Shown here piece by piece: positions 1 through 64,000 of a DNA stretch of 64,000 nucleotides. How positions within the stretch are numbered: position 1 is the first letter of the stretch; each line of letters starts with the position of its first letter. The notes beneath the pieces were generated by a model that did no database searches, was not told where the DNA came from, and saw only the letters and a program-made list of their open reading frames with translations. This DNA comes from Pyrinomonadaceae bacterium (lineage in GTDB: Bacteria > Acidobacteriota > Blastocatellia > Pyrinomonadales > Pyrinomonadaceae). Where the stretch lies: assembly GCA_019186825.1 (NCBI GenBank), contig JABARP010000010.1, positions 297,037 through 361,036 of the forward strand, read 5' to 3'. A program made the translations under genes and the position numbers.

Positions 1-66
1 TTCATCCGTGTATTTCTTCAGCGGATAGACAATAACATCCGCGATATCTTTATCAATAAAGGTCAT
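1..66 (-). CDS. dTDP-4-dehydrorhamnose 3,5-epimerase-like protein, 5' end only
   Basis: The first 22 codons of a minus-strand gene that runs off the left edge. The start ATG (66-64) overlaps the stop of the GxxExxY gene in an ATGA arrangement. The visible N-terminus includes DVIVYPLKKYTDE, the usual opening of RfbC-type cupin epimerases, in which the next residues are normally RG. Such enzymes epimerise dTDP-4-keto-6-deoxy sugars, which fits the RfbA-like gene upstream in the same direction. The call rests on about 20 residues, so the family is likely but not proven. Confidence 0.55.
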   Translation of the reverse strand, partial: MTFIDKDIADVIVYPLKKYTDE

Positions 67-446
67 ATATCAAGCTCGTTAACTACTCTTCTAATTCCGT
101 TCTTTAATAGGACAACATTAAAGTTTATCAGCAACCCAAGCTTTGTACCCGAGAGCCGCAGATACGTCAACAACTGCGAGAGATGAACGTCGCCGAGGCC
201 TTCGCAGGACTTAACCTCGACGATGAATTTGTTCTCAACAAAAATATCCAGCCGATATCCACAATTCAGATGCACCTCTTTGTAAGACAGCGGAAGTCCC
301 CTTTCCTGCTCAACGCGCAAACCGGTCTTCTGAATCTCATATGCGAGACATTCTCTATAGGTCCTTTCGAGCAGGCCGGGCCCGAGGGCTTTGTGCACTT
401 TGATCGCCTTCTCAATGACGATGTGGGAGATGGCATTTTCATCCAT
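63..446 (-). CDS. GxxExxY family protein (PD-(D/E)XK nuclease-like fold)
   Basis: A 127-residue protein carrying the family signature GLLERTY near residues 24-30, which gives the family its name. A PD-(D/E)XK-like core follows: RLDIFVENKFIVEVKS supplies the Asp and the ExK of that nuclease fold (Pfam PDDEXK_3). The family's function is unknown. It is translationally coupled (ATGA) to the epimerase gene that leaves the window, and the region just upstream of its start is a tandem repeat array. Both features separate the nucleotidyltransferase and epimerase genes of the polysaccharide locus, suggesting a later insertion. Whether it acts as a nuclease is not shown by the sequence. Confidence 0.85.
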   Translation of the reverse strand: MDENAISHIVIEKAIKVHKALGPGLLERTYRECLAYEIQKTGLRVEQERGLPLSYKEVHLNCGYRLDIFVENKFIVEVKSCEGLGDVHLSQLLTYLRLSGTKLGLLINFNVVLLKNGIRRVVNELDI

Positions 447-533
447 AATCTTTCGAGGTTTCCTTCGTGACCTTTGCGTCTAGCGCTGTCGCACGACCGC
501 CAGGCGACTTTAAGTTTTCTCCGAAGCCCGTTA

Positions 534-1380
534 ACGCAAAGGCCGCAAAGGGAAGACGCAAAGAAACGCAAGGTGCGATCGGCATATTCTACTCCAGAAG
601 CGCCTCGCGAATGGTAGGCCAACCTTCAACACAGACATGCGTCTTCTGCTCTTCGTGCCCTTTGCGTCTTAAACTTTGCGTTCTTTGCGTTAAGTCTCGC
701 CCTTGCCAACGTAAGGCCACAAAAGGGAAGACGCCAAGAACGCAAGGTGCGATCGGCATATTCTACTCCAGAAGCGCCTCGCGAATGGTAGGCCAACCTT
801 CAACACAGACAAGCGTCTTCTGTTCCTTCGCGCCCTTTGCGTCTTAAACTTTGCGTTCTTTGCGTTTACTCTCGCACTTGCCAACGTAAGGCCGCAAAGG
901 GAAGACGCAAAGGCCCGCAAAGGGAAGACGCAAAGAAACGCAAAGGTGCGAACGAGATATTTTACTCTGCAAGAGCCTCGCGAACGGTCTAGCAACCTTC
1001 AACCCAGACAAGCGTCTTCTGTTCCTTCGCGCCCTTTGCGTCTTAAACTTAGCGTTCTTTGCGTTTACTCCCGTACTTGCCAACGTAAGGCTGCAAACGC
1101 GATGGCTCCCGCACTTTTCAACGCAAAGGCCGCAAAAGGAAGACGCCAAGAACGCAAAGGTGCGAACGAGATATTTTACTCTACAAGAGTCTCGCTAACG
1201 GTCAAGCAACATTCGAACATAAACAAACTCTTCTGGTTTCCTTCGTGCCCTTTGCGTCTTAAACTTCGCGTTCTTTGCGTTAACTCTCGCACTTGCCAAC
1301 GCGAGGCCGCAAACGCGTTGACTCCTGCACTTTTCAACGCAAAGGCCGCAGACGGAAGACGCCAAGAAACACAAAGGCTT
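534..1380. repeat. Tandem array of about 4.5 CTTTGCG/CGCAAAG-bounded repeat units
   Basis: This stretch holds no credible gene. Four diverged units of roughly 175-215 bp start near 534, 709, 883 and 1082, and a partial fifth starts near 1300. Each unit opens with AACGCAAAGGCCGCAAAGGG-like sequence and closes with CCCTTTGCGTCTTAAACTT and TTGCGTTCTTTGCGTT, so its ends are inverted repeats. They enclose a core of about 90 bp (GTGCGATCGGCATATTCTAC in units 1-2; GTGCGAACGAGATATTTTAC in units 3-4). The cores of units 1 and 2 are almost identical, suggesting recent duplication. Open reading frames here are low-complexity artefacts. Confidence 0.9.
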
Positions 1381-1408
1381 CAACTACGGGCATTCGCGCA
1401 TTCGTGGC

Positions 1409-2143
1409 CTATACGCCGACATTATTTGCTCCCGATTTGGCGACGAGGTTTGATGCGAGCAGGAGGCTTTCGAACGTTCCGGCGTCGGTCCACCAACCGT
1501 CGAGTTCGCCCCAGGTCATCTCGCCCCGCGAGATGTAATGGTTATTGACATCGGTGATCTCGAGTTCGCCGCGGTCGGACGGTTTGAGCGTCTTGATGAC
1601 GTCAAAGACGGTGTGGTCATAAAAGTACACACCGATGACGGCAAAATGCGACTTCGGCTCGCGCGGTTTTTCCTCGATCCGCAGGACGCGGTCGCCGTCG
1701 ATCTCCGGCACGCCGAAACGCTGCGGGTCGGGCACTTTCTTGAGCAGGATCTTTGCCCCCTTGCCTTGCGCACGATAGTCATCCGCGGCGGCACGAATAT
1801 TCTTCTCGATGAGGTTATCGCCGAGCACGACGCAGATCGGCTGCTCGTCTGCAAAATGTTCGACGAGCGAGAGAGCATCCGCAATGCCGCCTTCGCCTTC
1901 CTGATATGTGTAATTCAGATGCTTCAGCCCGAAGTGTTTCCCGTTACCTAGCAGCTTAAGAAAGTCGCCGGCGGAGTTCCCGCCCGTAACGATCATGATG
2001 TCGTCGATGCCGGCGTTGATGAGCGTCTGGATCGGGTAATAGATCATCGGCTGGTTATATACCGGCAGCAGATGCTTGTTCGTAATTCTTGTCAGCGGCG
2101 AGAGCCTAGAACCCAGACCGCCCGCGAGTATCACACCTTTCAT
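1409..2143 (-). CDS. Sugar nucleotidyltransferase, RfbA-like (glucose-1-phosphate thymidylyltransferase family)
   Basis: A 244-residue enzyme opening with MKGVILAGGLGSRLSPLT, the nucleotide-binding loop (GGxGxRLxPLT) of NTP-transferases. It continues with NKHLLPVYNQPMIYYPI, the sugar-phosphate/activator Lys region of RfbA. It would transfer dTMP from dTTP to glucose-1-phosphate to make dTDP-glucose for deoxysugars. At 244 residues it is close to the short version of the family; classical RfbA is about 290 and carries an extra C-terminal region. It follows the amidotransferase gene with a 6-nt gap, so it is in the same operon, and precedes the repeat array. Exact sugar and nucleotide specificity are not certain. 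Confidence 0.88.
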   Translation of the reverse strand: MKGVILAGGLGSRLSPLTRITNKHLLPVYNQPMIYYPIQTLINAGIDDIMIVTGGNSAGDFLKLLGNGKHFGLKHLNYTYQEGEGGIADALSLVEHFADEQPICVVLGDNLIEKNIRAAADDYRAQGKGAKILLKKVPDPQRFGVPEIDGDRVLRIEEKPREPKSHFAVIGVYFYDHTVFDVIKTLKPSDRGELEITDVNNHYISRGEMTWGELDGWWTDAGTFESLLLASNLVAKSGANNVGV

Positions 2144-2149
2144 AACTTC

Positions 2150-4039
2150 CTAGTTCTGATCGACAAATCGTCTGTACCAAAGCTCGAGCATCAGCAGCGT
2201 CCATATCGGGAACGCGTGATCGACCTTGCCCGCGATGTGCTGATCGACGATCAGCTCGACGGCGTCGCGGCGGATGATGTCGCGTTGAGCAAAGCTGTCC
2301 GAGAGCAGGACGTCGCGGACAAAATCCTTCATTTCCTTGCGAAACCAACGCCCGACCGGCACGCCAAATCCCATCTTCCGACGATAGATCACCTCACGGG
2401 GGACGAGCCGTGCCGCGACCTTTTTAAGAAGATACTTCGTCCGATATTGCGGCATCTTCAAGCTCGGCGGCAGGCTCGCGGCAAACTCGATCACCTTATG
2501 GTCGAGAAACGGCGCACGAGCTTCGAGCGAATTTGCCATCGAAGCGATATCGACCTTTACGAGCAGATCGTTCGGCAGATAGGTCATCTGATCGGTCAGC
2601 AGAGTTGCATCGAGCACACCCGAGCCGTTCGCGCGTGCGAACCACTGCCCGAGCAAGTTGATCGCACCATTATCCTTCACGGCCTCGGCAAAACCGGGCG
2701 TGTAGATCTTTGCTTTGACGGCGGGTTTGAATGTCGACATCCAGCGATAGTATCGCTCGAGGCGCGGTTCGTTCGCCGACGTGAAAAATCGCTGAACGTC
2801 GCGAATGCGCGTCTTCTTTACCTCCGAGGTCGGCAGGAGATTGATCGGCCCCTCGATAAGCGCCTTCCTAACAGCGAGCGGGATCCGCTTGTACGCCTCG
2901 GCGAATTGCATCGCCATATATCGCTCGTAACCCGCAAAGCTCTCGTCGCCGCCGTCGCCATTGAGCGCGACCGTAACGTGCTTTCGTGTTTCGCGCGAAA
3001 CGTAGTATGTCGGCAGCGCGCTCGAATCCGCGTACGGTTCGCCGTAATGTTCGACGAGCGTCGGCAGCAGTTCGATCGCGTCCGGCCGCACGATGAATTC
3101 GTGATGCTCGGCTCCGACGTGTTCGGCAACCTTCTTCGCGTATTTGAGTTCGCTGAAGTCCTGTTCTTCGAAGCCGATCGAAAACGTCTTCACCGGCGAC
3201 GAACTCTCTTGGGCCATCAATGCAACGATCGTCGAAGAATCGACGCCGCCCGAGAGGAACGCGCCCAGCGGCACCTCCGAGATCATCCTGAGCTTCGTCG
3301 CCTCGCGCAAGATGCGGGTCGTCTCTTCGATCGCCTCTTCCTCGGAGATCTTTATCTTTTTCGAAAAATCAGGCTGCCAATAGCGTTTGGTCTCGACGCG
3401 GCCGACTTTCCAGCGGAGCCAATGGCCGGGCTCGAGTTTTCGTATCGCTTTGAAAGCGGTTTGCGGAGCGGGCACGCAAAGAAAAGAGAGGTAGCTGTCG
3501 ATCGCATCTCGGTCAACGTCGCGTGAGACGCTTGGGTGTTTCAGAACGGCCGTGAATTCGGACCCGAAGATGAGATCGCCGTTCGGCTGATGCGAATAGA
3601 GCAGCGGTTTTTTGCCAACGCGATCGCGTGCGATAAAGAGCGAACGGTCGAGTTCATCCCAGATCGCAAAGGCGAACATACCGCGAAGGTGCTCGAGGCA
3701 GTCCGCACCGAACTCGTCGTAAAGCGCGACGACGGCCTCCGTATCGGAATTCGTATAGAGCTTATGCCCGCGTTCGATCAGCCCTTTTCGGAGCTCCTGA
3801 TAATTGTAGATCTCGCCGTTGAAGACGATCCATTTTGTGCGGTCGGCGTTGTGTATCGGCTGCTGCCCGCCGGCGAGGTCGATGATCGCTAGACGACGCA
3901 TCGCGAGGCCGACGTTGTCCTTCACGTAGAAACCATCTTCGTCCGGCCCGCGATGGATGATCGCGCGATTCATCGCCTCGAGGAGCTCGCGATCCACCGC
4001 CCGATCCGAATTATTTACAAATCCCGTTATCCCGCACAT
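2150..4039 (-). CDS. asnB: Asparagine synthase (glutamine-hydrolysing)-type amidotransferase
   Basis: A 629-residue protein with an N-terminal Ntn-type glutaminase domain starting MCGITGFVNN (nucleophile Cys2 after Met removal), followed by the synthetase domain with PP-loop SGGVDSS at 263-269. This architecture makes asparagine from aspartate, ATP and glutamine. Copies inside exopolysaccharide loci often act instead as amidotransferases on a sugar acid or other carboxylate. The location between a membrane protein and RfbA suggests that here, but it is inference. Length and both active-site motifs are intact. Confidence 0.85.
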   Translation of the reverse strand: MCGITGFVNNSDRAVDRELLEAMNRAIIHRGPDEDGFYVKDNVGLAMRRLAIIDLAGGQQPIHNADRTKWIVFNGEIYNYQELRKGLIERGHKLYTNSDTEAVVALYDEFGADCLEHLRGMFAFAIWDELDRSLFIARDRVGKKPLLYSHQPNGDLIFGSEFTAVLKHPSVSRDVDRDAIDSYLSFLCVPAPQTAFKAIRKLEPGHWLRWKVGRVETKRYWQPDFSKKIKISEEEAIEETTRILREATKLRMISEVPLGAFLSGGVDSSTIVALMAQESSSPVKTFSIGFEEQDFSELKYAKKVAEHVGAEHHEFIVRPDAIELLPTLVEHYGEPYADSSALPTYYVSRETRKHVTVALNGDGGDESFAGYERYMAMQFAEAYKRIPLAVRKALIEGPINLLPTSEVKKTRIRDVQRFFTSANEPRLERYYRWMSTFKPAVKAKIYTPGFAEAVKDNGAINLLGQWFARANGSGVLDATLLTDQMTYLPNDLLVKVDIASMANSLEARAPFLDHKVIEFAASLPPSLKMPQYRTKYLLKKVAARLVPREVIYRRKMGFGVPVGRWFRKEMKDFVRDVLLSDSFAQRDIIRRDAVELIVDQHIAGKVDHAFPIWTLLMLELWYRRFVDQN

Positions 4040-4078
4040 ATATAAAACTTCTATTGTCGCGAACTATGCGGCCTGCGT

Positions 4079-5437
4079 TCAAACGCCGCGAGGCGGTTCG
4101 ATCGGATTTGCCATCATCCGCAGCCTCGCCTTCCGGATCAGCTCCCGATCCTCACGCTTCTCCCGCCAGATCGTCCAGCCCACCGCAATAAAGATGAACA
4201 GGAAAACCTGTATCTGCGTCCGCTGCCGATACGCCGTGCCGACATTTCCCTGAAAGATCGAGTACGCGAGCGTCAACATCCCCGAAAAGAGCAGGATCGG
4301 CAGCGCGTGCCTGAACTTATTGCGGATCGCGTACCAAATTCCATAGATCATCAACGGGATCATCGCCCACCAGAGCAGTACCTCGGGCAGCGTGATCAAC
4401 TGTCGGAAATTCGTCATCTCCCACGGGAATGGAGCCAGCATCAGATACGCGAGGCCTAACGGGATCGCGCTGATCGCACCGCGCGTCGTCGAAACATCCG
4501 CGTCCTCATTGAAGCCGGAGCCGGCAGACTTCGCCAGATCCAGTCGGCTGTTCTGAAGCCGGCTGAGGTCACCATAGACCTGAACATTTTTCGTCGCGGT
4601 TTGCGACACTCCGAAGTACGATAAGCCGACGCCAAGAAGGGCGATCACAAGGACCCGGCGAATGATAGATTGATTGCTGCGCGACACGCCGACAACAAAG
4701 CTGCCAACGACCGCCGCCGCCGCCATATAAAAAATATAGAAGCGCAGCGAGATGATACCGAACAGTGCGAGGACCATCCCTAAGATCGCGAGCAAGCTGA
4801 ATCTCTCATTCAGTTCAAGCACCAGCGTGATCCCAAGCACCAGCAAAAATATGATCAGCCCGTCCTTCATTAGCTGAGCTGACCAGATCACGAATGAAGG
4901 AAAAAAAGCGATCGACAGTGCAGAGAATCGTGCTACACGAGAATTCTGAAAGAGCTTCTTCGCACAAAGGTAGATCATTGGCGCGGTAGCGGCTCCTACA
5001 ACGGCGCAAAAAGACTGCATTAGAAAGATGGCCTTTCCAAAAACAAAAAAGAAAGATCCAACGAGGTAGAACATCCCCCAGCCGGGACTGCTAAAGTTGA
5101 TCGACCGCAGTGCTCCTTCGCTTAAGGCCGGCAAGGCTCCGCGCCAGTATTGGGCAAGCTCCCAACCGCGCGTTGAGTAGGTAATGGCGTCACCGCCAAA
5201 AAATTCTCTTAGGCCGAAGATATGAATGAGGATCCCGAACGCCAGGCGAACCAATAGCGCTCCCAAAAAGACGTTCGTAACGAACGCCTTGTCGGGCGAG
5301 AGGCTTCGAAATGTCAGAATAGCAACGGCGGAAAGGCCCGCGACCACAGTTAGCGTAACCGCACTCTCAGGGAAGTCGATCAGCAACAGGATCGCGAAGG
5401 CAAAAAGCCCGCACATTGTGAAAAGAAACTTATCCAT
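4079..5437 (-). CDS. Polytopic membrane protein of the polysaccharide locus (GT-C/GT39-like or polymerase-like)
   Basis: A 452-residue protein with about 10-12 hydrophobic helices. An early loop contains GGDAITYSTRGWELA, resembling the acidic first external loop of GT39/PMT-type glycosyltransferases, which use lipid-linked sugar donors. Later come VIWSAQLMKDGLIIF and a short charged cytoplasmic tail (REKREDRELIRKARLR). Its place between an acyltransferase and asnB suggests polymerisation or transfer of a polyprenyl-linked sugar. It could instead be a Wzy-type O-antigen polymerase; the motifs do not decide. Confidence 0.6.
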   Translation of the reverse strand: MDKFLFTMCGLFAFAILLLIDFPESAVTLTVVAGLSAVAILTFRSLSPDKAFVTNVFLGALLVRLAFGILIHIFGLREFFGGDAITYSTRGWELAQYWRGALPALSEGALRSINFSSPGWGMFYLVGSFFFVFGKAIFLMQSFCAVVGAATAPMIYLCAKKLFQNSRVARFSALSIAFFPSFVIWSAQLMKDGLIIFLLVLGITLVLELNERFSLLAILGMVLALFGIISLRFYIFYMAAAAVVGSFVVGVSRSNQSIIRRVLVIALLGVGLSYFGVSQTATKNVQVYGDLSRLQNSRLDLAKSAGSGFNEDADVSTTRGAISAIPLGLAYLMLAPFPWEMTNFRQLITLPEVLLWWAMIPLMIYGIWYAIRNKFRHALPILLFSGMLTLAYSIFQGNVGTAYRQRTQIQVFLFIFIAVGWTIWREKREDRELIRKARLRMMANPIEPPRGV

Positions 5438-5496
5438 TTCGGCGGCGGTCAGGTCGGGTCATCTTTCAACGGATCGTTGACCTGATCAGCCAAAGA

Positions 5497-6216
5497 TCAA
5501 ATATTTGCGGGGAGGTCCTTCCTCGTATCCCTTTCAACGAGGAATCTGTCCTCCTCGCTCAGCTCTTTTATCTCCTTGGCCGGCATCCCTCCAATCAGCC
5601 GATACTCTGAGTCGAACTTTCCAACCACGACCGAGCCAAGGCCGACAATGCATCTCGCTGGAATCGCAGCTCCGGGAGCGACCCTGATCTCAGAGCCGAG
5701 ATAGGTTCTCTCACCGACAAATACAGGAGCGGTTCGCTGTCGGTTGTGCGTCCAGATCGACGAATTGCGGCCGCCGAGTATAACGCATTTTCCAAACTCG
5801 ACGCGGTCCGTAAAGTCTATCTTATGCGACGCGCCGATCATCGAACCATCACCAATGATGCACTGCGGGTCGATCTCATTTACAACGTCAGGTTCGGGAA
5901 TGGAGTTTATCTCGTTCAAGCGAAGAATTTCGCAATACCTTCCGATCGCGATCCGTGATCCGCCGCGAAATATATTCAAGGCTCCGATCCGTGTGTGTTC
6001 TCCGATCGAAAGTTCATCGATACCCGTGAATACATTTAGGTGGCCGATCGAAACATTATCACCGATTGAGCAGCGGTGCGCATCGATCAACGAGAATCCG
6101 ATCCGAACCCCTTTTCCGATCTTATAGCCAAAAAATATCCGCAAAAACGATTTCGCGATCGGCGAAGGCAGAACCGCCGCGAATGCGAGAAACAATAGTC
6201 TGATCCGACGCCTCAT
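5497..6216 (-). CDS. Left-handed beta-helix (hexapeptide) acyltransferase
   Basis: A 239-residue protein whose centre is built of imperfect hexapeptide turns (for example ISIGHL, LSIGEHTRIGAL, IAIGRY, CIIGDGSMIGA), the left-handed beta-helix of LacA/WcaF-type O-acetyltransferases. A hydrophobic N-terminus (RIRLLFLAFAAVLP) may associate with the membrane. The C-terminal part PGAAIPARCIVGLGSVVVGKF matches the final coils of the family. It probably acetylates a sugar of the repeat unit; the substrate cannot be told. Gaps of 59 and 92 nt separate it from its neighbours. Confidence 0.8.
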   Translation of the reverse strand: MRRRIRLLFLAFAAVLPSPIAKSFLRIFFGYKIGKGVRIGFSLIDAHRCSIGDNVSIGHLNVFTGIDELSIGEHTRIGALNIFRGGSRIAIGRYCEILRLNEINSIPEPDVVNEIDPQCIIGDGSMIGASHKIDFTDRVEFGKCVILGGRNSSIWTHNRQRTAPVFVGERTYLGSEIRVAPGAAIPARCIVGLGSVVVGKFDSEYRLIGGMPAKEIKELSEEDRFLVERDTRKDLPANI

Positions 6217-6308
6217 GCGAGGTTTATTCTACCAAACAAGCCGGTGACCAACAGGATCAATCGATCATTTCGATGAAAATTGCTTCTCGTCTGATCGAAG
6301 CTCTCAAG

Positions 6309-7385
6309 CTATGCGCCCACCACCGATCTGAACGCATTGACGATCTTTTCTCGATTGGCTGCCAAGGTATAGTTTGCGATCGCATCTTGAGCGGCCTGGT
6401 GGGACATCTCCCGCCGCATTTTGCCATCTGAGGCCAACTGCGAGATGTGATCGAACCATTCGTTGTCATTCGCCGCCAAAAACCCGTTCTCGCCGTGCCT
6501 GATAACCTCGGAATTTGAAGCGCTCGGTGTGCCAACCGGCACGATACCGAGTGTCATATATTGGGCCGTCTTCATAATGAATTTAAATGGGTTCCAAGGG
6601 TTGTCAGCAGGAAGCGGTACGAGGCCGATCTGCATCGCCCGCAGGTCGTCCACTTCAGTATTTGAGTTCCACTTTTTTGCGGTGTGGATGACATCCGTAA
6701 GGTTGAAATCGTCTGCACCAATCAGGCTGATCTTACAAAGGCCGCCGGCGGAAATTCGACGGAGCGGTTCTTCGACCATCTTAATATTCTTTATGGTCGT
6801 CGGACTTCCGCTCCAGCCGACGCATACTGTATCTGCATCCTGATCCGTCGGGTCATAAGCATATAGGTCGGAGTCAACGAGGCTTGGTATCTGCCAGATG
6901 TTTGTATTGAACTGTTCGGCATATTGGCGGATCGCGGTCGAGTTAACGATCACGACGCTGCTTATGCGAATTATTTCCTTGATCTTGCCAAAGAACTTTA
7001 GGTACGAGAGGTAGCCGTTCGACGGGCTCTTATACGGAACAAAAAGTGGGTCATCCAGTTGATAAATGATGGGCTTTCTCCGAGCGATAAGCCGCTCCAA
7101 GATCGCCGGGCCCAACAATGCCGCCTCACGATAGACAAACACTGCGTCATATTCATCCAACCGTCGGAGTAGACCAATGCGTTTGACGTAGCCCCGCACC
7201 ATCTCAAACGCTTTTGCGAGATTATTACCGGACGAGTACAAGATGGTCCGGAGATGCTCAGTCTCAAATGGAGCGAAATCGAGGGTGATGCCTTCAGGTT
7301 TCAGAACCTGTTCCCATAATTCAATACTCCCCCGCTGTCCGGGAGAGTGCCTGAGTTGATTTGGGATAAGACATAGAACTCGCAT
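6309..7385 (-). CDS. Glycosyltransferase, GT4-like
   Basis: About 358 residues with a GT-B plan. The N-terminal half includes YDAVFVYREAALLGPAILER and an IIYQLDDPLF segment. The C-terminal half has a donor-binding region with VGWSGSPTTIKNI and later YMTLGIVPVGTPSASNSEVI, matching the P-V-x2-s-x-S-E-V/I loop of GT4 enzymes. The ATG at 7385 overlaps the previous stop by one base (TGATG), which supports this start over the TTG one codon earlier. Donor and acceptor sugars are unknown. Confidence 0.8.
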   Translation of the reverse strand: MRVLCLIPNQLRHSPGQRGSIELWEQVLKPEGITLDFAPFETEHLRTILYSSGNNLAKAFEMVRGYVKRIGLLRRLDEYDAVFVYREAALLGPAILERLIARRKPIIYQLDDPLFVPYKSPSNGYLSYLKFFGKIKEIIRISSVVIVNSTAIRQYAEQFNTNIWQIPSLVDSDLYAYDPTDQDADTVCVGWSGSPTTIKNIKMVEEPLRRISAGGLCKISLIGADDFNLTDVIHTAKKWNSNTEVDDLRAMQIGLVPLPADNPWNPFKFIMKTAQYMTLGIVPVGTPSASNSEVIRHGENGFLAANDNEWFDHISQLASDGKMRREMSHQAAQDAIANYTLAANREKIVNAFRSVVGA

Positions 7386-8641
7386 CAATCACATTCAAGC
7401 ATCTTTTTATACAGGCGTCGGTATCGTTCGCCGCCGACGTTTTTTAGGTCGAATTCGCGGCGGGCGGTCTCGCGGCAGCGGTCGCGGACATCGCCGAGTT
7501 TTTCTACCTCGGACAGGGCTTTAGAATAACCTTCGAGGGTGAATTCGTCGAGTATGACGCCGACGAGATTCCTCTCGATGAGCGGATCGACATCGCCGAC
7601 GCCGCGATTCGCGATGATCGGCAAGCCGCAGGCAAGATATTCCGCGATCTTTGTCGGCGACGAAGACTGTTTCGAATAGCAGGCCTTGATGAATGAGATC
7701 GCGATGTCGGCGGCACTGAGATATTCGGCGATCTCGCCCGGCGGCACGGATGCGACAAACATATCTTCGCCTGCAAAGCCTCTCGCGATCAGGCCTTCGC
7801 GGACGGCGTCCGCATCGCGTTGCGTCAGCACCATCGCGAAGGCCGTCGGGTCATCGCGTCTCGCGGTCTCGAAGAGGCCCATCATCTCGTCCGTCATATA
7901 CCAGCCGCCGAATGAGCCGGCATAGACGATCACGCGGCGGCCGTCGAGCCCGAGGCGTGTCCGCGTACGTCGACGGAGCTCTGCGGCGTCGCCCGCAAAA
8001 CGCTTCTCAAGATCGACGCAGCACGGGATCACCTCGACCGGACGCCCGAGCTTGTCATGGTGCGGGCCTTCGGCGATCGGCTCTCCTTTCAACTCCGGGA
8101 AGAGTATGTCCCTCGCACGCTCGGTCAGGACGACGAACGCGTCCGCCTCACGAAGAAGCCAACGCTCGACGCGCTTTGCCGTGCGGTAAAGCCAGCCGTT
8201 CTCAGGCCAGCGGCCCGCGTCGGTGTATTCCTCCGGGAAGAAGCCGCGTATGTCAAAAAGCAGGCGTGGCCGCGAACGTGAGAATTTCCTTGCAAGCGCG
8301 GCCATCAGTACGGGGGTGTGCACGCGGCCGTGCAGAATGTCGAAACGCTCCCGTCGCATCAGCCGCCAAACTCGCAACGCTCCCGCAAGCGTGTCCCAAG
8401 CCGTCGCCGGAGCGCTCGGCCATTTGTGATACGCAAGGCAATGCCACGCGATGCCGTCCGCCGCGAGCCTCGCACGCGTCTCTTCGATCTGCTCAGGCGT
8501 CCAACTTTGCTTCAGGTCAGGCTCGAACGTGAGCAGCGACATCTCGTGCCCGCCCTTGACCAGCTCCCGCAAATACGGCAACACCTGCGTCTGCACCAAC
8601 GGCTCCCGCACCCCGAAGTAACAAATGTAAAGCGATCTCAT
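7385..8641 (-). CDS. Glycosyltransferase family 4
   Basis: A 418-residue GT-B glycosyltransferase. The N-terminal domain opens SLYICYFGVREPLVQTQVLP and includes FDILHGRVHTPVLMAALA. The C-terminal Rossmann domain includes VIVYAGSFGGWYMTDEMM, and the donor site SPTKIAEYLACGLPIIANRG matches the SP-x-K-x2-EY-A-GxP motif typical of GT4. Start and stop codons overlap both neighbours, so it belongs to a tightly coupled block of glycan-assembly genes. It presumably adds one sugar to the lipid-linked repeat unit in the cytoplasm. Confidence 0.88.
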   Translation of the reverse strand: MRSLYICYFGVREPLVQTQVLPYLRELVKGGHEMSLLTFEPDLKQSWTPEQIEETRARLAADGIAWHCLAYHKWPSAPATAWDTLAGALRVWRLMRRERFDILHGRVHTPVLMAALARKFSRSRPRLLFDIRGFFPEEYTDAGRWPENGWLYRTAKRVERWLLREADAFVVLTERARDILFPELKGEPIAEGPHHDKLGRPVEVIPCCVDLEKRFAGDAAELRRRTRTRLGLDGRRVIVYAGSFGGWYMTDEMMGLFETARRDDPTAFAMVLTQRDADAVREGLIARGFAGEDMFVASVPPGEIAEYLSAADIAISFIKACYSKQSSSPTKIAEYLACGLPIIANRGVGDVDPLIERNLVGVILDEFTLEGYSKALSEVEKLGDVRDRCRETARREFDLKNVGGERYRRLYKKMLECD

Positions 8642-9621
8642 TTGGGTGAGCGTTTCACTCCAACCAAGTTAAGTCCATGCGGCTCGGATCTTGTGATCTC
8701 AATTCCGGCATCCTCCAAAGGCTTTCTGGCCTCGGCTTCCGTCATCGGCTGGTCAAATGCAGGCGACAACATATCAAAAGTATCGAGTATTGCCCATGCG
8801 TACCGTTGATCACGATTCAGTTGTGGTTCATGCACATAGTTTGCAACTGGGATCGCGAACATAAATGCCTTGCCGAGAATCGGCAGACGAAACAGGACGT
8901 TAGTTACGGGAAACGCGATCGGCATTATCCCGCGGATAAGATTCAGAAGTGTCTCTTTCTTCAGCCGCTTGGTTACTGTACGCAGCCAATACTTTGCGAA
9001 TAGCTTCGTCCACGGCTTTCGGGGGTAGATAGTGAATGCAACCGAGCCGTTTGGCTTCACCATTTGGGTGACCGAACGGAGCGAGGCCGCACGGTCGGGC
9101 GTGTGCTGGATCACTCCAATACAATATGCGCGGTCAAATGCACCTTGTCGAAACGGGAGGTCGTAAATGCTTGCCTGTACGAAATGCACATTCTCGCAAT
9201 CGGCGAGGTTATCTTTTGCCGCATCTATCGCGCTGCTAATGTCGATACCGACGACCTCACCTTGCGATGTCGATGCCGCATCAAGGAACCGGCCTGCTCC
9301 ACACCCCGCATCAAGTATCCATTGGCCGCCAAGCCCGTTTCGATCCCATCCGGTTTCGTTCCAAAGTCGGTCCGCTGACAGGCTCGTGCCGTTGTAGCAA
9401 TCGAGTTGCTCTTTACGGAAAAGGTTCCACTGATAGCCGAATGAAGAAGCGTAATTGTCCTCCGGCACGAATCGCGGAATGCCATTTCGGATCGGATAGT
9501 CAACGCCGCAGGCTTCACACCTTAGCGCTCCGGTTATCACGTCATCGGCATCCTCTGTACAAAGTTCAAGCGGGCCCTTGCAGGCGGCGCATGCAAGTAT
9601 GTCAAGCAGTTTTCGTTTCAT
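8638..9621 (-). CDS. Class I SAM methyltransferase with N-terminal zinc ribbon (Trm112-like)
   Basis: A 327-residue protein. Residues 1-50 contain two CxxC pairs (CAAC and CEAC) followed by YPIRNGIPRFV, the Trm112-like zinc ribbon often fused to methyltransferases of polysaccharide loci. The SAM domain has motif I WILDAGCGAGRFLDAA, acidic VVGIDIS, and an FDRAYCIGVIQHTPD core with the usual post-IV sequence. It overlaps both neighbouring genes by 4 nt. It probably methylates a sugar; the methyl acceptor is unknown. Confidence 0.85.
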   Translation of the reverse strand: MKRKLLDILACAACKGPLELCTEDADDVITGALRCEACGVDYPIRNGIPRFVPEDNYASSFGYQWNLFRKEQLDCYNGTSLSADRLWNETGWDRNGLGGQWILDAGCGAGRFLDAASTSQGEVVGIDISSAIDAAKDNLADCENVHFVQASIYDLPFRQGAFDRAYCIGVIQHTPDRAASLRSVTQMVKPNGSVAFTIYPRKPWTKLFAKYWLRTVTKRLKKETLLNLIRGIMPIAFPVTNVLFRLPILGKAFMFAIPVANYVHEPQLNRDQRYAWAILDTFDMLSPAFDQPMTEAEARKPLEDAGIEITRSEPHGLNLVGVKRSPK

Positions 9622-10495
9622 TGATCATTGGGCGAGGCCTTTCCAGTCAATCGTCTTAGATAAAAGCCAAGCAGTGAGGGCCGGTACCAAAGGCTCTTCA
9701 CAGCATTCCTTGCGAATCCTCCATGGTTGCCACTTTGGAGATAGGAGCCCGCAAGAACTTTGTGTAAATTTCCGTAGCACGCTCGCCTCTGAACTCTTGG
9801 AGCGGTCTCGCTGAACGCCTTCTTATAGCTCAATAGTGTATCGTGCTCCATGGCGGCAATATTGCTGTGCATATTCGAATTGTGAATGCGATACCGAAGC
9901 AGGATCTCCGGAACAAAGCCAACTCGATACTTCACGCTTACGCGATATCCAAAATCCCAGTCCGCGGCGGTAGTCATCATTGGATCAAAGCCACCAACCT
10001 CATCAAATATCGGTCGAGGTACGAGACTCGTGCTACCGACACCGATCAGCACTGGGCGCTCAAATAAAAGAAGGTCGTCTGAAACATGTCCCTGCATTCC
10101 CTCAAGATGTTTAGCACCTTCAATCCATTCGGGTCAACATTGACCATCCCAACATGGACAAGGCCGATCTCTTCATCTGCCCGAAAGAGCTCTAGCTGCT
10201 TCTCAAGCTTCGACGGCAGGAAGGCATCGTCAGCGTCAAGAAAGGCGAGAAAGTCTCCGTTGCTTTCCGCAACGCCGCGATTCCTTGCCGCCGATACACC
10301 CTGATTCTGCTGAAAGATCGTGCGAATACGGTCGCCAAACGATGCAAGCACCTCCTTCGAATCGTCAGTAGAGCCGTCATCTACGACGATCACCTCAACG
10401 TTCTTGTGCGTTTGCGCGAGAACACTCTCGATCGCCTCGGGGAGATACCGGGCATAGTTGTAGTTCGGTATGATGACGCTGATAAGATCGTTCAT
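9618..10495 (-). pseudogene. Glycosyltransferase family 2, split by a frameshift
   Basis: The N-terminal part (10495 to 10046) has the full GT2 start: MNDLISVIIPNYNYARYLP, EVIVVDDGSTDDS, NQGVSAARNRGV and FLDADD (the DxD region). It leaves frame after LNILREC. The remainder of the same fold continues in another frame from about 10097 to 9618: MQGHVSDDLLL, SLVPRPIFDEVGGFDP, DWDFGYRVS and a charged C-terminus. The frame change lies near 10085-10100, and the two frames overlap for about 50 nt. The downstream frame then overlaps the next gene by 4 nt, as in an intact operon. It is either a recent inactivation, programmed frameshifting or a one-base sequencing error. Confidence 0.85.
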
Positions 10496-10501
10496 CGGGT
10501 T

Positions 10502-11284
10502 CTATTGCTTTCGGCACACTGCGACGAGGACCGGTGCATTTTCCACGGTGTCCGCCGAGAACGTGTAGTCAGATTCTGTAGGGTAAAAGGGCTTTTTCCA
10601 AATAATGTCGCTGACACTCTCGCGGATCGCGAACGGCAGTTTGTTCATCACCTTCCATCCGAAGAGCTTCGCCTGCACCGAAAGATCCTTCGGCAATCGC
10701 CGCTGAGCGTCATAGAATGGCGGTATCTGTATGTTGTCGTCGAGGCTTTGCCCAACGAATTCTGCGATGGTGAATTGCGCAGCAAGCTCAGAGCAGAGGT
10801 CCTCAGGCTTGTATTCAAATATATGGAACGGATTCGATGGCTTTCCGTTCACCGGCATCGTGTAGTTCGCATTTGGCGTGGACAAGATCAATTCACCGTT
10901 CTCCTTTAAAACTCGCCGCAGCTCCGAAAGAAATTGCTTGCGTTCATGAAGGTGCTCCAACGTCTCAAACGAAGTGATCGTGTCGAAGCTATTGTCCTCA
11001 AATGGCAGCAATAGGCCATCAGCAAGCATAACCGAGGCGTTCGCACCGCATTCTCCCTTTGCGGTTTCAACCGCGACCGGATCAACATCGACCCCGACGA
11101 TCTGCTTGGCCGCGCTTCTCAAGATGCCGAGACCGTATCCCGTCCCGACCGCGATGTCCAGTACGACCTTGCCGCCAACGCGCGGCAAGGCAAAATGATA
11201 ACGCGCGGCGTGCTCGCCCCAATATGGCGAGAGACGCCCCGCATCTATGACATTCGCACCCTGAAAACGTTCTTCAACACCCAT
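10502..11284 (-). CDS. Class I SAM-dependent methyltransferase
   Basis: About 260 residues. Motif I is VVLDIAVGTGYGLGIL, the acidic residue lies in IVGVDVDPVAV, and motif IV is FDTITSFETLEHLHERKQFL, followed by LRRVLKENGELILSTPN. This is the Ubie/COQ5-like class I fold. The proposed start (MGVEERFQG at 11284) limits overlap with the flippase gene to about 11 nt; a start at 11347 would overlap by 74 nt. It probably modifies a sugar of the polysaccharide. The substrate is not evident. Confidence 0.82.
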   Translation of the reverse strand: MGVEERFQGANVIDAGRLSPYWGEHAARYHFALPRVGGKVVLDIAVGTGYGLGILRSAAKQIVGVDVDPVAVETAKGECGANASVMLADGLLLPFEDNSFDTITSFETLEHLHERKQFLSELRRVLKENGELILSTPNANYTMPVNGKPSNPFHIFEYKPEDLCSELAAQFTIAEFVGQSLDDNIQIPPFYDAQRRLPKDLSVQAKLFGWKVMNKLPFAIRESVSDIIWKKPFYPTESDYTFSADTVENAPVLVAVCRKQ

Positions 11285-12773
11285 AGGTAGTAGATCGATC
11301 GCCAAAGACCATTCGATCACGGATCCACGATCTTTCTGCAGCTTCAAGGCCCCACTTCCAAAGGTTCAGAACGTAGCCCGCTAAGCATGCCAAGAACGCT
11401 ATTGCTACAAATGGCATTAGCCAGTCAAAGTAAAAGTAGATGCACACAGGCAAGAGCATCAAGATCAGCGCCGGTGATAGCCGCCAAAGACCTTTTGTCG
11501 GAAGAGCAACTCCTTGATTCAACCTTGCCAATGTGAACATCACTATCGCGTCAACGGATGCACGGATGCTCCATGCGAGCGCCGCACCCGAGATGCCAAG
11601 CCAATTCGTCAAAAACCAAACCAGCGGGAGATACAGGAACAATTCGGCCCAGAAGAGTTTCGCAACCAGGTCTGACCGACCTGCCGCATATAAGGCAGAC
11701 GAAGGAACATAGCTCAAGATATAGAGCATTGCCCCGCCGAGAAGAATATAGAAAGGTGTCGTACTTTCACCAACAAAACTCGTACCGGCCCATAGGGAAA
11801 TGAACACTTTTGCCCCGATCAAAAGAGCCGCACCGATCGGCATCATGCAGATCACCAATAGCCGCACGACACGAGAATATAGTGCTTGAAATTCGCCCGA
11901 ATCGGCGATCCTAAGCCTCGAAAACGCCGGGATCAGCGATTGCGCGATCGAATATGACAAGAGCGTCATCATACCGGCAAGGGTAAACGCGACCGAGTAA
12001 TAAGCGAGCTCCTTAGGACTGGCAACATAGGTCACGATCGCCTTTTCGACATTGTTAAGAAGCAGAAACGCGATCCCTGCAAGACCTAACGCCCCGCCGA
12101 ATTTTAGGAGTGGGCGAATGGCGTTGCGGTCGAGCGAGATGTCAAAGAGCGGCGGCAGCAGGCGGCCGGACATATAGATGTGGCCGCCGAGCGTCAAAAG
12201 GGCAGCGGCGAAAAGCACGATGACGGCGCCGAGGATGCCGCCGCCGAGGTAGATGACGATCGGCGTGGCGATGATGCCGAGTATGCGAAAGCCGGAGTTC
12301 ACGAACGTGTTCAGATCCATACGCAAACGCGTCAGCTGCGGCGTGTTGAAGATCTGATTCAAAAAGTTCAGTACAAAGGTTACGGAGGTGACCTTCAACG
12401 CGGCCGACGCCTCCCACGCGAGATGCTCCGGCACGTTAAAGAGCGTTACGAGCCGCCCCGACAGCAAAAATACGAGCACGGCGACGGGCACCGACGTGCA
12501 GAGTGCGATGACGGCCGCCGTCCGGACGGTGCGTGCCTCGCGTTCCGCGTCGCCGGCGGCATACGCCTCGGACGCGAACTTCGTCGATGCGAGGCCCATT
12601 CCAAGATCGGCAAAGCCGAGATACGTCGGGATCAGGCTGACGAGTATCAGCACGCCGTAGCCTTCGGCACCGAGCAGGCGTATGACGAACGGCGTCGCGA
12701 ACAGCGATACGCCGAGCGGCGCGACCTGGCCCGCAAGCGTCCACAGGCTGCCCTTTACGACCTTCGTCGTCAT
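11274..12773 (-). CDS. Polysaccharide flippase, Wzx/MATE-like (MOP superfamily)
   Basis: About 500 residues with 12-14 hydrophobic helices. It begins MTTKVVKGSLWTLAGQVAPLG and includes RLLGAEGYGVLILVSLIP and FADLGMGLASTKFASEAYAAG, typical of the RfbX/Wzx family that flips undecaprenyl-linked repeat units across the inner membrane. The open frame extends to 12983, but the extra 70 residues are basic and non-helical, so I prefer the ATG at 12773. A GTG at 12839 is also possible. No clear Shine-Dalgarno decides. Confidence 0.85.
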   Translation of the reverse strand: MTTKVVKGSLWTLAGQVAPLGVSLFATPFVIRLLGAEGYGVLILVSLIPTYLGFADLGMGLASTKFASEAYAAGDAEREARTVRTAAVIALCTSVPVAVLVFLLSGRLVTLFNVPEHLAWEASAALKVTSVTFVLNFLNQIFNTPQLTRLRMDLNTFVNSGFRILGIIATPIVIYLGGGILGAVIVLFAAALLTLGGHIYMSGRLLPPLFDISLDRNAIRPLLKFGGALGLAGIAFLLLNNVEKAIVTYVASPKELAYYSVAFTLAGMMTLLSYSIAQSLIPAFSRLRIADSGEFQALYSRVVRLLVICMMPIGAALLIGAKVFISLWAGTSFVGESTTPFYILLGGAMLYILSYVPSSALYAAGRSDLVAKLFWAELFLYLPLVWFLTNWLGISGAALAWSIRASVDAIVMFTLARLNQGVALPTKGLWRLSPALILMLLPVCIYFYFDWLMPFVAIAFLACLAGYVLNLWKWGLEAAERSWIRDRMVFGDRSTTYGC

Positions 12774-13066
12774 TCCGGCAGTCGATGGTGGTATATTCTC
12801 GGTTTCGGCCGGTGAGGCGGCCAGCGGTTCGCTCGTCACGGGTGTTGATTTTAGCACGGATCGGCTCGCATTGCGCGTCGCGGCCGGGCGTTGCGTGCGA
12901 ATCCCGAACGCACGGCGGATGAAGCTCCATCGGCGTGTCGTAAAATGTTGTGCAAAATGGAACAGATATTCCATATGCAACAATGTATCATTGATGAAAT
13001 CCGACTGTCAAGAGATTTTTTTTCGGGCAGGTGAAAATGAAGTTGTCGGCGACGGGTGCGCGGGCC

Positions 13067-14194
13067 TTACGCGTGGAAGAAGCTTTTTACCGCGTCGATG
13101 ATCGTGCCTTGCGTCTTGGCGTTGAGCTCGGTGTGCATCGGCAGCGAGATCACCTCGGTGCACAGGCGGTCGGCGACGGGCAGCGAAAGGTCGGCGGGCA
13201 CGAGGCCCTTGAAGGCGTTCTGCTGCTGCAGCGGCACCGGATAGTAGATCATCGCGGGCACGCCGCGCGAGGCGAGGTGTTCGCGAAGCTGGTCGCGTCG
13301 GCCGTCGAGCACACGCAGCGTGTATTGGTGGAAAACATGCGTCGAATATTCGGCACGCACAGGCGTTGCAAGCTCTTTGATGCCCGCAAATGCGGCGTCA
13401 TACGTGTTGGCGGCACGTCGGCGTGCGTCGCAATATTCGTCCAGATGCCGCAGCTTGATGTCGAGTATCGCCGCCTGTATCGAATCAAGCCGCGAGTTCA
13501 CGCCGACGCGTTCGTGATAGTAACGCTCGGCCTGGCCGTGGTTCGCGATCGAACGCATTTTGGCGGCGAGTTCGTCGTCATCCGTGAATATCGCACCGCC
13601 GTCGCCATAGCAGCCGAGATTCTTCGACGGGAAGAACGACGTGCAGCCGATGCGGCCGATCGCACCGGTCTTTTGCCTCCGTCCGTCCGGCCAAATGTGG
13701 TCGGCGCCGATGGATTGAGCCGCGTCCTCGATCACCGCGATGCCGTGTTTGGCGGCGATGTCGAGTATCGGCTGCATCTCGCAGCTCTGGCCGAAAAGAT
13801 GTACGGGCACGACGGCCTTTGTCCGCGGAGTAATCGCCCGCTCAAACGCCACGGGTGTCAGGTTGAACGTCGCGGCATCGACGTCCACCATCACGGGCGT
13901 GAGCCGCAGAAGCGCGATCACCTCGGCAGTTGCGAGAAACGTGAACGACGGCACGATAACTTCGTCGCCGGGCTCGAGCCCGAGAGCCATCATCGCGATC
14001 TGCAAAGCGTCCGTGCCATTCGCACAAGGGACGACGTGCCGCGCGCCTAGGTACGATTCGAGCGACGCCTGAAAACGCGAGACGGCCGGGCCGTTGATGA
14101 ACGCCGCGGACTCGATCACCTCGAGCACGGCCGCATCGACCTCCGGTTTGATCTTTTGATACTGACCCTTGAGGTCAACCATCTGTATCGACAT
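13067..14194 (-). CDS. DegT/DnrJ/EryC1/StrS family sugar aminotransferase
   Basis: A 375-residue PLP enzyme. It shows VPCANGTDALQIAMMALGLEPGDEV near the start, AVIEDAAQSIGAD (cofactor-binding Asp) and TSFFPSKNLGCYGDGGAIFT with the Schiff-base Lys. These are the hallmarks of nucleotide-sugar 3- or 4-aminotransferases, which convert keto-sugars to amino-sugars for surface glycans. It lies 9 nt after the PEP-mutase-like gene, so the two are probably co-transcribed. Which keto sugar it uses cannot be told. Confidence 0.9.
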   Translation of the reverse strand: MSIQMVDLKGQYQKIKPEVDAAVLEVIESAAFINGPAVSRFQASLESYLGARHVVPCANGTDALQIAMMALGLEPGDEVIVPSFTFLATAEVIALLRLTPVMVDVDAATFNLTPVAFERAITPRTKAVVPVHLFGQSCEMQPILDIAAKHGIAVIEDAAQSIGADHIWPDGRRQKTGAIGRIGCTSFFPSKNLGCYGDGGAIFTDDDELAAKMRSIANHGQAERYYHERVGVNSRLDSIQAAILDIKLRHLDEYCDARRRAANTYDAAFAGIKELATPVRAEYSTHVFHQYTLRVLDGRRDQLREHLASRGVPAMIYYPVPLQQQNAFKGLVPADLSLPVADRLCTEVISLPMHTELNAKTQGTIIDAVKSFFHA

Positions 14195-14203
14195 AAAAAT
14201 TCG

Positions 14204-14974
14204 CTATTCGGCCGCGTAAACCTTGCGTGCTGAGTCCTTTACGAACTCGATCATCTGCTTGTACGGCCCCGGCCCGTAGCTGATACGCGAAACGCCGCAG
14301 GCCGCAAGTTCGCTGTTTGCGGGCGTGTCGGCCATCACGAGAATGTTCAGCGGGATCGGCGACGCGTCGGCGAGTTGGCGAATGAGGTCAGGCTTTCGAA
14401 GTCCGGGAGCAAAAAAGCCGTCCGCACCTGCATTTGCATACGCCGCCGCACGCTCGATCGCCGCGGCAACGTGGGTCGCGTCGTACGTTGCGAGATTCTT
14501 CAAGAAGATGTCGGTCCGTGCGTTGATGAAGAGCGGAATGCCCGCGGCGTCAGCGGTCTTGCGGATCACGGCAATGCGTTCTGCCTGTTCGGCAATAGGA
14601 TAAAGCCCTTCGCCGCCGACGATCTGATCCTCGAAGTTGATGCCGATCGCACCGGCTTTGATCACGCGTTCGATATTCGCCGCAAGCTCGGAACTATCGG
14701 CCGTGTAGCCGCCTTCGAAGTCGATCGTAACGGGCAGATCGACCGATGCCGTGATGCGTTCGAGGTTTGCGATGGCAGCGTCGAGCGAGAGATTCTCGCC
14801 GTCTGCAAAGCCATCCGCGGCCGCGACCGACCAGCTTCCGGTCGCGATCGCCTTCGCACCGCTTTCGGCGACAGCCGCCGCGCTTCCTGCGTCCCAAATG
14901 TTAAAAAGGACCAACGGGTCGCCCTTAACGTGAAGCTTTGCAAAAGCCTCTGCCTTTTCATTCTGCGAGGTCAT
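14204..14974 (-). CDS. Isocitrate lyase/PEP mutase family protein
   Basis: A 256-residue (beta/alpha)8 protein. Diagnostic pieces are FNIWDAGSAAAVAESGAKAI, VTIDFEGGYTADSSEL, GINFEDQIVGG and IPLFINARTDIFL. These fit the small PEP mutase/oxaloacetate decarboxylase/methylisocitrate-lyase-like subfamily that binds Mg2+ and a C3-C4 2-oxo-acid. The true lyase signature KKCGH was not seen, so isocitrate cleavage is unlikely. It opens the minus-strand block and could be an unrelated metabolic gene or supply a precursor. Confidence 0.85.
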   Translation of the reverse strand: MTSQNEKAEAFAKLHVKGDPLVLFNIWDAGSAAAVAESGAKAIATGSWSVAAADGFADGENLSLDAAIANLERITASVDLPVTIDFEGGYTADSSELAANIERVIKAGAIGINFEDQIVGGEGLYPIAEQAERIAVIRKTADAAGIPLFINARTDIFLKNLATYDATHVAAAIERAAAYANAGADGFFAPGLRKPDLIRQLADASPIPLNILVMADTPANSELAACGVSRISYGPGPYKQMIEFVKDSARKVYAAE

Positions 14975-15198
14975 ATTTTCTTTGTATCAAATGTCGCAGA
15001 ACTAAGCTAATTCCACCCGGCCGCGGCCCTCGCTCTGTCGGAGTGGAGAAGTGGCCGTTTCGGGCGTAAATTTCGGGCAGTTAGGCTACAATTGAGAGGT
15101 GTGCGCGGATCTTGCGCGAGAACGATGCGTGCGGCCACGGTAAACGTTGGCCGTGCGCTGCTTTATTGTAGAGTGCGAAAGCACCCGCAAAAGTTGAT

Positions 15199-16770
15199 AT
15201 GAGCGTAAAAACCATCTTTGTGCTGTCGTCCGTGATAGCGATCCTCCTGATCCTTTCGCTGAGCTTTATCAGCCCGTACTTTTTGATCGCGTTCATCGTT
15301 GTCGGCCCGATCATCGGCGTCGGCGTCGTCGATATGCTCCAAAAGCGGCAGACGATCCGACGCAACTTCCCGGTGATCGGAAATTTCCGCTACCTTCTCG
15401 AGGCAGTTCGGCCCGAGATAATGCAGTATTTTGTCGAGACCGACACCGAAGGCAAACCGATAAATCGCCTTTTCCGCTCGGTGATCTATCAGCGTGCAAA
15501 AAAGCAGACCTCGACCAGCCCGTTCGGCACTCAATGGGACGTCTATCGCCCGGGTTATGAATGGATCGAACATTCGATTTACGCGGCAGATCCAAAGGAC
15601 CTCGAACAGGAGCAGAGAGTTCTCGTCGGCGGAAACGATTGCCTGAAGCCGTATCTTGCAAGCCGCTTGAACATCTCGGGGATGAGTTTCGGGTCGCTGA
15701 GTAAGAACGCGGTTCTCGCAATGAATGCCGGGGCGAGAATGGGCGGCTTTGCTCAGAACACCGGCGAGGGCGGCATCAGCCCGTACCACCTCGAGCCGGG
15801 CGGCGATCTGATATGGCAGATAGGAACCGGCTATTTCGGCTGCCGAACGGAAGAAGGTGAGTTCAGCCCGGAGCGTTTTCAGCAAAAGGCGACGCTCGAC
15901 AACGTGAAGATGATCGAGATCAAGATCTCGCAGGGAGCAAAACCGGGCCACGGCGGCATACTGCCCGCTTCGAAGAACACCGAGGAGATCGCGGCCATCC
16001 GCCACGTCAAACCGCACACCACCGTTGATTCGCCGCCTTCGCATAGCACATTCAACAGCGGCGTTGGCTTGATGCGTTTCGTAAAACAGCTGCGGGATCT
16101 TTCGGGCGGCAAACCCGTCGGCTTCAAGATCTGTATCGGCAAGAAGGCGGAGTTCATCGAGATCTGCGAAGCGATGATCTCGACGGGTATCAAGCCTGAT
16201 TTCATCGCGATCGACGGCGGCGAAGGCGGCACAGGGGCCGCACCGATCGAATTTGCCGATTCGATCGGAATGCCCTTGAGGGACGGACTTTCGTTTGCGG
16301 TCGATACGCTGCGTGGCTATGACCTGAAAAAGGACATCAGGGTCATCGCATCGGGAAAGGTTTTCAACGGTTTTCACATCGCTCGCCTGATCGCGATCGG
16401 CGCCGATATGGTGAACGTCGCACGCGCGATGATGCTTGCGACAGGCTGCATACAGGCCCTGCAATGCAACCTGAATACCTGCCCGACGGGTGTCGCGACG
16501 CAGGATGAAAGGCTTATCAAGGGGTTGAACGTCCAGGACAAATCGCACCGTGTCGCAAACTTTCACGAGGCGACTATAAAGAGCTTTATCGAACTGATAG
16601 CTGCCTCGGGTGTCCATTCCGCAGATGAACTCCAGCGCGAGCATATTTTCCGGCGCGTCGGCGCAACAAAGGTGATGAAGTACAGCGATATATACCCGGA
16701 GGTCGCGGTCGGCGAATACCTGAAGAGCGGTCCGCCGGAAGCGCCCAGCATTCACGAAACGATCTATTGA
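15199..16770 (+). CDS. FMN-binding glutamate synthase family protein (GltB-domain, stand-alone)
   Basis: A 523-residue protein with two N-terminal membrane helices (VLSSVIAILLILSLSFISPYF and LIAFIVVGPIIGVGVV), unusual for soluble GOGAT. The central glutamate-synthase barrel follows: MSFGSLSKNAVLAMNAGA, GEGGISPYHLEPGGDLIWQIG, KPGHGGILPASK and FIAIDGGEGGTGAAP. A 3Fe-4S Cys set (C417-x5-C423-x4-C428, then PTGVATQD) completes it. No glutaminase or GltD partner is nearby. The family is described as glutamate-synthase related, of uncertain reaction; a membrane-anchored FMN/Fe-S oxidoreductase is the safest reading. Confidence 0.88.
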   Translation: MSVKTIFVLSSVIAILLILSLSFISPYFLIAFIVVGPIIGVGVVDMLQKRQTIRRNFPVIGNFRYLLEAVRPEIMQYFVETDTEGKPINRLFRSVIYQRAKKQTSTSPFGTQWDVYRPGYEWIEHSIYAADPKDLEQEQRVLVGGNDCLKPYLASRLNISGMSFGSLSKNAVLAMNAGARMGGFAQNTGEGGISPYHLEPGGDLIWQIGTGYFGCRTEEGEFSPERFQQKATLDNVKMIEIKISQGAKPGHGGILPASKNTEEIAAIRHVKPHTTVDSPPSHSTFNSGVGLMRFVKQLRDLSGGKPVGFKICIGKKAEFIEICEAMISTGIKPDFIAIDGGEGGTGAAPIEFADSIGMPLRDGLSFAVDTLRGYDLKKDIRVIASGKVFNGFHIARLIAIGADMVNVARAMMLATGCIQALQCNLNTCPTGVATQDERLIKGLNVQDKSHRVANFHEATIKSFIELIAASGVHSADELQREHIFRRVGATKVMKYSDIYPEVAVGEYLKSGPPEAPSIHETIY

Positions 16771-16907
16771 TCGCAACTGAATTTTTGTTGCTGCAAAAAC
16801 TGTCGGGAATTCGAAGTCCTATCCCATAATTCAAACGGAACCCCATCCGCATAACGGCCCGGCATAACGGTGCAATGACCTATTTGTCTTCTGCCGCGAA
16901 ATACTAG

Positions 16908-16937
16908 TTGACAAGCATCCATTCTTCATCGTAATAT
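16908..16937 (+). promoter_or_regulatory. Probable sigma-70-type promoter of the ars operon
   Basis: TTGACA at 16908-16913 is a perfect -35 box. TAATAT at 16932-16937 lies 18 nt downstream and serves as -10. The -10 falls inside the inverted repeat that ends just before arsR, so a bound repressor would block RNA polymerase. Transcription would start about 7-9 nt before the ATG, giving an almost leaderless message. Confidence 0.75.
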
Positions 16938-16951
16938 CGCAATATTACGAT
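16928..16951 (+). promoter_or_regulatory. Perfect inverted-repeat operator upstream of arsR
   Basis: ATCGTAATAT (16928-16937) and its exact reverse complement ATATTACGAT (16942-16951) flank a CGCA spacer. The palindrome ends directly against the arsR ATG at 16952 and overlaps the -10 box. This is the placement expected for an autoregulating ArsR repressor released by arsenite. Confidence 0.85.
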
Positions 16952-17278
16952 ATGGGAACAACGAAGACCGAAGGATTTTCCAAACGACAGAATGAGATGG
17001 CGACGCTTGCGAAGGCACTCGGGCATCCGGCCAGGGTCGCGATCGTCGAGTACTTGGCAAAGGCCGGCACGTGCATTTGCGGAGACATCGTGGATGAGCT
17101 GCCGCTTGCACAGGCGACCATTTCACAACATCTAAAGGAGCTTAAACAGGCCGGGCTGATAAAGGGAAACATCGATGGGAACGCTATCTGCTATTGCATC
17201 GATGAGCGAACGGTCCAGAGGATCACGGATTACCTTGTGTCGATCGCGGCCCGATCGAAGAACAGCAAATGCTGCTAG
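16952..17278 (+). CDS. arsR: ArsR-family arsenic-responsive repressor
   Basis: A 108-residue winged-helix protein. It contains [16 protein letters not shown], the metal-site segment [12 protein letters not shown] with a CxC pair like the As(III)-binding site of arsenic ArsR proteins, and the recognition helix [17 protein letters not shown]. The C-terminus ends in a Cys pair. It probably represses itself and arsM through the inverted repeat that abuts its start. The first ATG leaves almost no leader; a second in-frame ATG at 16997 would give a shorter protein. Confidence 0.9.
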
Positions 17279-17295
17279 TAAAGAAGGAGTAAAAA

Positions 17296-18135
17296 ATGCA
17301 AAGTGCAGAACAGATCAAAGACAGTGTAAGGCAGAAGTACAGCGAGATCGCGTTGCAGGACAAGACCGAGAATCAGTCATCGTGTTGCGGTTCGGGAGGG
17401 TGCTCGACCGAGGTTTACAACATTATGACCGATGAATATGCGAGCGTGGCTGGCTACAATCCCGACGCCGATCTAGGTCTCGGATGCGGGCTGCCGACCG
17501 AGTTTGCAAGGATCAAGAAGGGAGACACCGTCATCGACCTCGGCAGCGGTGCAGGGAACGATTGCTTTGTCGCGCGACACGAAACCGGTGAGGAAGGACG
17601 CGTGATCGGGATCGATTTCACGCCCGCAATGATCGAAAAAGCTCGTGAGAATGCAGAGAAGCTCGGCTACACAAACGTTGAGTTTCATCTAGGCGACATA
17701 GAGCAGATGCCGGTATCCGACGCCACGGCAGATGTGGTCGTCAGCAACTGCGTGCTGAACCTTGTCCCTGACAAACGAGCTGTTTTCAGCGAGATCTTTC
17801 GCGTGCTAAAGCCCGTCGGCGGGCATTTCAGCATCTCGGATATCGTCCTCGTCGGCGAGCTCCCCGAGAAGCTTCGCAACGACGCTGAAATGTACGCAGG
17901 CTGCGTCGCCGGTGCGATCCAACGTGATGAGTATCTCAACGCGATAACGTCGAGCGGTTTTGAGAATCTTGCGATACAAAAAGAGAAGGCGATCACCATC
18001 CCGCGCGACATCCTCGAGCGATATCTAGAAGCTCCTGACGTCGAACGGGTCTTGAGCGGTGCCCTCGGCATTTTCAGCATCACCGTGTACGCCGAAAAAC
18101 CGGCCGCCTGCTGTGCCACCACCTGCTGCAGTTAG
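17296..18135 (+). CDS. arsM: Arsenite methyltransferase
   Basis: A 279-residue SAM methyltransferase 17 nt after arsR. Motif I is TVIDLGSGAGNDCFVA, with VIGIDFTPAMIEKA following. The three conserved As(III)-binding cysteines of ArsM are visible: C64 in GLGCGLP, C152 in SNCVLNL and C203 in AGCVAGA. Extra Cys clusters lie near the N-terminus (SSCCGSGGC) and at the C-terminus (CCATTCC). The enzyme methylates arsenite to volatile or less toxic forms. Expression is presumably switched on with arsR by arsenite. Confidence 0.92.
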   Translation: MQSAEQIKDSVRQKYSEIALQDKTENQSSCCGSGGCSTEVYNIMTDEYASVAGYNPDADLGLGCGLPTEFARIKKGDTVIDLGSGAGNDCFVARHETGEEGRVIGIDFTPAMIEKARENAEKLGYTNVEFHLGDIEQMPVSDATADVVVSNCVLNLVPDKRAVFSEIFRVLKPVGGHFSISDIVLVGELPEKLRNDAEMYAGCVAGAIQRDEYLNAITSSGFENLAIQKEKAITIPRDILERYLEAPDVERVLSGALGIFSITVYAEKPAACCATTCCS

Positions 18136-18169
18136 GTTGTCCACAGGTTTAGTTGTGTAGAAAATCCGC

Positions 18170-18372
18170 CGTTGCAGAAAGCGCTCTTTGAACGAGCCCG
18201 AATCTTTGCGCCCTTTGCGTCTTCTCTTTGTGTTCTTTGCGTTTATCGGTTCGTTTTTGACGCAAAGCCCGCGAAGCGAAGCCCCGCAAAGGCCGCGAAG
18301 ACAGCCAACCGTTGCAGTAGCCCCGCACGGAGTAAGGGCCCTTGGCGAGAACTTTGCATTTTTTGCGTTTAC
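18170..18372. repeat. Dispersed CTTTGCG/CGCAAAG repeat copy
   Basis: This gap between arsM and the next gene holds CCCTTTGCGTCTTCTCTTTG and TTCTTTGCGTTTA, then CGCAAAGCCCGCGAAGCGAA and CGCAAAGGCCGCGAAG. The arms are inverted repeats related to the ends of the 534-1380 units. It also contains the motif GTTGCAGTAGCCCCGCACGG followed by AGTAAGGG (18311-18342). A close copy lies at 19630-19832 in the same orientation. Confidence 0.8.
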
Positions 18373-18378
18373 GACAAT

Positions 18379-19074
18379 TTATTTGGACGGGGTACTTGCC
18401 TTTGCATTGATCCCTCTGATCAAAAGCCAAAGACAGGTGCCGATCTCACCGATCGCAGCGGGTTTTGAAGCGATATCTGCGATCAGGCTGGTGCCGTAAT
18501 TCTCCGACATTGTCTCGCCGACAAAATCCACCAGGTAGCCGATGCACCCTAACATCAGGAACACGCCAAGGACACGCGGCAGAAAGCCGGATCTATAGAC
18601 GAGCCACCCAAATGGAAACAACCACAAGCCCCAAAAAACGTGTAGGATCAGGATGCCACTATCAAAACTGTTCAGTAGCATCGTAGCCTGCGCGGAGTTA
18701 AAACTTTGGAGCTGAGCACCGTCAGTAATAAGTGATAACGCGGTGTATCTGCTCTCGAGATTGAGCATTGAGATCGGCACACTGACAACTGCAAGCAGTA
18801 CCATCAACCTTGCTGCCGTCTCGTTGACCGAGTTCAGCAATCTATAGAGGACGAGGGGTAAGAAGAGAAAGGCAAGGTAGCAGGCCGCGCTGCTGATGAG
18901 GCTTGCCCTATAGAGCGTTGCGGAGGCCGATATCTGTTGGAGCGTTCTCGTCGGATCATTCGGAGCGATGAGTGTTGACGGTACATATGCCAGGCTGAAT
19001 ATACCTGTCAGCACAACGATCAGGTAGATCAGGCCCGCCAACCTTGCGGTCGTTCGATTCACTCCTAGCTTCAT
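18379..19074 (-). CDS. DUF4386 family membrane protein
   Basis: A 231-residue protein with about six hydrophobic helices, starting MKLGVNRTTARLAGLIYLIV and followed by a long luminal-type loop SALIAPNDPTRT-like region. Other helices include LISSAACYLAFLFLPLVLY and ILILHVFWGLWLFPFGWLVY. The pattern fits DUF4386 proteins of unknown function. It overlaps its upstream neighbour by 4 nt, so the two are a coupled pair. The pair is bracketed by two direct copies of the dispersed repeat. Confidence 0.75.
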   Translation of the reverse strand: MKLGVNRTTARLAGLIYLIVVLTGIFSLAYVPSTLIAPNDPTRTLQQISASATLYRASLISSAACYLAFLFLPLVLYRLLNSVNETAARLMVLLAVVSVPISMLNLESRYTALSLITDGAQLQSFNSAQATMLLNSFDSGILILHVFWGLWLFPFGWLVYRSGFLPRVLGVFLMLGCIGYLVDFVGETMSENYGTSLIADIASKPAAIGEIGTCLWLLIRGINAKASTPSK

Positions 19075-19499
19075 TGAGTGTCCACCTCAACCCTTTCCCA
19101 ACGCCATGCGTACCAAACTATCAGAGCGGTCAGAAGGACCTCTACGAAAGCGTAGAAGACGTAAAAACTTCGCCATTCGGAGATCGAATTTACGCCGACC
19201 CAAGCGACGAAGAGCGTAAAGAAAGAGCCGAAGAAGATATTCAATATTCGGCTAAGAAAAGGCTTCAGGAGAACGGACAAACAAATCATCAATGCCGGGA
19301 TCATTAACAATATTCCGGCGAAAAAGAGTTTTGCCGGAGTGTCCAGCATCGACGAACCGTTTATCAACTCCTCCACCTTGCGGGGAACATAGAGTTCAAA
19401 ATAGTCTCCGTACACATAGCAAAACATTAGCGAAGCCCATAGTGCAGACAGCTTGAGCTTTACGTTCACCTTAACGTCCTGTAAGTCGCCCTTCTTCAT
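19071..19499 (-). CDS. Small four-helix membrane protein, DUF6326-like
   Basis: 142 residues opening MKKGDLQDVKVNVKLKLSAL, followed by WASLMFCYVYGDYFELY and about four hydrophobic helices. This N-terminal pattern is characteristic of the DUF6326 family, of unknown function. Its stop overlaps the start of the DUF4386 gene (ATGA-type). The two are probably made together. No enzymatic motif is visible. Confidence 0.7.
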   Translation of the reverse strand: MKKGDLQDVKVNVKLKLSALWASLMFCYVYGDYFELYVPRKVEELINGSSMLDTPAKLFFAGILLMIPALMICLSVLLKPFLSRILNIFFGSFFTLFVAWVGVNSISEWRSFYVFYAFVEVLLTALIVWYAWRWERVEVDTQ

Positions 19500-19629
19500 T
19501 GAACCGGGGTCTCCTTTTTAGATGTTCTTGCTGATCTCTTCCAGATCGGACAAAGTGTGATACGACGAAAGTGGGCGAATCGTTCTATGAAACGCCAAAG
19601 GCAGAACACGCAAGCGCTTGTAGAAGCCT

Positions 19630-19832
19630 ACCGTTGCAGAGGCCCGCACGGAGTAAGGACCGCTGAACGAAGCCCGAACCTTTGCGCCCCTCGCGTCTTC
19701 TCTTTGTGGTCTTTGCGTTAAACGCACCGCATCTAAGGCAAAGGCCGCAAAGCGAAACCCCGCAAAGGCCGCGAACACAGGCGACCATTGAAGAAACCGC
19801 CGCTGCAGAAGCCCGCACGTAGTAAGGGCTCA
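19630..19832. repeat. Second copy of the dispersed CTTTGCG/CGCAAAG repeat
   Basis: Same modules and orientation as 18170-18372: GTTGCAGAGGCCCGCACGGA, then AGCCCGAACCTTTGCGCCCC, TCGCGTCTTCTCTTTGTGGT, CTTTGCGTT, and then GGCAAAGGCCGCAAAGCGAA and CCGCAAAGGCCGCGAA. It ends with a second GCAGAAGCCCGCACGTAGTA motif. Together with the first copy it brackets the DUF4386/DUF6326 pair. Confidence 0.8.
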
Positions 19833-19880
19833 TCTCTTCGGCGTGATGCATCAGGACGCCACATTTGTCGTTCTAGATAG

Positions 19881-20076
19881 CCACGCCGTTTACGGCGTGG
19901 TAAGCGAGCCAAAGTAAATCCCAAGGGCGTTTACGCCCTTCCGCGCACGAAAGCCCGTAGACGGGCTCGGAACCGTCTCCCACCGGCACCACGCCATAAA
20001 TGGCGTGGTTGTGCGAAGCCTGGGCCCGGTATCGCGGCTAAAGGACAACTGCAGCCTAGTGGGACCGTTGCGTCCC
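19881..20076. repeat. Array of five short perfect hairpins
   Basis: Within 200 bp lie CCACGCCG-TTTA-CGGCGTGG (19881-19900), AAGGGCG-TTTA-CGCCCTT (19923-19940), AGCCCG-TAGA-CGGGCT (19952-19967), CCACGCCA-TAAA-TGGCGTGG (19989-20008) and GGGAC-CGTTGC-GTCCC (20061-20076). Four share a T-start, A-end tetraloop. No gene is credible in 19500-20122. None of the hairpins has a T-tract, so they do not look like terminators. Confidence 0.85.
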
Positions 20077-20122
20077 TTGTCAGGGCAAGAGCTCTACAGA
20101 TCAGTAGCAGATCATGCGAGCG

Positions 20123-20674
20123 TTAATGGTTCGTCAGGACGACTTTTCGGAGAAAGATGACGATGAGGAACCAGAATATGCCCAAAAAGGTCCAGATCTT
20201 GTGTTTGGAAAACATCGGCGTATCGTCGACATAATTTTTCGGATCCGGTAAGGCGATGAATTTCAGCCTATTCCAATCCCAAAGTAATAAATATACGTTT
20301 CCGCACATCATCAGGAAAGTTATCAGAAGGATATTTGGGGAGTTGAAGGAGATCGTTATTACAAAAATATTTAAGATCAGCGGCAAGAATGCGACCGCAC
20401 CGGCGGTGCTAAAAGTCTGGGACATCAATAACGCCCCAACTATCAGTTGTGCCCATCCGATAAAGCTCCAATAGTAAGGAGTCTGGTACATCGTTTCAAA
20501 GAAGTGCTCAAGCGAGTTGATGGGCGCGTTGGCGGCAGACTCCGGCGTAAACCTTATCCCCTGGATCTTGAAAATACTCGCAAAAACAAAAGCCGCCCCT
20601 AACAAATATCGGAGCGAGATCGTGAATAGCTGCAATACCAGGCTTTGCTTGAGTCTTGAGATCAGCCTTTCCAT
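20123..20674 (-). CDS. Putative DoxX-like membrane protein
   Basis: 183 residues with about four hydrophobic helices. RYLLGAAFVFASIFKIQGIRF near the start resembles the first helix of DoxX-type proteins. FIGWAQLIVGALLMSQTFSTAG resembles the second, and a basic C-terminal helix ends the protein. DoxX-related proteins are integral membrane proteins linked to quinone or redox functions, but no catalytic motif is visible. It stands alone between hairpin-rich regions. Confidence 0.6.
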   Translation of the reverse strand: MERLISRLKQSLVLQLFTISLRYLLGAAFVFASIFKIQGIRFTPESAANAPINSLEHFFETMYQTPYYWSFIGWAQLIVGALLMSQTFSTAGAVAFLPLILNIFVITISFNSPNILLITFLMMCGNVYLLLWDWNRLKFIALPDPKNYVDDTPMFSKHKIWTFLGIFWFLIVIFLRKVVLTNH

Positions 20675-20675
20675 A

Positions 20676-20693
20676 TTAGAATGTCGCTTCTAA
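20676..20693 (-). promoter_or_regulatory. Short inverted repeat just upstream of the DoxX-like gene
   Basis: TTAGAA (20676-20681) and TTCTAA (20688-20693) are exact inverted repeats separated by 6 nt, ending 2 nt before the ATG at 20674. The position suits an operator or a small 5' hairpin. The arms are only 6 bp, so chance is possible. Between here and about 21020 I see no gene or clear structure. Confidence 0.35.
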
Positions 20694-21023
20694 GATGCAC
20701 CTCAGCTTGGTGAATAGGGGAAGTAAAAGCGATAAACTCGCGCTTTTTGCTTGTGCATTACGAGGAAGGAAAAATAAAGTTCCGCCGAAAAGAAAGACGA
20801 GGCCGAAACCTCGTCCGATCAGCAGTCTTGCTGGAGGAACGTGCATATTTTCCCATTTTACGATCTACGCGGAACTCTCAGTAAGATCGAATCTCTGTGG
20901 TTCATACAGTTTCAAATATTGCCTATTGCTGCTCCTTCATTCCACCAGACGAATTATCTTGATGGATCCTCTCTACCTTTTTCGACAAATCCCTTCGCTC
21001 GGGTAGCGAGTGGAAGCGTGTAG

Positions 21024-21194
21024 CCACAAGCGAAAGCCTGTGGACGAGTTGCCAAAACCCGCGAGCCCGCATAGGCGGGCGACAGATTTGAGGTTATTAG
21101 AATATTTCTGTTGTTATCTACGATAGCTTTTGTGTCTGAATCCTTAGCCCATAGCTGACGCTATGGGCTACATGCTATCGCCATCTCCGATGGC
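21024..21194. repeat. Cluster of hairpins downstream of thiC
   Basis: Four stem-loops: CCACA/TGTGG with a GAAA-capped inner stem (21024-21043); GCCCGC-ATAG-GCGGGC (21065-21080); TAGCCCATAG with CTATGGGCTA around CTGACG (21145-21170); GCCATC-TCC-GATGGC (21180-21194). The last two lie just after the thiC stop and may terminate or protect its message, but no T-tract follows in the minus direction. The design resembles the 19881-20076 array. Confidence 0.75.
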
Positions 21195-21207
21195 TCTATA
21201 CTCGGTA

Positions 21208-23258
<2,051 letters not shown>

Positions 23259-23280
23259 GAAAACTTTTGGTGCATAGGTG

Positions 23281-23286
23281 ATTCTA
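23281..23286 (-). promoter_or_regulatory. Possible -10 box for thiC
   Basis: The minus strand reads TAGAAT here, about 20 nt before the riboswitch, a reasonable -10 hexamer. No convincing -35 is visible 17 nt upstream. Low confidence. Confidence 0.3.
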
Positions 23287-23315
23287 CAAGAAATTGTGGC
23301 TTTAATTAAGGCCGG

Positions 23316-24638
23316 TCAGTTTCCATTTAGATAACGAAGGGCAGCCTCGAGATCGGCGTCTCGTCCGGGGATCACTTTCACGCGTATATCCGGCTCAATA
23401 CCAACGGCCTCCGGACGAAAGCCTTTCGGTGTACAAAAATCCGCCTCCGGCAATTTCAACGTCCATCCGCCGATGATCTCAAAATCCCTTGATGAAAGCA
23501 GTGCACCTTCCGTCCTCCGGCCGATGAGTTTGGCAGCCCCAGTTTCCTTGATCGCACTTATGAAACCTTCGCTTGCACTTGCTGAGTTGCCATCCGTCAG
23601 GACGACGATCCTTCCGGAATACGGCTTTGCAACTCTCCCCCCGGTCACAAGCATTACTGCCCCACGTTGACGAAGGGCGGCAAGAAAACCTTCGACGTTG
23701 TAGCCGGAATATTTTGGCAACGTATCCGGATCAAGTTTTTCGATGCTATTGACCTTGTATCGATCGAGCCCTGCGCGGGTCGCAAGGATGCCCAGCTCTT
23801 GCGATCGGTGAAAGATATGATCACCCAGCCGCATTGCAATGCTGAGCGTTCCACCTTCGTTTCCGCGCAGATCTATCACAAGCGATGGGAGGTCGCCGAT
23901 CGCTGCAAAAGCCTTATCGATATCGTTGACATATTCTTCGCCCTCGGCGAAGCTGCTGATCTTGAGATAGCCGGTATTTGAATTCAGCTGTTTCCATTCG
24001 ACGACCTTCCTGCCTTCGGTCGTTGATCGAGCGATATTCTGTACGGGCTTGACTTCGGAAAATATGCCTCGTTCGGTTGTGTAGAAGCCGACGTGCGAGC
24101 TCCGTAGCTTATCGAGCATTTCGTTGATGATCAGATAGAACTCACCATCATTCTTTGCAAGACCAACTCGCTTTTGGTACGGTTCTTTCAAGGCTCTCCA
24201 GTCGATACCGTTAAAGAGCGGGCTGTAGAAGTGCGAGTTTGTTGTTTCCCAGATCTCGTCGAAGGCCTTCAGCCGCGTCGCCGCGGGTTGAAACTCTCCA
24301 ATAGCCTTTCCCGAGTCCGCTGCCGTTCGCCACGTTCCACTCATCGTGAAGCCGATGATCTTGAGGTTGATCGTTACAGGTTCGGAGCGAAATTCGCCCC
24401 TGATGGAAACTGTTTTTCCACGCATTTGCGTGCTTGACACCTTAAGCCCGCCTCTCAACACTGTGGTGGATATCTTGCCGCTGTCGACACGAAGATCGAG
24501 CGGATATATGTAATTTCCCTCAGAAGTTTCGAGAACGACAGACCATCTGCCTTCAGCCGGCGTGGTCGAGAACCCCGTCACACTGAACATACAGAAAAGT
24601 AGGACCAATAGGGTCAAACGCCCTCTTGTTATTGTCAT
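23316..24638 (-). CDS. S41 family (C-terminal processing) peptidase, exported
   Basis: 440 residues with an N-terminal signal (RLTLLVLLFCMFSVTGFS). The tail-specific protease core lies in the C-terminal half: LPSLVIDLRGNEGGTLSIAM, RIVVLTDGNSASASEGFISA (nucleophile Ser in the SASAS segment) and GRRTEGALLSS. No PDZ domain is obvious between the N-terminal region and the core. It is probably a periplasmic serine protease. It is monocistronic, and its substrate is unknown. Confidence 0.85.
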   Translation of the reverse strand: MTITRGRLTLLVLLFCMFSVTGFSTTPAEGRWSVVLETSEGNYIYPLDLRVDSGKISTTVLRGGLKVSSTQMRGKTVSIRGEFRSEPVTINLKIIGFTMSGTWRTAADSGKAIGEFQPAATRLKAFDEIWETTNSHFYSPLFNGIDWRALKEPYQKRVGLAKNDGEFYLIINEMLDKLRSSHVGFYTTERGIFSEVKPVQNIARSTTEGRKVVEWKQLNSNTGYLKISSFAEGEEYVNDIDKAFAAIGDLPSLVIDLRGNEGGTLSIAMRLGDHIFHRSQELGILATRAGLDRYKVNSIEKLDPDTLPKYSGYNVEGFLAALRQRGAVMLVTGGRVAKPYSGRIVVLTDGNSASASEGFISAIKETGAAKLIGRRTEGALLSSRDFEIIGGWTLKLPEADFCTPKGFRPEAVGIEPDIRVKVIPGRDADLEAALRYLNGN

Positions 24639-24781
24639 AGTTGATCTAGTATCTGGATATTTTGCAGCCTATCAGCTGTACAGAAAGGTAATACTTGGTT
24701 CTCTTTTCGGAAGTTCAAAAAAAATCTCAATGTATTGCGAACGACTAACAACCTTTTTGCGATTCGGATATACTAAGTTTT

Positions 24782-24804
24782 GGTGTTAATATTTGTTTAA
24801 CACC
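24782..24804 (+). promoter_or_regulatory. Inverted repeat upstream of a small secreted protein gene
   Basis: GGTGTTAA (24782-24789) and TTAACACC (24797-24804) form a perfect 8-bp inverted repeat with a 7-nt spacer, 20 nt before the start codon. A TATACT hexamer at 24769-24774 could be the -10 box, placing the repeat at the start of the message or at an operator. Confidence 0.5.
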
Positions 24805-24823
24805 CTTTCGGCGCTCGAAGGTC

Positions 24824-25342
24824 ATGAAGAAGCTTGTTTTAGCGATCATTGCAGTCTGCTGTGCACAGCTCGCCTACACCGCGTATAACGCGACAGAGGC
24901 GGGGCGGCAGGAGTTTGCTCGGATCGTAAATGCGCCGATCGTGGCCCCGTTCTTTGCTGGCACGAAGGTTGCGGAGCTCGATCCGACGGCAGATGTGGCT
25001 GTCGATCTTGATCGGTACGCGGCTGGTTCGGATGCCGATACGCCGCGGCCGAGGCGGACGGTTCCGCGTCGAAAGTTTCGAAAGAATCAATTTGTGAGCT
25101 ATGACCGCACATTTGAGACGACGAGCATCGTGGTCCCAAAGGGCGAGAAATATGAGTTCAAGCAGCCGGCAGCCGAAGAATCCAACGTCGCGGCCTTTAC
25201 CGCGACGAAGCCGAAACGGACCGTCGTCTCGGCCGTCGAGCCTGAAAAACGCCGTGGGAAGCGTTCCATCCTCGACAAGACCGGCTCCGTCATAAAGAAG
25301 CCGTTCAAATGGCTAAAGGATCTCTTCGCTAAGAATGACTAG
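24824..25342 (+). CDS. Hypothetical secreted basic protein
   Basis: 172 residues. The N-terminus MKKLVLAIIAVCCAQLAYTAY is a signal peptide or single membrane anchor. The rest is hydrophilic with basic clusters (RPRRTVPRRKFRKN, KRRGKRSILDKTG) and ends in a lysine-rich helix PFKWLKDLFAKND. No known domain recognised. It is a single-gene unit with its own inverted repeat upstream and a terminator downstream, so it is probably really expressed. Confidence 0.7.
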   Translation: MKKLVLAIIAVCCAQLAYTAYNATEAGRQEFARIVNAPIVAPFFAGTKVAELDPTADVAVDLDRYAAGSDADTPRPRRTVPRRKFRKNQFVSYDRTFETTSIVVPKGEKYEFKQPAAEESNVAAFTATKPKRTVVSAVEPEKRRGKRSILDKTGSVIKKPFKWLKDLFAKND

Positions 25343-25382
25343 GTCGGCCGCCTCCACCGGTCGAGCGCGGCTTTTGCCGAAA

Positions 25383-25427
25383 AAAAGAGCTGTCCGACGC
25401 GCAATGCGTCGAACAGCTTTTCCTTTT
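25383..25427. terminator. Bidirectional rho-independent terminator
   Basis: AGCTGT and CGACGC (25388-25400) pair with GCGTCG and ACAGCT (25406-25418) around GCAAT, with one mismatch. TTTTCCTTTT follows on the plus strand and a long T-run on the minus strand. It serves the small protein gene to its left and the minus-strand tRNA to its right. Confidence 0.85.
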
Positions 25428-25437
25428 AGATCGTAAG

Positions 25438-25514
25438 TGGTGGCGGGGGGGAGACTTGAACTCCCGACCTCAGGGTTATGAATCCTGTGCTCTAACCAGC
25501 TGAGCTACCCAGCC
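25438..25514 (-). tRNA. tRNA with CAU anticodon (Met, probably elongator)
   Basis: A 77-nt minus-strand cloverleaf with encoded CCA. The arms are acceptor GGCTGGG, D-stem GCTC/GAGC, anticodon loop TTCATAA, and T-arm GGGAG-TTCAAGT-CTCCC. The CAU anticodon means Met or, if lysidine-modified, Ile2. It lacks the GGG/CCC anticodon stem of initiator tRNA. Two stem mismatches are visible: U4 against C69 in the acceptor and A31 against C39 in the anticodon stem. Confidence 0.88.
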
Positions 25515-25701
25515 ACGAACACTCGATTATAAAAGAGCATAAAAAAAAAGCAAACGCAAAATACGTTGGCTTAAGGACGCCCCCTGCAGGATGCGAACGG
25601 CGGGCGGGCACGCACTAACAGAGAATTTGGCGTATATTAGTAGTATTCGACAGATCTTCGGCGTTCCTCAGCGGCAGGGAACGCACTTCGGCGGTGGGTT
25701 T

Positions 25702-26628
25702 ATGAGGTTTGGCAGTATCATCACAGGCGCACTCCTGGTCCTCGCATTGAATATCGGCGTGGCGGCTCAGGCACGCTCGATCACGATCAAGACCGAGGCA
25801 AATGCTCAGGTTTTCATTGACGGTGTGTCCTACGGCCGCACCGGCGAGGACGGGACGCTCAAGATCCGGAAGCTGTCCGCTGAGACGCACACGCTAAAAC
25901 TCCGGTGCGACGGTTTTAAGGAGAAGGTTCAGCGCCTGCCACCAACCGCAAAGGGTGAGGTCACCGTACCGCTCGTTATCACCAAGGATAAAGCCGAACT
26001 GAAGTTCCAGGAGGCCGGACGACTCGCACAGATCGACCGTGAAAAGGCGATCGCCGCATATGCAGAAGCGATCAAGCTCCGAGCCGGTTTCGTTGATGCG
26101 TATATCGAAATGGCGAGGCTCCAGAACGACAATGCGGACGTTCTGGCTGCCCAAAAGACGATTGCGGCGGTGAGACGCCTGCGTCCAGGTATTGCCGAGG
26201 TTTCTGCGGTCGAGGCGCGCATTCTAAAGGACGGTGGCTACCCCGAAAAGGCGATAGCGGCCTTCAAAAGAGCGATAGCTGAAGGCAAAGGCTTTCAACC
26301 CGAAGCCTATACTGGCCTCGGCCTACTCTATAAGGAAAAGGCCGAGACAGCCGGCAGCGAGGGAGACTTGGACGCCGAAAAGGCGAATTACGACGAATCC
26401 GCGAAGTATTTAAAGGTCGCTTTGAAGCAGCTAGGCAGCGCACCGGATGCTATCGTCCTCTATCAGCTTTTGGGCCTTGTCTATGAAAGAAGGCACGAAT
26501 ATCCGCAGGCGATCGCTCTTTATAAGGAGTTCCTCGATATTTTCCCCGATACACCTGAGGCCACGTCGGTCCGCTCATTTATCGTTCAGCTCGAAAAACA
26601 GATCGCCGAGACACCCAAAGCCCAGTAA
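25702..26628 (+). CDS. PEGA-domain plus TPR exported protein
   Basis: 308 residues from the ATG at 25702, which begins a clean signal peptide (MRFGSIITGALLVLALNIGV-AAQA). A PEGA-like surface domain follows (ITIKTEANAQVFIDGVSYGR to HTLKLRCDGFKEKV), then TPR-like helices such as REKAIAAYAEAIKLRAGFVDAYIEMARLQ and YPEKAIAAFKRAIAEGKGF. The frame is open 37 codons further upstream, but that stretch lacks a signal. It is probably an envelope scaffold or assembly protein. No operon partner is evident. Confidence 0.8.
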   Translation: MRFGSIITGALLVLALNIGVAAQARSITIKTEANAQVFIDGVSYGRTGEDGTLKIRKLSAETHTLKLRCDGFKEKVQRLPPTAKGEVTVPLVITKDKAELKFQEAGRLAQIDREKAIAAYAEAIKLRAGFVDAYIEMARLQNDNADVLAAQKTIAAVRRLRPGIAEVSAVEARILKDGGYPEKAIAAFKRAIAEGKGFQPEAYTGLGLLYKEKAETAGSEGDLDAEKANYDESAKYLKVALKQLGSAPDAIVLYQLLGLVYERRHEYPQAIALYKEFLDIFPDTPEATSVRSFIVQLEKQIAETPKAQ

Positions 26629-26706
26629 TTTTACTCAGTTCGCTCATTTTGACCGATTCGGCTCAGAATTTTTCGGTCAACCTGCCATACAAACCTCGAA
26701 ATTTTG

Positions 26707-26735
26707 TTGACACAAAAGTGTTCAACCGTTACTAT
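26707..26735 (+). promoter_or_regulatory. Strong sigma-70-like promoter of the pilus operon
   Basis: TTGACA (26707-26712), a 17-nt spacer and TACTAT (26730-26735), close to the consensus, stand about 127 nt before pilB. The long leader that would follow contains two hairpin-forming segments. Confidence 0.75.
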
Positions 26736-26742
26736 TAGGTAT

Positions 26743-26763
26743 CAACGATGTTTGGCATCGTTG
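26743..26763 (+). promoter_or_regulatory. Hairpin at the predicted 5' end of the pilB message
   Basis: CAACGATG-TTTGG-CATCGTTG is a perfect 8-bp stem with a 5-nt loop, starting about one base after the expected transcription start. It could stabilise the transcript or be an operator. A diverged copy of the GCAGAAGCCCGCACG motif lies further down the leader (26818-26845). Confidence 0.6.
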
Positions 26764-26861
26764 TTCTGACGACTCACTTCTCAAAATACATGTCCGCTTA
26801 GACAAGCGAGAATTCCGCCAGGAAGCCCGCCCGAAATAAGGGACCTTTAACCCACTCATAA

Positions 26862-28706
26862 ATGTCAGCAAAACTCGGAGAAATTCTTGTCCGCGAAAAT
26901 CTCATCACTCCGCAGCAATTGCGGGATGCGCTTGAGTATCAGCGGAATAACGGAGGCAGGCTCGGTTCCAACCTTGTCAAGCTGGGCGTGGTCTCCGATG
27001 ACGTCATCACGGCGGTCCTCTCGCGCCAATACGGTGTGCCGTCGATCAACCTTGAGCTCTTCCAGATCGAGCCCGAGGTGATCAAACTCATCTCGCACGA
27101 AGTTGCCCTCAAATACTCTGTCCTTCCTGTTTCAAAGGTCGGTGCAAGCCTCACGCTCGCCATGGCCGATCCGACGAACGTTTTTGCGATGGACGACATT
27201 AAGTTCATGACCGGATTTAATGTCGAGCCTGTGATCTCGGCCGAGTCGTCGATCCAGCATGCCATCGGTAAGTACTACACCGGCTCGTCGGAGATCGATA
27301 TCTTCGATGCCGCCTTCGCGGAAGAAGCTGAGGTCGCCTTTAACGGCAACGGGCACCACGCCCATACGAACGGACACGCGAAGGCCGGTTCCACTGCTGC
27401 GGAAGGCCTGCAGGACGGCGACCTGGACGTCTCGCTTGATAGGTTCCAGTTCGATTCGTCCGACCACGAGAATTTTGAGGTCGTCGAGGAGAATGACGAG
27501 ATCGACCTTGCCGCTCTTGCCCGCGCGAGCGAGGACGCTCCGGTCGTTCGGCTGGTGAATGTTCTCTTGGTGGACAGCCTCCGCCGGGGTGCATCCGATA
27601 TTCACGTTGAGCCGTACGAAAAAGATTTCCGCATCAGGTTCCGCATAGACGGCGTGCTCTACGACGTGATGCATCCTCCGATGAAGATCCGCGACCCGCT
27701 CATTTCGCGTCTCAAGATCATGTCGAAGCTCGACATTTCCGAGAAGCGATTGCCGCAGGACGGACGCATCAAGATCAAGGTCAAGATCGACAATCGATCG
27801 CGCGAACTCGACTTCCGCGTTTCGACGCTTCCGACGCTGTTCGGTGAAAAGGTCGTGCTTCGTCTCCTCGACAAAGAGAAGCTGATGCTTGATATGACCA
27901 AGCTCGGTTTCGAGGTCGAGAGTCTCGAGAAATTCCAGCGTGCGATCTCTAATCCGTACGGAATGGTGCTCGTAACGGGCCCGACGGGTTCGGGTAAGAC
28001 GAACACGCTCTACTCGGCGCTTCAATCGTTGAATACGCCGGAGACCAACATTATGACGGCCGAAGACCCGGTCGAATTCAACCTTCAGGGCATCAATCAG
28101 GTGCAGATGAAGGAACAGATCGGCCTGAACTTCGCCGCAGCCCTCAGATCTTTCCTGCGTCAGGACCCGAACATCGTGCTCGTTGGTGAGATCCGAGACT
28201 TTGAAACGGCTGAGATCGCGATCAAGGCCGCTCTCACCGGCCACCTTGTTCTATCTACGCTGCACACGAACGACGCGCCTTCAACGGTATCGCGTCTCGT
28301 GAACATGGGTATCGAGCCGTTCCTTGTGGCGACGTCGGTCAACATCATCCAGGCTCAGAGACTTATCCGCCGCATCTGCAAAGAGTGCAAAGAGGAAGTG
28401 CATATGCCGAGCGAAGGCCTGGTGGAGATCGGGTTCAAGCCCGAGGAAGTTGGCGATGTCAGGCTATACAAAGGCCGCGGCTGCCAGGCATGCAACAACA
28501 CGGGTTATAAAGGCCGAGTCGGCCTGTATGAAGTTATGGAGATCACGGATGAACTCCGCGAACTCATTATCATCGGCGCAAGCGCGATGGAATTACGGAG
28601 AAAGGCGATAGAGCTCGGAATGATCACCCTGCGTGAATCGGGCTTATGCAAGATACGTGACGGGATCACGACGATCGAGGAGGTCATCAAGGAGACCGTT
28701 CTATAG
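26862..28706 (+). CDS. pilB: Type IV pilus assembly ATPase
   Basis: 614 residues, GspE/PulE family. The N-terminal MshEN/GspE_N domain (GEILVRENLITPQQLRDALE to FQIEPEVIKLI) is followed by an acidic linker near 180-225. The ATPase core has the Walker A loop GPTGSGKT at 373-380, an Asp-box (TAEDPVEFN), Walker B (NIVLVGEIRDFETAE) and the His box (LVLSTLHTNDA). A tetra-Cys zinc site follows (CKECKE and CQACNN). It powers pilus extension from the cytoplasmic face. First gene of the operon with pilT and pilC. Confidence 0.95.
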   Translation: MSAKLGEILVRENLITPQQLRDALEYQRNNGGRLGSNLVKLGVVSDDVITAVLSRQYGVPSINLELFQIEPEVIKLISHEVALKYSVLPVSKVGASLTLAMADPTNVFAMDDIKFMTGFNVEPVISAESSIQHAIGKYYTGSSEIDIFDAAFAEEAEVAFNGNGHHAHTNGHAKAGSTAAEGLQDGDLDVSLDRFQFDSSDHENFEVVEENDEIDLAALARASEDAPVVRLVNVLLVDSLRRGASDIHVEPYEKDFRIRFRIDGVLYDVMHPPMKIRDPLISRLKIMSKLDISEKRLPQDGRIKIKVKIDNRSRELDFRVSTLPTLFGEKVVLRLLDKEKLMLDMTKLGFEVESLEKFQRAISNPYGMVLVTGPTGSGKTNTLYSALQSLNTPETNIMTAEDPVEFNLQGINQVQMKEQIGLNFAAALRSFLRQDPNIVLVGEIRDFETAEIAIKAALTGHLVLSTLHTNDAPSTVSRLVNMGIEPFLVATSVNIIQAQRLIRRICKECKEEVHMPSEGLVEIGFKPEEVGDVRLYKGRGCQACNNTGYKGRVGLYEVMEITDELRELIIIGASAMELRRKAIELGMITLRESGLCKIRDGITTIEEVIKETVL

Positions 28707-28724
28707 GACTTCGGAGGCAAGTTT

Positions 28725-29516
28725 ATGTTAGTTAGGATAATGGCATTATGTGTGGCACTGCTGGTTGGCATCGGCATCATTGTGCCGCTCGGTACCAACG
28801 ATGCTGACGCGGCATCAAGACGCGCCCGCAAGCAGCGCAAACACCGCAAGCACTATAAGAAATATTCGAAACGCTGGTGGCGTCAATACCGTGCGCGTCA
28901 GCGTCGTGCCCGTCGCCATCGCGCGCAGGTGAGAAGGCTCCGCCTTCGTCAAATACGGCTCGCAAAGGCCCGTCGTGCACGCGCGGCGAATCGCCACCGC
29001 GTTGCGTCAATATCTCGCGTAAAGAGAGTGAAACCCGCATCGTCTGCAACGCCGCAAACTTGGGCCGAGACGCAGGCAAGCTCGAACGAACTGCGTTTTC
29101 GCGTCGATGATTCGCGTGGCTCGCAGGTCGGGTCGGCATCGATCTCGGTCGTTGGCCCGGCATCAGGTGAGGACCGCACTATCGGATCGCACAAGATGAT
29201 CGCCGGTGTGGCAACAACGGCACTCCGCCGCGACGTTATCAACCGAATGATCCAGGAAAATGGCTGGGTCGTTAACGATTATCAAAAGGAGATCAACGGA
29301 CGCCTCGTTTACGTTGTCGTTGCACAATCTCAGGCACGCAATGGCCAGCTTCAGTCGCGAATGTTCTACTTCACGGCTGTTGACGGCAAGATCTACAACG
29401 TTGCGACGAATTCTTCTGCCGATCAGGCCGATCGCCTCGCCGAAGAATCCGAAAAGGTACTCGGATCGCTGCAGAGCCGCGTGCGTTCTACACAGCGCGC
29501 TTCTGTCCGCGAATAA
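28725..29516 (+). CDS. Arginine-rich exported protein between pilB and pilT
   Basis: 263 residues: a hydrophobic signal or anchor (LVRIMALCVALLVGIGIIVP), then about 60 residues dominated by Arg, Lys and His (for example RARKQRKHRKHYKKY, RARQRRARRHRAQVRRL). A folded-looking C-terminal part follows (ELRFRVDDSRGSQVGS to YVVVAQSQARNGQL), ending RVRSTQRASVRE. No known family recognised. It starts 18 nt after pilB and ends 40 nt before pilT, so it is part of the pilus operon. The basic belt would suit binding of DNA, lipid head groups or acidic pili in the periplasm. That role is inference. Confidence 0.72.
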   Translation: MLVRIMALCVALLVGIGIIVPLGTNDADAASRRARKQRKHRKHYKKYSKRWWRQYRARQRRARRHRAQVRRLRLRQIRLAKARRARAANRHRVASISRVKRVKPASSATPQTWAETQASSNELRFRVDDSRGSQVGSASISVVGPASGEDRTIGSHKMIAGVATTALRRDVINRMIQENGWVVNDYQKEINGRLVYVVVAQSQARNGQLQSRMFYFTAVDGKIYNVATNSSADQADRLAEESEKVLGSLQSRVRSTQRASVRE

Positions 29517-29556
29517 TCGTACGCAACAACTCTTAATCACTGGAACTATCTGATCT

Positions 29557-30759
29557 ATGAGCTACGAACCGGTAAATGAATCGACCGTCACGCTGCCCGA
29601 ACTCCTCAAAAGGATGACGGACGCCGGCGGTTCCGACCTGCACCTATCTACCAACTCGCCTCCACAGGTGCGTGTCCACGGCCATCTGTCGCCGCTCCCG
29701 GGCTTTCCGGCCCTAACACCGGCCGACACCAAACGGCTTGCGTACTCAGTGCTCACTGACGCGCAAAAGCATCGGTTCGAAGAAAACCTCGAACTCGATT
29801 TCTCGTTCGGTCTAAAAGGGATGTCGCGATTTCGTGCGAATCTTTTTAACCAGAAGGGAGCTGTTGGTGCCGTTTTTCGTGCAATTCCTTACGAGATCAA
29901 ATCGTTCGAAGCTCTTGGACTTCCGCAGGTGGTTCAGGATCTTTGCAAAAAACCACGCGGCCTTGTGCTTGTAACGGGCCCGACCGGATCCGGTAAATCG
30001 ACCACGCTTGCCTCCATGGTCGATAAAATAAATATTGATCGCCACGATCACATATTGACGATCGAGGATCCGATCGAGTTCCTGCACAATCACAAGAACT
30101 GCGTCGTCAATCAACGCGAGGTCGCCTCCGACACGCATTCGTTTGGTGCCGCCCTCAGAACGGCACTTCGTCAGGATCCTGACATCGTGCTCGTCGGCGA
30201 AATGCGAGACCTTGAGACGATCGAGATGGCCTTGCGTATCGCTGAAACGGGTCACCTTACCTTCGCAACGCTCCACACGAACTCGGCATACTCGACGATC
30301 AACCGTATCATCGACGTATTCCCGTCCGAGCAGCAGGCTCAGGTCCGCACACAGCTTTCGCTTGTCCTCGAAGGCATTCTTTGCCAATCGCTGCTGCCAA
30401 AAGCAAGCGGTGATGGGCGAGCGATGGCCCTCGAGATCCTTGTCCCGAATTCCGCTATCCGTAACCTTATCCGCGAGGATAAGATCCATCAAATTTACTC
30501 GATGATGCAGACCGGCCAGGATAAGTTCGGTATGCAGACCTTCAACCAGGCTCTTGCTACGCTCGTTCATAAACGGACGATCACGCTAGAGGTCGCGATG
30601 CAGCGTTCATCGAATCCCGATGAACTCAAGGAGCTGATCCAGCGCGGTTCCGGACTTAACGAATCCTACGGCGGCGTCGGAAGACCTGCCGCTCCTCCCG
30701 CCGGCGGCAGCCCGTACGCACAAGGCCGGCCAATTGGTCAGCGTCCGCCTGTTAGATAG
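29557..30759 (+). CDS. pilT: Twitching motility (pilus retraction) ATPase
   Basis: 400 residues. Walker A GPTGSGKS is at 141-148, the Asp box TIEDPIEFLH follows, then Walker B DIVLVGEMRDLETIE and the His box FATLHTNSAYSTINR. The motif AIRNLIREDKIHQIYSMMQT is the C-terminal hallmark of PilT retraction motors. The tail beyond residue 370 is Gly/Pro-rich (GVGRPAAPPAGGSPY), longer than in typical PilT. It disassembles pili to power twitching. In the same operon as pilB and pilC. Confidence 0.95.
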   Translation: MSYEPVNESTVTLPELLKRMTDAGGSDLHLSTNSPPQVRVHGHLSPLPGFPALTPADTKRLAYSVLTDAQKHRFEENLELDFSFGLKGMSRFRANLFNQKGAVGAVFRAIPYEIKSFEALGLPQVVQDLCKKPRGLVLVTGPTGSGKSTTLASMVDKINIDRHDHILTIEDPIEFLHNHKNCVVNQREVASDTHSFGAALRTALRQDPDIVLVGEMRDLETIEMALRIAETGHLTFATLHTNSAYSTINRIIDVFPSEQQAQVRTQLSLVLEGILCQSLLPKASGDGRAMALEILVPNSAIRNLIREDKIHQIYSMMQTGQDKFGMQTFNQALATLVHKRTITLEVAMQRSSNPDELKELIQRGSGLNESYGGVGRPAAPPAGGSPYAQGRPIGQRPPVR

Positions 30760-30798
30760 ACCTTTTCACAAGAAACTCATCTGGAGTGACCACTCAAA

Positions 30799-32031
30799 AT
30801 GCCTACTTACGCTTTTAAGGGAAGAAACCGATTGAACGAACTCGTTTCGGGCGAGCGCGAAGCCGCAACGCAGGATGAACTCCGTGCCTTGCTCCGACGC
30901 GAGCAGATCATAATGACTCAGGCCTCTGAAAAAGGCCGCGAGATCTCGATCCCCAAGCTTGGACGCCGCAAAAAGGTCAAGGCGAAAGAACTAGCCGTTT
31001 TCACGCGGCAATTCTCCGTTATGATCGATGCCGGTCTGCCGCTCGTTCAGTGTCTCGACATTCTCGCCGAACAGCAGCAGAATCCGTTCTTTAAGGACGT
31101 TTTGCGTCAGGTTCGCACCAACGTCGAAGAAGGTTCGACACTCTTTCAGGCGCTCGAACGGCACCCGAAGGTCTTTGACAGCCTGTACACGCACATGGTC
31201 GAAGCCGGCGAGACGGGCGGTGTGCTCGACCTGATCTTGCAGCGTCTTGCGACCCTTATCGAAAAGGTCGTAAAACTCAAACGAAGCATCGTGTCGGCAT
31301 CGATCTATCCGGCAGCGGTCATTCTCGTCGCTATCGGCGCGATCGCGGTCATCATGGTCGTCGTCATTCCGCAGTTCCAGCAGATCTTCCTCGGACTCTT
31401 AGGCCCTGGTGAAGCCCTGCCGTTGCCGACGCGGATCGTGATGGGGATAAGTAATTTCGTCGCCGGTTGGGGCGGCCTCGCGGTCCTGGCCATTTCCATA
31501 GGCGCGGCTGTTGGTATCGGCTATTGGTACAAGACGCCGAACGGACGTTGGCAGATCGACAAGTTTCTTCTCAGACTGCCGGTCTTTGGCAGCATCTTAA
31601 GAAAGATCGCGGTCGCACGCTTCTCTCGGATCCTATCGACATTGCTCTCGTCAGGCGTCCCGATCCTGCAATCACTTGATATCACAGCCAAGACGGCGGG
31701 CAACGTCATCGTCGAGGACGCGATCCTCAAGGTTCGCGCCGGTGTTGAACGCGGTGAGAACTTTGTCGATCCGCTGAAGGCGACGGAGGTCTTCCCGCAT
31801 ATGGTCGGCCAGATGGTCGGTGTCGGTGAGCAAACCGGTGCACTTGACGCGATGTTGGGCAAGATCGCCGATTTCTATGAGGAAGAGGTCGATACGGCAA
31901 TTGCCGACCTTCTCGCAATGATCGAGCCGGTCCTTATCGCCTTCCTCGGTGTCACGATCGGTTCCATCGTTATCTCGATGTACTTACCGCTCTTTACCCT
32001 TATCGGAAAACTCTCGAATCAGGGCAAATAA
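30799..32031 (+). CDS. pilC: Type IV pilus inner-membrane platform protein
   Basis: 410 residues with the two T2SSF repeats of the GspF/PilC family, each followed by hydrophobic helices (VILVAIGAIAVIMVVVIPQF; VLIAFLGVTIGSIVISMYLP). The conserved AVFTRQFSVMIDAGLPLVQCL and MVEAGETGGVLDLILQRLA are present, and the second domain has MVGVGEQTGALDAMLGKIADFYEEEVD. It is the membrane platform on which PilB and PilT act. Its stop is followed by a terminator, so the operon ends here. Confidence 0.95.
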   Translation: MPTYAFKGRNRLNELVSGEREAATQDELRALLRREQIIMTQASEKGREISIPKLGRRKKVKAKELAVFTRQFSVMIDAGLPLVQCLDILAEQQQNPFFKDVLRQVRTNVEEGSTLFQALERHPKVFDSLYTHMVEAGETGGVLDLILQRLATLIEKVVKLKRSIVSASIYPAAVILVAIGAIAVIMVVVIPQFQQIFLGLLGPGEALPLPTRIVMGISNFVAGWGGLAVLAISIGAAVGIGYWYKTPNGRWQIDKFLLRLPVFGSILRKIAVARFSRILSTLLSSGVPILQSLDITAKTAGNVIVEDAILKVRAGVERGENFVDPLKATEVFPHMVGQMVGVGEQTGALDAMLGKIADFYEEEVDTAIADLLAMIEPVLIAFLGVTIGSIVISMYLPLFTLIGKLSNQGK

Positions 32032-32054
32032 GAGCTTCAACATAAGCCGGAATT

Positions 32055-32093
32055 GGCCGTCCTTGCTCGCAAAAGAGCACTGGGCGGCCTTTT
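32055..32093 (+). terminator. Terminator at the end of the pilus operon
   Basis: GGCCGTCC (32055-32062) pairs with GGGCGGCC (32082-32089), one G-T pair included, with a GCTC/GAGC inner stem around GCAAAA. TTTTC follows. It lies between pilC and dxs. Confidence 0.75.
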
Positions 32094-32167
32094 CGGCTAG
32101 TGAATTTCAACTTGCCATTCGTGGCTCTAAATGCGAAATTTAGAAGGTTAGCGCTTGTTTGTTTTTC

Positions 32168-34096
32168 ATGGGTTTTTTAGATGAAATAAATTCGCCCGCC
32201 GACCTGCGGCAATACAAGATCGAGGATCTGCAGGCGATCGCGGACGAGACACGACAGTACATTATCGATACCTGTTCGCGTATCGGCGGACACACGGGAG
32301 CCAGTCTCGGCGCGGTCGAGCTTGCGGTCGCGATGCACTATGTGTTTGATACGCCGCGGGATCGCCTTGTTTGGGACGTCGGGCATCAGGCGTACGCGCA
32401 CAAGATCCTTACGGGCCGCCGCGAGGCCCTGAAACAGATCAAGCAGCCGGGCGGCATCTCGGGATTCTTACGTCGCGACGAATCGGAATACGACACGTTC
32501 GGTGCTGGCCACGCCTCGACATCGCTCTCGGCGGCGCTTGGAATGGCGGCTGCCCGCGATATTAAGAAAGAAGATTTTCACGTCTGTGCCTTGATCGGCG
32601 ATTCCTCACTTGCCGGCGGTATGGCGATGGAGGCAGTCAACCAGGCCGGCCACTTAAAGTCGCGTCTGATCGTTATCTTGAACGACAACGAGATGTCGAT
32701 CGCTCCGGCCGTCGGTGCCCTGAGCCGATATCTCAACCGCATTAAAGAAGCTCAGAGCTATCACGATTGGAAGGAAGGCATCGGCGACGCCCTTCAAAGC
32801 GTGCCGGGGATCGGCGATAGACTTCGTGCCGCCGCCAAATCGGTCAAAGATGCGATCGCAGCGGCAGTGCTGCCTGGTGCTCTTGTCAACGAGCTTGGTT
32901 TCAAATACATCGGTTATGTTGACGGCCACAACGTCCCGATGCTCGTTCGCGCTCTCGAAGAAGCAAAGACCGTTACGGATGGCCCCGTGATCGTCCACGC
33001 GATCACGCAGAAGGGAAAGGGCTTTCCGAATCCTGAGAAGAATTACTACGCGTATCACGCGACCGGTCCGTACGACCCGAAAACCGGCCTTCCGTATAAA
33101 TCCACGAAGGTTGCACCGCCGACCTACACGCAAGTTTTCGGCGAGACGATGTGCGAGCTGATGGAGCGTGACGAAAGGATCGTCGGCCTCACCGCGGCGA
33201 TGCCGGACGGCACGGGAATAGACAAAGTTCTTGAGAAGTTCCCCGAGCGTTCATTCGACGTTGGCATTGCAGAGCAGCACGCCGTAACATTCTGCGCGGG
33301 AATGGCGTGCGAGGGCCTCAAGCCTGTCGCGGCCATCTATTCAACGTTTCTGCAGCGCGGCTTTGACCAGGTCATTCACGACGTCTGCCTTCAGGATCTT
33401 GACGTAACGTTCGCAATGGACCGTGCAGGGATCGTCGGAGCCGACGGCCCTACGCATCACGGCCTGCTTGATATCACATATCTCCGCGGCTATCCGAATA
33501 TCGTGCTGATGGCTCCGAAAGATGAGGCCGAGCTGCGTGATATGCTTCTGACCGCTATCGAACATCCGGGCCCTGCGGCGCTTCGTTATCCGCGTGGAAA
33601 TGGCGTCGGCGTTGATATTTCAGCGGAACCAAAGAAGCTTGAGATCGGCCGCGGTGAGGTCTTACGCGAAGGTGCTGACGCCTCGATCATTGCGTACGGC
33701 TCGATGGTTTATCCTTCGCTGGCTGCAGCGGACATTTTGGCGGCTCGCGGCATCAAAGTTCAGGTCATCAACGCGCGCTTCGTAAAGCCGCTCGATGCGG
33801 ACCTTATCCTGAAGGCGGCGGCAGATCACGAAGCGATCATCACCGTCGAGGAAGGTTATCTGGCGGGCGGATTCGGCTCGGCCGTTGTCGAGTTGCTTGA
33901 AGAGAACGGTCTATTGGATGCCGTCAAGGTCGCAAGGCTTGGCGTCCCGGACGAGATCGTCACGCACGGCGATCAAAAGGTTTTGCTCGGCCAATACGGC
34001 CTTGATGCCGAAGGCATCGCGGCAAAGGTCGATGCGACGCTCGCTGCGTTGCGAAAACCTTCTGCGTCGGAAAACCGTATTCGAGCTGTAAAATAG
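32168..34096 (+). CDS. dxs: 1-deoxy-D-xylulose-5-phosphate synthase
   Basis: About 642 residues. It condenses pyruvate and glyceraldehyde-3-phosphate with thiamine diphosphate, the first step of the MEP isoprenoid pathway. Seen are DVGHQAYAHKILTGR, the TPP-binding GDSSLAGGMAMEA to NDNEMSIAP, GIAEQHAVTFCAGMACEGL (catalytic Glu) and DRAGIVGADGPTHHG. The C-terminal transketolase domain is complete. The frame opens at a TTG (32159), but the ATG at 32168 gives the usual MGFLDEINSPADL start. Confidence 0.97.
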   Translation: MGFLDEINSPADLRQYKIEDLQAIADETRQYIIDTCSRIGGHTGASLGAVELAVAMHYVFDTPRDRLVWDVGHQAYAHKILTGRREALKQIKQPGGISGFLRRDESEYDTFGAGHASTSLSAALGMAAARDIKKEDFHVCALIGDSSLAGGMAMEAVNQAGHLKSRLIVILNDNEMSIAPAVGALSRYLNRIKEAQSYHDWKEGIGDALQSVPGIGDRLRAAAKSVKDAIAAAVLPGALVNELGFKYIGYVDGHNVPMLVRALEEAKTVTDGPVIVHAITQKGKGFPNPEKNYYAYHATGPYDPKTGLPYKSTKVAPPTYTQVFGETMCELMERDERIVGLTAAMPDGTGIDKVLEKFPERSFDVGIAEQHAVTFCAGMACEGLKPVAAIYSTFLQRGFDQVIHDVCLQDLDVTFAMDRAGIVGADGPTHHGLLDITYLRGYPNIVLMAPKDEAELRDMLLTAIEHPGPAALRYPRGNGVGVDISAEPKKLEIGRGEVLREGADASIIAYGSMVYPSLAAADILAARGIKVQVINARFVKPLDADLILKAAADHEAIITVEEGYLAGGFGSAVVELLEENGLLDAVKVARLGVPDEIVTHGDQKVLLGQYGLDAEGIAAKVDATLAALRKPSASENRIRAVK

Positions 34097-34118
34097 TCAT
34101 TTTTTGAACTGATAAACA

Positions 34119-34913
34119 ATGAGAACAAATAGATCCAGAATCGGCCTTCCATTGGCCTTGATCGCAATCTTGATAACTTCGCTTCTTGCAGCTTCGTGCT
34201 CAAATACGGCGAGTAATTCGACAGCAAAGAAAACGCCGACCCCGGCGAAAACACCGGGAATCCCGGCGGAAGCACCTCCGGGAGCAACGCCTCCGAATGC
34301 TGCCGGTTCGCCGACCGCAGCCGTTACGATCGAGGAGTTTGCCGATTTTCAATGTCCGACCTGCGCTCTTACCTACCCGATAATGGAAGAGATCAAGAAC
34401 GCATACGGCAGCCGCATCTACTTCGTTTATCGGAACTTCCCGCTGAAGATCCCTGCTCACGACAAGACATACGAGGCGTCCGTTGCTGCCGAGGCTGCTG
34501 GCATGCAGGGTAAATTCTTTGAGATGGCCCGCGAACTCTATGCGAACCAGAAGGAATGGTCGGCAAATCCGAGCTACAAGAACCTCTGGAAAGGTTACGC
34601 CGAAAAGATCGGTCTTAATATCGATCAGTGGCAGAATGATGCGGCCGGCCTTCCGGCAAAGCAGCGTGTCGATCTCGATCTGAAACGCGGCGACGCTATC
34701 GGCATCAATTCGACCCCGACGGTGTTTCTGAACAACGTTGCCGTTCCGCCGAGCAAAGTAACGGTTTCGGGTCTGAAAGAGCTGATCGATGCCGAGCTTG
34801 CTAAAGCAAAGCCCGCTGCGGCACCGGCTTCGAATGCTGCTCCGGAAGCGAACTCCGCCGCTAATTCAAACGCATCCGATGCTAAAAAACCGGCATCGGA
34901 AGTAAACAAGTGA
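34119..34913 (+). CDS. DsbA-like thiol oxidoreductase lipoprotein
   Basis: 264 residues. The N-terminal signal ends in a lipobox (LLAASC, Cys27), then a Thr/Pro/Ala linker. The thioredoxin fold has EEFADFQCPTCALTYP with C79-P-T-C82 as the redox pair. The cis-Pro loop is in GINSTPTVFLNN. The C-terminus is Ala/Asn-rich (about 235-264). It should form or shuffle disulfides in the periplasm. It overlaps the VKOR gene by 4 nt, pointing to a working pair. Confidence 0.9.
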   Translation: MRTNRSRIGLPLALIAILITSLLAASCSNTASNSTAKKTPTPAKTPGIPAEAPPGATPPNAAGSPTAAVTIEEFADFQCPTCALTYPIMEEIKNAYGSRIYFVYRNFPLKIPAHDKTYEASVAAEAAGMQGKFFEMARELYANQKEWSANPSYKNLWKGYAEKIGLNIDQWQNDAAGLPAKQRVDLDLKRGDAIGINSTPTVFLNNVAVPPSKVTVSGLKELIDAELAKAKPAAAPASNAAPEANSAANSNASDAKKPASEVNK

Positions 34914-35365
34914 CACGTTTCGTACCGAAAAGATGGCTCGCGGCCGCGGCGATCATCGTCGCGATCGCGGGCCTTTTTGATTCTGTCTATCTGACGATCC
35001 ATCATTATACGGCCGAGCCCGTCCCTTGCAGCATCACGGAAGGCTGCGAGATGGTCCTCACGAGCGCGTATGCCGAGGTCGCGGGCCTTCCGCTTGCGAT
35101 ATTCGGTGCAGCAGCTTATCTTTTCGCATTGACCTTTGCGTCGATGGCGCTTTTTGGGCGAGGCGGAATGTGGCTGCTCTATGGCCTTCTTGCGACGATG
35201 ATGGCTCTTTTCTCGGGCTGGCTTATTTACGTTCAAGCCGCTTTGATCGGTGCATTTTGCCAATTTTGCCTGCTTTCGGCTCTCTCAAGCTCCCTGTTGT
35301 TCGTGATTTTTGTTGTTTCTCTCATTGCGAAACCGTTGCCGCCTCCCGAACGAATAGAAGATTGA
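34910..35365 (+). CDS. Vitamin K epoxide reductase-like (VKOR) membrane protein
   Basis: 151 residues with four hydrophobic helices. The outer loop Cys pair is in PCSITEGCEMV and the inner active-site CxxC in GAFCQFCLLSAL, as in bacterial VKORs. These reoxidise DsbA using quinone, replacing DsbB. The 4-nt overlap with the DsbA-like gene supports this partnership. The small size matches the core domain without a fused thioredoxin. Confidence 0.92.
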   Translation: MTRFVPKRWLAAAAIIVAIAGLFDSVYLTIHHYTAEPVPCSITEGCEMVLTSAYAEVAGLPLAIFGAAAYLFALTFASMALFGRGGMWLLYGLLATMMALFSGWLIYVQAALIGAFCQFCLLSALSSSLLFVIFVVSLIAKPLPPPERIED

Positions 35366-35438
35366 CACCCTTTTTCGGCCGTATGGGTGTTAGAGACTGC
35401 TTTGCCCGTTTTGAGCGTGGCTTGTAGAGAAGACAAGA

Positions 35439-36005
35439 TTGCCTGAATCTATCCTAAAACGCATCGCTGAGGGCGACAGGAACGCGGTCGAGGATTGTCT
35501 CAATTCCTACGGCGGGCTTGTGTATTCGATCGCAAGGAAGCTCTTGGCGAACGACGCCGATGCTGAAGATGCGGTTCAGGAGGCATTTATCGACGTTTGG
35601 AAGAATGCAGGCCGGTACGATCCAGCGGTTGCCTCCGAGGCAACGTTCATCGCGATGATAACGAGACGCCGCGTGATCGATAAGATCAGGCACTCGGGCC
35701 GCCGCATCTCGACCGACCCGATAGAGGAGATCGTTCAGGAGCCGGGCGACAAGGGCCACAAACGCATCGAGCTCAGCGTCGAGGCTAACGAGGCGGCTGA
35801 GGCAATGAAAACCTTGCGGCCGGAACAACAGACGGTCCTTCGGCTTTCTATCGTGGACGGAATGTCGCATCAGGAGATCGCCGATGCGACGGGCATCCCG
35901 CTTGGGACCGTAAAGACGCACGCGCGCCGCGGACTACTGCGTGTGCGCGAGGCGTTGGGGCTTGGCGGCATCATCGATTTCGGGAATAAGGAGGCAGCGA
36001 TATGA
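35439..36005 (+). CDS. ECF sigma factor (SigK-like)
   Basis: 188 residues. Region 2 has NDADAEDAVQEAFIDVWKNA, and region 4 has EQQTVLRLSIVDGMSHQEIADATGIPLGTVKTHARRGLLRVREAL, an SigK/RpoE-like helix-turn-helix. The start used here is a TTG (MPESILKRIAEGDRN); no better ATG lies nearby. It overlaps the anti-sigma gene by 4 nt, so the two are co-expressed. It probably controls an envelope-stress or redox regulon, perhaps including the neighbouring thiol genes, but that is inference. Confidence 0.9.
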   Translation: MPESILKRIAEGDRNAVEDCLNSYGGLVYSIARKLLANDADAEDAVQEAFIDVWKNAGRYDPAVASEATFIAMITRRRVIDKIRHSGRRISTDPIEEIVQEPGDKGHKRIELSVEANEAAEAMKTLRPEQQTVLRLSIVDGMSHQEIADATGIPLGTVKTHARRGLLRVREALGLGGIIDFGNKEAAI

Positions 36006-36832
36006 ACGAGAAAGAACGCGAATTGTTGCTCGACCTTCTGACCCGGCAAGCTACGGAAGGCCTAAGTCCGGAAGAATCACGTAAGCTCGCGGCTCTCGAA
36101 GGAAGCGCCGACGATTCTTTTGATCTTGCGGCCGCCGCGTTGCTGCTTTCGGAGTTTGAACCAACAGAACAGCTGCCGAGCCATCTGCGTTCAAAGATCG
36201 CGGCTGATGCGTCTGAGATCGTTGCTGCGAATGCGGTCGACAAGGCTCCGGACGCTTCCGTCGTTGCGGATCGGAAGACCCCTCTATTTGCCTGGCTCGG
36301 CTGGGCAGTCGCTGCCGCGGCCGTCCTCGCGCTTGGGATCAACCTTTCGATGACTCGATTCGGCGTGAACGAGGTCGCAAATAATCCGCCGCCGGCCGCG
36401 ACGCCAACGCCGATGACTCCCGCCGAAGCGCACGACAAGATGATGGCCGAGCCTGGGATGACGGTCGCAAAATGGACTCCCGCAGCAAAGACGGGTGACA
36501 TGGCGAATGTCTCCGGCGACGTCGTCTGGAGCGACAAAGAGCAAAAAGGCTATGCGATGCTTCGCGGCTTGCCGAAGAACGACGCGGACGCATCCACATA
36601 TCAGCTTTGGATCTTCGAGGAGAATCAGGGCGACAAGACGCCGATCGACGGTGGAACTTTCAACGTCTCGTCCGATGGCACCGTTGTGATCCCGATCGAT
36701 GCAAAGCTTGCGGCAAAGAATCCTTCAATGTTCGCCGTTACGGTCGAAAAACCCGGCGGCGTCGTCGTCTCAAAGCGCGAAAAGGTCGCGGCCCTCGCCA
36801 AGGTTGAAACTTCCCGCCCGCCCGAAGCGTAA
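36002..36832 (+). CDS. RskA-like anti-sigma factor
   Basis: 276 residues. The N-terminal cytoplasmic part contains LLDLLTRQATEGLSPEESRKLAALEG. A single membrane helix follows (LFAWLGWAVAAAAVLALGINL). The extracytoplasmic half resembles the RskA domain (GDVVWSDKEQKGYAMLRGLP, YQLWIFEENQGDKTPIDGGTF, FAVTVEKPGG). It should bind the overlapping upstream sigma factor and release it by regulated proteolysis. Confidence 0.88.
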   Translation: MNEKERELLLDLLTRQATEGLSPEESRKLAALEGSADDSFDLAAAALLLSEFEPTEQLPSHLRSKIAADASEIVAANAVDKAPDASVVADRKTPLFAWLGWAVAAAAVLALGINLSMTRFGVNEVANNPPPAATPTPMTPAEAHDKMMAEPGMTVAKWTPAAKTGDMANVSGDVVWSDKEQKGYAMLRGLPKNDADASTYQLWIFEENQGDKTPIDGGTFNVSSDGTVVIPIDAKLAAKNPSMFAVTVEKPGGVVVSKREKVAALAKVETSRPPEA

Positions 36833-36944
36833 AATCTCATAGTCATTTCGAGAATTCGACTGGTCCGTTTTGCGCGCCCCGGCAGAGCGGGCGTAAAGTC
36901 ATAGATATCAGCCAAGAAACTACAAATAAGGACCGATTCTTACT

Positions 36945-39719
36945 ATGAGAACTCCGAAATTCGCAATTCTACTCACCCTTGCGGTCATGCTTTTACCGCT
37001 TGGGCTGTTTGCGCAGGACATCAAGCTCCCGCCGATCAACATTAAAGAATACAAACTGAAGAACGGCCTGACGGTCATTCTTCATCAAGATCGTTCGACG
37101 CCCGTGGTTGCCGTAAATATGTGGTATCACGTCGGTTCGAAGAACGAGGCCGAACACCGCACAGGATTTGCCCACCTCTTCGAACATATGATGTTTCAGG
37201 GTTCGAAGAATTATGTTGACGGATGGCGCGCGGTGGATGAACTCGGCGGCAATGTCAACGGTACGACGAACGAAGACCGCACCTGGTATTTTGAGGTCAT
37301 TCCGTCGAACTTTCTCGAACGCGTGCTTTACCTTGAGGCCGACCGCTTTGGCAACCTGCTGCCCGCGATGGATCAGGCAAAGCTTGATAACCAGCGCGAC
37401 GTCGTAAAAAATGAACGCCGTTTCCGCGTCGATAACGTGCCCTACGGCACGATGAGCGAGCGGATCGACGAGCTTATCTACCCGCCCGATCATCCGTATC
37501 ACCACTCGGTGATCGGTTCGATGGCAGACCTCTCCGCCGCATCGCTCGACGACGTAAAATCATTCTTCAATCAGTATTACGTTCCGAACAATACGATCCT
37601 TGTACTCGCCGGAGATTTTGACGAGCAGCAGGCTCGCGGCTGGATCGAGAAGTACTTCGGCGTATTCAAAGCCGGAAAGCCGATCGACCGTCCGAATCCG
37701 CCGATGCCGCAGCTCAAGGAAACGATCCGCCAGCAATACGAAGATCCATTTGCAAAACTCGAGCGAAGAGCGATCACGTGGCCCGGCGTCCGTATGTATC
37801 ACAAGGATGAGGCTCCGCTCGACATCCTCTCGAGTATCCTTTCCTCGGGACGCGGTTCGCGCTTCCAAAGCGAACTCGTTTACGGTAAAGAACTCGCACA
37901 GTCGATCTTTGCGTTCAACTCTGCAAGCGAGATCGGCGGCCAGTTTCAGATCAATGCCACGGCACGTCCGGGCAAATCGCTTGACGATATCGAGGCTGCG
38001 GTCAACGCCGAGATCGAGAAGATCCAGAAAGACGGCGTCACGGCCGACGAGGTCAATCGCGCGGTTGCCGGCCGCGAGGCAAGCGCGATCTACGGGCTTC
38101 AAACCGTTCTCGGCAAGAGTGCTCAACTCGCCGATTACATGGGCTATCTCAACACGCCCAACTATTTTCAGAAGGATCTCGACCGTTATTCCAAGGTCAC
38201 GCCGGCTGACGTCAAACGCGTTGCCCAAGAATACCTTACGAAGAACCGCGTCGTGATGACCTACGTTCCGGCGAAACAGCCGCCGGCACCGGCACCTGCT
38301 GACAAACCGACCTCGACCGAGTCGAAGAAAAAAGACCTCGCTTTGATCGCAAAGCAGGACGCCGCACTTCCAAAGGCCGCTCCCGACCCGAAATTCACAC
38401 TGCCGGCGATCGAGAAGTCGAAGCTCTCGAACGGACTTAACGTCTGGGTCGTCCAGCATCATGAGCTTCCTATCGTGTCGATGAATCTCGTAGTTGACGG
38501 CGGTGCTTCTGCCGAGGACCCGACGCGTTCCGGTTCCGCATCGATGACCGCGTCGATGCTCAACCAGGGCACGAAGACGCGTTCGGCCCTTCAGATCTCG
38601 AACGAGCTTCAGGCGATCGGAGCTTCGGTCGGAGCGAATGCCGGCTGGGATTCTTCGAACGTCTCTTTGACGACCTTGACGAAGAACTTGCCGGAAGCAT
38701 TGAGCATCTATTCCGACGTAGTGACGAACGCTGCGTTCCCGCAAGGTGATTTCGACACGCTGAAGCGCCGAATGATGGCCGCGTTTCTCCAGAGAAAGGC
38801 GAATTCCCAGTCGATCGCGAACCGCGTTTTCGACAAGGTCGTTTACGGCGATCAGCTGTACGGACGCGAACTTGGCGGCAGCGAAGAGTCTATCAAAGCC
38901 CTAACGCGTGATGACCTCGCTGCATTCTATGCGGCAAATTACAAGCCGAATAATGCAACGCTTATCGTCGTCGGCGACGTAACGCTTGCTTCGATCACGC
39001 CGCAGCTTGAGAAAGCATTTGCCAACTGGAAGCCGGGCGAGGTCAAGGCCGTAAAGATCGCCGAGCAAAAGATGGCGGCAAAGCCGGGTATCTACCTCGT
39101 TGATAAACCGGGTGCGACACAGTCGTCAGTTATGATCGGCGAGGTCGGGATCTCGCGCACCGATCCGGATTACTACCCGATTCAGGTGGTCAACTCGATC
39201 CTCGGCGGTGGTATGACCGGACGCCTTTTCCAGAATCTCCGCGAAGACAAGGGCTACACGTACGGCGCGTACAGCCGTTTCTCGACTATGCGCGGTGCCG
39301 GCCCGTTCGTTGCTTCCGGTGAGATCCAGATCGTTTCGACCAAAGAAGCCGTCCAGGAATTCCTGAAGGAGATCGGCGGTATGCGCGGTGCGATCCCCGT
39401 TACGGAGCGCGACCTCGACATCAACAGGCAGAAACTGATCCAGCGTTTCCCGAGCGGTTTCGAAACCGTTGGCGCGATATCGAATCAGCTTTCTGCTCTT
39501 GTTACCTACGGCCTGCCGGACACCTACTTCAACGATTACATCAAGAAGGTCGGTGCGGTCTCGCTCAAGGATGTCGAACGCGTTTCGAACAAGTATCTTG
39601 ATCCTTCGAAAATGGCGATCGTGATCGTAGGCGATCGATCCGTGATCGAACCAAAGCTCAAGGAACTTAATATGCCGATTACGCTGCTCGATGCCGAGGG
39701 TAACCCGGTCTCGAACTAG
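36945..39719 (+). CDS. M16 family metallopeptidase, two-domain, exported
   Basis: 924 residues with a signal (LLTLAVMLLPLGLFAQ). The first M16 half has HLFEH at 77-81 (the inverted HxxEH zinc motif) and a downstream NERRFR-like Glu. The second half begins near 480 (LSNGLNVWVVQHHELPIVSM). It lacks HxxEH (SGSASMTASMLNQG instead) but keeps the R/Y region LREDKGYTYGAYSRF. So one active and one inactive domain are fused, as in pitrilysin-type proteins. It is probably a periplasmic peptidase with a lid-and-cage active site. Confidence 0.93.
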   Translation: MRTPKFAILLTLAVMLLPLGLFAQDIKLPPINIKEYKLKNGLTVILHQDRSTPVVAVNMWYHVGSKNEAEHRTGFAHLFEHMMFQGSKNYVDGWRAVDELGGNVNGTTNEDRTWYFEVIPSNFLERVLYLEADRFGNLLPAMDQAKLDNQRDVVKNERRFRVDNVPYGTMSERIDELIYPPDHPYHHSVIGSMADLSAASLDDVKSFFNQYYVPNNTILVLAGDFDEQQARGWIEKYFGVFKAGKPIDRPNPPMPQLKETIRQQYEDPFAKLERRAITWPGVRMYHKDEAPLDILSSILSSGRGSRFQSELVYGKELAQSIFAFNSASEIGGQFQINATARPGKSLDDIEAAVNAEIEKIQKDGVTADEVNRAVAGREASAIYGLQTVLGKSAQLADYMGYLNTPNYFQKDLDRYSKVTPADVKRVAQEYLTKNRVVMTYVPAKQPPAPAPADKPTSTESKKKDLALIAKQDAALPKAAPDPKFTLPAIEKSKLSNGLNVWVVQHHELPIVSMNLVVDGGASAEDPTRSGSASMTASMLNQGTKTRSALQISNELQAIGASVGANAGWDSSNVSLTTLTKNLPEALSIYSDVVTNAAFPQGDFDTLKRRMMAAFLQRKANSQSIANRVFDKVVYGDQLYGRELGGSEESIKALTRDDLAAFYAANYKPNNATLIVVGDVTLASITPQLEKAFANWKPGEVKAVKIAEQKMAAKPGIYLVDKPGATQSSVMIGEVGISRTDPDYYPIQVVNSILGGGMTGRLFQNLREDKGYTYGAYSRFSTMRGAGPFVASGEIQIVSTKEAVQEFLKEIGGMRGAIPVTERDLDINRQKLIQRFPSGFETVGAISNQLSALVTYGLPDTYFNDYIKKVGAVSLKDVERVSNKYLDPSKMAIVIVGDRSVIEPKLKELNMPITLLDAEGNPVSN

Positions 39720-39734
39720 AGGCTTCTCAGAAAC

Positions 39735-39768
39735 CGGAGAACTGGGCAAGCTTTAGCTCAGTTCTCCG
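39735..39768 (+). terminator. Stem-loop after the M16 gene
   Basis: CGGAGAACTG (39735-39744) and CAGTTCTCCG (39759-39768) form a perfect 10-bp stem. No T-run follows, so it may be a factor-dependent end or a protective hairpin instead of an intrinsic terminator. Confidence 0.55.
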
Positions 39769-39900
39769 CCTTCGCGTTCGAAACCCGCCCGCGTCAGTGA
39801 AGGCCCGGCGGTGCTTCCACTGCCTGTTGCAACCGAAAAATACCGACGCGGATATCTCTCTTTGCGAACTCTGCGGCCTTTCCATCGCGGCCTTGCGTCT

Positions 39901-40214
39901 TCTGCCGATCGAGCTTCACGTTATTTCGCTTTGCACTCTTCACGTTGATCCAAACGCAAAGAACGCAAAGGTCATCGCAAAGATCTCAAAGACGCTACCG
40001 CGAAATCCTTCCCCTTCGCGTCCTCTGCGGGCTTCGCTTCGCGAACTTTTGCGTTTTCTGCTTTTCGCATTTACGTTATTTCTCTTTGCACTCTTCACGT
40101 TGATCCAAACGCAAAGAACGCAAAGGCATTTCGTAAAGATCGCAAAGACGCTGCCGCGAGATTCGACCCTTCGCGTCCTTTGCGGGCTTCGCTCTGCGAC
40201 CTTTGCGTTTCCTG
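39901..40214. repeat. Two tandem copies of a 154-bp CTTTGCG/CGCAAAG repeat
   Basis: The copies share ACGTTATTTC, CTTTGCACTCTTCACGTTGA, TCCAAACGCAAAGAACGCAA, CGCAAAGACGCT, CCTTCGCGTCCT and TGCGGGCTTCGCT at a period of 154 bp (anchors at 39919 and 40073). They differ in about a fifth of bases by eye. Related CTTTGCG units continue left to about 39850. No gene is credible in 39720-40840. Confidence 0.85.
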
Positions 40215-40221
40215 CCGAACC

Positions 40222-40286
40222 GTCGCCGAGCGGAAAGCTTCGCTTTTCCGACACGCTCACCAAAGCACCTCGGCGGCGAAGCCGCC
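40222..40286. repeat. Two-hairpin module, copy 1
   Basis: GCCGAGCGGAAAGC-TTCGC-TTTTCCGACACG forms hairpin one and is followed by CTCACC. The second hairpin is GGCGGC-GAA-GCCGCC (40272-40286). A matching module lies at 40579-40644. A degenerate CCACGCCG-TAAA-CGACGTGG stem follows at 40310-40329, resembling the 19881 array. Confidence 0.75.
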
Positions 40287-40498
40287 ACGCTCGGACCTCA
40301 ACGCATGTTCCACGCCGTAAACGACGTGGCTAAGCTAAGACGCTTTGCGCTTTGTTGAAACAACAAGTCGCCCGCGAAAAAACTCAAACGCTACGCGTTT
40401 TCCCAAACACAAACGCCCGCCAAAACCAAAAATTAAATTGTCAAACATCAACCAACCACAGAAAGAATATCTGACAACTGCGCCCATTTGAACCCCAA

Positions 40499-40567
40499 AA
40501 TGCACGGAATGTATGAAAATGCACAAAACGCACAAATTGATACAAAATGCACAGAATGCACAAAAAT
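40499..40567. repeat. ATGCAC micro-repeat tract
   Basis: Copies of AAATGCAC follow one another: AAATGCACGGAATG, GAAAATGCACAAAACGCACA and CAAAATGCACAGAATGCACA. The spacing of about 9-10 nt is similar to that inside the CGCAAAG repeats (CGCAAAGAACGCAAAG). No coding sense is visible. Confidence 0.6.
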
Positions 40568-40578
40568 AGATCGCCTCT

Positions 40579-40644
40579 GTTGCCGAGCGGAAAAGGTCTA
40601 CCTTTCCGGCACGATCACCCACAGGTTCCGGCGGCTATGCCGCC
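40579..40644. repeat. Two-hairpin module, copy 2
   Basis: GCCGAGCGGAAAAGGTCTAC and CTTTCCGGCACGATCACC form hairpin one; GGCGGC-TAT-GCCGCC (40630-40644) forms the second. The order, spacing and GCCGAGCGGAAA start match copy 1 at 40222-40286, with changed loops. Confidence 0.75.
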
Positions 40645-40750
40645 AGAAGATCTTCTCTCTAACCACGGCGAGAATACGGGAGCCTTTTGGTGCATGGGAT
40701 CAACGAGACAAAGGTTCTACCTGAATGCAGAGCCGCCGGACACCTTGTCA

Positions 40751-40787
40751 GAAAGAAAATGCCGCTTCGGCCAGCGGCCGAAGCGGC
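40751..40787 (-). terminator. Terminator of the DUF3857 operon
   Basis: GCCGCTTCGGCC (40761-40772) and GGCCGAAGCGGC (40776-40787) form a perfect 12-bp stem with a 3-nt loop. On the minus strand ATTTTCTTTC follows. It lies 54 nt beyond the stop of the last DUF3857 gene. Confidence 0.9.
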
Positions 40788-40840
40788 AAGGATATTGAGT
40801 CGGTATTGCGGTTGGGCTTGTCCGGCCGAAGAACTCGGGA

Positions 40841-42814
40841 TTACTTCTTGATGAGGACGACGGGCGACTGCTCGGCATCGCGGATCTTTCCGTAAAACGC
40901 TCGGACCTCGGCATATTTTTCCGCCGGGATCAGTATGCGTTTGGTTTGGTAATGCCGCTTATAGACGAGCTGCTGGCCCTTGACCTCGTAGCTCGTGCGG
41001 TAAATGCCGAACTCCGTTTTCAGGTCAAGCGGCTCAGGTGTCTCGTCCACGGCAAAGCCTGCGGGCAGATCGAACGTTGCGGTCTCGATCACAGTTGCTT
41101 CTTCAAGAGAGATCGGTGCGTACCGTTTTGTTTCGCTGAACGCTGTACCCGATCGGCGGCCGACAAATGCAGGTTTAAAGGTCATAAGTCGGCTCTGCAT
41201 CAATTGTCCGTAGGATGGAGCGGTGAAGTCGATGTTCAGGTCGAATGCGGCGTCGGCAAATGAGTCGGTTGCCTTGTAGTCGACCAGCTGTGCAGCGGTC
41301 GAAGCCCGCGTAAGCCAGCGTTCGAGAGCTTTCTTATATTCGCTTGCAGATTCGCGGCGAAGTTCCGAACGCAGCACCGTCGAAGTTTGGCCGGTTGCGA
41401 CCTCTTGGATCTTACCTTTAAGATCACCCGTCGGGCTGAGGCTCAGGGCGAGGGTTCGCTCGAGTTTATTATCCTCGGCAGGCAGGAGCGGCATACGCAA
41501 GAGCCCGCCGTTATCGCCCGCGATTATGACCGCGAGGCTGTTCTGCAGGTAATCCGGCAGATCGCCCACCGGCGTGTAAGGATCGGTAGCGTCGAAGATC
41601 AACAGGCGGCCGAGTTTCGGGTCGGTGATAACTGCCGGCGACTTCGTTGCGTCGCTCACTCGAACGGCGATGATGCAGTGATTGAACTGCTTTGGTGATG
41701 GCCAGGCTTCGCGCACAAAATTCGGATCTCCGCTATAGATCACGACAGGATAAGCATCTATCTTCAAGGCCTTTAGCATCGCGCCCATTAGGTTCGCCTT
41801 ATCCTTGCAGTCGCCGTAACCGCGAGCCAAAACGGTCGAGGACGGACGCGGTCTATACCCGTTGCCATACCCGACGCCGATATCGATCGAGATATATTGC
41901 AGATTCTGCACAAAAGTTCCGATCGCCTGAATGATCTCAAGTTCGGTCTTTGCGTTGGCAGTAAGCTCACGAGCTTTCGCGGTGACATTCCCATCGACGA
42001 TGACCTGCGGTTGGTAGAGCGGCGTCGCCCATGTTGAAACTGTTTTCCAGTCAGGGAATGACCGGCCTTTCGCATCCGGCGGGCCATAATTGACGGCGAT
42101 CCGCGGGGCGAGGTTTGCAACCGACGGGCTCATTGGCTCCCAGCTGATCGGCTTAAGGTTATTCATCTCCCATGTGTAGGTCGATCCTGACACTTGCGGT
42201 TTGATCTCGGGCGCGTTGAAGGTAACACTCGACGCCGTCCAACCCGACGGAAGCTGAAGAGAATACCGCCCTCGCAGGACGGGAAGACGCTCCTGAAATG
42301 CCCATTGATCCTGATAAAAAAGAGGCGATTCCTCGGTCGTTATCGAGTAAGCAAAAACCGCGCCGACAACGGCTGAGTCCGACGCATCAATTACCCTTAT
42401 GCGGCCCTCATTGTAAATGTCATCGGGGTCGGCAACTAGATCGAGGACCGACTTTTTGTCGAAGCTTTGCACCTTACCGTCCGGCGGTAGGAGCCACGCA
42501 TCGATGTCCGTGATCTTGCTGCCGGTTGTTAGATAAAAGCCGCGTGCGATGGCCTCTTTCCGGCCTTCGTTCGTGAGGATCTTGATCGCATAACGCTCGG
42601 TCGTCGAGATCTTTCCACTCGAATCGACCGAAACTGCATAATCAGAAAGCAGAACGACAGCGGGAATGTGCTTTACTTCATAGGTTGGGATGCTGCTTCG
42701 AGCAACCTGCATCACCCAATCGGGAGCATCCGCAGCGGACACGGAACCGGCAAGACTTAGGACGAGGAACGCAAAAAGGACGATGATCTGTCGTGAGTGG
42801 GTGAATACTTTCAT
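40841..42814 (-). CDS. DUF3857/transglutaminase-like exported protein, intact triad
   Basis: 657 residues with a signal (IIVLFAFLVLSLAGSVSAADA). The N-terminal DUF3857 domain (about 45-270) is followed by a transglutaminase-like domain. Cys336 lies in RGYGDCKDKANLMGAML, His in QFNHCIIAVR and Asp in LLIFDATDPYTP. This completes the Cys-His-Asp triad. The C-terminal domain is beta-rich. It is probably a periplasmic protein cross-linking or deamidating enzyme or a papain-like hydrolase. It ends the operon that begins with the paralogue at 44853 (17-nt gap). Confidence 0.88.
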   Translation of the reverse strand: MKVFTHSRQIIVLFAFLVLSLAGSVSAADAPDWVMQVARSSIPTYEVKHIPAVVLLSDYAVSVDSSGKISTTERYAIKILTNEGRKEAIARGFYLTTGSKITDIDAWLLPPDGKVQSFDKKSVLDLVADPDDIYNEGRIRVIDASDSAVVGAVFAYSITTEESPLFYQDQWAFQERLPVLRGRYSLQLPSGWTASSVTFNAPEIKPQVSGSTYTWEMNNLKPISWEPMSPSVANLAPRIAVNYGPPDAKGRSFPDWKTVSTWATPLYQPQVIVDGNVTAKARELTANAKTELEIIQAIGTFVQNLQYISIDIGVGYGNGYRPRPSSTVLARGYGDCKDKANLMGAMLKALKIDAYPVVIYSGDPNFVREAWPSPKQFNHCIIAVRVSDATKSPAVITDPKLGRLLIFDATDPYTPVGDLPDYLQNSLAVIIAGDNGGLLRMPLLPAEDNKLERTLALSLSPTGDLKGKIQEVATGQTSTVLRSELRRESASEYKKALERWLTRASTAAQLVDYKATDSFADAAFDLNIDFTAPSYGQLMQSRLMTFKPAFVGRRSGTAFSETKRYAPISLEEATVIETATFDLPAGFAVDETPEPLDLKTEFGIYRTSYEVKGQQLVYKRHYQTKRILIPAEKYAEVRAFYGKIRDAEQSPVVLIKK

Positions 42815-42831
42815 TGCTACTTCTCCAATCG

Positions 42832-44853
42832 CTATTTCTGCTTGATCGAAAGAGTTGCTGAATCGCTCTTTTGGATCATATCCCAGAGTTCTTTGACGGC
42901 CGGGTATGCCGACTTGTTGAAGACCAGGTTCGCGGTGTTGCCGAAATAAAAATCGCGTGAATACTTGATCGTGGATGTGGACCTATCCGTACCGATCGTG
43001 ATCACGTCCTTGCTGATCTCGCCGGCATCGGCTCCGCCCGGAGCTTCACCATTGTCGATCTCATAGGTCGAGGGGAACTTGAGTTCGATCTCATCCTTTT
43101 CCGACCACGGGTACGCGAAAGCGACGTCGTATTGACGCGTTGCACTCGCAAATTTCGCAGGCGAACCGTATTCGAAAATACCGGGCTGGAAGAACATACG
43201 CTTTCCGGTTTTTTGTGCGTAATTCGGGACCTTGATCGTATAACGGTAAACGATAGGCTTCGCGATATCGTCGAAGTTCTCGATCGAGATCTTCGATATC
43301 TCCGCACCGCTCATCCGGGCGAGAATTGCATCCTTTAAGTTCTGTTCACGTTTCGAAGGTTCGTCGTCCCAGTTCGAAAGCCGATAGCTCAATGCTTCCT
43401 GCCCGTAAAGCTCAATGGAGGCGGTGCCTTCGAGAGTACCTGTCTCATCGAGCGTGAGTTTTGCGGTACGCTTTGTCAGGTTCTTATCGTTCGTGGACAT
43501 CGGCAGCAACAGCCAACCGTTTTGCTTCTCGCTCACGACGAGGGCGGGGGCATTCTCGCGATACCAGGGAAGCTGGCCGAACTGTGCATACTTGATCCCC
43601 GGATTGAAAACTCTGAAATTGCCCCCCACATCGACAGCGATACCTGCAAACGAGATGAGATCCGAATCGGTCATCTTCAGTTCAAAAAAGACCTCGTCGC
43701 GGCGGCTCGAATAGACTATGCGAGTATCAAAGCCCGCGGCGATCGCCATCGTTGCAAAGAGCCAATTGATCTGTCCGGCGCGGGCGGAGGCGGTCGGCCC
43801 GACCTTTACAAGATCCTTTGATCTTTGCTTCGTGATCGATTTCATCTGTTCATCGGTCACCGAGGTATCGTAGGAAACGTTCCTCAGCTTTTGGCAGAAA
43901 TCGTAAATACGTCGAAGCTTCTCTTCCGGGTTTGCGGCTCCGGCGATCAGAGACTCCGTGAACTTCTTTACGTCATCAGCATCCCTTTGCCACTCCTTAA
44001 CAGAGAGAGCGCGTCTTGACGCGATAGCTCCCCAGTATTTTGTCGGGTTCGAGCTGTCCTGCCTGAGCGTCGCGATGTCGCCGTCATTTGTCGCGAACAA
44101 CGAATAACTTACGTCTTGAAGGGCCACAAATGGCTTGACCATATCATCCGGCGGCATATATCGCTCTTCTTTGAACGCCGGAACATTGGTTCGCGAAAGG
44201 CGATAGTATCCGTGTTCATCCTTTACGAACCCTTGGCCGGTTGCGTTGTACATCTGCGTTGCCGGTTCTTTCCCGCTATACGGCTTGTAGTAATAAACAA
44301 GTTCGCGCACAGGAACATCTTTTTGCAGGTAAAAGCGTCCGCCAATGAAACTGCTCTCGTCGTCCGTCTCACGATACTGATATTCGACAATAACGCCGGG
44401 TTCGATATTCGGAACGGCGAACGATTTTGCACGCAACTTGACACCATTGGCGCGAACGATCTCGCGTTCGAAGATATCCTTTTCAGCCAGCACGATGGCG
44501 GTGCCGTCAGGCTTGACGACACGTGCGGCGATATCCTTGATCTTTGACTGCCCCTTTATGAACGGAATGTCCACTTTCGAAAACTTTTCCCGTCCGCGTT
44601 CGGTAAAGATCTTTAGCCGGACGTAGTTCTTGCGGACAAGTTTGGAATCATCGCTATCGTCGACGCGGGTTTCCCAGATCAGGGCTTCGGCATCTGCGTC
44701 CGGTTCGACCACAGGCTTCGTTGCCTGTAGGTCGGCAGGGGCGATAGGTCGCCATTCGGCCGCTTTTTGGGCGTAAACGCCTGCGGTGAAGACAAACAAT
44801 AAAATTGCGGTAGATACGGCTATGCCGCGCGAGGAAAGGCGTAGGTCGAGCAT
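42832..44853 (-). CDS. DUF3857 protein, transglutaminase triad lost
   Basis: 673 residues with signal (IAVSTAILLFVFTAGVYAQ). The DUF3857 region WRPIAPADLQATKPVVEPDA closely matches the next paralogue. Where the triad Cys should stand the sequence reads TASARAGQINWLFATMAIAAG, with no Cys. The His and Asp segments are also changed (DLISFAGIAVDVGGNFRVFNP). The fold appears intact, so it is probably a non-catalytic partner or binding protein. It precedes the intact-triad paralogue by 17 nt. Confidence 0.85.
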   Translation of the reverse strand: MLDLRLSSRGIAVSTAILLFVFTAGVYAQKAAEWRPIAPADLQATKPVVEPDADAEALIWETRVDDSDDSKLVRKNYVRLKIFTERGREKFSKVDIPFIKGQSKIKDIAARVVKPDGTAIVLAEKDIFEREIVRANGVKLRAKSFAVPNIEPGVIVEYQYRETDDESSFIGGRFYLQKDVPVRELVYYYKPYSGKEPATQMYNATGQGFVKDEHGYYRLSRTNVPAFKEERYMPPDDMVKPFVALQDVSYSLFATNDGDIATLRQDSSNPTKYWGAIASRRALSVKEWQRDADDVKKFTESLIAGAANPEEKLRRIYDFCQKLRNVSYDTSVTDEQMKSITKQRSKDLVKVGPTASARAGQINWLFATMAIAAGFDTRIVYSSRRDEVFFELKMTDSDLISFAGIAVDVGGNFRVFNPGIKYAQFGQLPWYRENAPALVVSEKQNGWLLLPMSTNDKNLTKRTAKLTLDETGTLEGTASIELYGQEALSYRLSNWDDEPSKREQNLKDAILARMSGAEISKISIENFDDIAKPIVYRYTIKVPNYAQKTGKRMFFQPGIFEYGSPAKFASATRQYDVAFAYPWSEKDEIELKFPSTYEIDNGEAPGGADAGEISKDVITIGTDRSTSTIKYSRDFYFGNTANLVFNKSAYPAVKELWDMIQKSDSATLSIKQK

Positions 44854-45030
44854 TGAGTAAAACCTCTGTTTGAGTAGATCTAAGGAGACGCGGTTATCTG
44901 CGATCGGCGCGTTTTACCCGAAAAAGGCTAATATGCCTCGAATCGGATACTTCGTCCCGTATCGCCGATTCTACAGCCATATCAGCAAAATACGCAATCA
45001 GAAAACCGTCGGCTCCGCTTGTATGCCGCA

Positions 45031-47073
45031 CTATTCGTTCGCTTTTAGCGAGACGAGAGCGGTGTCGGCAATATGGAATTTGTCCCACAAGGTCTTCATA
45101 GCTGCATAACTCGAAGCCTTGAATGTAACAAGATTCTTGTTTCCGAAATAAAATTTCCGCGAATAGAGCATTTTTCCGGCCGATGTCGCAAAGTCGAATG
45201 TTACCTCATCGTGAGCGAGCTGACCGGTGTCAGTGACTGGCTTCGGCGCCTCGGCATTGTCGATCGAGAAGCCTGCCGGCAGCGCGATCTCGATGTCATC
45301 CTTCTCAGACCACGGATAGCGGAAGAACATATCGTATTTCCGCGTCGAAGTGGCAAATGCGGGGGCAGTGCCGTATTCGAAGAATCCGGGCTGAAAGAAA
45401 ATACGTTTACCCGTTCTTTGTGCGTACTGCGGGACCTTGATCGTGAAACGCTGGATGAGCGGTTTCGACGCGTCGTTGATGTTCTCGATCGAAATACCCG
45501 TGATCTCAGCATTCGTTATACGTTTCTGAACGGATTCCTTTAATGCACTTGCTCGCCCTTGATCGTCTTCATCATAGTGAGCAACCCGATATGAGAGTGC
45601 GGGCTGGCCCGTGAGTTCGATGACGACAGTGCCTTCGAGGGTTCCATCGTCAGCTAGGCGGAACCTTCCTGTTCGCCGCGTCAGATTCTTCTCGAATGTG
45701 TTCATCGGGACTTCCCACCAGCCGTATTGCTTTCCGTCGGTATACATCGAAACGGCTCCCTGAAAATACCAGGGCACCTCTCCGACCTTTAGAAACCGGT
45801 TTCCGGGCATATAAAGATGCGGGCTGCCGCCGAAAACGACACAAACGACCGGCCCGGCCAGGAGCCGCGAATCATTGAGCTCCGGTGTGAAGAAAGAAAC
45901 GTCTCGCCTCCCGATCTGTGCATACCACGGATCAAGGCCCGCGGCCGCAGCCATCGTAGCAAAAACGGTGTCGATCTCTGCGGAGCTCGCAAAAGGCTTT
46001 CCGGAGGCAAAGTCATCCTCTGTTAGCCAGCGACGCGTGCGTTCGGATGCTTTCTTGCTCTCATCTTCGCTCGGCCTATAGCCGAAGCTCGTATTGTTGA
46101 TCTTCGTCTGGCAGAATTCGTAGATCCGCTTAAGCTTTTCTTCGGTGGTTGAAGCATCGCCTACCACCTCGCGCGTGAGTTTCGCAAAGTCCTTCTTCCG
46201 CGCATTCACAACGTCAACAAGGTATTTCTGCCAGGCAGAGTAATTCGCCCAGTATGTCTCCTTCGAACGTCCACCGGTATTTTTGAAGACCGTGCTTCTC
46301 CTCATCGTGAGATCGATCGAAAAGCTTGCGTACCAGCCGGGATTCAGCTTCAGGAGAGGTCTTGCCTCACTATCCGGCGGCATCCAGGGTTCTGCTCTGA
46401 ATGCGGGAACATTCGTGCGCGTCATCCGATAGAATCCGTCCTCTGCCTTTTCGAACTTTAGGCCCTCGACGTTCAGGAGTGTGTACTGAGGTTCTCTCTT
46501 CCTGAATGGTTTGTAGTAGAAGTTAAGCGTTTGTACCGGAAGATCGAGTTGGAGGTCGAAGGTCGAATTGTCACCATAGATGTCTTCATTCACCTCCGTG
46601 TACTGATATTCAAGGATCACGCCCGGCGCCAGGTTCGGAAATGCGAGAGCCTTTGCCTGAACTTTAAGTCTCTGGGTCTTCGCCACATCCCGGTTGAAGA
46701 TCTCATCTTCGGTCAGCTCGACTGATTTGCCGTCGGGCTGGGTTACGCGGGCAGTAAGATCTTTGATCTTTGCGAGCCCTTTGATGAACGCAACATCCAG
46801 CTTTGAGAATCTTTCACGGCCCCGCTCGGTAAAGATCTTTATCCGCACATAGGTCGAGCGTGTGATCTTGTTGTTTTGGCTATCGTCGAGACGTTCTTCC
46901 CATATCAGTGCCTCGGCGTCGGCGTCAGGTTCAACGACCGGCTTTGTCATCTGGAGTTCGGCAGGCGTGATCGGCCGCCACGGTTCCTGTGCGAAGCCTC
47001 CGACCGCGGAAACGAGCAAAAACAGAATGGCGAATATGATGAGGCCATGGGAGGTATTGGTCATTTTGTTCAT
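45031..47073 (-). CDS. DUF3857 protein, second catalytically lost paralogue
   Basis: About 680 residues from the ATG at 47073, which precedes a good signal (HGLIIFAILFLLVSAVGGFAQ); the open frame reaches 47187 but its extra residues lack a signal. The region PWRPITPAELQMTKPVVEPD and much of the rest closely match the neighbour at 44853. The Cys position reads GKPFASSAEIDTVFATMAAAAG, again without Cys, and the His/Asp region is FGGSPHLYMPGNRFLKVG. The gene lies 177 nt upstream of the next paralogue and may have its own promoter. Confidence 0.85.
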   Translation of the reverse strand: MNKMTNTSHGLIIFAILFLLVSAVGGFAQEPWRPITPAELQMTKPVVEPDADAEALIWEERLDDSQNNKITRSTYVRIKIFTERGRERFSKLDVAFIKGLAKIKDLTARVTQPDGKSVELTEDEIFNRDVAKTQRLKVQAKALAFPNLAPGVILEYQYTEVNEDIYGDNSTFDLQLDLPVQTLNFYYKPFRKREPQYTLLNVEGLKFEKAEDGFYRMTRTNVPAFRAEPWMPPDSEARPLLKLNPGWYASFSIDLTMRRSTVFKNTGGRSKETYWANYSAWQKYLVDVVNARKKDFAKLTREVVGDASTTEEKLKRIYEFCQTKINNTSFGYRPSEDESKKASERTRRWLTEDDFASGKPFASSAEIDTVFATMAAAAGLDPWYAQIGRRDVSFFTPELNDSRLLAGPVVCVVFGGSPHLYMPGNRFLKVGEVPWYFQGAVSMYTDGKQYGWWEVPMNTFEKNLTRRTGRFRLADDGTLEGTVVIELTGQPALSYRVAHYDEDDQGRASALKESVQKRITNAEITGISIENINDASKPLIQRFTIKVPQYAQRTGKRIFFQPGFFEYGTAPAFATSTRKYDMFFRYPWSEKDDIEIALPAGFSIDNAEAPKPVTDTGQLAHDEVTFDFATSAGKMLYSRKFYFGNKNLVTFKASSYAAMKTLWDKFHIADTALVSLKANE

Positions 47074-47280
47074 TAGATCGGGCCCTCTTGAGGTAAAGGA
47101 TCGTTGTGTTCGCTCGATTCTATGTCGAGTTTGATGCGAAAAGCAACAAAAAGGCTGCAGGAACCCGTTGAAAACACGTCTTTCCAAAGCCGTGGGTGAC
47201 GCGGCAAAATCGAAGCCTTGTGCTAGAATGAAAGGTTTAAGAAGGGACGTTTCCCCCTAATGTAGGAGACTTTGATCAAA

Positions 47281-48348
47281 ATGAGCGCAAATATCACGCA
47301 ATTGCTCGGCGCGGATGCCGATGCTCTTTTAAACCACGTTTCTAAAACGATCTCGAAGGATGACCTTCATCTTCCCGGAGCCGATTTCATTGACCGCGTT
47401 TGGATGAATTCGGACAGAAACCCGAACGTCCTCCGAAATCTCAGAGCGATCTACGACCACGGCCGTTTGAGCGGCACCGGCTATATGTCGATCTTGCCGG
47501 TCGATCAAGGCATTGAGCACTCGGCAGGCGCGAGCTTTGCCCCGAATCCGGCGTATTTCGACCCCGAGAATATCGTTAAACTCGCGATCGAAGGCGGCTG
47601 CAACGCCGTCGCTTCGACGTTCGGCGTGCTTGGCCTAATGTCGCGCAAATACGCACACAAGATCCCGTTCGTTGTAAAGATCAACCACAACGAGCTTCTT
47701 ACGTATCCGAATAAATTCGACCAGGTAATGTTCGGTACGATCGAGCAAGCCCATAATATGGGAGCCGCGGCCGTTGGCGCGACGATCTATTTTGGTTCCG
47801 AGGAATCTACGCGGCAGATCACCGAAGTGTCAGAGGCTTTCGCTTACGCACATGAACTCGGAATGGCGACGATCCTTTGGTGCTATCTGAGAAACCCCGC
47901 CTTTAAGACCCCTGAGGGCGATATGCACACAGCCGCCGACCTGACCGGTCAGGCGAACCACATCGGCGTTACGATCCAGGCCGACATCATCAAGCAAAAG
48001 CTGCCTGAACGAAATGGCGGCTATCCGGCGCTTAACAAGAATGGCAGCTATGGAAAGACGAGTCCGCTCGTTTATGAAAAGCTTTCATCGGACAACCCGA
48101 TCGACCTTGTCCGCTATCAGGTCGCAAATTGCTATATGGGACGCTGCGGGCTCATCAATTCCGGCGGTGAATCGAAGGGTGCCGGCGACCTTGCGGATGC
48201 TGTTCGCACGGCCGTTATCAACAAGCGCGGTGGCGGTACGGGCCTCATCTCAGGTAGAAAGGCTTTCCAACGCCCGATGAAGGACGGCGTCGAGCTTCTG
48301 AACGCGATCCAGGATGTGTACCTTTCGAAGGACATTACGGTGGCTTGA
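47281..48348 (+). CDS. Class I fructose-bisphosphate aldolase (FbaB/DhnA type)
   Basis: 355 residues. It has [19 protein letters not shown] (family start), [13 protein letters not shown] and the Schiff-base Lys region [29 protein letters not shown] forms the phosphate-binding turn, followed by GRKAFQRP. It cleaves fructose-1,6-bisphosphate in glycolysis and makes it in gluconeogenesis. A TTG at 47272 is in frame but lies only 3 nt from GGAG. The ATG at 47281, 12 nt after it, is the likely start. Confidence 0.92.
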
Positions 48349-48371
48349 TCAGCACGCAATAACAATTACGT

Positions 48372-48412
48372 CCGAGACAGCTTCTTGCAGACTGTCTCGG
48401 TCGAATTCTTTT
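48372..48412. terminator. Terminator between convergent aldolase and MBL genes
   Basis: CCGAGACAG (48372-48380) pairs with CTGTCTCGG (48392-48400) around an 11-nt loop. TCGAATTCTTTT follows on the plus strand. It separates the plus-strand aldolase from the minus-strand MBL gene that ends at 48411. Confidence 0.8.
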
Positions 48413-49103
48413 ACACATACCGGCCACGGCCGATCTCGTAAAGACCGTTCAAGAATGGGTTGCGCGTGCGTTCCCGCCCGACGGTCGTAACGGGTCCGTG
48501 TCCGGAGTGAACCTCGACATCCTCATCAAGCGAGAGAATGTTGCGTCTTATCGAATCGAGGAGTTGCTCGTGGTCGCCGCCCGGGAGATCGGTGCGGCCG
48601 ATCGAATTCTCGAAAAGACAATCGCCGACAAAGACAACTTTTTGAGCGAGCTCCGCCAGGACGACGTGGCCGCGTGTGTGGCCGGGACAATGCCGCACTG
48701 AGAATCGGAGTTCGCCGACCGCGAAAACCTCGCCATCTTCCCAACTTCGAGTGATCTCCGGCGGCTCGTCATAATCCAAGCCAAGCATCGCAAGCTGCTC
48801 CGGCATAATGCCCATAAAAAGCGGTTGCTTCTGCAACGAGTAATACAGTTCTTCGTCATCCGGATGAATGATGATCTCTGCATCAGGAAACGCCGAATGG
48901 AGAGCCGATGTGCCGCCGACATGGTCGAGATGCCCGTGCGTTAGGGCGATCGCTAGAAGGTTCAGGTCGTTGCTGCGAATATAACTCTCGACCACCTCGC
49001 TCCGCTCGCCCGGGTCGATACAGATCGCGGTATTTGTCTTCTCGCAAGAGACGATACGGGTGTTCTGCTGAAACGGTGTCTGTGTGAACGTCGCAATTCT
49101 CAT
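48411..49103 (-). CDS. MBL-fold hydrolase, glyoxalase II-like
   Basis: 230 residues. The metal site is in ALTHGHLDHVGGTSAL (HxHxDH), with further ligands in RHCPGHTRGHVVLAEL and VFVGDCLFENSIGRTDL. This is the ordinary glyoxalase II/YcbL-like layout, hydrolysing thioesters such as S-lactoylglutathione. The C-terminus is short (HSGHGPVTTVGRERTRNPFL), as in YcbL. The start overlaps the stop of the upstream gene by 4 nt. Confidence 0.9.
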   Translation of the reverse strand: MRIATFTQTPFQQNTRIVSCEKTNTAICIDPGERSEVVESYIRSNDLNLLAIALTHGHLDHVGGTSALHSAFPDAEIIIHPDDEELYYSLQKQPLFMGIMPEQLAMLGLDYDEPPEITRSWEDGEVFAVGELRFSVRHCPGHTRGHVVLAELAQKVVFVGDCLFENSIGRTDLPGGDHEQLLDSIRRNILSLDEDVEVHSGHGPVTTVGRERTRNPFLNGLYEIGRGRYV

Positions 49104-49390
49104 AAGTTTGCGAACGCATCAAGATAGCGTTCGTGGTCGAAGTCCACTTCTTTTCGATCCCGAAGAATGAAACCGATCGCGGTCCGATAGGTTTCTGCGT
49201 TCACGGTACCGGAAAAGCACGGAGTTTCGAGCTCCGAGAGGCTTAAATAGCTGAAAAGGCAGGCAGATAGCATCCAGAGCAATATCTCTTCGCGAGTGCC
49301 TAGCGGATTATGCTTTATGATCGCCTCGCGATCGTCCACGATGCCCTGAACTATTTTTGCGAATTCACTTTCGGTGATCCGGTTGCTCAT
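49100..49390 (-). CDS. Small hypothetical protein coupled to the MBL and GNAT genes
   Basis: 96 residues, MSNRITESEFAKIVQGIVDD, then a hydrophobic helix LLWMLSACLFSYLSLSELET and a charged C-terminus (RDRKEVDFDHERYLDAF). No known family recognised. It overlaps the MBL gene by 4 nt and the GNAT gene by 26 nt, so it lies within a coupled three-gene unit and is probably a real gene. Confidence 0.7.
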   Translation of the reverse strand: MSNRITESEFAKIVQGIVDDREAIIKHNPLGTREEILLWMLSACLFSYLSLSELETPCFSGTVNAETYRTAIGFILRDRKEVDFDHERYLDAFANL

Positions 49391-49820
49391 ACATCAAGTA
49401 ATCAGTTTCGTGCATTCCTAGGCGTTGGTAAACTGCTTGTGCTGTGTGATTTTCTTTTTCAACATAGAGTCGAATCCCGCAGACGTCGCCGGCCTCACGT
49501 GCCATTGCCCAAACGAACGTCGAGAGTTCGCGATAGAGGCCTTTGCCGCGGGCTTGCGGCACGACGTAAACGCTTTGGATCCACCAGAACCATGCGTTGC
49601 GCCAATCGCTCCACTCTCGCGTAACGAGAAGGCCGCCCGCGACCTCGCCCGCTTCTTCCGCGACGACGTAAAAGCCGCGATCATCATTCGCGAGAACCGC
49701 TTGCACGCCGGCTTTGAGAATGTTCTCGTCGAGATGCTTTCCTTCCGTCTCGAGGGCCATCGCCTGGTTGAATAGAACGAGAGATACGGCATCCTCGCTG
49801 CGCGCTTTTCGAACTTGCAA
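49365..49820 (-). CDS. GNAT family N-acetyltransferase
   Basis: 151 residues. The acetyl-CoA binding motif A is in VYVVPQARGKGLYRELS (Q/R-x2-G-x-G), and the C-terminal part KENHTAQAVYQRLGMHETDYLMYE is typical of GNAT enzymes. It transfers an acetyl group to an amine; the substrate is unknown. It is the first gene of a three-gene minus-strand unit with overlaps. Confidence 0.88.
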   Translation of the reverse strand: MQVRKARSEDAVSLVLFNQAMALETEGKHLDENILKAGVQAVLANDDRGFYVVAEEAGEVAGGLLVTREWSDWRNAWFWWIQSVYVVPQARGKGLYRELSTFVWAMAREAGDVCGIRLYVEKENHTAQAVYQRLGMHETDYLMYEQPDHRK

Positions 49821-49898
49821 GTTTATTGGCCTCCTTGACGAAACCCGATCACTACTCTAGCCTAAAATGTTTTGCCGTTAACGGCATTTTCTTATTAT

Positions 49899-50858
49899 AT
49901 GAAACTTCGCATTCTCTATCACGGCAACTGCTTTGACGGCGTATCGTCGGCCGCGATCTTTACGAAATTCTACCGTTCGGCGGTCGATCGGGACGCGGAG
50001 GTCGCGTACACGCCCACGATGCATCGTGCCGGAAATGCGTTTGATCGTGAGCAGTTCGATGGAGACGAGAACGCGATCGTCGATTTCAAATATTGTCCGG
50101 ATGAGCGGCTGACGTGGTGGTTCGATCATCACCAGTCGGCATTCCTGACGCCCGAAGACGAAGCACATTTTCTAGCGGATACGTCGGGGAAGAAATTCCT
50201 CGACACGACGAGCAAATCCTGCGCAGAGTTCATCGCCCGGATCGCGAAGGAGAAGTTCGGCTTCCACGATCCTTTCCTCGACGAGCTTGTCCATTGGGCA
50301 CACATCATCGATGGGGCATTGTACGAATCGCCCGCGCAATGCGTCGAGCTGCGTTCGCCCGCGTTGAAGCTTATGCAGGTCATCGAGGGCGAAAAAGATC
50401 CATCCTTTGTCGAAGAGATCATCCGGATGCTTACGACAAGGACGCTCGACGACATCGTTGCAAGCGATGCCATCCAGGCGAAGCTCGTCCCGATCTTGAA
50501 GCAGCATTGGGAGACGGTCGAGGTGATCAAGCAGCGGTCGACGGCGACGCGCGGCGTCGTCTCTTTTGACCTCACGGGCACGGGAATAGAAGGCTACAAT
50601 AAATTCATCCCGTATTACTTTCACCCGGAAGTTACCTATGTCGTAAGTCTGAGCGAGAGCGCATTCCGCACGAAGATCTCGGTCGGTTCGAACCCTTGGG
50701 CTCCGCGTCCGCGAACGCATAACATTGCCGAGATCTGCGAAAAATACGGTGGTGGCGGCCACGCGGTTGTTGGAGCTGTCTCGCTTGCGCCTGACCAAGT
50801 AGAGCTGGGCCGCAGGTATATGCGCGAGATCATCGAAACGCTTCAGTTCGCAGAATAA
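49899..50858 (+). CDS. DHH family phosphoesterase
   Basis: About 319 residues. The DHH motif is in LTWWFDHHQSAFL, an upstream HGNCFDG supplies another metal ligand, and AIVDFKYCP provides an Asp. The C-terminal DHHA1 part has EKYGGGGHAVVGAVSL (the GGGHxxA/VG substrate motif). Such enzymes cleave short phosphodiesters (NrnA/RecJ-like). The ATG at 49899 gives the correct N-terminus; the longer frame adds an unlikely leader. Single gene. Confidence 0.9.
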   Translation: MKLRILYHGNCFDGVSSAAIFTKFYRSAVDRDAEVAYTPTMHRAGNAFDREQFDGDENAIVDFKYCPDERLTWWFDHHQSAFLTPEDEAHFLADTSGKKFLDTTSKSCAEFIARIAKEKFGFHDPFLDELVHWAHIIDGALYESPAQCVELRSPALKLMQVIEGEKDPSFVEEIIRMLTTRTLDDIVASDAIQAKLVPILKQHWETVEVIKQRSTATRGVVSFDLTGTGIEGYNKFIPYYFHPEVTYVVSLSESAFRTKISVGSNPWAPRPRTHNIAEICEKYGGGGHAVVGAVSLAPDQVELGRRYMREIIETLQFAE

Positions 50859-50859
50859 G

Positions 50860-50893
50860 AAGGCGGCCTGGATCGAAGTCCGGCCGCCTTTTT
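50860..50893 (+). terminator. Terminator after the DHH phosphoesterase
   Basis: AAGGCGGCC (50860-50868) pairs with GGCCGCCTT (50882-50890) around a 13-nt loop, followed by a run of five T. The next gene is convergent on the minus strand and ends at 50918. Confidence 0.85.
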
Positions 50894-50917
50894 CCTTCGA
50901 AAAAGTCTACTGTTCGC

Positions 50918-51445
50918 CTATTGTTTCTTTAGGACGAACTTGTTCGACGATGAGCCGCGTGGCGTTGTCTGTTCACGCTCCAATGTGAGTGTCTTGCCAT
51001 CCGCGCTGAGCGTCAACGTGTCGGCGATCGTCATCGTCATTGCACCCATCGGCGTATTGATCTCCGAATTGCGTGAGAGCTTCAGCTTGTCTTTAGAGAC
51101 CTTTGCCTTCAGGGTTACGGGGATCTTGCCCATCGGGCCTTCACGTTCCGCTTTGGTTTCCTTGCCATCGAGTGTATAGGTTGCCGAATCCGTGCCTCCC
51201 ATACCTCGACCGCCGCCCATTCGCCCACCTCCGTCCGGAGATGCCGCCCGTTTCGTATCCGTCGTCAAGGTGATCTCCTTTTCAGACTGAGTTATCGTTA
51301 CGGTCATCGATTCGATGTTCTTTGACCGATCATCGAGCTTCGACGCCTCTTTATCAAGTACCCACGTTCCCGAATAATCCTGTGCAAACGCACTGATCGA
51401 AAATGCCAGGATGGTGAGCACCAAAAACACAAAATTCTTCTTCAT
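50918..51445 (-). CDS. Hypothetical exported beta-rich protein
   Basis: 175 residues from the ATG at 51445, which starts a clear signal peptide (KKNFVFLVLTILAFSISAFAQ). The remainder is rich in Thr, Lys and Gly with short repeated beta-strand-like runs (SMTVTITQSEKEITLTTDT, GKTLTLEREQTTPRGSS). It may be a lipocalin-like or small barrel periplasmic protein. No known family recognised. The frame upstream of 51445 lacks a signal, so a shorter start was chosen. Confidence 0.7.
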   Translation of the reverse strand: MKKNFVFLVLTILAFSISAFAQDYSGTWVLDKEASKLDDRSKNIESMTVTITQSEKEITLTTDTKRAASPDGGGRMGGGRGMGGTDSATYTLDGKETKAEREGPMGKIPVTLKAKVSKDKLKLSRNSEINTPMGAMTMTIADTLTLSADGKTLTLEREQTTPRGSSSNKFVLKKQ

Positions 51446-51540
51446 AAACCACTCCCGAAAGTTTGGAATAACATTAAAGCGCAAGTGCTTAGATGAGAAG
51501 AATATCTCAAATGGTCTAGCTTAGATTGTAAAGAATTGTA

Positions 51541-51574
51541 ACGGCGGGAGGAGAGGCCCTCCCGCCGTATTTTT
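51541..51574. terminator. Strong hairpin between the permease and the exported protein gene
   Basis: ACGGCGGGAGG (51541-51551) and CCTCCCGCCGT (51558-51568) form a perfect 11-bp stem with a 6-nt loop. The T-run ATTTTTT lies on the plus-strand side. Both flanking genes are on the minus strand, where only TTACAATTC follows, so it works less well as a terminator for the permease. Confidence 0.65.
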
Positions 51575-51587
51575 TGGGGCGCTTGCC

Positions 51588-53420
51588 TCAGGCCGGGCTT
51601 TCTTCTGACCGGTCGTTGAGACGGCTGTGCGAATAGCTGTAGAAGAAGTAAATAACGAGGCCGGCAATCAGCCAGATCCCGAAGCGGAGCCAGTTCGTCC
51701 AGCCAAGCTCGGTCATCAGATACGTGCAGCACATTACGCCAAGAACCGGGATGAGCGAAAGCCTTTTGACAACACACAATACCGTCATCACGAGCGAAAA
51801 GACCATAAACGCAAAGTACGGCAGCCTTTCAAAAAATACGTGCGTTGCGGACGTAATACCTGCCTTTACCTCATCTGCTGTCGGCGTGAAGTTCGTGAAG
51901 AAGTTGCTGACGGCCTCGCCGTTGTAGTGGAGAACAAGCCACCAAATACCAACAAAGACGATCGGGGCGACGAACATGGAGTTAATATAGGGCACAAACC
52001 GCTTTTGCCCGGCAAATTCTTTGTCCTTCAGGAGTACGCCGGCGCAAACGATCGTAAACGCAAAGAGCGTCCCGATCACCGAAAGATCGGTGACTTCCGT
52101 CAAATTCATGAACAGAGCCGGAACAGCGACGAAAATTCCGGTCAGGATCGTCGAGAACCACGGTGTTCGGAATTTTGGATGGATCGATGAGAAGATCTTC
52201 GGCAGCAGGCCGTCGCGGCTCATTGCCATCCAAAGCCTGGGCTGGCCAAGCTGGAAAACAAGTAGAACGGTTGCGAGAGCGATCACGGCACTGACCGCAA
52301 TTATTCCTGAGATCCAGGGAATGTTGACGCCCTCGGGACCGAATACGAATGCGAGCGGATCGCCGACGTTCAGCGACGTGTACTTCACCATGCCCGTCAG
52401 GACAAGTGCTAGAAGTACATAAAGGACCGTGCAGATCACGAGGGAATAGATCATCCCGCGTGGTAGCGTCTTATACGGATCCTTACATTCCTCGGCCGTG
52501 GTAGAGAGAGCGTCAAAGCCGATGTACGCAAAGAAGACCGCGGCAACGCCGCCCATCATTCCGCCAAATCCGTTCGGGAGGAACGGGCTCCAGTTCTCGG
52601 TCTTTACGTAGAACGCACCGAGGATTATCACGAGAAGGATGATCGCAAGCTTGATGGCGACCATAATGTTCGACGCGATCTTCGATTCCCGGATGCCAAT
52701 ATAGACAAGCACTGTGATGATAAACACGATCGCCAATGCCGGAATATCCGCAATGATCGGGATGCCCGCGATGTGCGTGGCGTTTGCCCACGCTTGATGT
52801 GCTTCAACCTGCGCGCAGGAAACGGCCGCATCTGCTGCCTTACATCCGGCTTCCAGAGCCTCGAGCGTCGCACCACCGGCAACCGCCTCGTTGACCGCCG
52901 CGAATCCACGTTTTGCCGTTAGGAAATCCATCGTGTAGCTCACGGGCACGTGGATGCCGTTCGCAGCAAGAAGGGAAGTGAAGTAGTCGCTCCAGGAGAT
53001 CGCGACAGCAATGTTGCCGATAGCGTATTCGACGAGGAGGTCCCAACCGATGATCCACGCGAGCAATTCGCCAAAGCTTGCATACGCGTAGGTGTATGCC
53101 GAACCCGCGATCGGTATCTTCGATGCGAATTCCGCATAACACAGGGCAGCAAAACCGCACGCGATCGCCGCAAAGATGAACAGGAAGACGACGCCCGGCC
53201 CGCCCTTGAACGATGCCTGGCCGACCATCGCGAATATCCCGGCTCCGATGATAGCAGCGATACCGAGCATCGTCAGATCGAATGTGCCGAGGCTGCGCCG
53301 GAGGGAAACAACGGTCTCTTCGCCGGGTTGTCCGGGAACGATCCCTTCGTCGGAAAAGCCCGCGGCCGCGTCGGCCTGTATCTGAGCGATAGATTTCTTT
53401 CGGAATAGGTTTGTAGCCAT
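51588..53420 (-). CDS. APC superfamily amino acid permease (YfnA/CAT-like)
   Basis: 610 residues with about 12-14 membrane helices. The family start is clear: LRRSLGTFDLTMLGIAAIIGAGIFAMVG, followed by GPGVVFLFIFAAIACGFAALCYAEFAS and AGSAYTYAYASFGELLAWIIGW. It resembles CAT-type cationic amino acid transporters, which have a longer C-terminal part. A hydrophilic loop near residues 170-215 (VAGGATLEALEAGCKAADAA, with VSCAQ) holds two Cys and is longer than in typical members. It probably imports or exchanges amino acids. Confidence 0.9.
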   Translation of the reverse strand: MATNLFRKKSIAQIQADAAAGFSDEGIVPGQPGEETVVSLRRSLGTFDLTMLGIAAIIGAGIFAMVGQASFKGGPGVVFLFIFAAIACGFAALCYAEFASKIPIAGSAYTYAYASFGELLAWIIGWDLLVEYAIGNIAVAISWSDYFTSLLAANGIHVPVSYTMDFLTAKRGFAAVNEAVAGGATLEALEAGCKAADAAVSCAQVEAHQAWANATHIAGIPIIADIPALAIVFIITVLVYIGIRESKIASNIMVAIKLAIILLVIILGAFYVKTENWSPFLPNGFGGMMGGVAAVFFAYIGFDALSTTAEECKDPYKTLPRGMIYSLVICTVLYVLLALVLTGMVKYTSLNVGDPLAFVFGPEGVNIPWISGIIAVSAVIALATVLLVFQLGQPRLWMAMSRDGLLPKIFSSIHPKFRTPWFSTILTGIFVAVPALFMNLTEVTDLSVIGTLFAFTIVCAGVLLKDKEFAGQKRFVPYINSMFVAPIVFVGIWWLVLHYNGEAVSNFFTNFTPTADEVKAGITSATHVFFERLPYFAFMVFSLVMTVLCVVKRLSLIPVLGVMCCTYLMTELGWTNWLRFGIWLIAGLVIYFFYSYSHSRLNDRSEESPA

Positions 53421-53619
53421 AGTCGCGTCTCTATTGTTTGCGGATCGCAGGCAAAGTGCCTGCGTTTTCTTTTTCTGTTTTTTACGAAGGTTGCAGAGAA
53501 ATTGTTATCTCGGCGAATTCTGACGGAAAATGGCTGTCGATGCAAGACGCGTAAACGAAAAACGCCGATCTAGAGCACACGCATACGATGCGTCGTGTCC
53601 GGTCGGCGTGCGATATAAG

Positions 53620-53636
53620 CGGCGGCGAGGCCGCCG
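53620..53636. repeat. GGCGGC-GAG-GCCGCC hairpin after the T6SS genes
   Basis: A 7-bp stem CGGCGGC-GAG-GCCGCCG stands 4 nt beyond the stop of the tagJ-like gene in the minus direction. It matches the second hairpin of the 40222 and 40579 modules. No T-run follows on the minus strand. The rest of 53421-53619 holds nothing I recognise. Confidence 0.6.
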
Positions 53637-53639
53637 TCT

Positions 53640-54443
53640 CTATTCGCTCTCGTCCTGCGAGAATTCGATCGTCCGAAGGTCCATTATCGACCGTTCTTTG
53701 CCGTCCATCCAATAGAGCTTCTGGCCTTCGCCGGCGAATAGATCTTCGCCGAGGTCGCGCCAATCTGTTTTACGTCCGAGCTTGATCTGATCGTCGTCAC
53801 TCTTCCAGGAACCGGCGTAAAGCGTTGGGAAGAACATTTCGCCTGCCGTTCCGGTATTCAGCTCGACCTTAGCCTGCCGCCAAAAGATATCGCGAAGGCC
53901 TTTCGGTTCGAAAAACTCGATCGAGACCACGTTCTCGAAAGGCAGCCACGAATACGACTCCTTAAAGAAAACCTCGAAGACGCACATCGTCGGGTCATTG
54001 TAGTCACGAAAGTCCTCGACCTCTTCGCCATTGACCTTGCAGCCAAAAGCCGGACGCTCTTCCTCGATCGTGTCTAGAATGCTGCGTGCCTCAAAGATCG
54101 AGCCTTCGCGGATGCGGTTATTTGCGTTCAAGAGATCTTCGATATAACTGGGCGGCGGAGCGAGGATCCCGGGCTTCAGCCCATCGTCAAAAAAGCTTGA
54201 GCGATCTTTCTCGGCTGCGAGATTCTGCCGAAAGATCATCGAGCCGATCAACGCTCCTGCGTCCTGATGGCCGATGACGTCGAGCTGTTTTGCAGCCCGC
54301 TCCCAGTTGCCGCTGAAAAGGGCAAGCTCGAAAAGGAATATCCGCGCAGAGATATCGGTCGGTGCGGACTTTACATGGTCGAGTACGGCCTGAGTTGCGC
54401 CGTCGAGGTTGCCTTCGGCAAGAAGAGTTTTTGCGGTTTCCAT
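53640..54443 (-). CDS. tagJ: T6SS accessory protein, TagJ/ImpE-like
   Basis: 267 residues. An N-terminal TPR-like helical part includes LLAEGNLDGATQAVLDHVKS and SARIFLFELALFSGNWERAAKQLDVI. It is followed by a C-terminal domain with EVFFKESYSWLPFENVVSIEFFEP and LGRKTDWRDLGEDLFAGEG, the usual ImpE/TagJ pattern. TagJ associates with the T6SS sheath and ClpV. It follows tssM by 14 nt and lies last in the small cluster. No ClpV gene is present in this window. Confidence 0.85.
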   Translation of the reverse strand: METAKTLLAEGNLDGATQAVLDHVKSAPTDISARIFLFELALFSGNWERAAKQLDVIGHQDAGALIGSMIFRQNLAAEKDRSSFFDDGLKPGILAPPPSYIEDLLNANNRIREGSIFEARSILDTIEEERPAFGCKVNGEEVEDFRDYNDPTMCVFEVFFKESYSWLPFENVVSIEFFEPKGLRDIFWRQAKVELNTGTAGEMFFPTLYAGSWKSDDDQIKLGRKTDWRDLGEDLFAGEGQKLYWMDGKERSIMDLRTIEFSQDESE

Positions 54444-54457
54444 CGCTATTTAGTTTC

Positions 54458-57400
54458 CTATTGGATCAGATTATCCGGTGCCTTCACCTGTCTGAATATA
54501 TTCTTATCAAAGAGATCGCCGCCGCTCGGCTTTATCTGTGCCGAAACGGGATGTCCGCCGACCGAATAGCTGAGCGAGTATTCGCCCGTAGGCTGTTTCG
54601 ACGGTTTGCCGGCATCAACAAAGCGGAAGAGTCCCCATTGTCCCGGATAACGTTGAGTTCCCGAGTTGCTCGACGGCGTCGCGGCGGTGTTCGCATTGCC
54701 CGCAGGTGCGGAAGGCGTAGTGCCGCTGCTGCCCGAATCGAGGACCACACCGGTCTCTGCGCCGGCCGCTGCCGGGAACGTTCCCTTGATCGAGGCTGTG
54801 CCGTCGCTCGTTATCTTTTGCCCGTCGATCGTGATCTCCACGATCGCGGTCTTACTCGGCTTGAAGCTGAACTCATATTCGAATTTCGGCGTCTGGCTCG
54901 TGCCGTACAATGCCTGGCGAAGAGCGAACGCGTTGTTGAGATATGCGACGAATTCGGGTGTGAATTTGACCTCCGAATCGGTCTTGAGTTTCAGCTGTCC
55001 GTTGGATTCCTCAAAGTATTTCTTGAGCTTCTCATTGTAGAAGAGCGACAGTTTGCCGTCCACCGGATTCAAGAATGCTGAGAGCTTCGTCAGGTCGGAT
55101 TCTCCCGCGCCGTCCTCGAAAGGATACCCTTTCTCGATCTCCTTCGCGGCTGGCAAGATCTGTTCTGCCCACAGTTTCTTCAACTGTGCCTGAGCGTCGC
55201 CACCGAGCATCGCACGCAAATTACCAAGCGGTTCTTTCAGAAGTTCGGCAACTTCCTGCGACGCGGCTGTTTCCGAGAAACTGCCGATCATTCCGTCGAT
55301 GTTGCCTTCGCTGCGGCCGAGCGCAAGCTCGCTGTCTTTGCCGTTCGCAAGGTCGGAGGCGATCGTCTTCAACTGATCGGGTGAATAGCGCCCAAGCTTC
55401 TGATAAACTGCCCGGATCTCTGCACCATAAGCGTCAACCGGTGCTTTGTCCTTATCGGTCTTCTTACCGACAAAGGCAAAGAGCGGCCTGAAAGCTTTTT
55501 CCGGCGGCGTGTTGCCGTCACCATCTGCTGTGTCCGACGTAAAGAAGCTCTTTATCCATTCCCACCAGCTTTCGTTCTCGGACCTTGCAGAAAGATTCGT
55601 GTTATAGGCCACCTCTTTCAGAAGCAGCTTCATCGGCGAATTCTCCAGCGAGAAGGATTGAAGGGCCGCGGCGGCAGAGTCTTTGTCCTTGTACGGCTTT
55701 ACGTTGGCTCCCTTGATGAACGCACGCCAGTTATCGACGTAATCCCGATAATAGCGATCTTCGATCAGCTTGGAATCCGTCGTCTGAGCGATCGAGCTGC
55801 GTCCGGGATCGCCCATTACCCAATCACCTTCCGCAAGCTTGTCATTTGCCTGTGAGATCGCAGTCTTCATCAGCTTGAGGCCGCCGCGGGTGTAAGCTCC
55901 CGGCACCTGAAACGTACCTTCGATAAAGCGTGGGTCGCCGCCTGCACGGGACAAAATGCCTTCGGTTGAGAACGGGCCGATATTGTCGTCGATGGTCTTC
56001 GAGATCTCGGTGACTTGGCGTTTGTAGTATCGATAAACTGCCGGGAATGCCTGCAGCTTTTTGCGTGCGTCAGCAACGAGTTTTTCGTCCGCCTGTATGC
56101 GCGGGAAACGATAGTCGTCATCATCACGATCGACCTGCTTTGCCCAGAATGCGAGCTGGTCAAACGCGACGGGCTTCATATCCACAGGGATCTTGTCGCC
56201 TGCAGTCCAATACGGCTTCAGGGTTGCGGCGATAAATGACGGATCGGCCTTATCCTTATACTGGCCGGTGAGCATCAGGTACGCCTTAAGAAGGTCATAG
56301 TTCTTTCCTAGAACCTTCTCTTCTTCGTCTGTAAGCTTTGCAGGATTTGCAACATTTGCCGAATCCGTAAACTTCCTCAGGTCATCCTGAAGGCGTTTAA
56401 TGGCCGGTGCCTTGAAGCGGTTTTCGATCACCGCCATATAGGTCGGAAGCAAATGACGCCGGTAAACGCGATTGCCGCTGTAGAGCCCCATCCGCATATA
56501 CCACGGTGCGCCGTTTCGCTCGTAATCATCCATCTTTACGAGCAGGTCGCGGAGTTCCTCGGTCGCGTTAAGCTCGTTGCGGATCGCCGTCTCGTCAGCC
56601 TTTGCAGCATTCTTGTAGGCGTCGGTGCGCGTAATTGCGATGACCTTTTCGCCCCGCGCCTGAGCCTCCGAGAGCATCTGCTCGTTGTTGTAGAGCGAAA
56701 CTCCGGAGAGGATCACAAGGAGTGCGGAAAGCCCGATGATGCCGAGAAGAGCAAGCCAGGCGAGGATCGGGCCGCTCTGCTTCTGAGCTTGAAAGGCACG
56801 AACAACACCGGCATCACGCAGAAAAACATCACGGAAAAGACGCGGCGTAAAATACGTCGCGGCGACTGTCGCTGGTGTGTTCTGGCCGCGCCTTGCGAGC
56901 GTCGATGTGAAGTAGAATCCACGAAGAAGCGGGTTTTCGCTGAATGGATTCGGACGGAAAAGCGCCGTAACGAACGCCCCGATCCTCCGCCTGGCTGCGC
57001 CGAAGTGAAGGGGAAAGTTGAATATCTTCAGCTGGCGAACCGGCGTGAACGGAGCGGACAGCCGCAGGATCCGACGCTTCATCGCCGAATCGCGCAATGT
57101 CTCAAATTCCGTATCGAACTGAGACTGGGCATTCTCGGAATTCGCAAAGGGAATGGTCGCCCCCCAAACGAGTTCGCGACCCTCGTTCTTTGAAACCGAG
57201 AAAGAATCCTGAAAACCTTCGATAGCGTCAGAGTGCGTAAAGACGAGATAGACGGGGAAGCGGAGTTTTATGCGCTGGATCGCATCGTCAAGCCGCGCGC
57301 GGAGCACCTTCGCCGTTTCCTCTGACTCGGTCTCTTCGCGTTTGATGACCTTGTCGCCATTGACAACCAGGATAAAGCCGTCGATGGGTCTTGCAGGCCT

Positions 57401-58036
57401 GATCTTCTTGATCGTCTCAAGGAGAGCACTCCATTCGTCTGCGGGAGCGCCTTCGGCCTGGAATCGGCCTGATGTGTCGATAAAGACGCCTTCGCTCGTA
57501 ACGCGAAGGTCAATGTTCGGTGTCGGGCGGATCGTCTTTTGCTCGGACTCACGCTGGCTGGGAAGGGTCTTAACGTCGAGTCCGGCACTGATAAAGAGCG
57601 AACTCTTCCCGGATCTGAGCGGACCTGCGATCAGATACCACGGCAGCGAGTAAAGAGCATCCTTGCCATCTTTACCTAGGTTCGAACCCTTTAAGAAGGT
57701 TGCAAGCTCCTGGAAGGCTGCGTCGATCTCAGGGTAAGTCCCTACCGCTGCCTGCTGCACAGGCTGTGCTGCAGGTGCGGCAGCACCTTGCTCGGCAGCT
57801 TCAGCGGCAGCGGCCTCAGCTTTTGCACGCTTCTTGTCCCGCCGAGATTTGACGAACATCAATATCAGGGCAAAAGGCAGCGTCAACAGGACAAGGGCAA
57901 TGATGACGATCTTGTCGTTATAGCTCGCCGTGCTGGCGGGCATAAAATAGACGATCACCGCGACGATGCCGTAGAACGACATCATTCCGCCGAGGCCGAG
58001 GGCGTACGTTAGCTGGCTTGTGTGCCAAGAACTCAT
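54458..58036 (-). CDS. tssM: T6SS membrane complex protein TssM (IcmF)
   Basis: 1192 residues. Two N-terminal helices (SFYGIVAVIVYFMP and VIIALVLLTLPFALILMFV) precede the cytoplasmic ATPase-like domain with Walker A GPLRSGKS at 138-145. A third helix follows near 430-455 (LAWLALLGIIGLSALLVILSG). A long periplasmic part then leads to the C-terminal domain (PGQWGLFRFVDAGKPSK). It spans the inner membrane with TssL and links to the outer-membrane complex. It is followed by tagJ (14-nt gap) and preceded by tssL (21-nt gap). Confidence 0.95.
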   Translation of the reverse strand: MSSWHTSQLTYALGLGGMMSFYGIVAVIVYFMPASTASYNDKIVIIALVLLTLPFALILMFVKSRRDKKRAKAEAAAAEAAEQGAAAPAAQPVQQAAVGTYPEIDAAFQELATFLKGSNLGKDGKDALYSLPWYLIAGPLRSGKSSLFISAGLDVKTLPSQRESEQKTIRPTPNIDLRVTSEGVFIDTSGRFQAEGAPADEWSALLETIKKIRPARPIDGFILVVNGDKVIKREETESEETAKVLRARLDDAIQRIKLRFPVYLVFTHSDAIEGFQDSFSVSKNEGRELVWGATIPFANSENAQSQFDTEFETLRDSAMKRRILRLSAPFTPVRQLKIFNFPLHFGAARRRIGAFVTALFRPNPFSENPLLRGFYFTSTLARRGQNTPATVAATYFTPRLFRDVFLRDAGVVRAFQAQKQSGPILAWLALLGIIGLSALLVILSGVSLYNNEQMLSEAQARGEKVIAITRTDAYKNAAKADETAIRNELNATEELRDLLVKMDDYERNGAPWYMRMGLYSGNRVYRRHLLPTYMAVIENRFKAPAIKRLQDDLRKFTDSANVANPAKLTDEEEKVLGKNYDLLKAYLMLTGQYKDKADPSFIAATLKPYWTAGDKIPVDMKPVAFDQLAFWAKQVDRDDDDYRFPRIQADEKLVADARKKLQAFPAVYRYYKRQVTEISKTIDDNIGPFSTEGILSRAGGDPRFIEGTFQVPGAYTRGGLKLMKTAISQANDKLAEGDWVMGDPGRSSIAQTTDSKLIEDRYYRDYVDNWRAFIKGANVKPYKDKDSAAAALQSFSLENSPMKLLLKEVAYNTNLSARSENESWWEWIKSFFTSDTADGDGNTPPEKAFRPLFAFVGKKTDKDKAPVDAYGAEIRAVYQKLGRYSPDQLKTIASDLANGKDSELALGRSEGNIDGMIGSFSETAASQEVAELLKEPLGNLRAMLGGDAQAQLKKLWAEQILPAAKEIEKGYPFEDGAGESDLTKLSAFLNPVDGKLSLFYNEKLKKYFEESNGQLKLKTDSEVKFTPEFVAYLNNAFALRQALYGTSQTPKFEYEFSFKPSKTAIVEITIDGQKITSDGTASIKGTFPAAAGAETGVVLDSGSSGTTPSAPAGNANTAATPSSNSGTQRYPGQWGLFRFVDAGKPSKQPTGEYSLSYSVGGHPVSAQIKPSGGDLFDKNIFRQVKAPDNLIQ

Positions 58037-58057
58037 AGTGCGTGCCGAAAGGTAAAG

Positions 58058-58741
58058 TTAACTGCCGAACTGCAGGTGGTCGATCACATCCTGCATAACC
58101 TTAGAAGCGATCACGAACATCACCAAATAGCTGATCAGCATTACTGCGACGAAAGCAAATGCACCGATCTTTGCCCACGTTGGGACCTTGCGCTTCTTTG
58201 GCGGTTCAGGCTGATCGGTCGCGAGCCAATGCGGCGAAAGCTCAACGGGACGGATCTTGCCGGCCTTTGTGAGAGCGTTCGCGGTCGTCTGCATGATCGC
58301 GAGGAGCTTTTCCTGCTCGTAAACGCCATATCTGCCCTTAAAGCCGAGCAGCATACAGTAGTAATAGATCTCGACGGCGTCCTGCGTGATGTCGATCTGC
58401 TTAAGCATCGACTCAAGCTTGTCGAAGAATTTGTTACCCGCGAGTTGTTCGCCGAAATACTCAAGCTGTATCGGGACACGTTCCCATTCCGAGCGAAGCG
58501 GAAAATTATTCGTGAGAATCGCTTCGTCAATGAAGGACGCGAGTGCGAACTTGGAGACCGTTACGATCTTGTGATTGAAACGATAGCGTTCAGCACGCTT
58601 TTCGAAATCCTCGAGCATGCCGACCGCCTGCGGACGCAGCTCATTCGATGGCGTGACGATGCCGGCCTTCAGTCTTAGGACAAGGTCGAAGATCGGCCCC
58701 GCAAAGGTAACAAGATCATTTTTGGTCGCTGTCTCGGACAT
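58058..58741 (-). CDS. tssL: T6SS membrane complex protein TssL (DotU family)
   Basis: 227 residues. The DotU domain includes KFALASFIDEAILTN and FDKLESMLKQIDITQDAVEIYYYCMLLGFKGRYGVYEQ, both hallmark stretches. One C-terminal membrane helix (IGAFAFVAVMLISYLVMFVI) anchors it. There is no OmpA-like peptidoglycan-binding extension, so another protein must bind the wall. It opens the tssL-tssM-tagJ unit. The 136 nt upstream to the next gene show no obvious promoter. Confidence 0.95.
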   Translation of the reverse strand: MSETATKNDLVTFAGPIFDLVLRLKAGIVTPSNELRPQAVGMLEDFEKRAERYRFNHKIVTVSKFALASFIDEAILTNNFPLRSEWERVPIQLEYFGEQLAGNKFFDKLESMLKQIDITQDAVEIYYYCMLLGFKGRYGVYEQEKLLAIMQTTANALTKAGKIRPVELSPHWLATDQPEPPKKRKVPTWAKIGAFAFVAVMLISYLVMFVIASKVMQDVIDHLQFGS

Positions 58742-58877
58742 TGGATTTGAACTAGTTTAATCCCGAAAGCCCTTTTTTCACAACGCGTTGGAGCGCGATG
58801 TCGTTCGGACCGGCAGTAAATTGGTCCCGCTCCCATCTTGACGGAACGGGAATTGGATTTTTGCGATCGCCCGCCTA

Positions 58878-60461
58878 TCAGGCCGGTTCGACCGGAACCA
58901 TCTCCTCCGGCGCGGTGTAGAGCCTCTTGATGAGCGGCGACAACGCAAAGAGCACGAGAGCGGCCACGATCAAGATCGCTGCAACGATAATAAAGATCCG
59001 GCTGAGCACCGCGGCATTTGCAACGAACTCCCCTGCGATACGGCCGGCGATGTAGTTGCCGAGCGAGATCGATAGGAACCACACGCCGAGCATCAGCGAG
59101 ATCATCCTCGCCGGTGCGAGCTTTGTCATCGAGGCGAGGCCGACCGGGCTCAGGCAAAGTTCACCGATCGTGTGGAAGAAATAAACGAGCACGAGCCACA
59201 GCGGGCTCACCTTCCCGCCCGCCGTCAGGCTCGCCGCATATGCGACGACTATGAAACCGACACCCGCAAAAAAGAGGCCGAGTGAGAACTTCACGGCGTC
59301 CGAAGGCTGACGTTTGCCGAGCACCATCCACACCGCGCCGACGATCGGTGCGAAAATAACGATCAGGATCGCGTTCACCGACTGAAGCCAGCTTGCCGGG
59401 AATTCCCAACCGAAGATCCTGTTGTCCGTCAACTGATTCGCAAACAGGTTGAAGCTCGTCGCCGCCTGCTCAAATCCCATCCAGAAGATCGTTGAGAAAG
59501 CGAACAGGATTATGAGCACCGCGAGGCGTTTCCAATCGTCACGCGAGAGCTTGTCCTGGCCTCCCGTCAGGAAGACGCCGATCAGCGCTGCGATGACGAC
59601 CGTCGGCATCAACACGTACGAAAGGGCGGTCGAAAATCCCTGGCTGAAGGCCGCATAACCGATCACCGCTACCGACAAGAACACTAGGACGACCATCTTG
59701 ATGATGTATCCCGAATCTTTTCCGGTCGAAGCATTTGAGTCCTCCGCCGCAGTCTCTTTCACCTCAGGTTGCGGCACGTTGCCGACCGTGATCAGGTTCC
59801 GCCTGCCCCAAACATACTGGACCAGCCCAAGGCCCATTCCGATACCCGCACACGCAAAGCCGAAATGCCAGCTCGAGTTCGGGTCAATGCCAAAGCCCGC
59901 GATCCACGACCGAAAAGCATTGCTCTGCGCGAGGAATCCGCAGATGATCGGAGCAAGGAAGGCTCCGATATTGATCCCCATATAAAAGATCGAGAAGCCC
60001 GCATCGCGTCGTTCATCCTCTTTTCCGTAGAGATCACCAACCATCGCCGAGATGTTCGATTTCAGGAAGCCCGTTCCGACCGCAACAAGCACAAGGCCCG
60101 CATAGAAGGTCGAGATCATCGGAAACGCAAGCGTAAAGTGCCCGAGCATGATGATCACGCCGCCGACAAACGTCGCACGTTTCGCACCGATGAATCGATC
60201 CGCGATCCAGCCACCGATCAGCGGTAGGAAATAGACGCTCGCTGCATAAAGGGCGTAGATCGGCGCGGCCGCTTCGGCTGTCCAGCCAAGCCCGCCGCCA
60301 GCGACCGCCGTCGTCATATAAAGCAACAGGATCGCACGCATGCCGTAGTAGCTGAATCTTTCCCACATTTCGGTGAAAAAGAGCGTGGATAGACCGCGAG
60401 GATGGCCAAAGAATGCCCGGTCGTCGGATGGTCGCGCGTTACTTGCGGAGTCAGTGGTCAT
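58878..60461 (-). CDS. POT family proton-dependent peptide transporter
   Basis: 527 residues with about 14 helices. The POT signature FTEMWERFSYYGMRAILLLYM is at the start, and FSIFYMGINIGAFLAPIICG marks the PTR2 family. Such proteins import di- and tripeptides with protons. An extra cytoplasmic loop (PQPEVKETAAEDSNASTGKD) follows the first half, longer than in the smaller bacterial POTs. It is probably independent of the T6SS genes downstream, though in the same direction. Confidence 0.92.
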   Translation of the reverse strand: MTTDSASNARPSDDRAFFGHPRGLSTLFFTEMWERFSYYGMRAILLLYMTTAVAGGGLGWTAEAAAPIYALYAASVYFLPLIGGWIADRFIGAKRATFVGGVIIMLGHFTLAFPMISTFYAGLVLVAVGTGFLKSNISAMVGDLYGKEDERRDAGFSIFYMGINIGAFLAPIICGFLAQSNAFRSWIAGFGIDPNSSWHFGFACAGIGMGLGLVQYVWGRRNLITVGNVPQPEVKETAAEDSNASTGKDSGYIIKMVVLVFLSVAVIGYAAFSQGFSTALSYVLMPTVVIAALIGVFLTGGQDKLSRDDWKRLAVLIILFAFSTIFWMGFEQAATSFNLFANQLTDNRIFGWEFPASWLQSVNAILIVIFAPIVGAVWMVLGKRQPSDAVKFSLGLFFAGVGFIVVAYAASLTAGGKVSPLWLVLVYFFHTIGELCLSPVGLASMTKLAPARMISLMLGVWFLSISLGNYIAGRIAGEFVANAAVLSRIFIIVAAILIVAALVLFALSPLIKRLYTAPEEMVPVEPA

Positions 60462-60619
60462 AATTTTTAGGTTCTTGCGGAAAATCTCTTAAACGAGGAG
60501 TTTCGACGAATATAGCAGATAAACCGTTACATCTAAAAAGGAAAAGCGAGCATGGGGAGGCATCGCTGCCAAAGAAAACTTGCTTTCCGGTCAACCCATA
60601 ATCTAGACTTTCACTTCGT

Positions 60620-60695
<76 letters not shown>

Positions 60696-60869
60696 TTCCA
60701 GCATCGATAAGCGCTTGATAGCGAAGTGGTTATAGGTTATGTCCAATGGCGGGGTGTCAGGTTTATGACACCCCGTCCGCAGTTTACGCGGCCAAACTGC
60801 TCTTGAGACCGGTTCAAAACTTGAACACGGTCTTCCACAGGGACAAAATAGGGTCTTGGAGGTTTTGCG

Positions 60870-61475
60870 ATGAAGTTGCAGCTCGAATCCGACAGGCTCG
60901 ACGATTACCTGGGCGAGATACCGCCGATCGTTGAATTTTCCACTCCCAAGGTCAAGGAGACTATCGCCGCGATAGAGGCGCAAACCGATTCTCCGAGAGA
61001 ACGTGCAAAATTGGCATTCGAATTCGCCCGCGACGAGATCTCACACTCTTTCGATACGAACAGCGACGTCGTCACCGTCGATGCCGAGGATGCGATCAAG
61101 CGAAAAGAGGGCATCTGCTTCGCAAAATCCCATGTCCTCGCAGCGTTATTGCGCGGAATGCATATCCCCGCAGGCTTCTGTTACCAACGGGTGCTCCGCA
61201 AAGGCACGGTCGAATCCGGCTACGCTCTGCACGGCCTGAACGCTCTTTATCTCGAGGATGTGGGTTGGTTTCGCGTCGATCCGCGGGGCAACAAGCCCGG
61301 AGTTGATTCGCAATTCTCGCCTGATGAGGAAAAGCTCGCTTACCCGATCCGCGAGGAACTTGGCGAGTATGACTATCCGCACGTTCTGACCGAGCCTCTT
61401 CTCTCCGTGATCCGCGCAATGCGGGACACAAAGGATTGTCACACGCTCTTCTACGACCGCCCGGAGTCGATGTAA
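60870..61475 (+). CDS. Transglutaminase-like cysteine protein
   Basis: 201 residues, cytoplasmic (no signal). The catalytic Cys is in KRKEGICFAKSHVLAALLRG, His in ESGYALHGLNALYL and Asp in WFRVDPRGN, the Cys-His-Asp order of the transglutaminase-like superfamily. The N-terminal part (AIEAQTDSPRERAKLAFEFARDEI) matches such small proteins. Substrate unknown; a protease or amidase role is as likely as cross-linking. Single gene, convergent with ychF. Confidence 0.85.
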   Translation: MKLQLESDRLDDYLGEIPPIVEFSTPKVKETIAAIEAQTDSPRERAKLAFEFARDEISHSFDTNSDVVTVDAEDAIKRKEGICFAKSHVLAALLRGMHIPAGFCYQRVLRKGTVESGYALHGLNALYLEDVGWFRVDPRGNKPGVDSQFSPDEEKLAYPIREELGEYDYPHVLTEPLLSVIRAMRDTKDCHTLFYDRPESM

Positions 61476-61506
61476 CAAGCACGTTGGCGCTATTTCAGGC
61501 TTTTCT

Positions 61507-62607
61507 CTATACGTTGAAGCGGAAGTTCACGATGTCGCCGTCGCGCATCACGTATTCTTTGCCTTCGAGCCGCACAAGGCCTTTTTCCCGAGCTGCGGCG
61601 TAAGTTCCGCTTGCGGTGAGGTCGTCGTAGGAGACGATCTCTGCGCGTATGAAACCGCGTTCAATGTCTGTATGGATGGTGCCGGCGGCCTGCGGTGCCT
61701 TGGTGCCGATGGGAATGGTCCAGGCTCGCGTCTCCTTTTCGCCCGCGGTCAAGAACGACATCAGCCCGAGCATATGGTACGCGGCCTTGATAAGGCCATC
61801 GACGCCGCTCGACGCAAGTCCGAGATCCTTTAGGTATTCCGCACGCTCGCTCGGGTCGAGGGCGACAAGTTCGGCCTCAAGTTTTGCGCAGATCATCACG
61901 ACATCCGCCTTCTCGGTCTCTGCATGCTTGCGTACGGCCGCCACATGTGGATTGCTGTCCGGCTCGGCAAGCGTTGCTTCATCGACATTTGCAGCGTAGA
62001 TCGTTGGTTTTGTCGAGAGCAGGAACCAGCCTTTGAGGATCGCCCGCTCATCGTCGGTGAGGTCGGCTGCGCGTGCCGGACGCCCTTCTTCGAGGATCGG
62101 CTGGATCTTGTCCATCAGCTCGATGTCGCGTTTCGCTTCCTTGTCGCCGGATTTTGAAGCACGAAGAGCTTTTTCGCGACGCTTCTCGATCGACGCGAGA
62201 TCGGCAAGCGCAAGCTCGATCTGGATCGTCTCAATATCTCGAACCGGATCGACAGAACCTTCGACGTGGACGATATTGTCGTCCTCAAAACAACGCACAA
62301 CCTGAATGATGGCGTGTGTTTCACGGATATTCGCGAGGAATTGATTGCCGAGCCCCTCGCCTTTGGATGCACCGCGAACCAACCCCGCGATATCGACGAA
62401 TTCAACGGTTGCAGGAATGATCGTCGCTGTTCCGTAGATCTTTGCGAGCGGTTCTAGACGTTCGTCCGGTACGGGAACGACACCGACATTCGGTTCGATC
62501 GTTGCGAATGGATAGTTTGCCGCGAGGGCCGCTTCCTGAGCGGTCAAGGCATTGAAAAGAGTGGATTTCCCGACGTTGGGCAGGCCAACAATTCCGGCTT
62601 GTAGCAT
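61507..62607 (-). CDS. ychF: Redox-regulated ATPase/GTPase YchF (OLA1)
   Basis: About 366 residues from the ATG at 62607, which gives the usual MLQAGIVGLPNVGKSTLFN start; the open frame adds nine unlikely residues. The P-loop is GLPNVGKS, and the family region ATIEPNVGVVPVPDERLE follows, with VDIAGLVRGASKGEGLGNQF (G3) next. The C-terminal TGS domain ends EYVMRDGDIVNFRFNV. It binds ATP in preference to GTP and associates with ribosomes. Single gene. Confidence 0.96.
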   Translation of the reverse strand: MLQAGIVGLPNVGKSTLFNALTAQEAALAANYPFATIEPNVGVVPVPDERLEPLAKIYGTATIIPATVEFVDIAGLVRGASKGEGLGNQFLANIRETHAIIQVVRCFEDDNIVHVEGSVDPVRDIETIQIELALADLASIEKRREKALRASKSGDKEAKRDIELMDKIQPILEEGRPARAADLTDDERAILKGWFLLSTKPTIYAANVDEATLAEPDSNPHVAAVRKHAETEKADVVMICAKLEAELVALDPSERAEYLKDLGLASSGVDGLIKAAYHMLGLMSFLTAGEKETRAWTIPIGTKAPQAAGTIHTDIERGFIRAEIVSYDDLTASGTYAAAREKGLVRLEGKEYVMRDGDIVNFRFNV

Positions 62608-62689
62608 AAGACAAAAAACGGCCGTCACGGCCAAAACGCATATTGTATCGTATTTTCACCGGATAGCCACGGCAGTCACTACATTGGGC

Positions 62690-62719
62690 TTGACAAATGC
62701 GTAGCCACGTGGCTAAATA
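62690..62719 (+). promoter_or_regulatory. Promoter of the ArsR-SRPBCC-DoxX operon
   Basis: TTGACA (62690-62695) is a consensus -35. TAAATA (62714-62719), 18 nt downstream, is a weaker -10 overlapping the first operator copy. Transcription would begin about 20-25 nt before the ATG at 62749. Confidence 0.7.
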
Positions 62720-62743
62720 AATAATGCGTAGTTAAGTGACTAC
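62701..62743 (+). promoter_or_regulatory. Two inverted-repeat operator copies for the second ArsR-type regulator
   Basis: Two sites share GCGTAG at the left and CTA at the right: TAGCCAC-GTGGCTA (62702-62715, a perfect palindrome) and GTAGT-TAAGTG-ACTAC (62728-62743). They begin 27 nt apart and cover the -10 and the leader. A looser third site may lie at 62664-62682 (TAGCCAC to GTCACTAC). Confidence 0.75.
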
Positions 62744-62748
62744 AGATC

Positions 62749-63069
62749 ATGGATATTCGAAGGGATGCATTTCAGGCGATCGCTGACCCGACCCGACGGG
62801 CGATCTTGCTACTCGTTGCCACACAGATGATGACTGCGGGTGCGATCGCTGCCAATTTTGATACGGCACGACCGACGATCTCAAAACACCTACGGATCCT
62901 GACCGAGTGCGAGCTGCTTGAGAGCGATCAGCGCGGCCGCGAGATCTATTACAGACTTAACCCTGAGAGTATGAAAGAGATAGCAGAATTCCTAGAGCCA
63001 TTCCGAAAGATGTGGGATGAGCGATTCAACAAGCTTGAGGCCGTGATGAAAGGCTACAGGGACGCATGA
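62749..63069 (+). CDS. ArsR-family winged-helix regulator (no metal site)
   Basis: 106 residues. It has the ArsR-family [27 protein letters not shown] and the recognition helix [18 protein letters not shown] with [10 protein letters not shown]. The segment that would carry a Cys metal site lacks Cys, so it is probably not a metal sensor. Such regulators are often found beside SRPBCC genes, as here. It probably represses its own operon through the duplicated inverted repeats upstream. Confidence 0.9.
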
Positions 63070-63078
63070 CGCCATAAT

Positions 63079-63564
63079 ATGGAACAGAAAACCAAGATCG
63101 CCGCAAAGGACGGCGCTCACGACCTGGTAGTTACACGCGAGTTCGACCTGCCCGTCGGACTGTTATTCCGTGCGCATGCCGAAGCCGACATTCTTGAGCA
63201 GTGGATGGGCACGCGCGTTCTTAAACTGGACAGCCGGCCACATGGTAGTTATGCGTTCGAGACGAGCGATCCGCAGGGAAATGTTGTCTTCAAAGCGAAC
63301 GGCGTGATCCACGAATTCGTTCCGGACAAAAAGATCACACGCACGTTCGAGATGGAAAACGCCGGTTTTCCCGTGCAGCTGGAGTTCCTTGAGTTCGAGG
63401 ATCTGACAGCTGAAACAAGCAAGCTAACGATGCAGATCGTCTATCGGTCGGTTGCGGATCGCGATGCGATGCTCAAACTCCCGTTCGCTTTCGGCATTAA
63501 TATGGCACACAACCGGCTTGAAGAAGTGGTCCGCGGCCTCGCTTCGACAGGAGAAGAGAGATGA
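63079..63564 (+). CDS. SRPBCC (AHSA1-like) domain protein
   Basis: 161 residues with the AHSA1/START-like fold. DLVVTREFDLPVGLLFRAHAEADILEQWMG opens it and HGSYAFETSDPQGNVVFKANGVIHEFVP continues. This family forms a hydrophobic ligand cavity; most members have no known ligand. It sits between an ArsR-type regulator and a DoxX-like protein (overlapping by 4 nt), a layout common for this family. Confidence 0.88.
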   Translation: MEQKTKIAAKDGAHDLVVTREFDLPVGLLFRAHAEADILEQWMGTRVLKLDSRPHGSYAFETSDPQGNVVFKANGVIHEFVPDKKITRTFEMENAGFPVQLEFLEFEDLTAETSKLTMQIVYRSVADRDAMLKLPFAFGINMAHNRLEEVVRGLASTGEER

Positions 63565-63956
63565 CCAAAGCTGCAAGGATAGTTTATTGGATCGCAACCG
63601 TTTGGCTCGCGTTAGGACTGTTCGCAACGGGAATTGCACAGATCGTCGGAGCACAAGGACAAGGCGGTGCGGATATGATGGCGAAATTAGGTTATCCGGC
63701 GTATCTGATGCTTCTCCTTGGCATCTGGAAGATCCTCGCCGTCGTTGCGTTGCTTGTCCCAAAGCTCGCCCTGGTCAAAGAATGGGCATACGCCGGCGTA
63801 GTATTCCTGACGACGGGTGCGATCTATTCGCATATCGCAGCACACGACCCGTTCGTAGAGGTCCTGCCGGGGCTGCTGCTGCTCGTCCTTGCGGTTGTAT
63901 CCTGGTATCTGCGGCCCGAGAGCAAACGAGTCGTCCCGGCCAGCCGTGCGTCGTAA
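63561..63956 (+). CDS. DoxX-like membrane protein
   Basis: 131 residues with four hydrophobic helices: IVYWIATVWLALGLFATGIAQIVG, YLMLLLGIWKILAVVALLVP, AYAGVVFLTTGAIYSHIAA and LPGLLLLVLAVVSWYL. The pattern fits DoxX-like proteins co-transcribed with SRPBCC and ArsR genes. It overlaps the SRPBCC gene by 4 nt. Function is not known. Confidence 0.8.
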   Translation: MTKAARIVYWIATVWLALGLFATGIAQIVGAQGQGGADMMAKLGYPAYLMLLLGIWKILAVVALLVPKLALVKEWAYAGVVFLTTGAIYSHIAAHDPFVEVLPGLLLLVLAVVSWYLRPESKRVVPASRAS

Positions 63957-64000
63957 TCGCTCGAAAAGGACAGTAGCCAGCTCGATTTAATTATTAATTA

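Follow-up and report, generated by a model that had tools for sequence, protein, structure and literature searches.

The window analysed here is a 64,000-nucleotide stretch of a Pyrinomonadaceae genome, and at its start a gene and a repeat array part two sugar biosynthesis genes. On the minus strand, an rfbA-like glucose-1-phosphate nucleotidyltransferase gene (1409–2143) is followed by the repeat array (531–1377), a gene for a 127-aa GxxExxY protein of the PD-(D/E)XK nuclease superfamily (63–446), and the start of an rfbC-like dTDP-sugar epimerase gene (1–66), which runs past the window edge and measures 159 aa in L003, our label for the GxxExxY locus of the window. The epimerase is RmlC-like (PF00908, 53 bits) and scores under the TIGR01221 cut-off. 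The GxxExxY stop codon and the epimerase ATG overlap as ATGA at 63–66. An earlier annotation made without database searches (the sequence-only reading) had proposed that rfbA and rfbC are normally neighbours, that they are separated here by the GxxExxY gene and about 4.5 tandem palindromic CGCAAAG units, and that the gene, PD-(D/E)XK-like, is coupled to the epimerase through ATGA. These proposals were borne out by the overlap and by the profile matches and intact catalytic residues described below. The two genes lie 0–82 nt apart in most of 23 same-genus genomes, and thus the split locus is not common to all relatives. Elsewhere in the window, an ordinary TPP riboswitch lies on the minus strand at 23155–23268, upstream of a thiC-like gene.

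The GxxExxY protein matched TIGR04256 with 136.6 bits (cut-off 35) and PF13366 (PDDEXK_3) with 133.8 bits (cut-off 22). G24, E27, Y30, D67, E77, and K79 were invariant in 53 homologs, and the ExK core noticed in the sequence-only reading was identified as E77/K79. The AlphaFold2 model was confident (pLDDT 93.4) and had an alpha/beta, PD-(D/E)XK-like fold. Foldseek matches to this model were weak (best E 4e-3), with Cas4 SSO0001 and lambda exonuclease as the best ones and restriction enzymes also present, and a sequence search of the PDB gave chance-level RelE matches only. By its residues and modelled fold, the protein is a predicted PD-(D/E)XK nuclease. GxxExxY genes are intact across wide divergence; pseudogenes are nonetheless frequent. 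A defence or phage origin was unsupported because there was no PADLOC or PHROGs match. To our knowledge, GxxExxY genes are common in many bacteria, often with several per genome, and we know of no function for them. In open-licence PMC papers we found the name GxxExxY only in passing and no description of the gene together with iteron palindromes.

The array consists of four palindromic units of 160–185 nt and one left arm, with TRF scores of 667–763. Each unit is laid out as TTAACGCAAAG.. CGCAAAG.. CGCAAAG, a non-coding core of about 90 nt, and CTTTGCG.. CTTTGCG.. CTTTGCGTTAA; the array, its unit order, and its inverted CGCAAAG/CTTTGCG ends were as first described. Unit 1 (531–693) has TTAACGCAAAGGCCGCAAAGGGAAGACGCAAAG and CTTTGCGTCTTAAACTTTGCGTTCTTTGCGTTAA around its core of about 90 nt and folds at 538–680 (z −3.85). 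Unit 2 (709–868) has a partly degenerate left arm and folds at 728–866 (z −3.24), unit 3 (882–1067) has a duplicated 23-nt piece of the left arm, and unit 4 (1119–1284) folds at 1121–1268 (z −1.74). A half unit with the left arm only (1335–1377) adjoins rfbA. The array contains 22 of the 67 CGCAAAG/CTTTGCG heptamers of the window, and no Rfam family covered it. A partial iteron arm of repeat family D5 (TTTCCTTCGTGACCTTTGCGTCT, 459–481) lies 5' of the GxxExxY start, with its CTTTGCG at 472–478, 26 nt upstream of the start. Inverted-arm alignment found no matching arm 3' of the gene (score 17), and therefore the window copy is not flanked on both sides.

In the window genome (3.2 Mb), dozens of sites have CGCAAAG pairs arranged as compact palindromes or tandem arrays; the pair pattern had 143 matches versus 4 for the reversed pattern. 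Three further ones lie within the window: a dispersed gene-less palindrome of reversed polarity at 18204–18291 (loop of about 18 nt; z −4.03), another dispersed gene-less palindrome at 19680–19767, and a second tandem array of the family with a 155-nt period at 39860–40349, beside which a short CAAAATGCA tandem repeat was seen at 40496–40565. The dispersed compact palindromes in the genus (L240–L246, L250, and window 18204–18291) have a CTTTGCG arm, a loop of about 20 nt, and a CGCAAAG arm, a polarity opposite to that of the arms around GxxExxY genes, and such reversed arms were also seen around a few GxxExxY genes (L066, L085, L086, and L109). The repeat thus occurs genome-wide, but of the three GxxExxY genes in this genome just one is placed in a CGCAAAG array, and a larger sample of loci was therefore needed.

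We examined 80 GxxExxY loci of other bacteria in GTDB genomes, mostly Bacteroidota. In this sample, which is biased to relatives of the window gene and hence to the CGCAAAG type, the density of CGCAAAG/CTTTGCG reached 4.8–6.2 per kb in the 200 bp nearest the gene and was 0.1–0.4 per kb beyond 500 bp, with a flat profile for the reversed control motif. Many of the genomes used in the analysis are fragmented. The usual pattern was CGCAAAG upstream (+) and CTTTGCG downstream (−), which places the GxxExxY gene between inverted arms. The sequence-only reading had suggested a link between protein and repeats and had looked to co-location across genomes to decide it; CGCAAAG was present at 30–40 times the background within 200 bp of GxxExxY genes, and in location the link is stronger than proposed, since the gene normally sits inside the palindrome. 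It did not extend to copy number, since across genomes of the genus the numbers of GxxExxY genes and CGCAAAG pairs were uncorrelated (rho 0.21, p 0.22, n = 37). The value for all 60 genomes (rho 0.47) is confounded by lineage, and one genome, G022, had 56 CGCAAAG pairs without any GxxExxY gene.

For a motif-blind arm test, the 250–300 nt upstream of each gene were aligned to the reverse-complemented 250 nt that follow it, using 550 size-matched ORFs from the same contigs as controls. The median score was 39 for GxxExxY loci versus 19 for control ORFs (p = 1e-29), and 82 of 142 loci, relatives of the window genome included, exceeded the control 99th percentile. About 40% of the loci fell under the both-arm threshold, including two of the three copies in the window genome. 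Matched inverted ends around an ORF, a hallmark of mobile elements, are thus found for the family but not for the window's own copy.

Each arm has three to four short iterons, in many cases with TTAAC or TTCAC on their outer side; the iterons follow the pattern C-R-C-N-N-A-G/T at a spacing of about 9 nt. A typical element has an outer TTAAC-like edge, three to four iterons, the GxxExxY ORF, and an inverted copy of the same iterons. The heptamer varies by element (CGCAAAG, CGCAGAG, CACAGAG, CACAAAG, CACAGAT, CACGAAT, CACGGAT, and others), and CGCAAAG is one type among many; L001, the best copy of the window genome and an intact one, has clean CACAGAG arms. The same iteron consensus was present at both ends in 67 of 88 elements, versus 13.7 after shuffling (maximum 24). 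In the window genus, the iteron tracked the protein clade (12 changes versus 23.1 shuffled, minimum 18); in the mostly Bacteroidota set alone, the association was not significant (21 versus 22.8 changes). Proteins at least 70% identical but located at different sites shared the iteron in 23 of 27 pairs (versus 18% of all pairs), where the 27 pairs come from few lineages and are not fully independent, and a check for inverted-flank cases found none among them. Because similar elements at unrelated sites keep the same iteron arms, the arms travel with the gene. No two GxxExxY proteins within a genome exceeded 65% amino-acid identity, the nearest kin being in other genomes, and near-identical copies marking recent multi-copy transposition within one genome were not found.

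Median element length is about 530 nt, and the median distance from the upstream stop codon to the element start is 7 nt. Of 34 independent sites between co-directional genes, 33 had the element in the sense orientation of the operon; insertion sites between divergent and convergent genes also occur. At one Flavobacterium junction, the element stands in opposite orientations between species, and elements at the trpS-plsC site were seen in either orientation. Orthologous elements oriented oppositely relative to the same flanking genes were observed in two sets (L049/L050 versus L060/L062/L044, and L134 versus L213), which points either to inversion at the arms or to a symmetric insertion site.

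Comparison across species revealed that an orthologous site can hold the complete element, a derivative with an internal deletion, a palindrome lacking the gene, a single arm, or no insert at all. The SufS-like junction, which holds L001, carries a full element in six genomes. Internal deletions at this junction left the two arms plus the initial codons of the gene in G018, and two gene ends with degenerate arms in G002; these are gene-less derivatives of a larger element, as in MITEs. Gene-less palindromes are present in G010 and G004, the latter with CGCAGAG iterons, and a single arm is left in G022 and G024. G016 has a clean empty site, where the flanking genes overlap as ATGA (..AAAGATATGAAAGC..), and the same site is filled in G000 and others; in several filled genomes, the upstream gene ends in a TAA stop that comes from the element edge. 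Occupied and vacant versions of an orthologous site, as expected of a mobile element, were thus found both here and at the rfbA-rfbC junction. A search of 199 Flavobacterium genomes showed a full element of about 550 nt at the hemW junction in some species, and about 20 of the junctions read had gene-less palindromes of several iteron types, some with abutting arms. Some gene-less Flavobacterium palindromes (L299 and L300) have the order A-B-A'-B' instead of A-B-B'-A', so that two stems interlock, with an exact 16-nt match of B and B' in L300.

The rfbA-rfbC junction has a GxxExxY gene with full CGCAAAG arms in G030 and G033, a GxxExxY gene beside a CGCAAAG array but lacking the 3' arm in G002 and the window genome, and a 23S rRNA intervening-sequence protein (IVP) gene between GAGTCT-type arms in G018 and G014. 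The four GxxExxY copies at this junction may have a single origin or independent ones. The window protein was 69% identical to a Melioribacter/Bacteroidota copy and 61% identical to the copy that G002 has at this junction, which, judged from these identities, fits horizontal movement or fast divergence, the tree favouring neither. No target-site duplication was seen at the rfbA-rfbC and SufS-like junctions, where the flanks are too diverged to define one, and the loci and genomes compared gave no sign of excision, circles, or transposition.

Three of the five best-scoring control ORFs in the arm test were IVP genes, and the test had therefore found a second family by itself. These genes, which encode a four-helix bundle (23S_rRNA_IVP, PF05635/TIGR02436; L143, L144, and L170–L198), are flanked by inverted iterons of types unrelated to those of GxxExxY (AGTCTGGGA, GGCAGTA, GGCGAGT, GTAAATCG, and others), and 16 of 29 IVP loci were above the control threshold. 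A nuclease is thus not required for the iteron-framed arrangement, because the non-nuclease IVP genes share it. In 37 genomes of the window genus, the copy numbers of GxxExxY and IVP genes were correlated (Spearman 0.74, p 2e-7). The 23S intervening sequence of Coxiella has heptameric repeats beside an S23p ORF, inverted repeats, and excision by RNase III (PMC4990558), and by analogy it seems to belong to the IVP class as a member located in rRNA. Other genes were also seen at junctions that hold GxxExxY elements in other species, namely a GIY-YIG nuclease gene at the Flavobacterium hemW site (L313) and an NYN-domain gene at the rfbA-rfbC site (L145).

The GxxExxY gene and the palindromes form one element family, with lineage-specific ends, variable site occupancy, gene-less derivatives, and a strong sense bias. 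They look like one family because the gene usually lies between mirror-image clusters and gene-less copies occur elsewhere, and the window array is best read as a decayed, amplified member of it. We consider it probable, though well short of certain, that GxxExxY genes form the coding portion of minimal mobile elements some 0.5 kb long, whose nuclease acts on its cognate palindrome, and that the window locus has decayed. We infer a role of the nuclease in element movement: the PD-(D/E)XK protein would act as a dimer that recognises its cognate iteron palindrome and cuts it, and cutting would promote copying or spread of the gene-bearing element. The protein may also act in trans on gene-less palindromes, as RAYTs are thought to act on REPINs. 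At the window locus, an old insertion at the rfbA-rfbC junction would later have lost its 3' arm, its gene would have become translationally coupled to rfbC, and tandem gene-less CGCAAAG units would have gathered on the 5' side.

Of the other explanations, an RNA cassette resembling intervening sequences is rather unlikely. The arms would form a double-stranded stem in the operon transcript, the insert would be tolerated in rRNA and mRNA because RNase III cuts the stem, the ORF would be a passenger or an RNA-binding factor, and spread would take another route. The 33:1 sense bias at independent sites between co-directional genes argues for such a cassette, as do the unprompted emergence of IVP genes among the control ORFs with the best arms, the IVP cassettes at the same rfbA-rfbC junction, and the Coxiella sequence with its heptamers, inverted repeats, and RNase III excision (PMC4990558); the invariant nuclease residues, the way iterons stay with a GxxExxY lineage at new sites, and the divergent and convergent insertion sites would be left unexplained. 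The sense bias and the parallel with IVP cassettes, whose protein is no nuclease, are why we keep an RNA-level reading alive. That the gene is instead a homing endonuclease gene seems improbable. Here the intact palindrome would be the target, and the nuclease would cut gene-less palindromes so that repair copies the gene into the centre and destroys the target. This would suit a gene in mid-palindrome with the same palindrome uninterrupted at the same site in other species, the either-way orientation at trpS-plsC expected for a symmetric target, the PD-(D/E)XK fold, and the GIY-YIG gene at one Flavobacterium site. However, similar elements with the same iteron arms occur at unrelated sites, and the gene-less palindromes are equally explicable as deletion products, as seen in G018 and G002.

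We regard it as very improbable that GxxExxY is a domesticated host gene, with the iterons serving as its operators and the palindromes elsewhere as regulatory sites, and with no role in mobility. Intact genes over wide divergence, co-directional with operons and with iterons near the start codon as candidate operators, are consistent with such a gene, but an operator would not predict a matched inverted copy downstream, and presence, deletion, and absence differ among close species, with pseudogenes frequent. Coincidence, that is, ordinary intergenic repeats beside a random gene, is hardly credible. The window locus without a 3' arm and the one in three GxxExxY genes of its genome near CGCAAAG repeats could be read that way; for the family, coincidence is excluded by the enrichment and by the inverted-arm and matched-iteron controls, and the site states at the SufS-like junction also contradict it.

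Extending the mobile-element reading, we suggest tentatively, as a possibility that falls somewhat short of probable, that GxxExxY genes with iteron palindromes, together with IVP and perhaps GIY-YIG and NYN cassettes, are unrecognised phylum-wide mobile elements of less than a kilobase, in which a PD-(D/E)XK nuclease specific to the iteron palindrome of its lineage would mobilise itself and gene-less palindromes and thereby generate many of the CGCAAAG/CACAGAG-type repeats of bacterial genomes. The link to iteron palindromes gives the GxxExxY protein a testable substrate and would account for a kind of short repeat that is widespread. Through it, the long-standing puzzle of 23S rRNA intervening sequences becomes connected with a far larger group of cassettes, and the many iteron-protein pairs would be a natural dataset for the evolution of specificity in a small nuclease.

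Free-standing homing endonuclease genes are small nuclease genes in palindromic or near-palindromic sites, often promoterless and with site polymorphism. GxxExxY elements differ from them in that the arms move with the gene to new sites. With MITEs and other non-autonomous derivatives they share gene-less palindromes and internal-deletion derivatives at orthologous sites, whereas for the GxxExxY palindromes neither an autonomous transposon from a known family nor a target-site duplication was identified. The 23S rRNA intervening sequences with an S23p/IVP ORF (PMC4990558; PF05635, TIGR02436) likewise carry one small ORF framed by heptamer-based inverted repeats, and IVP cassettes are found at the intergenic sites that GxxExxY elements use, in other species even between rfbA and rfbC; they differ in a four-helix bundle in place of a nuclease, in unrelated iterons, and in being known mainly inside rRNA genes. 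GxxExxY elements, with another protein and an intergenic site, are not members of that class. The REPIN-RAYT system differs in its Y1/HUH transposase and its GTAG-tagged REPs, as opposed to a PD-(D/E)XK protein, iterons of about 9 nt, and several genes and iteron types per genome, the GxxExxY system being known here from sequence alone. Because its protein is PD-(D/E)XK and not Y1/HUH, GxxExxY is not a member of REPIN-RAYT, and the analogy is functional only. The resemblance nonetheless covers palindromic doublets dispersed genome-wide, a distinct repeat type beside each protein gene, gene-less palindromes, and tandem clusters (PMC3116915), and Bertels and Rainey found the most closely related RAYTs in different genomes (PMC3116915), the same pattern as that of GxxExxY.
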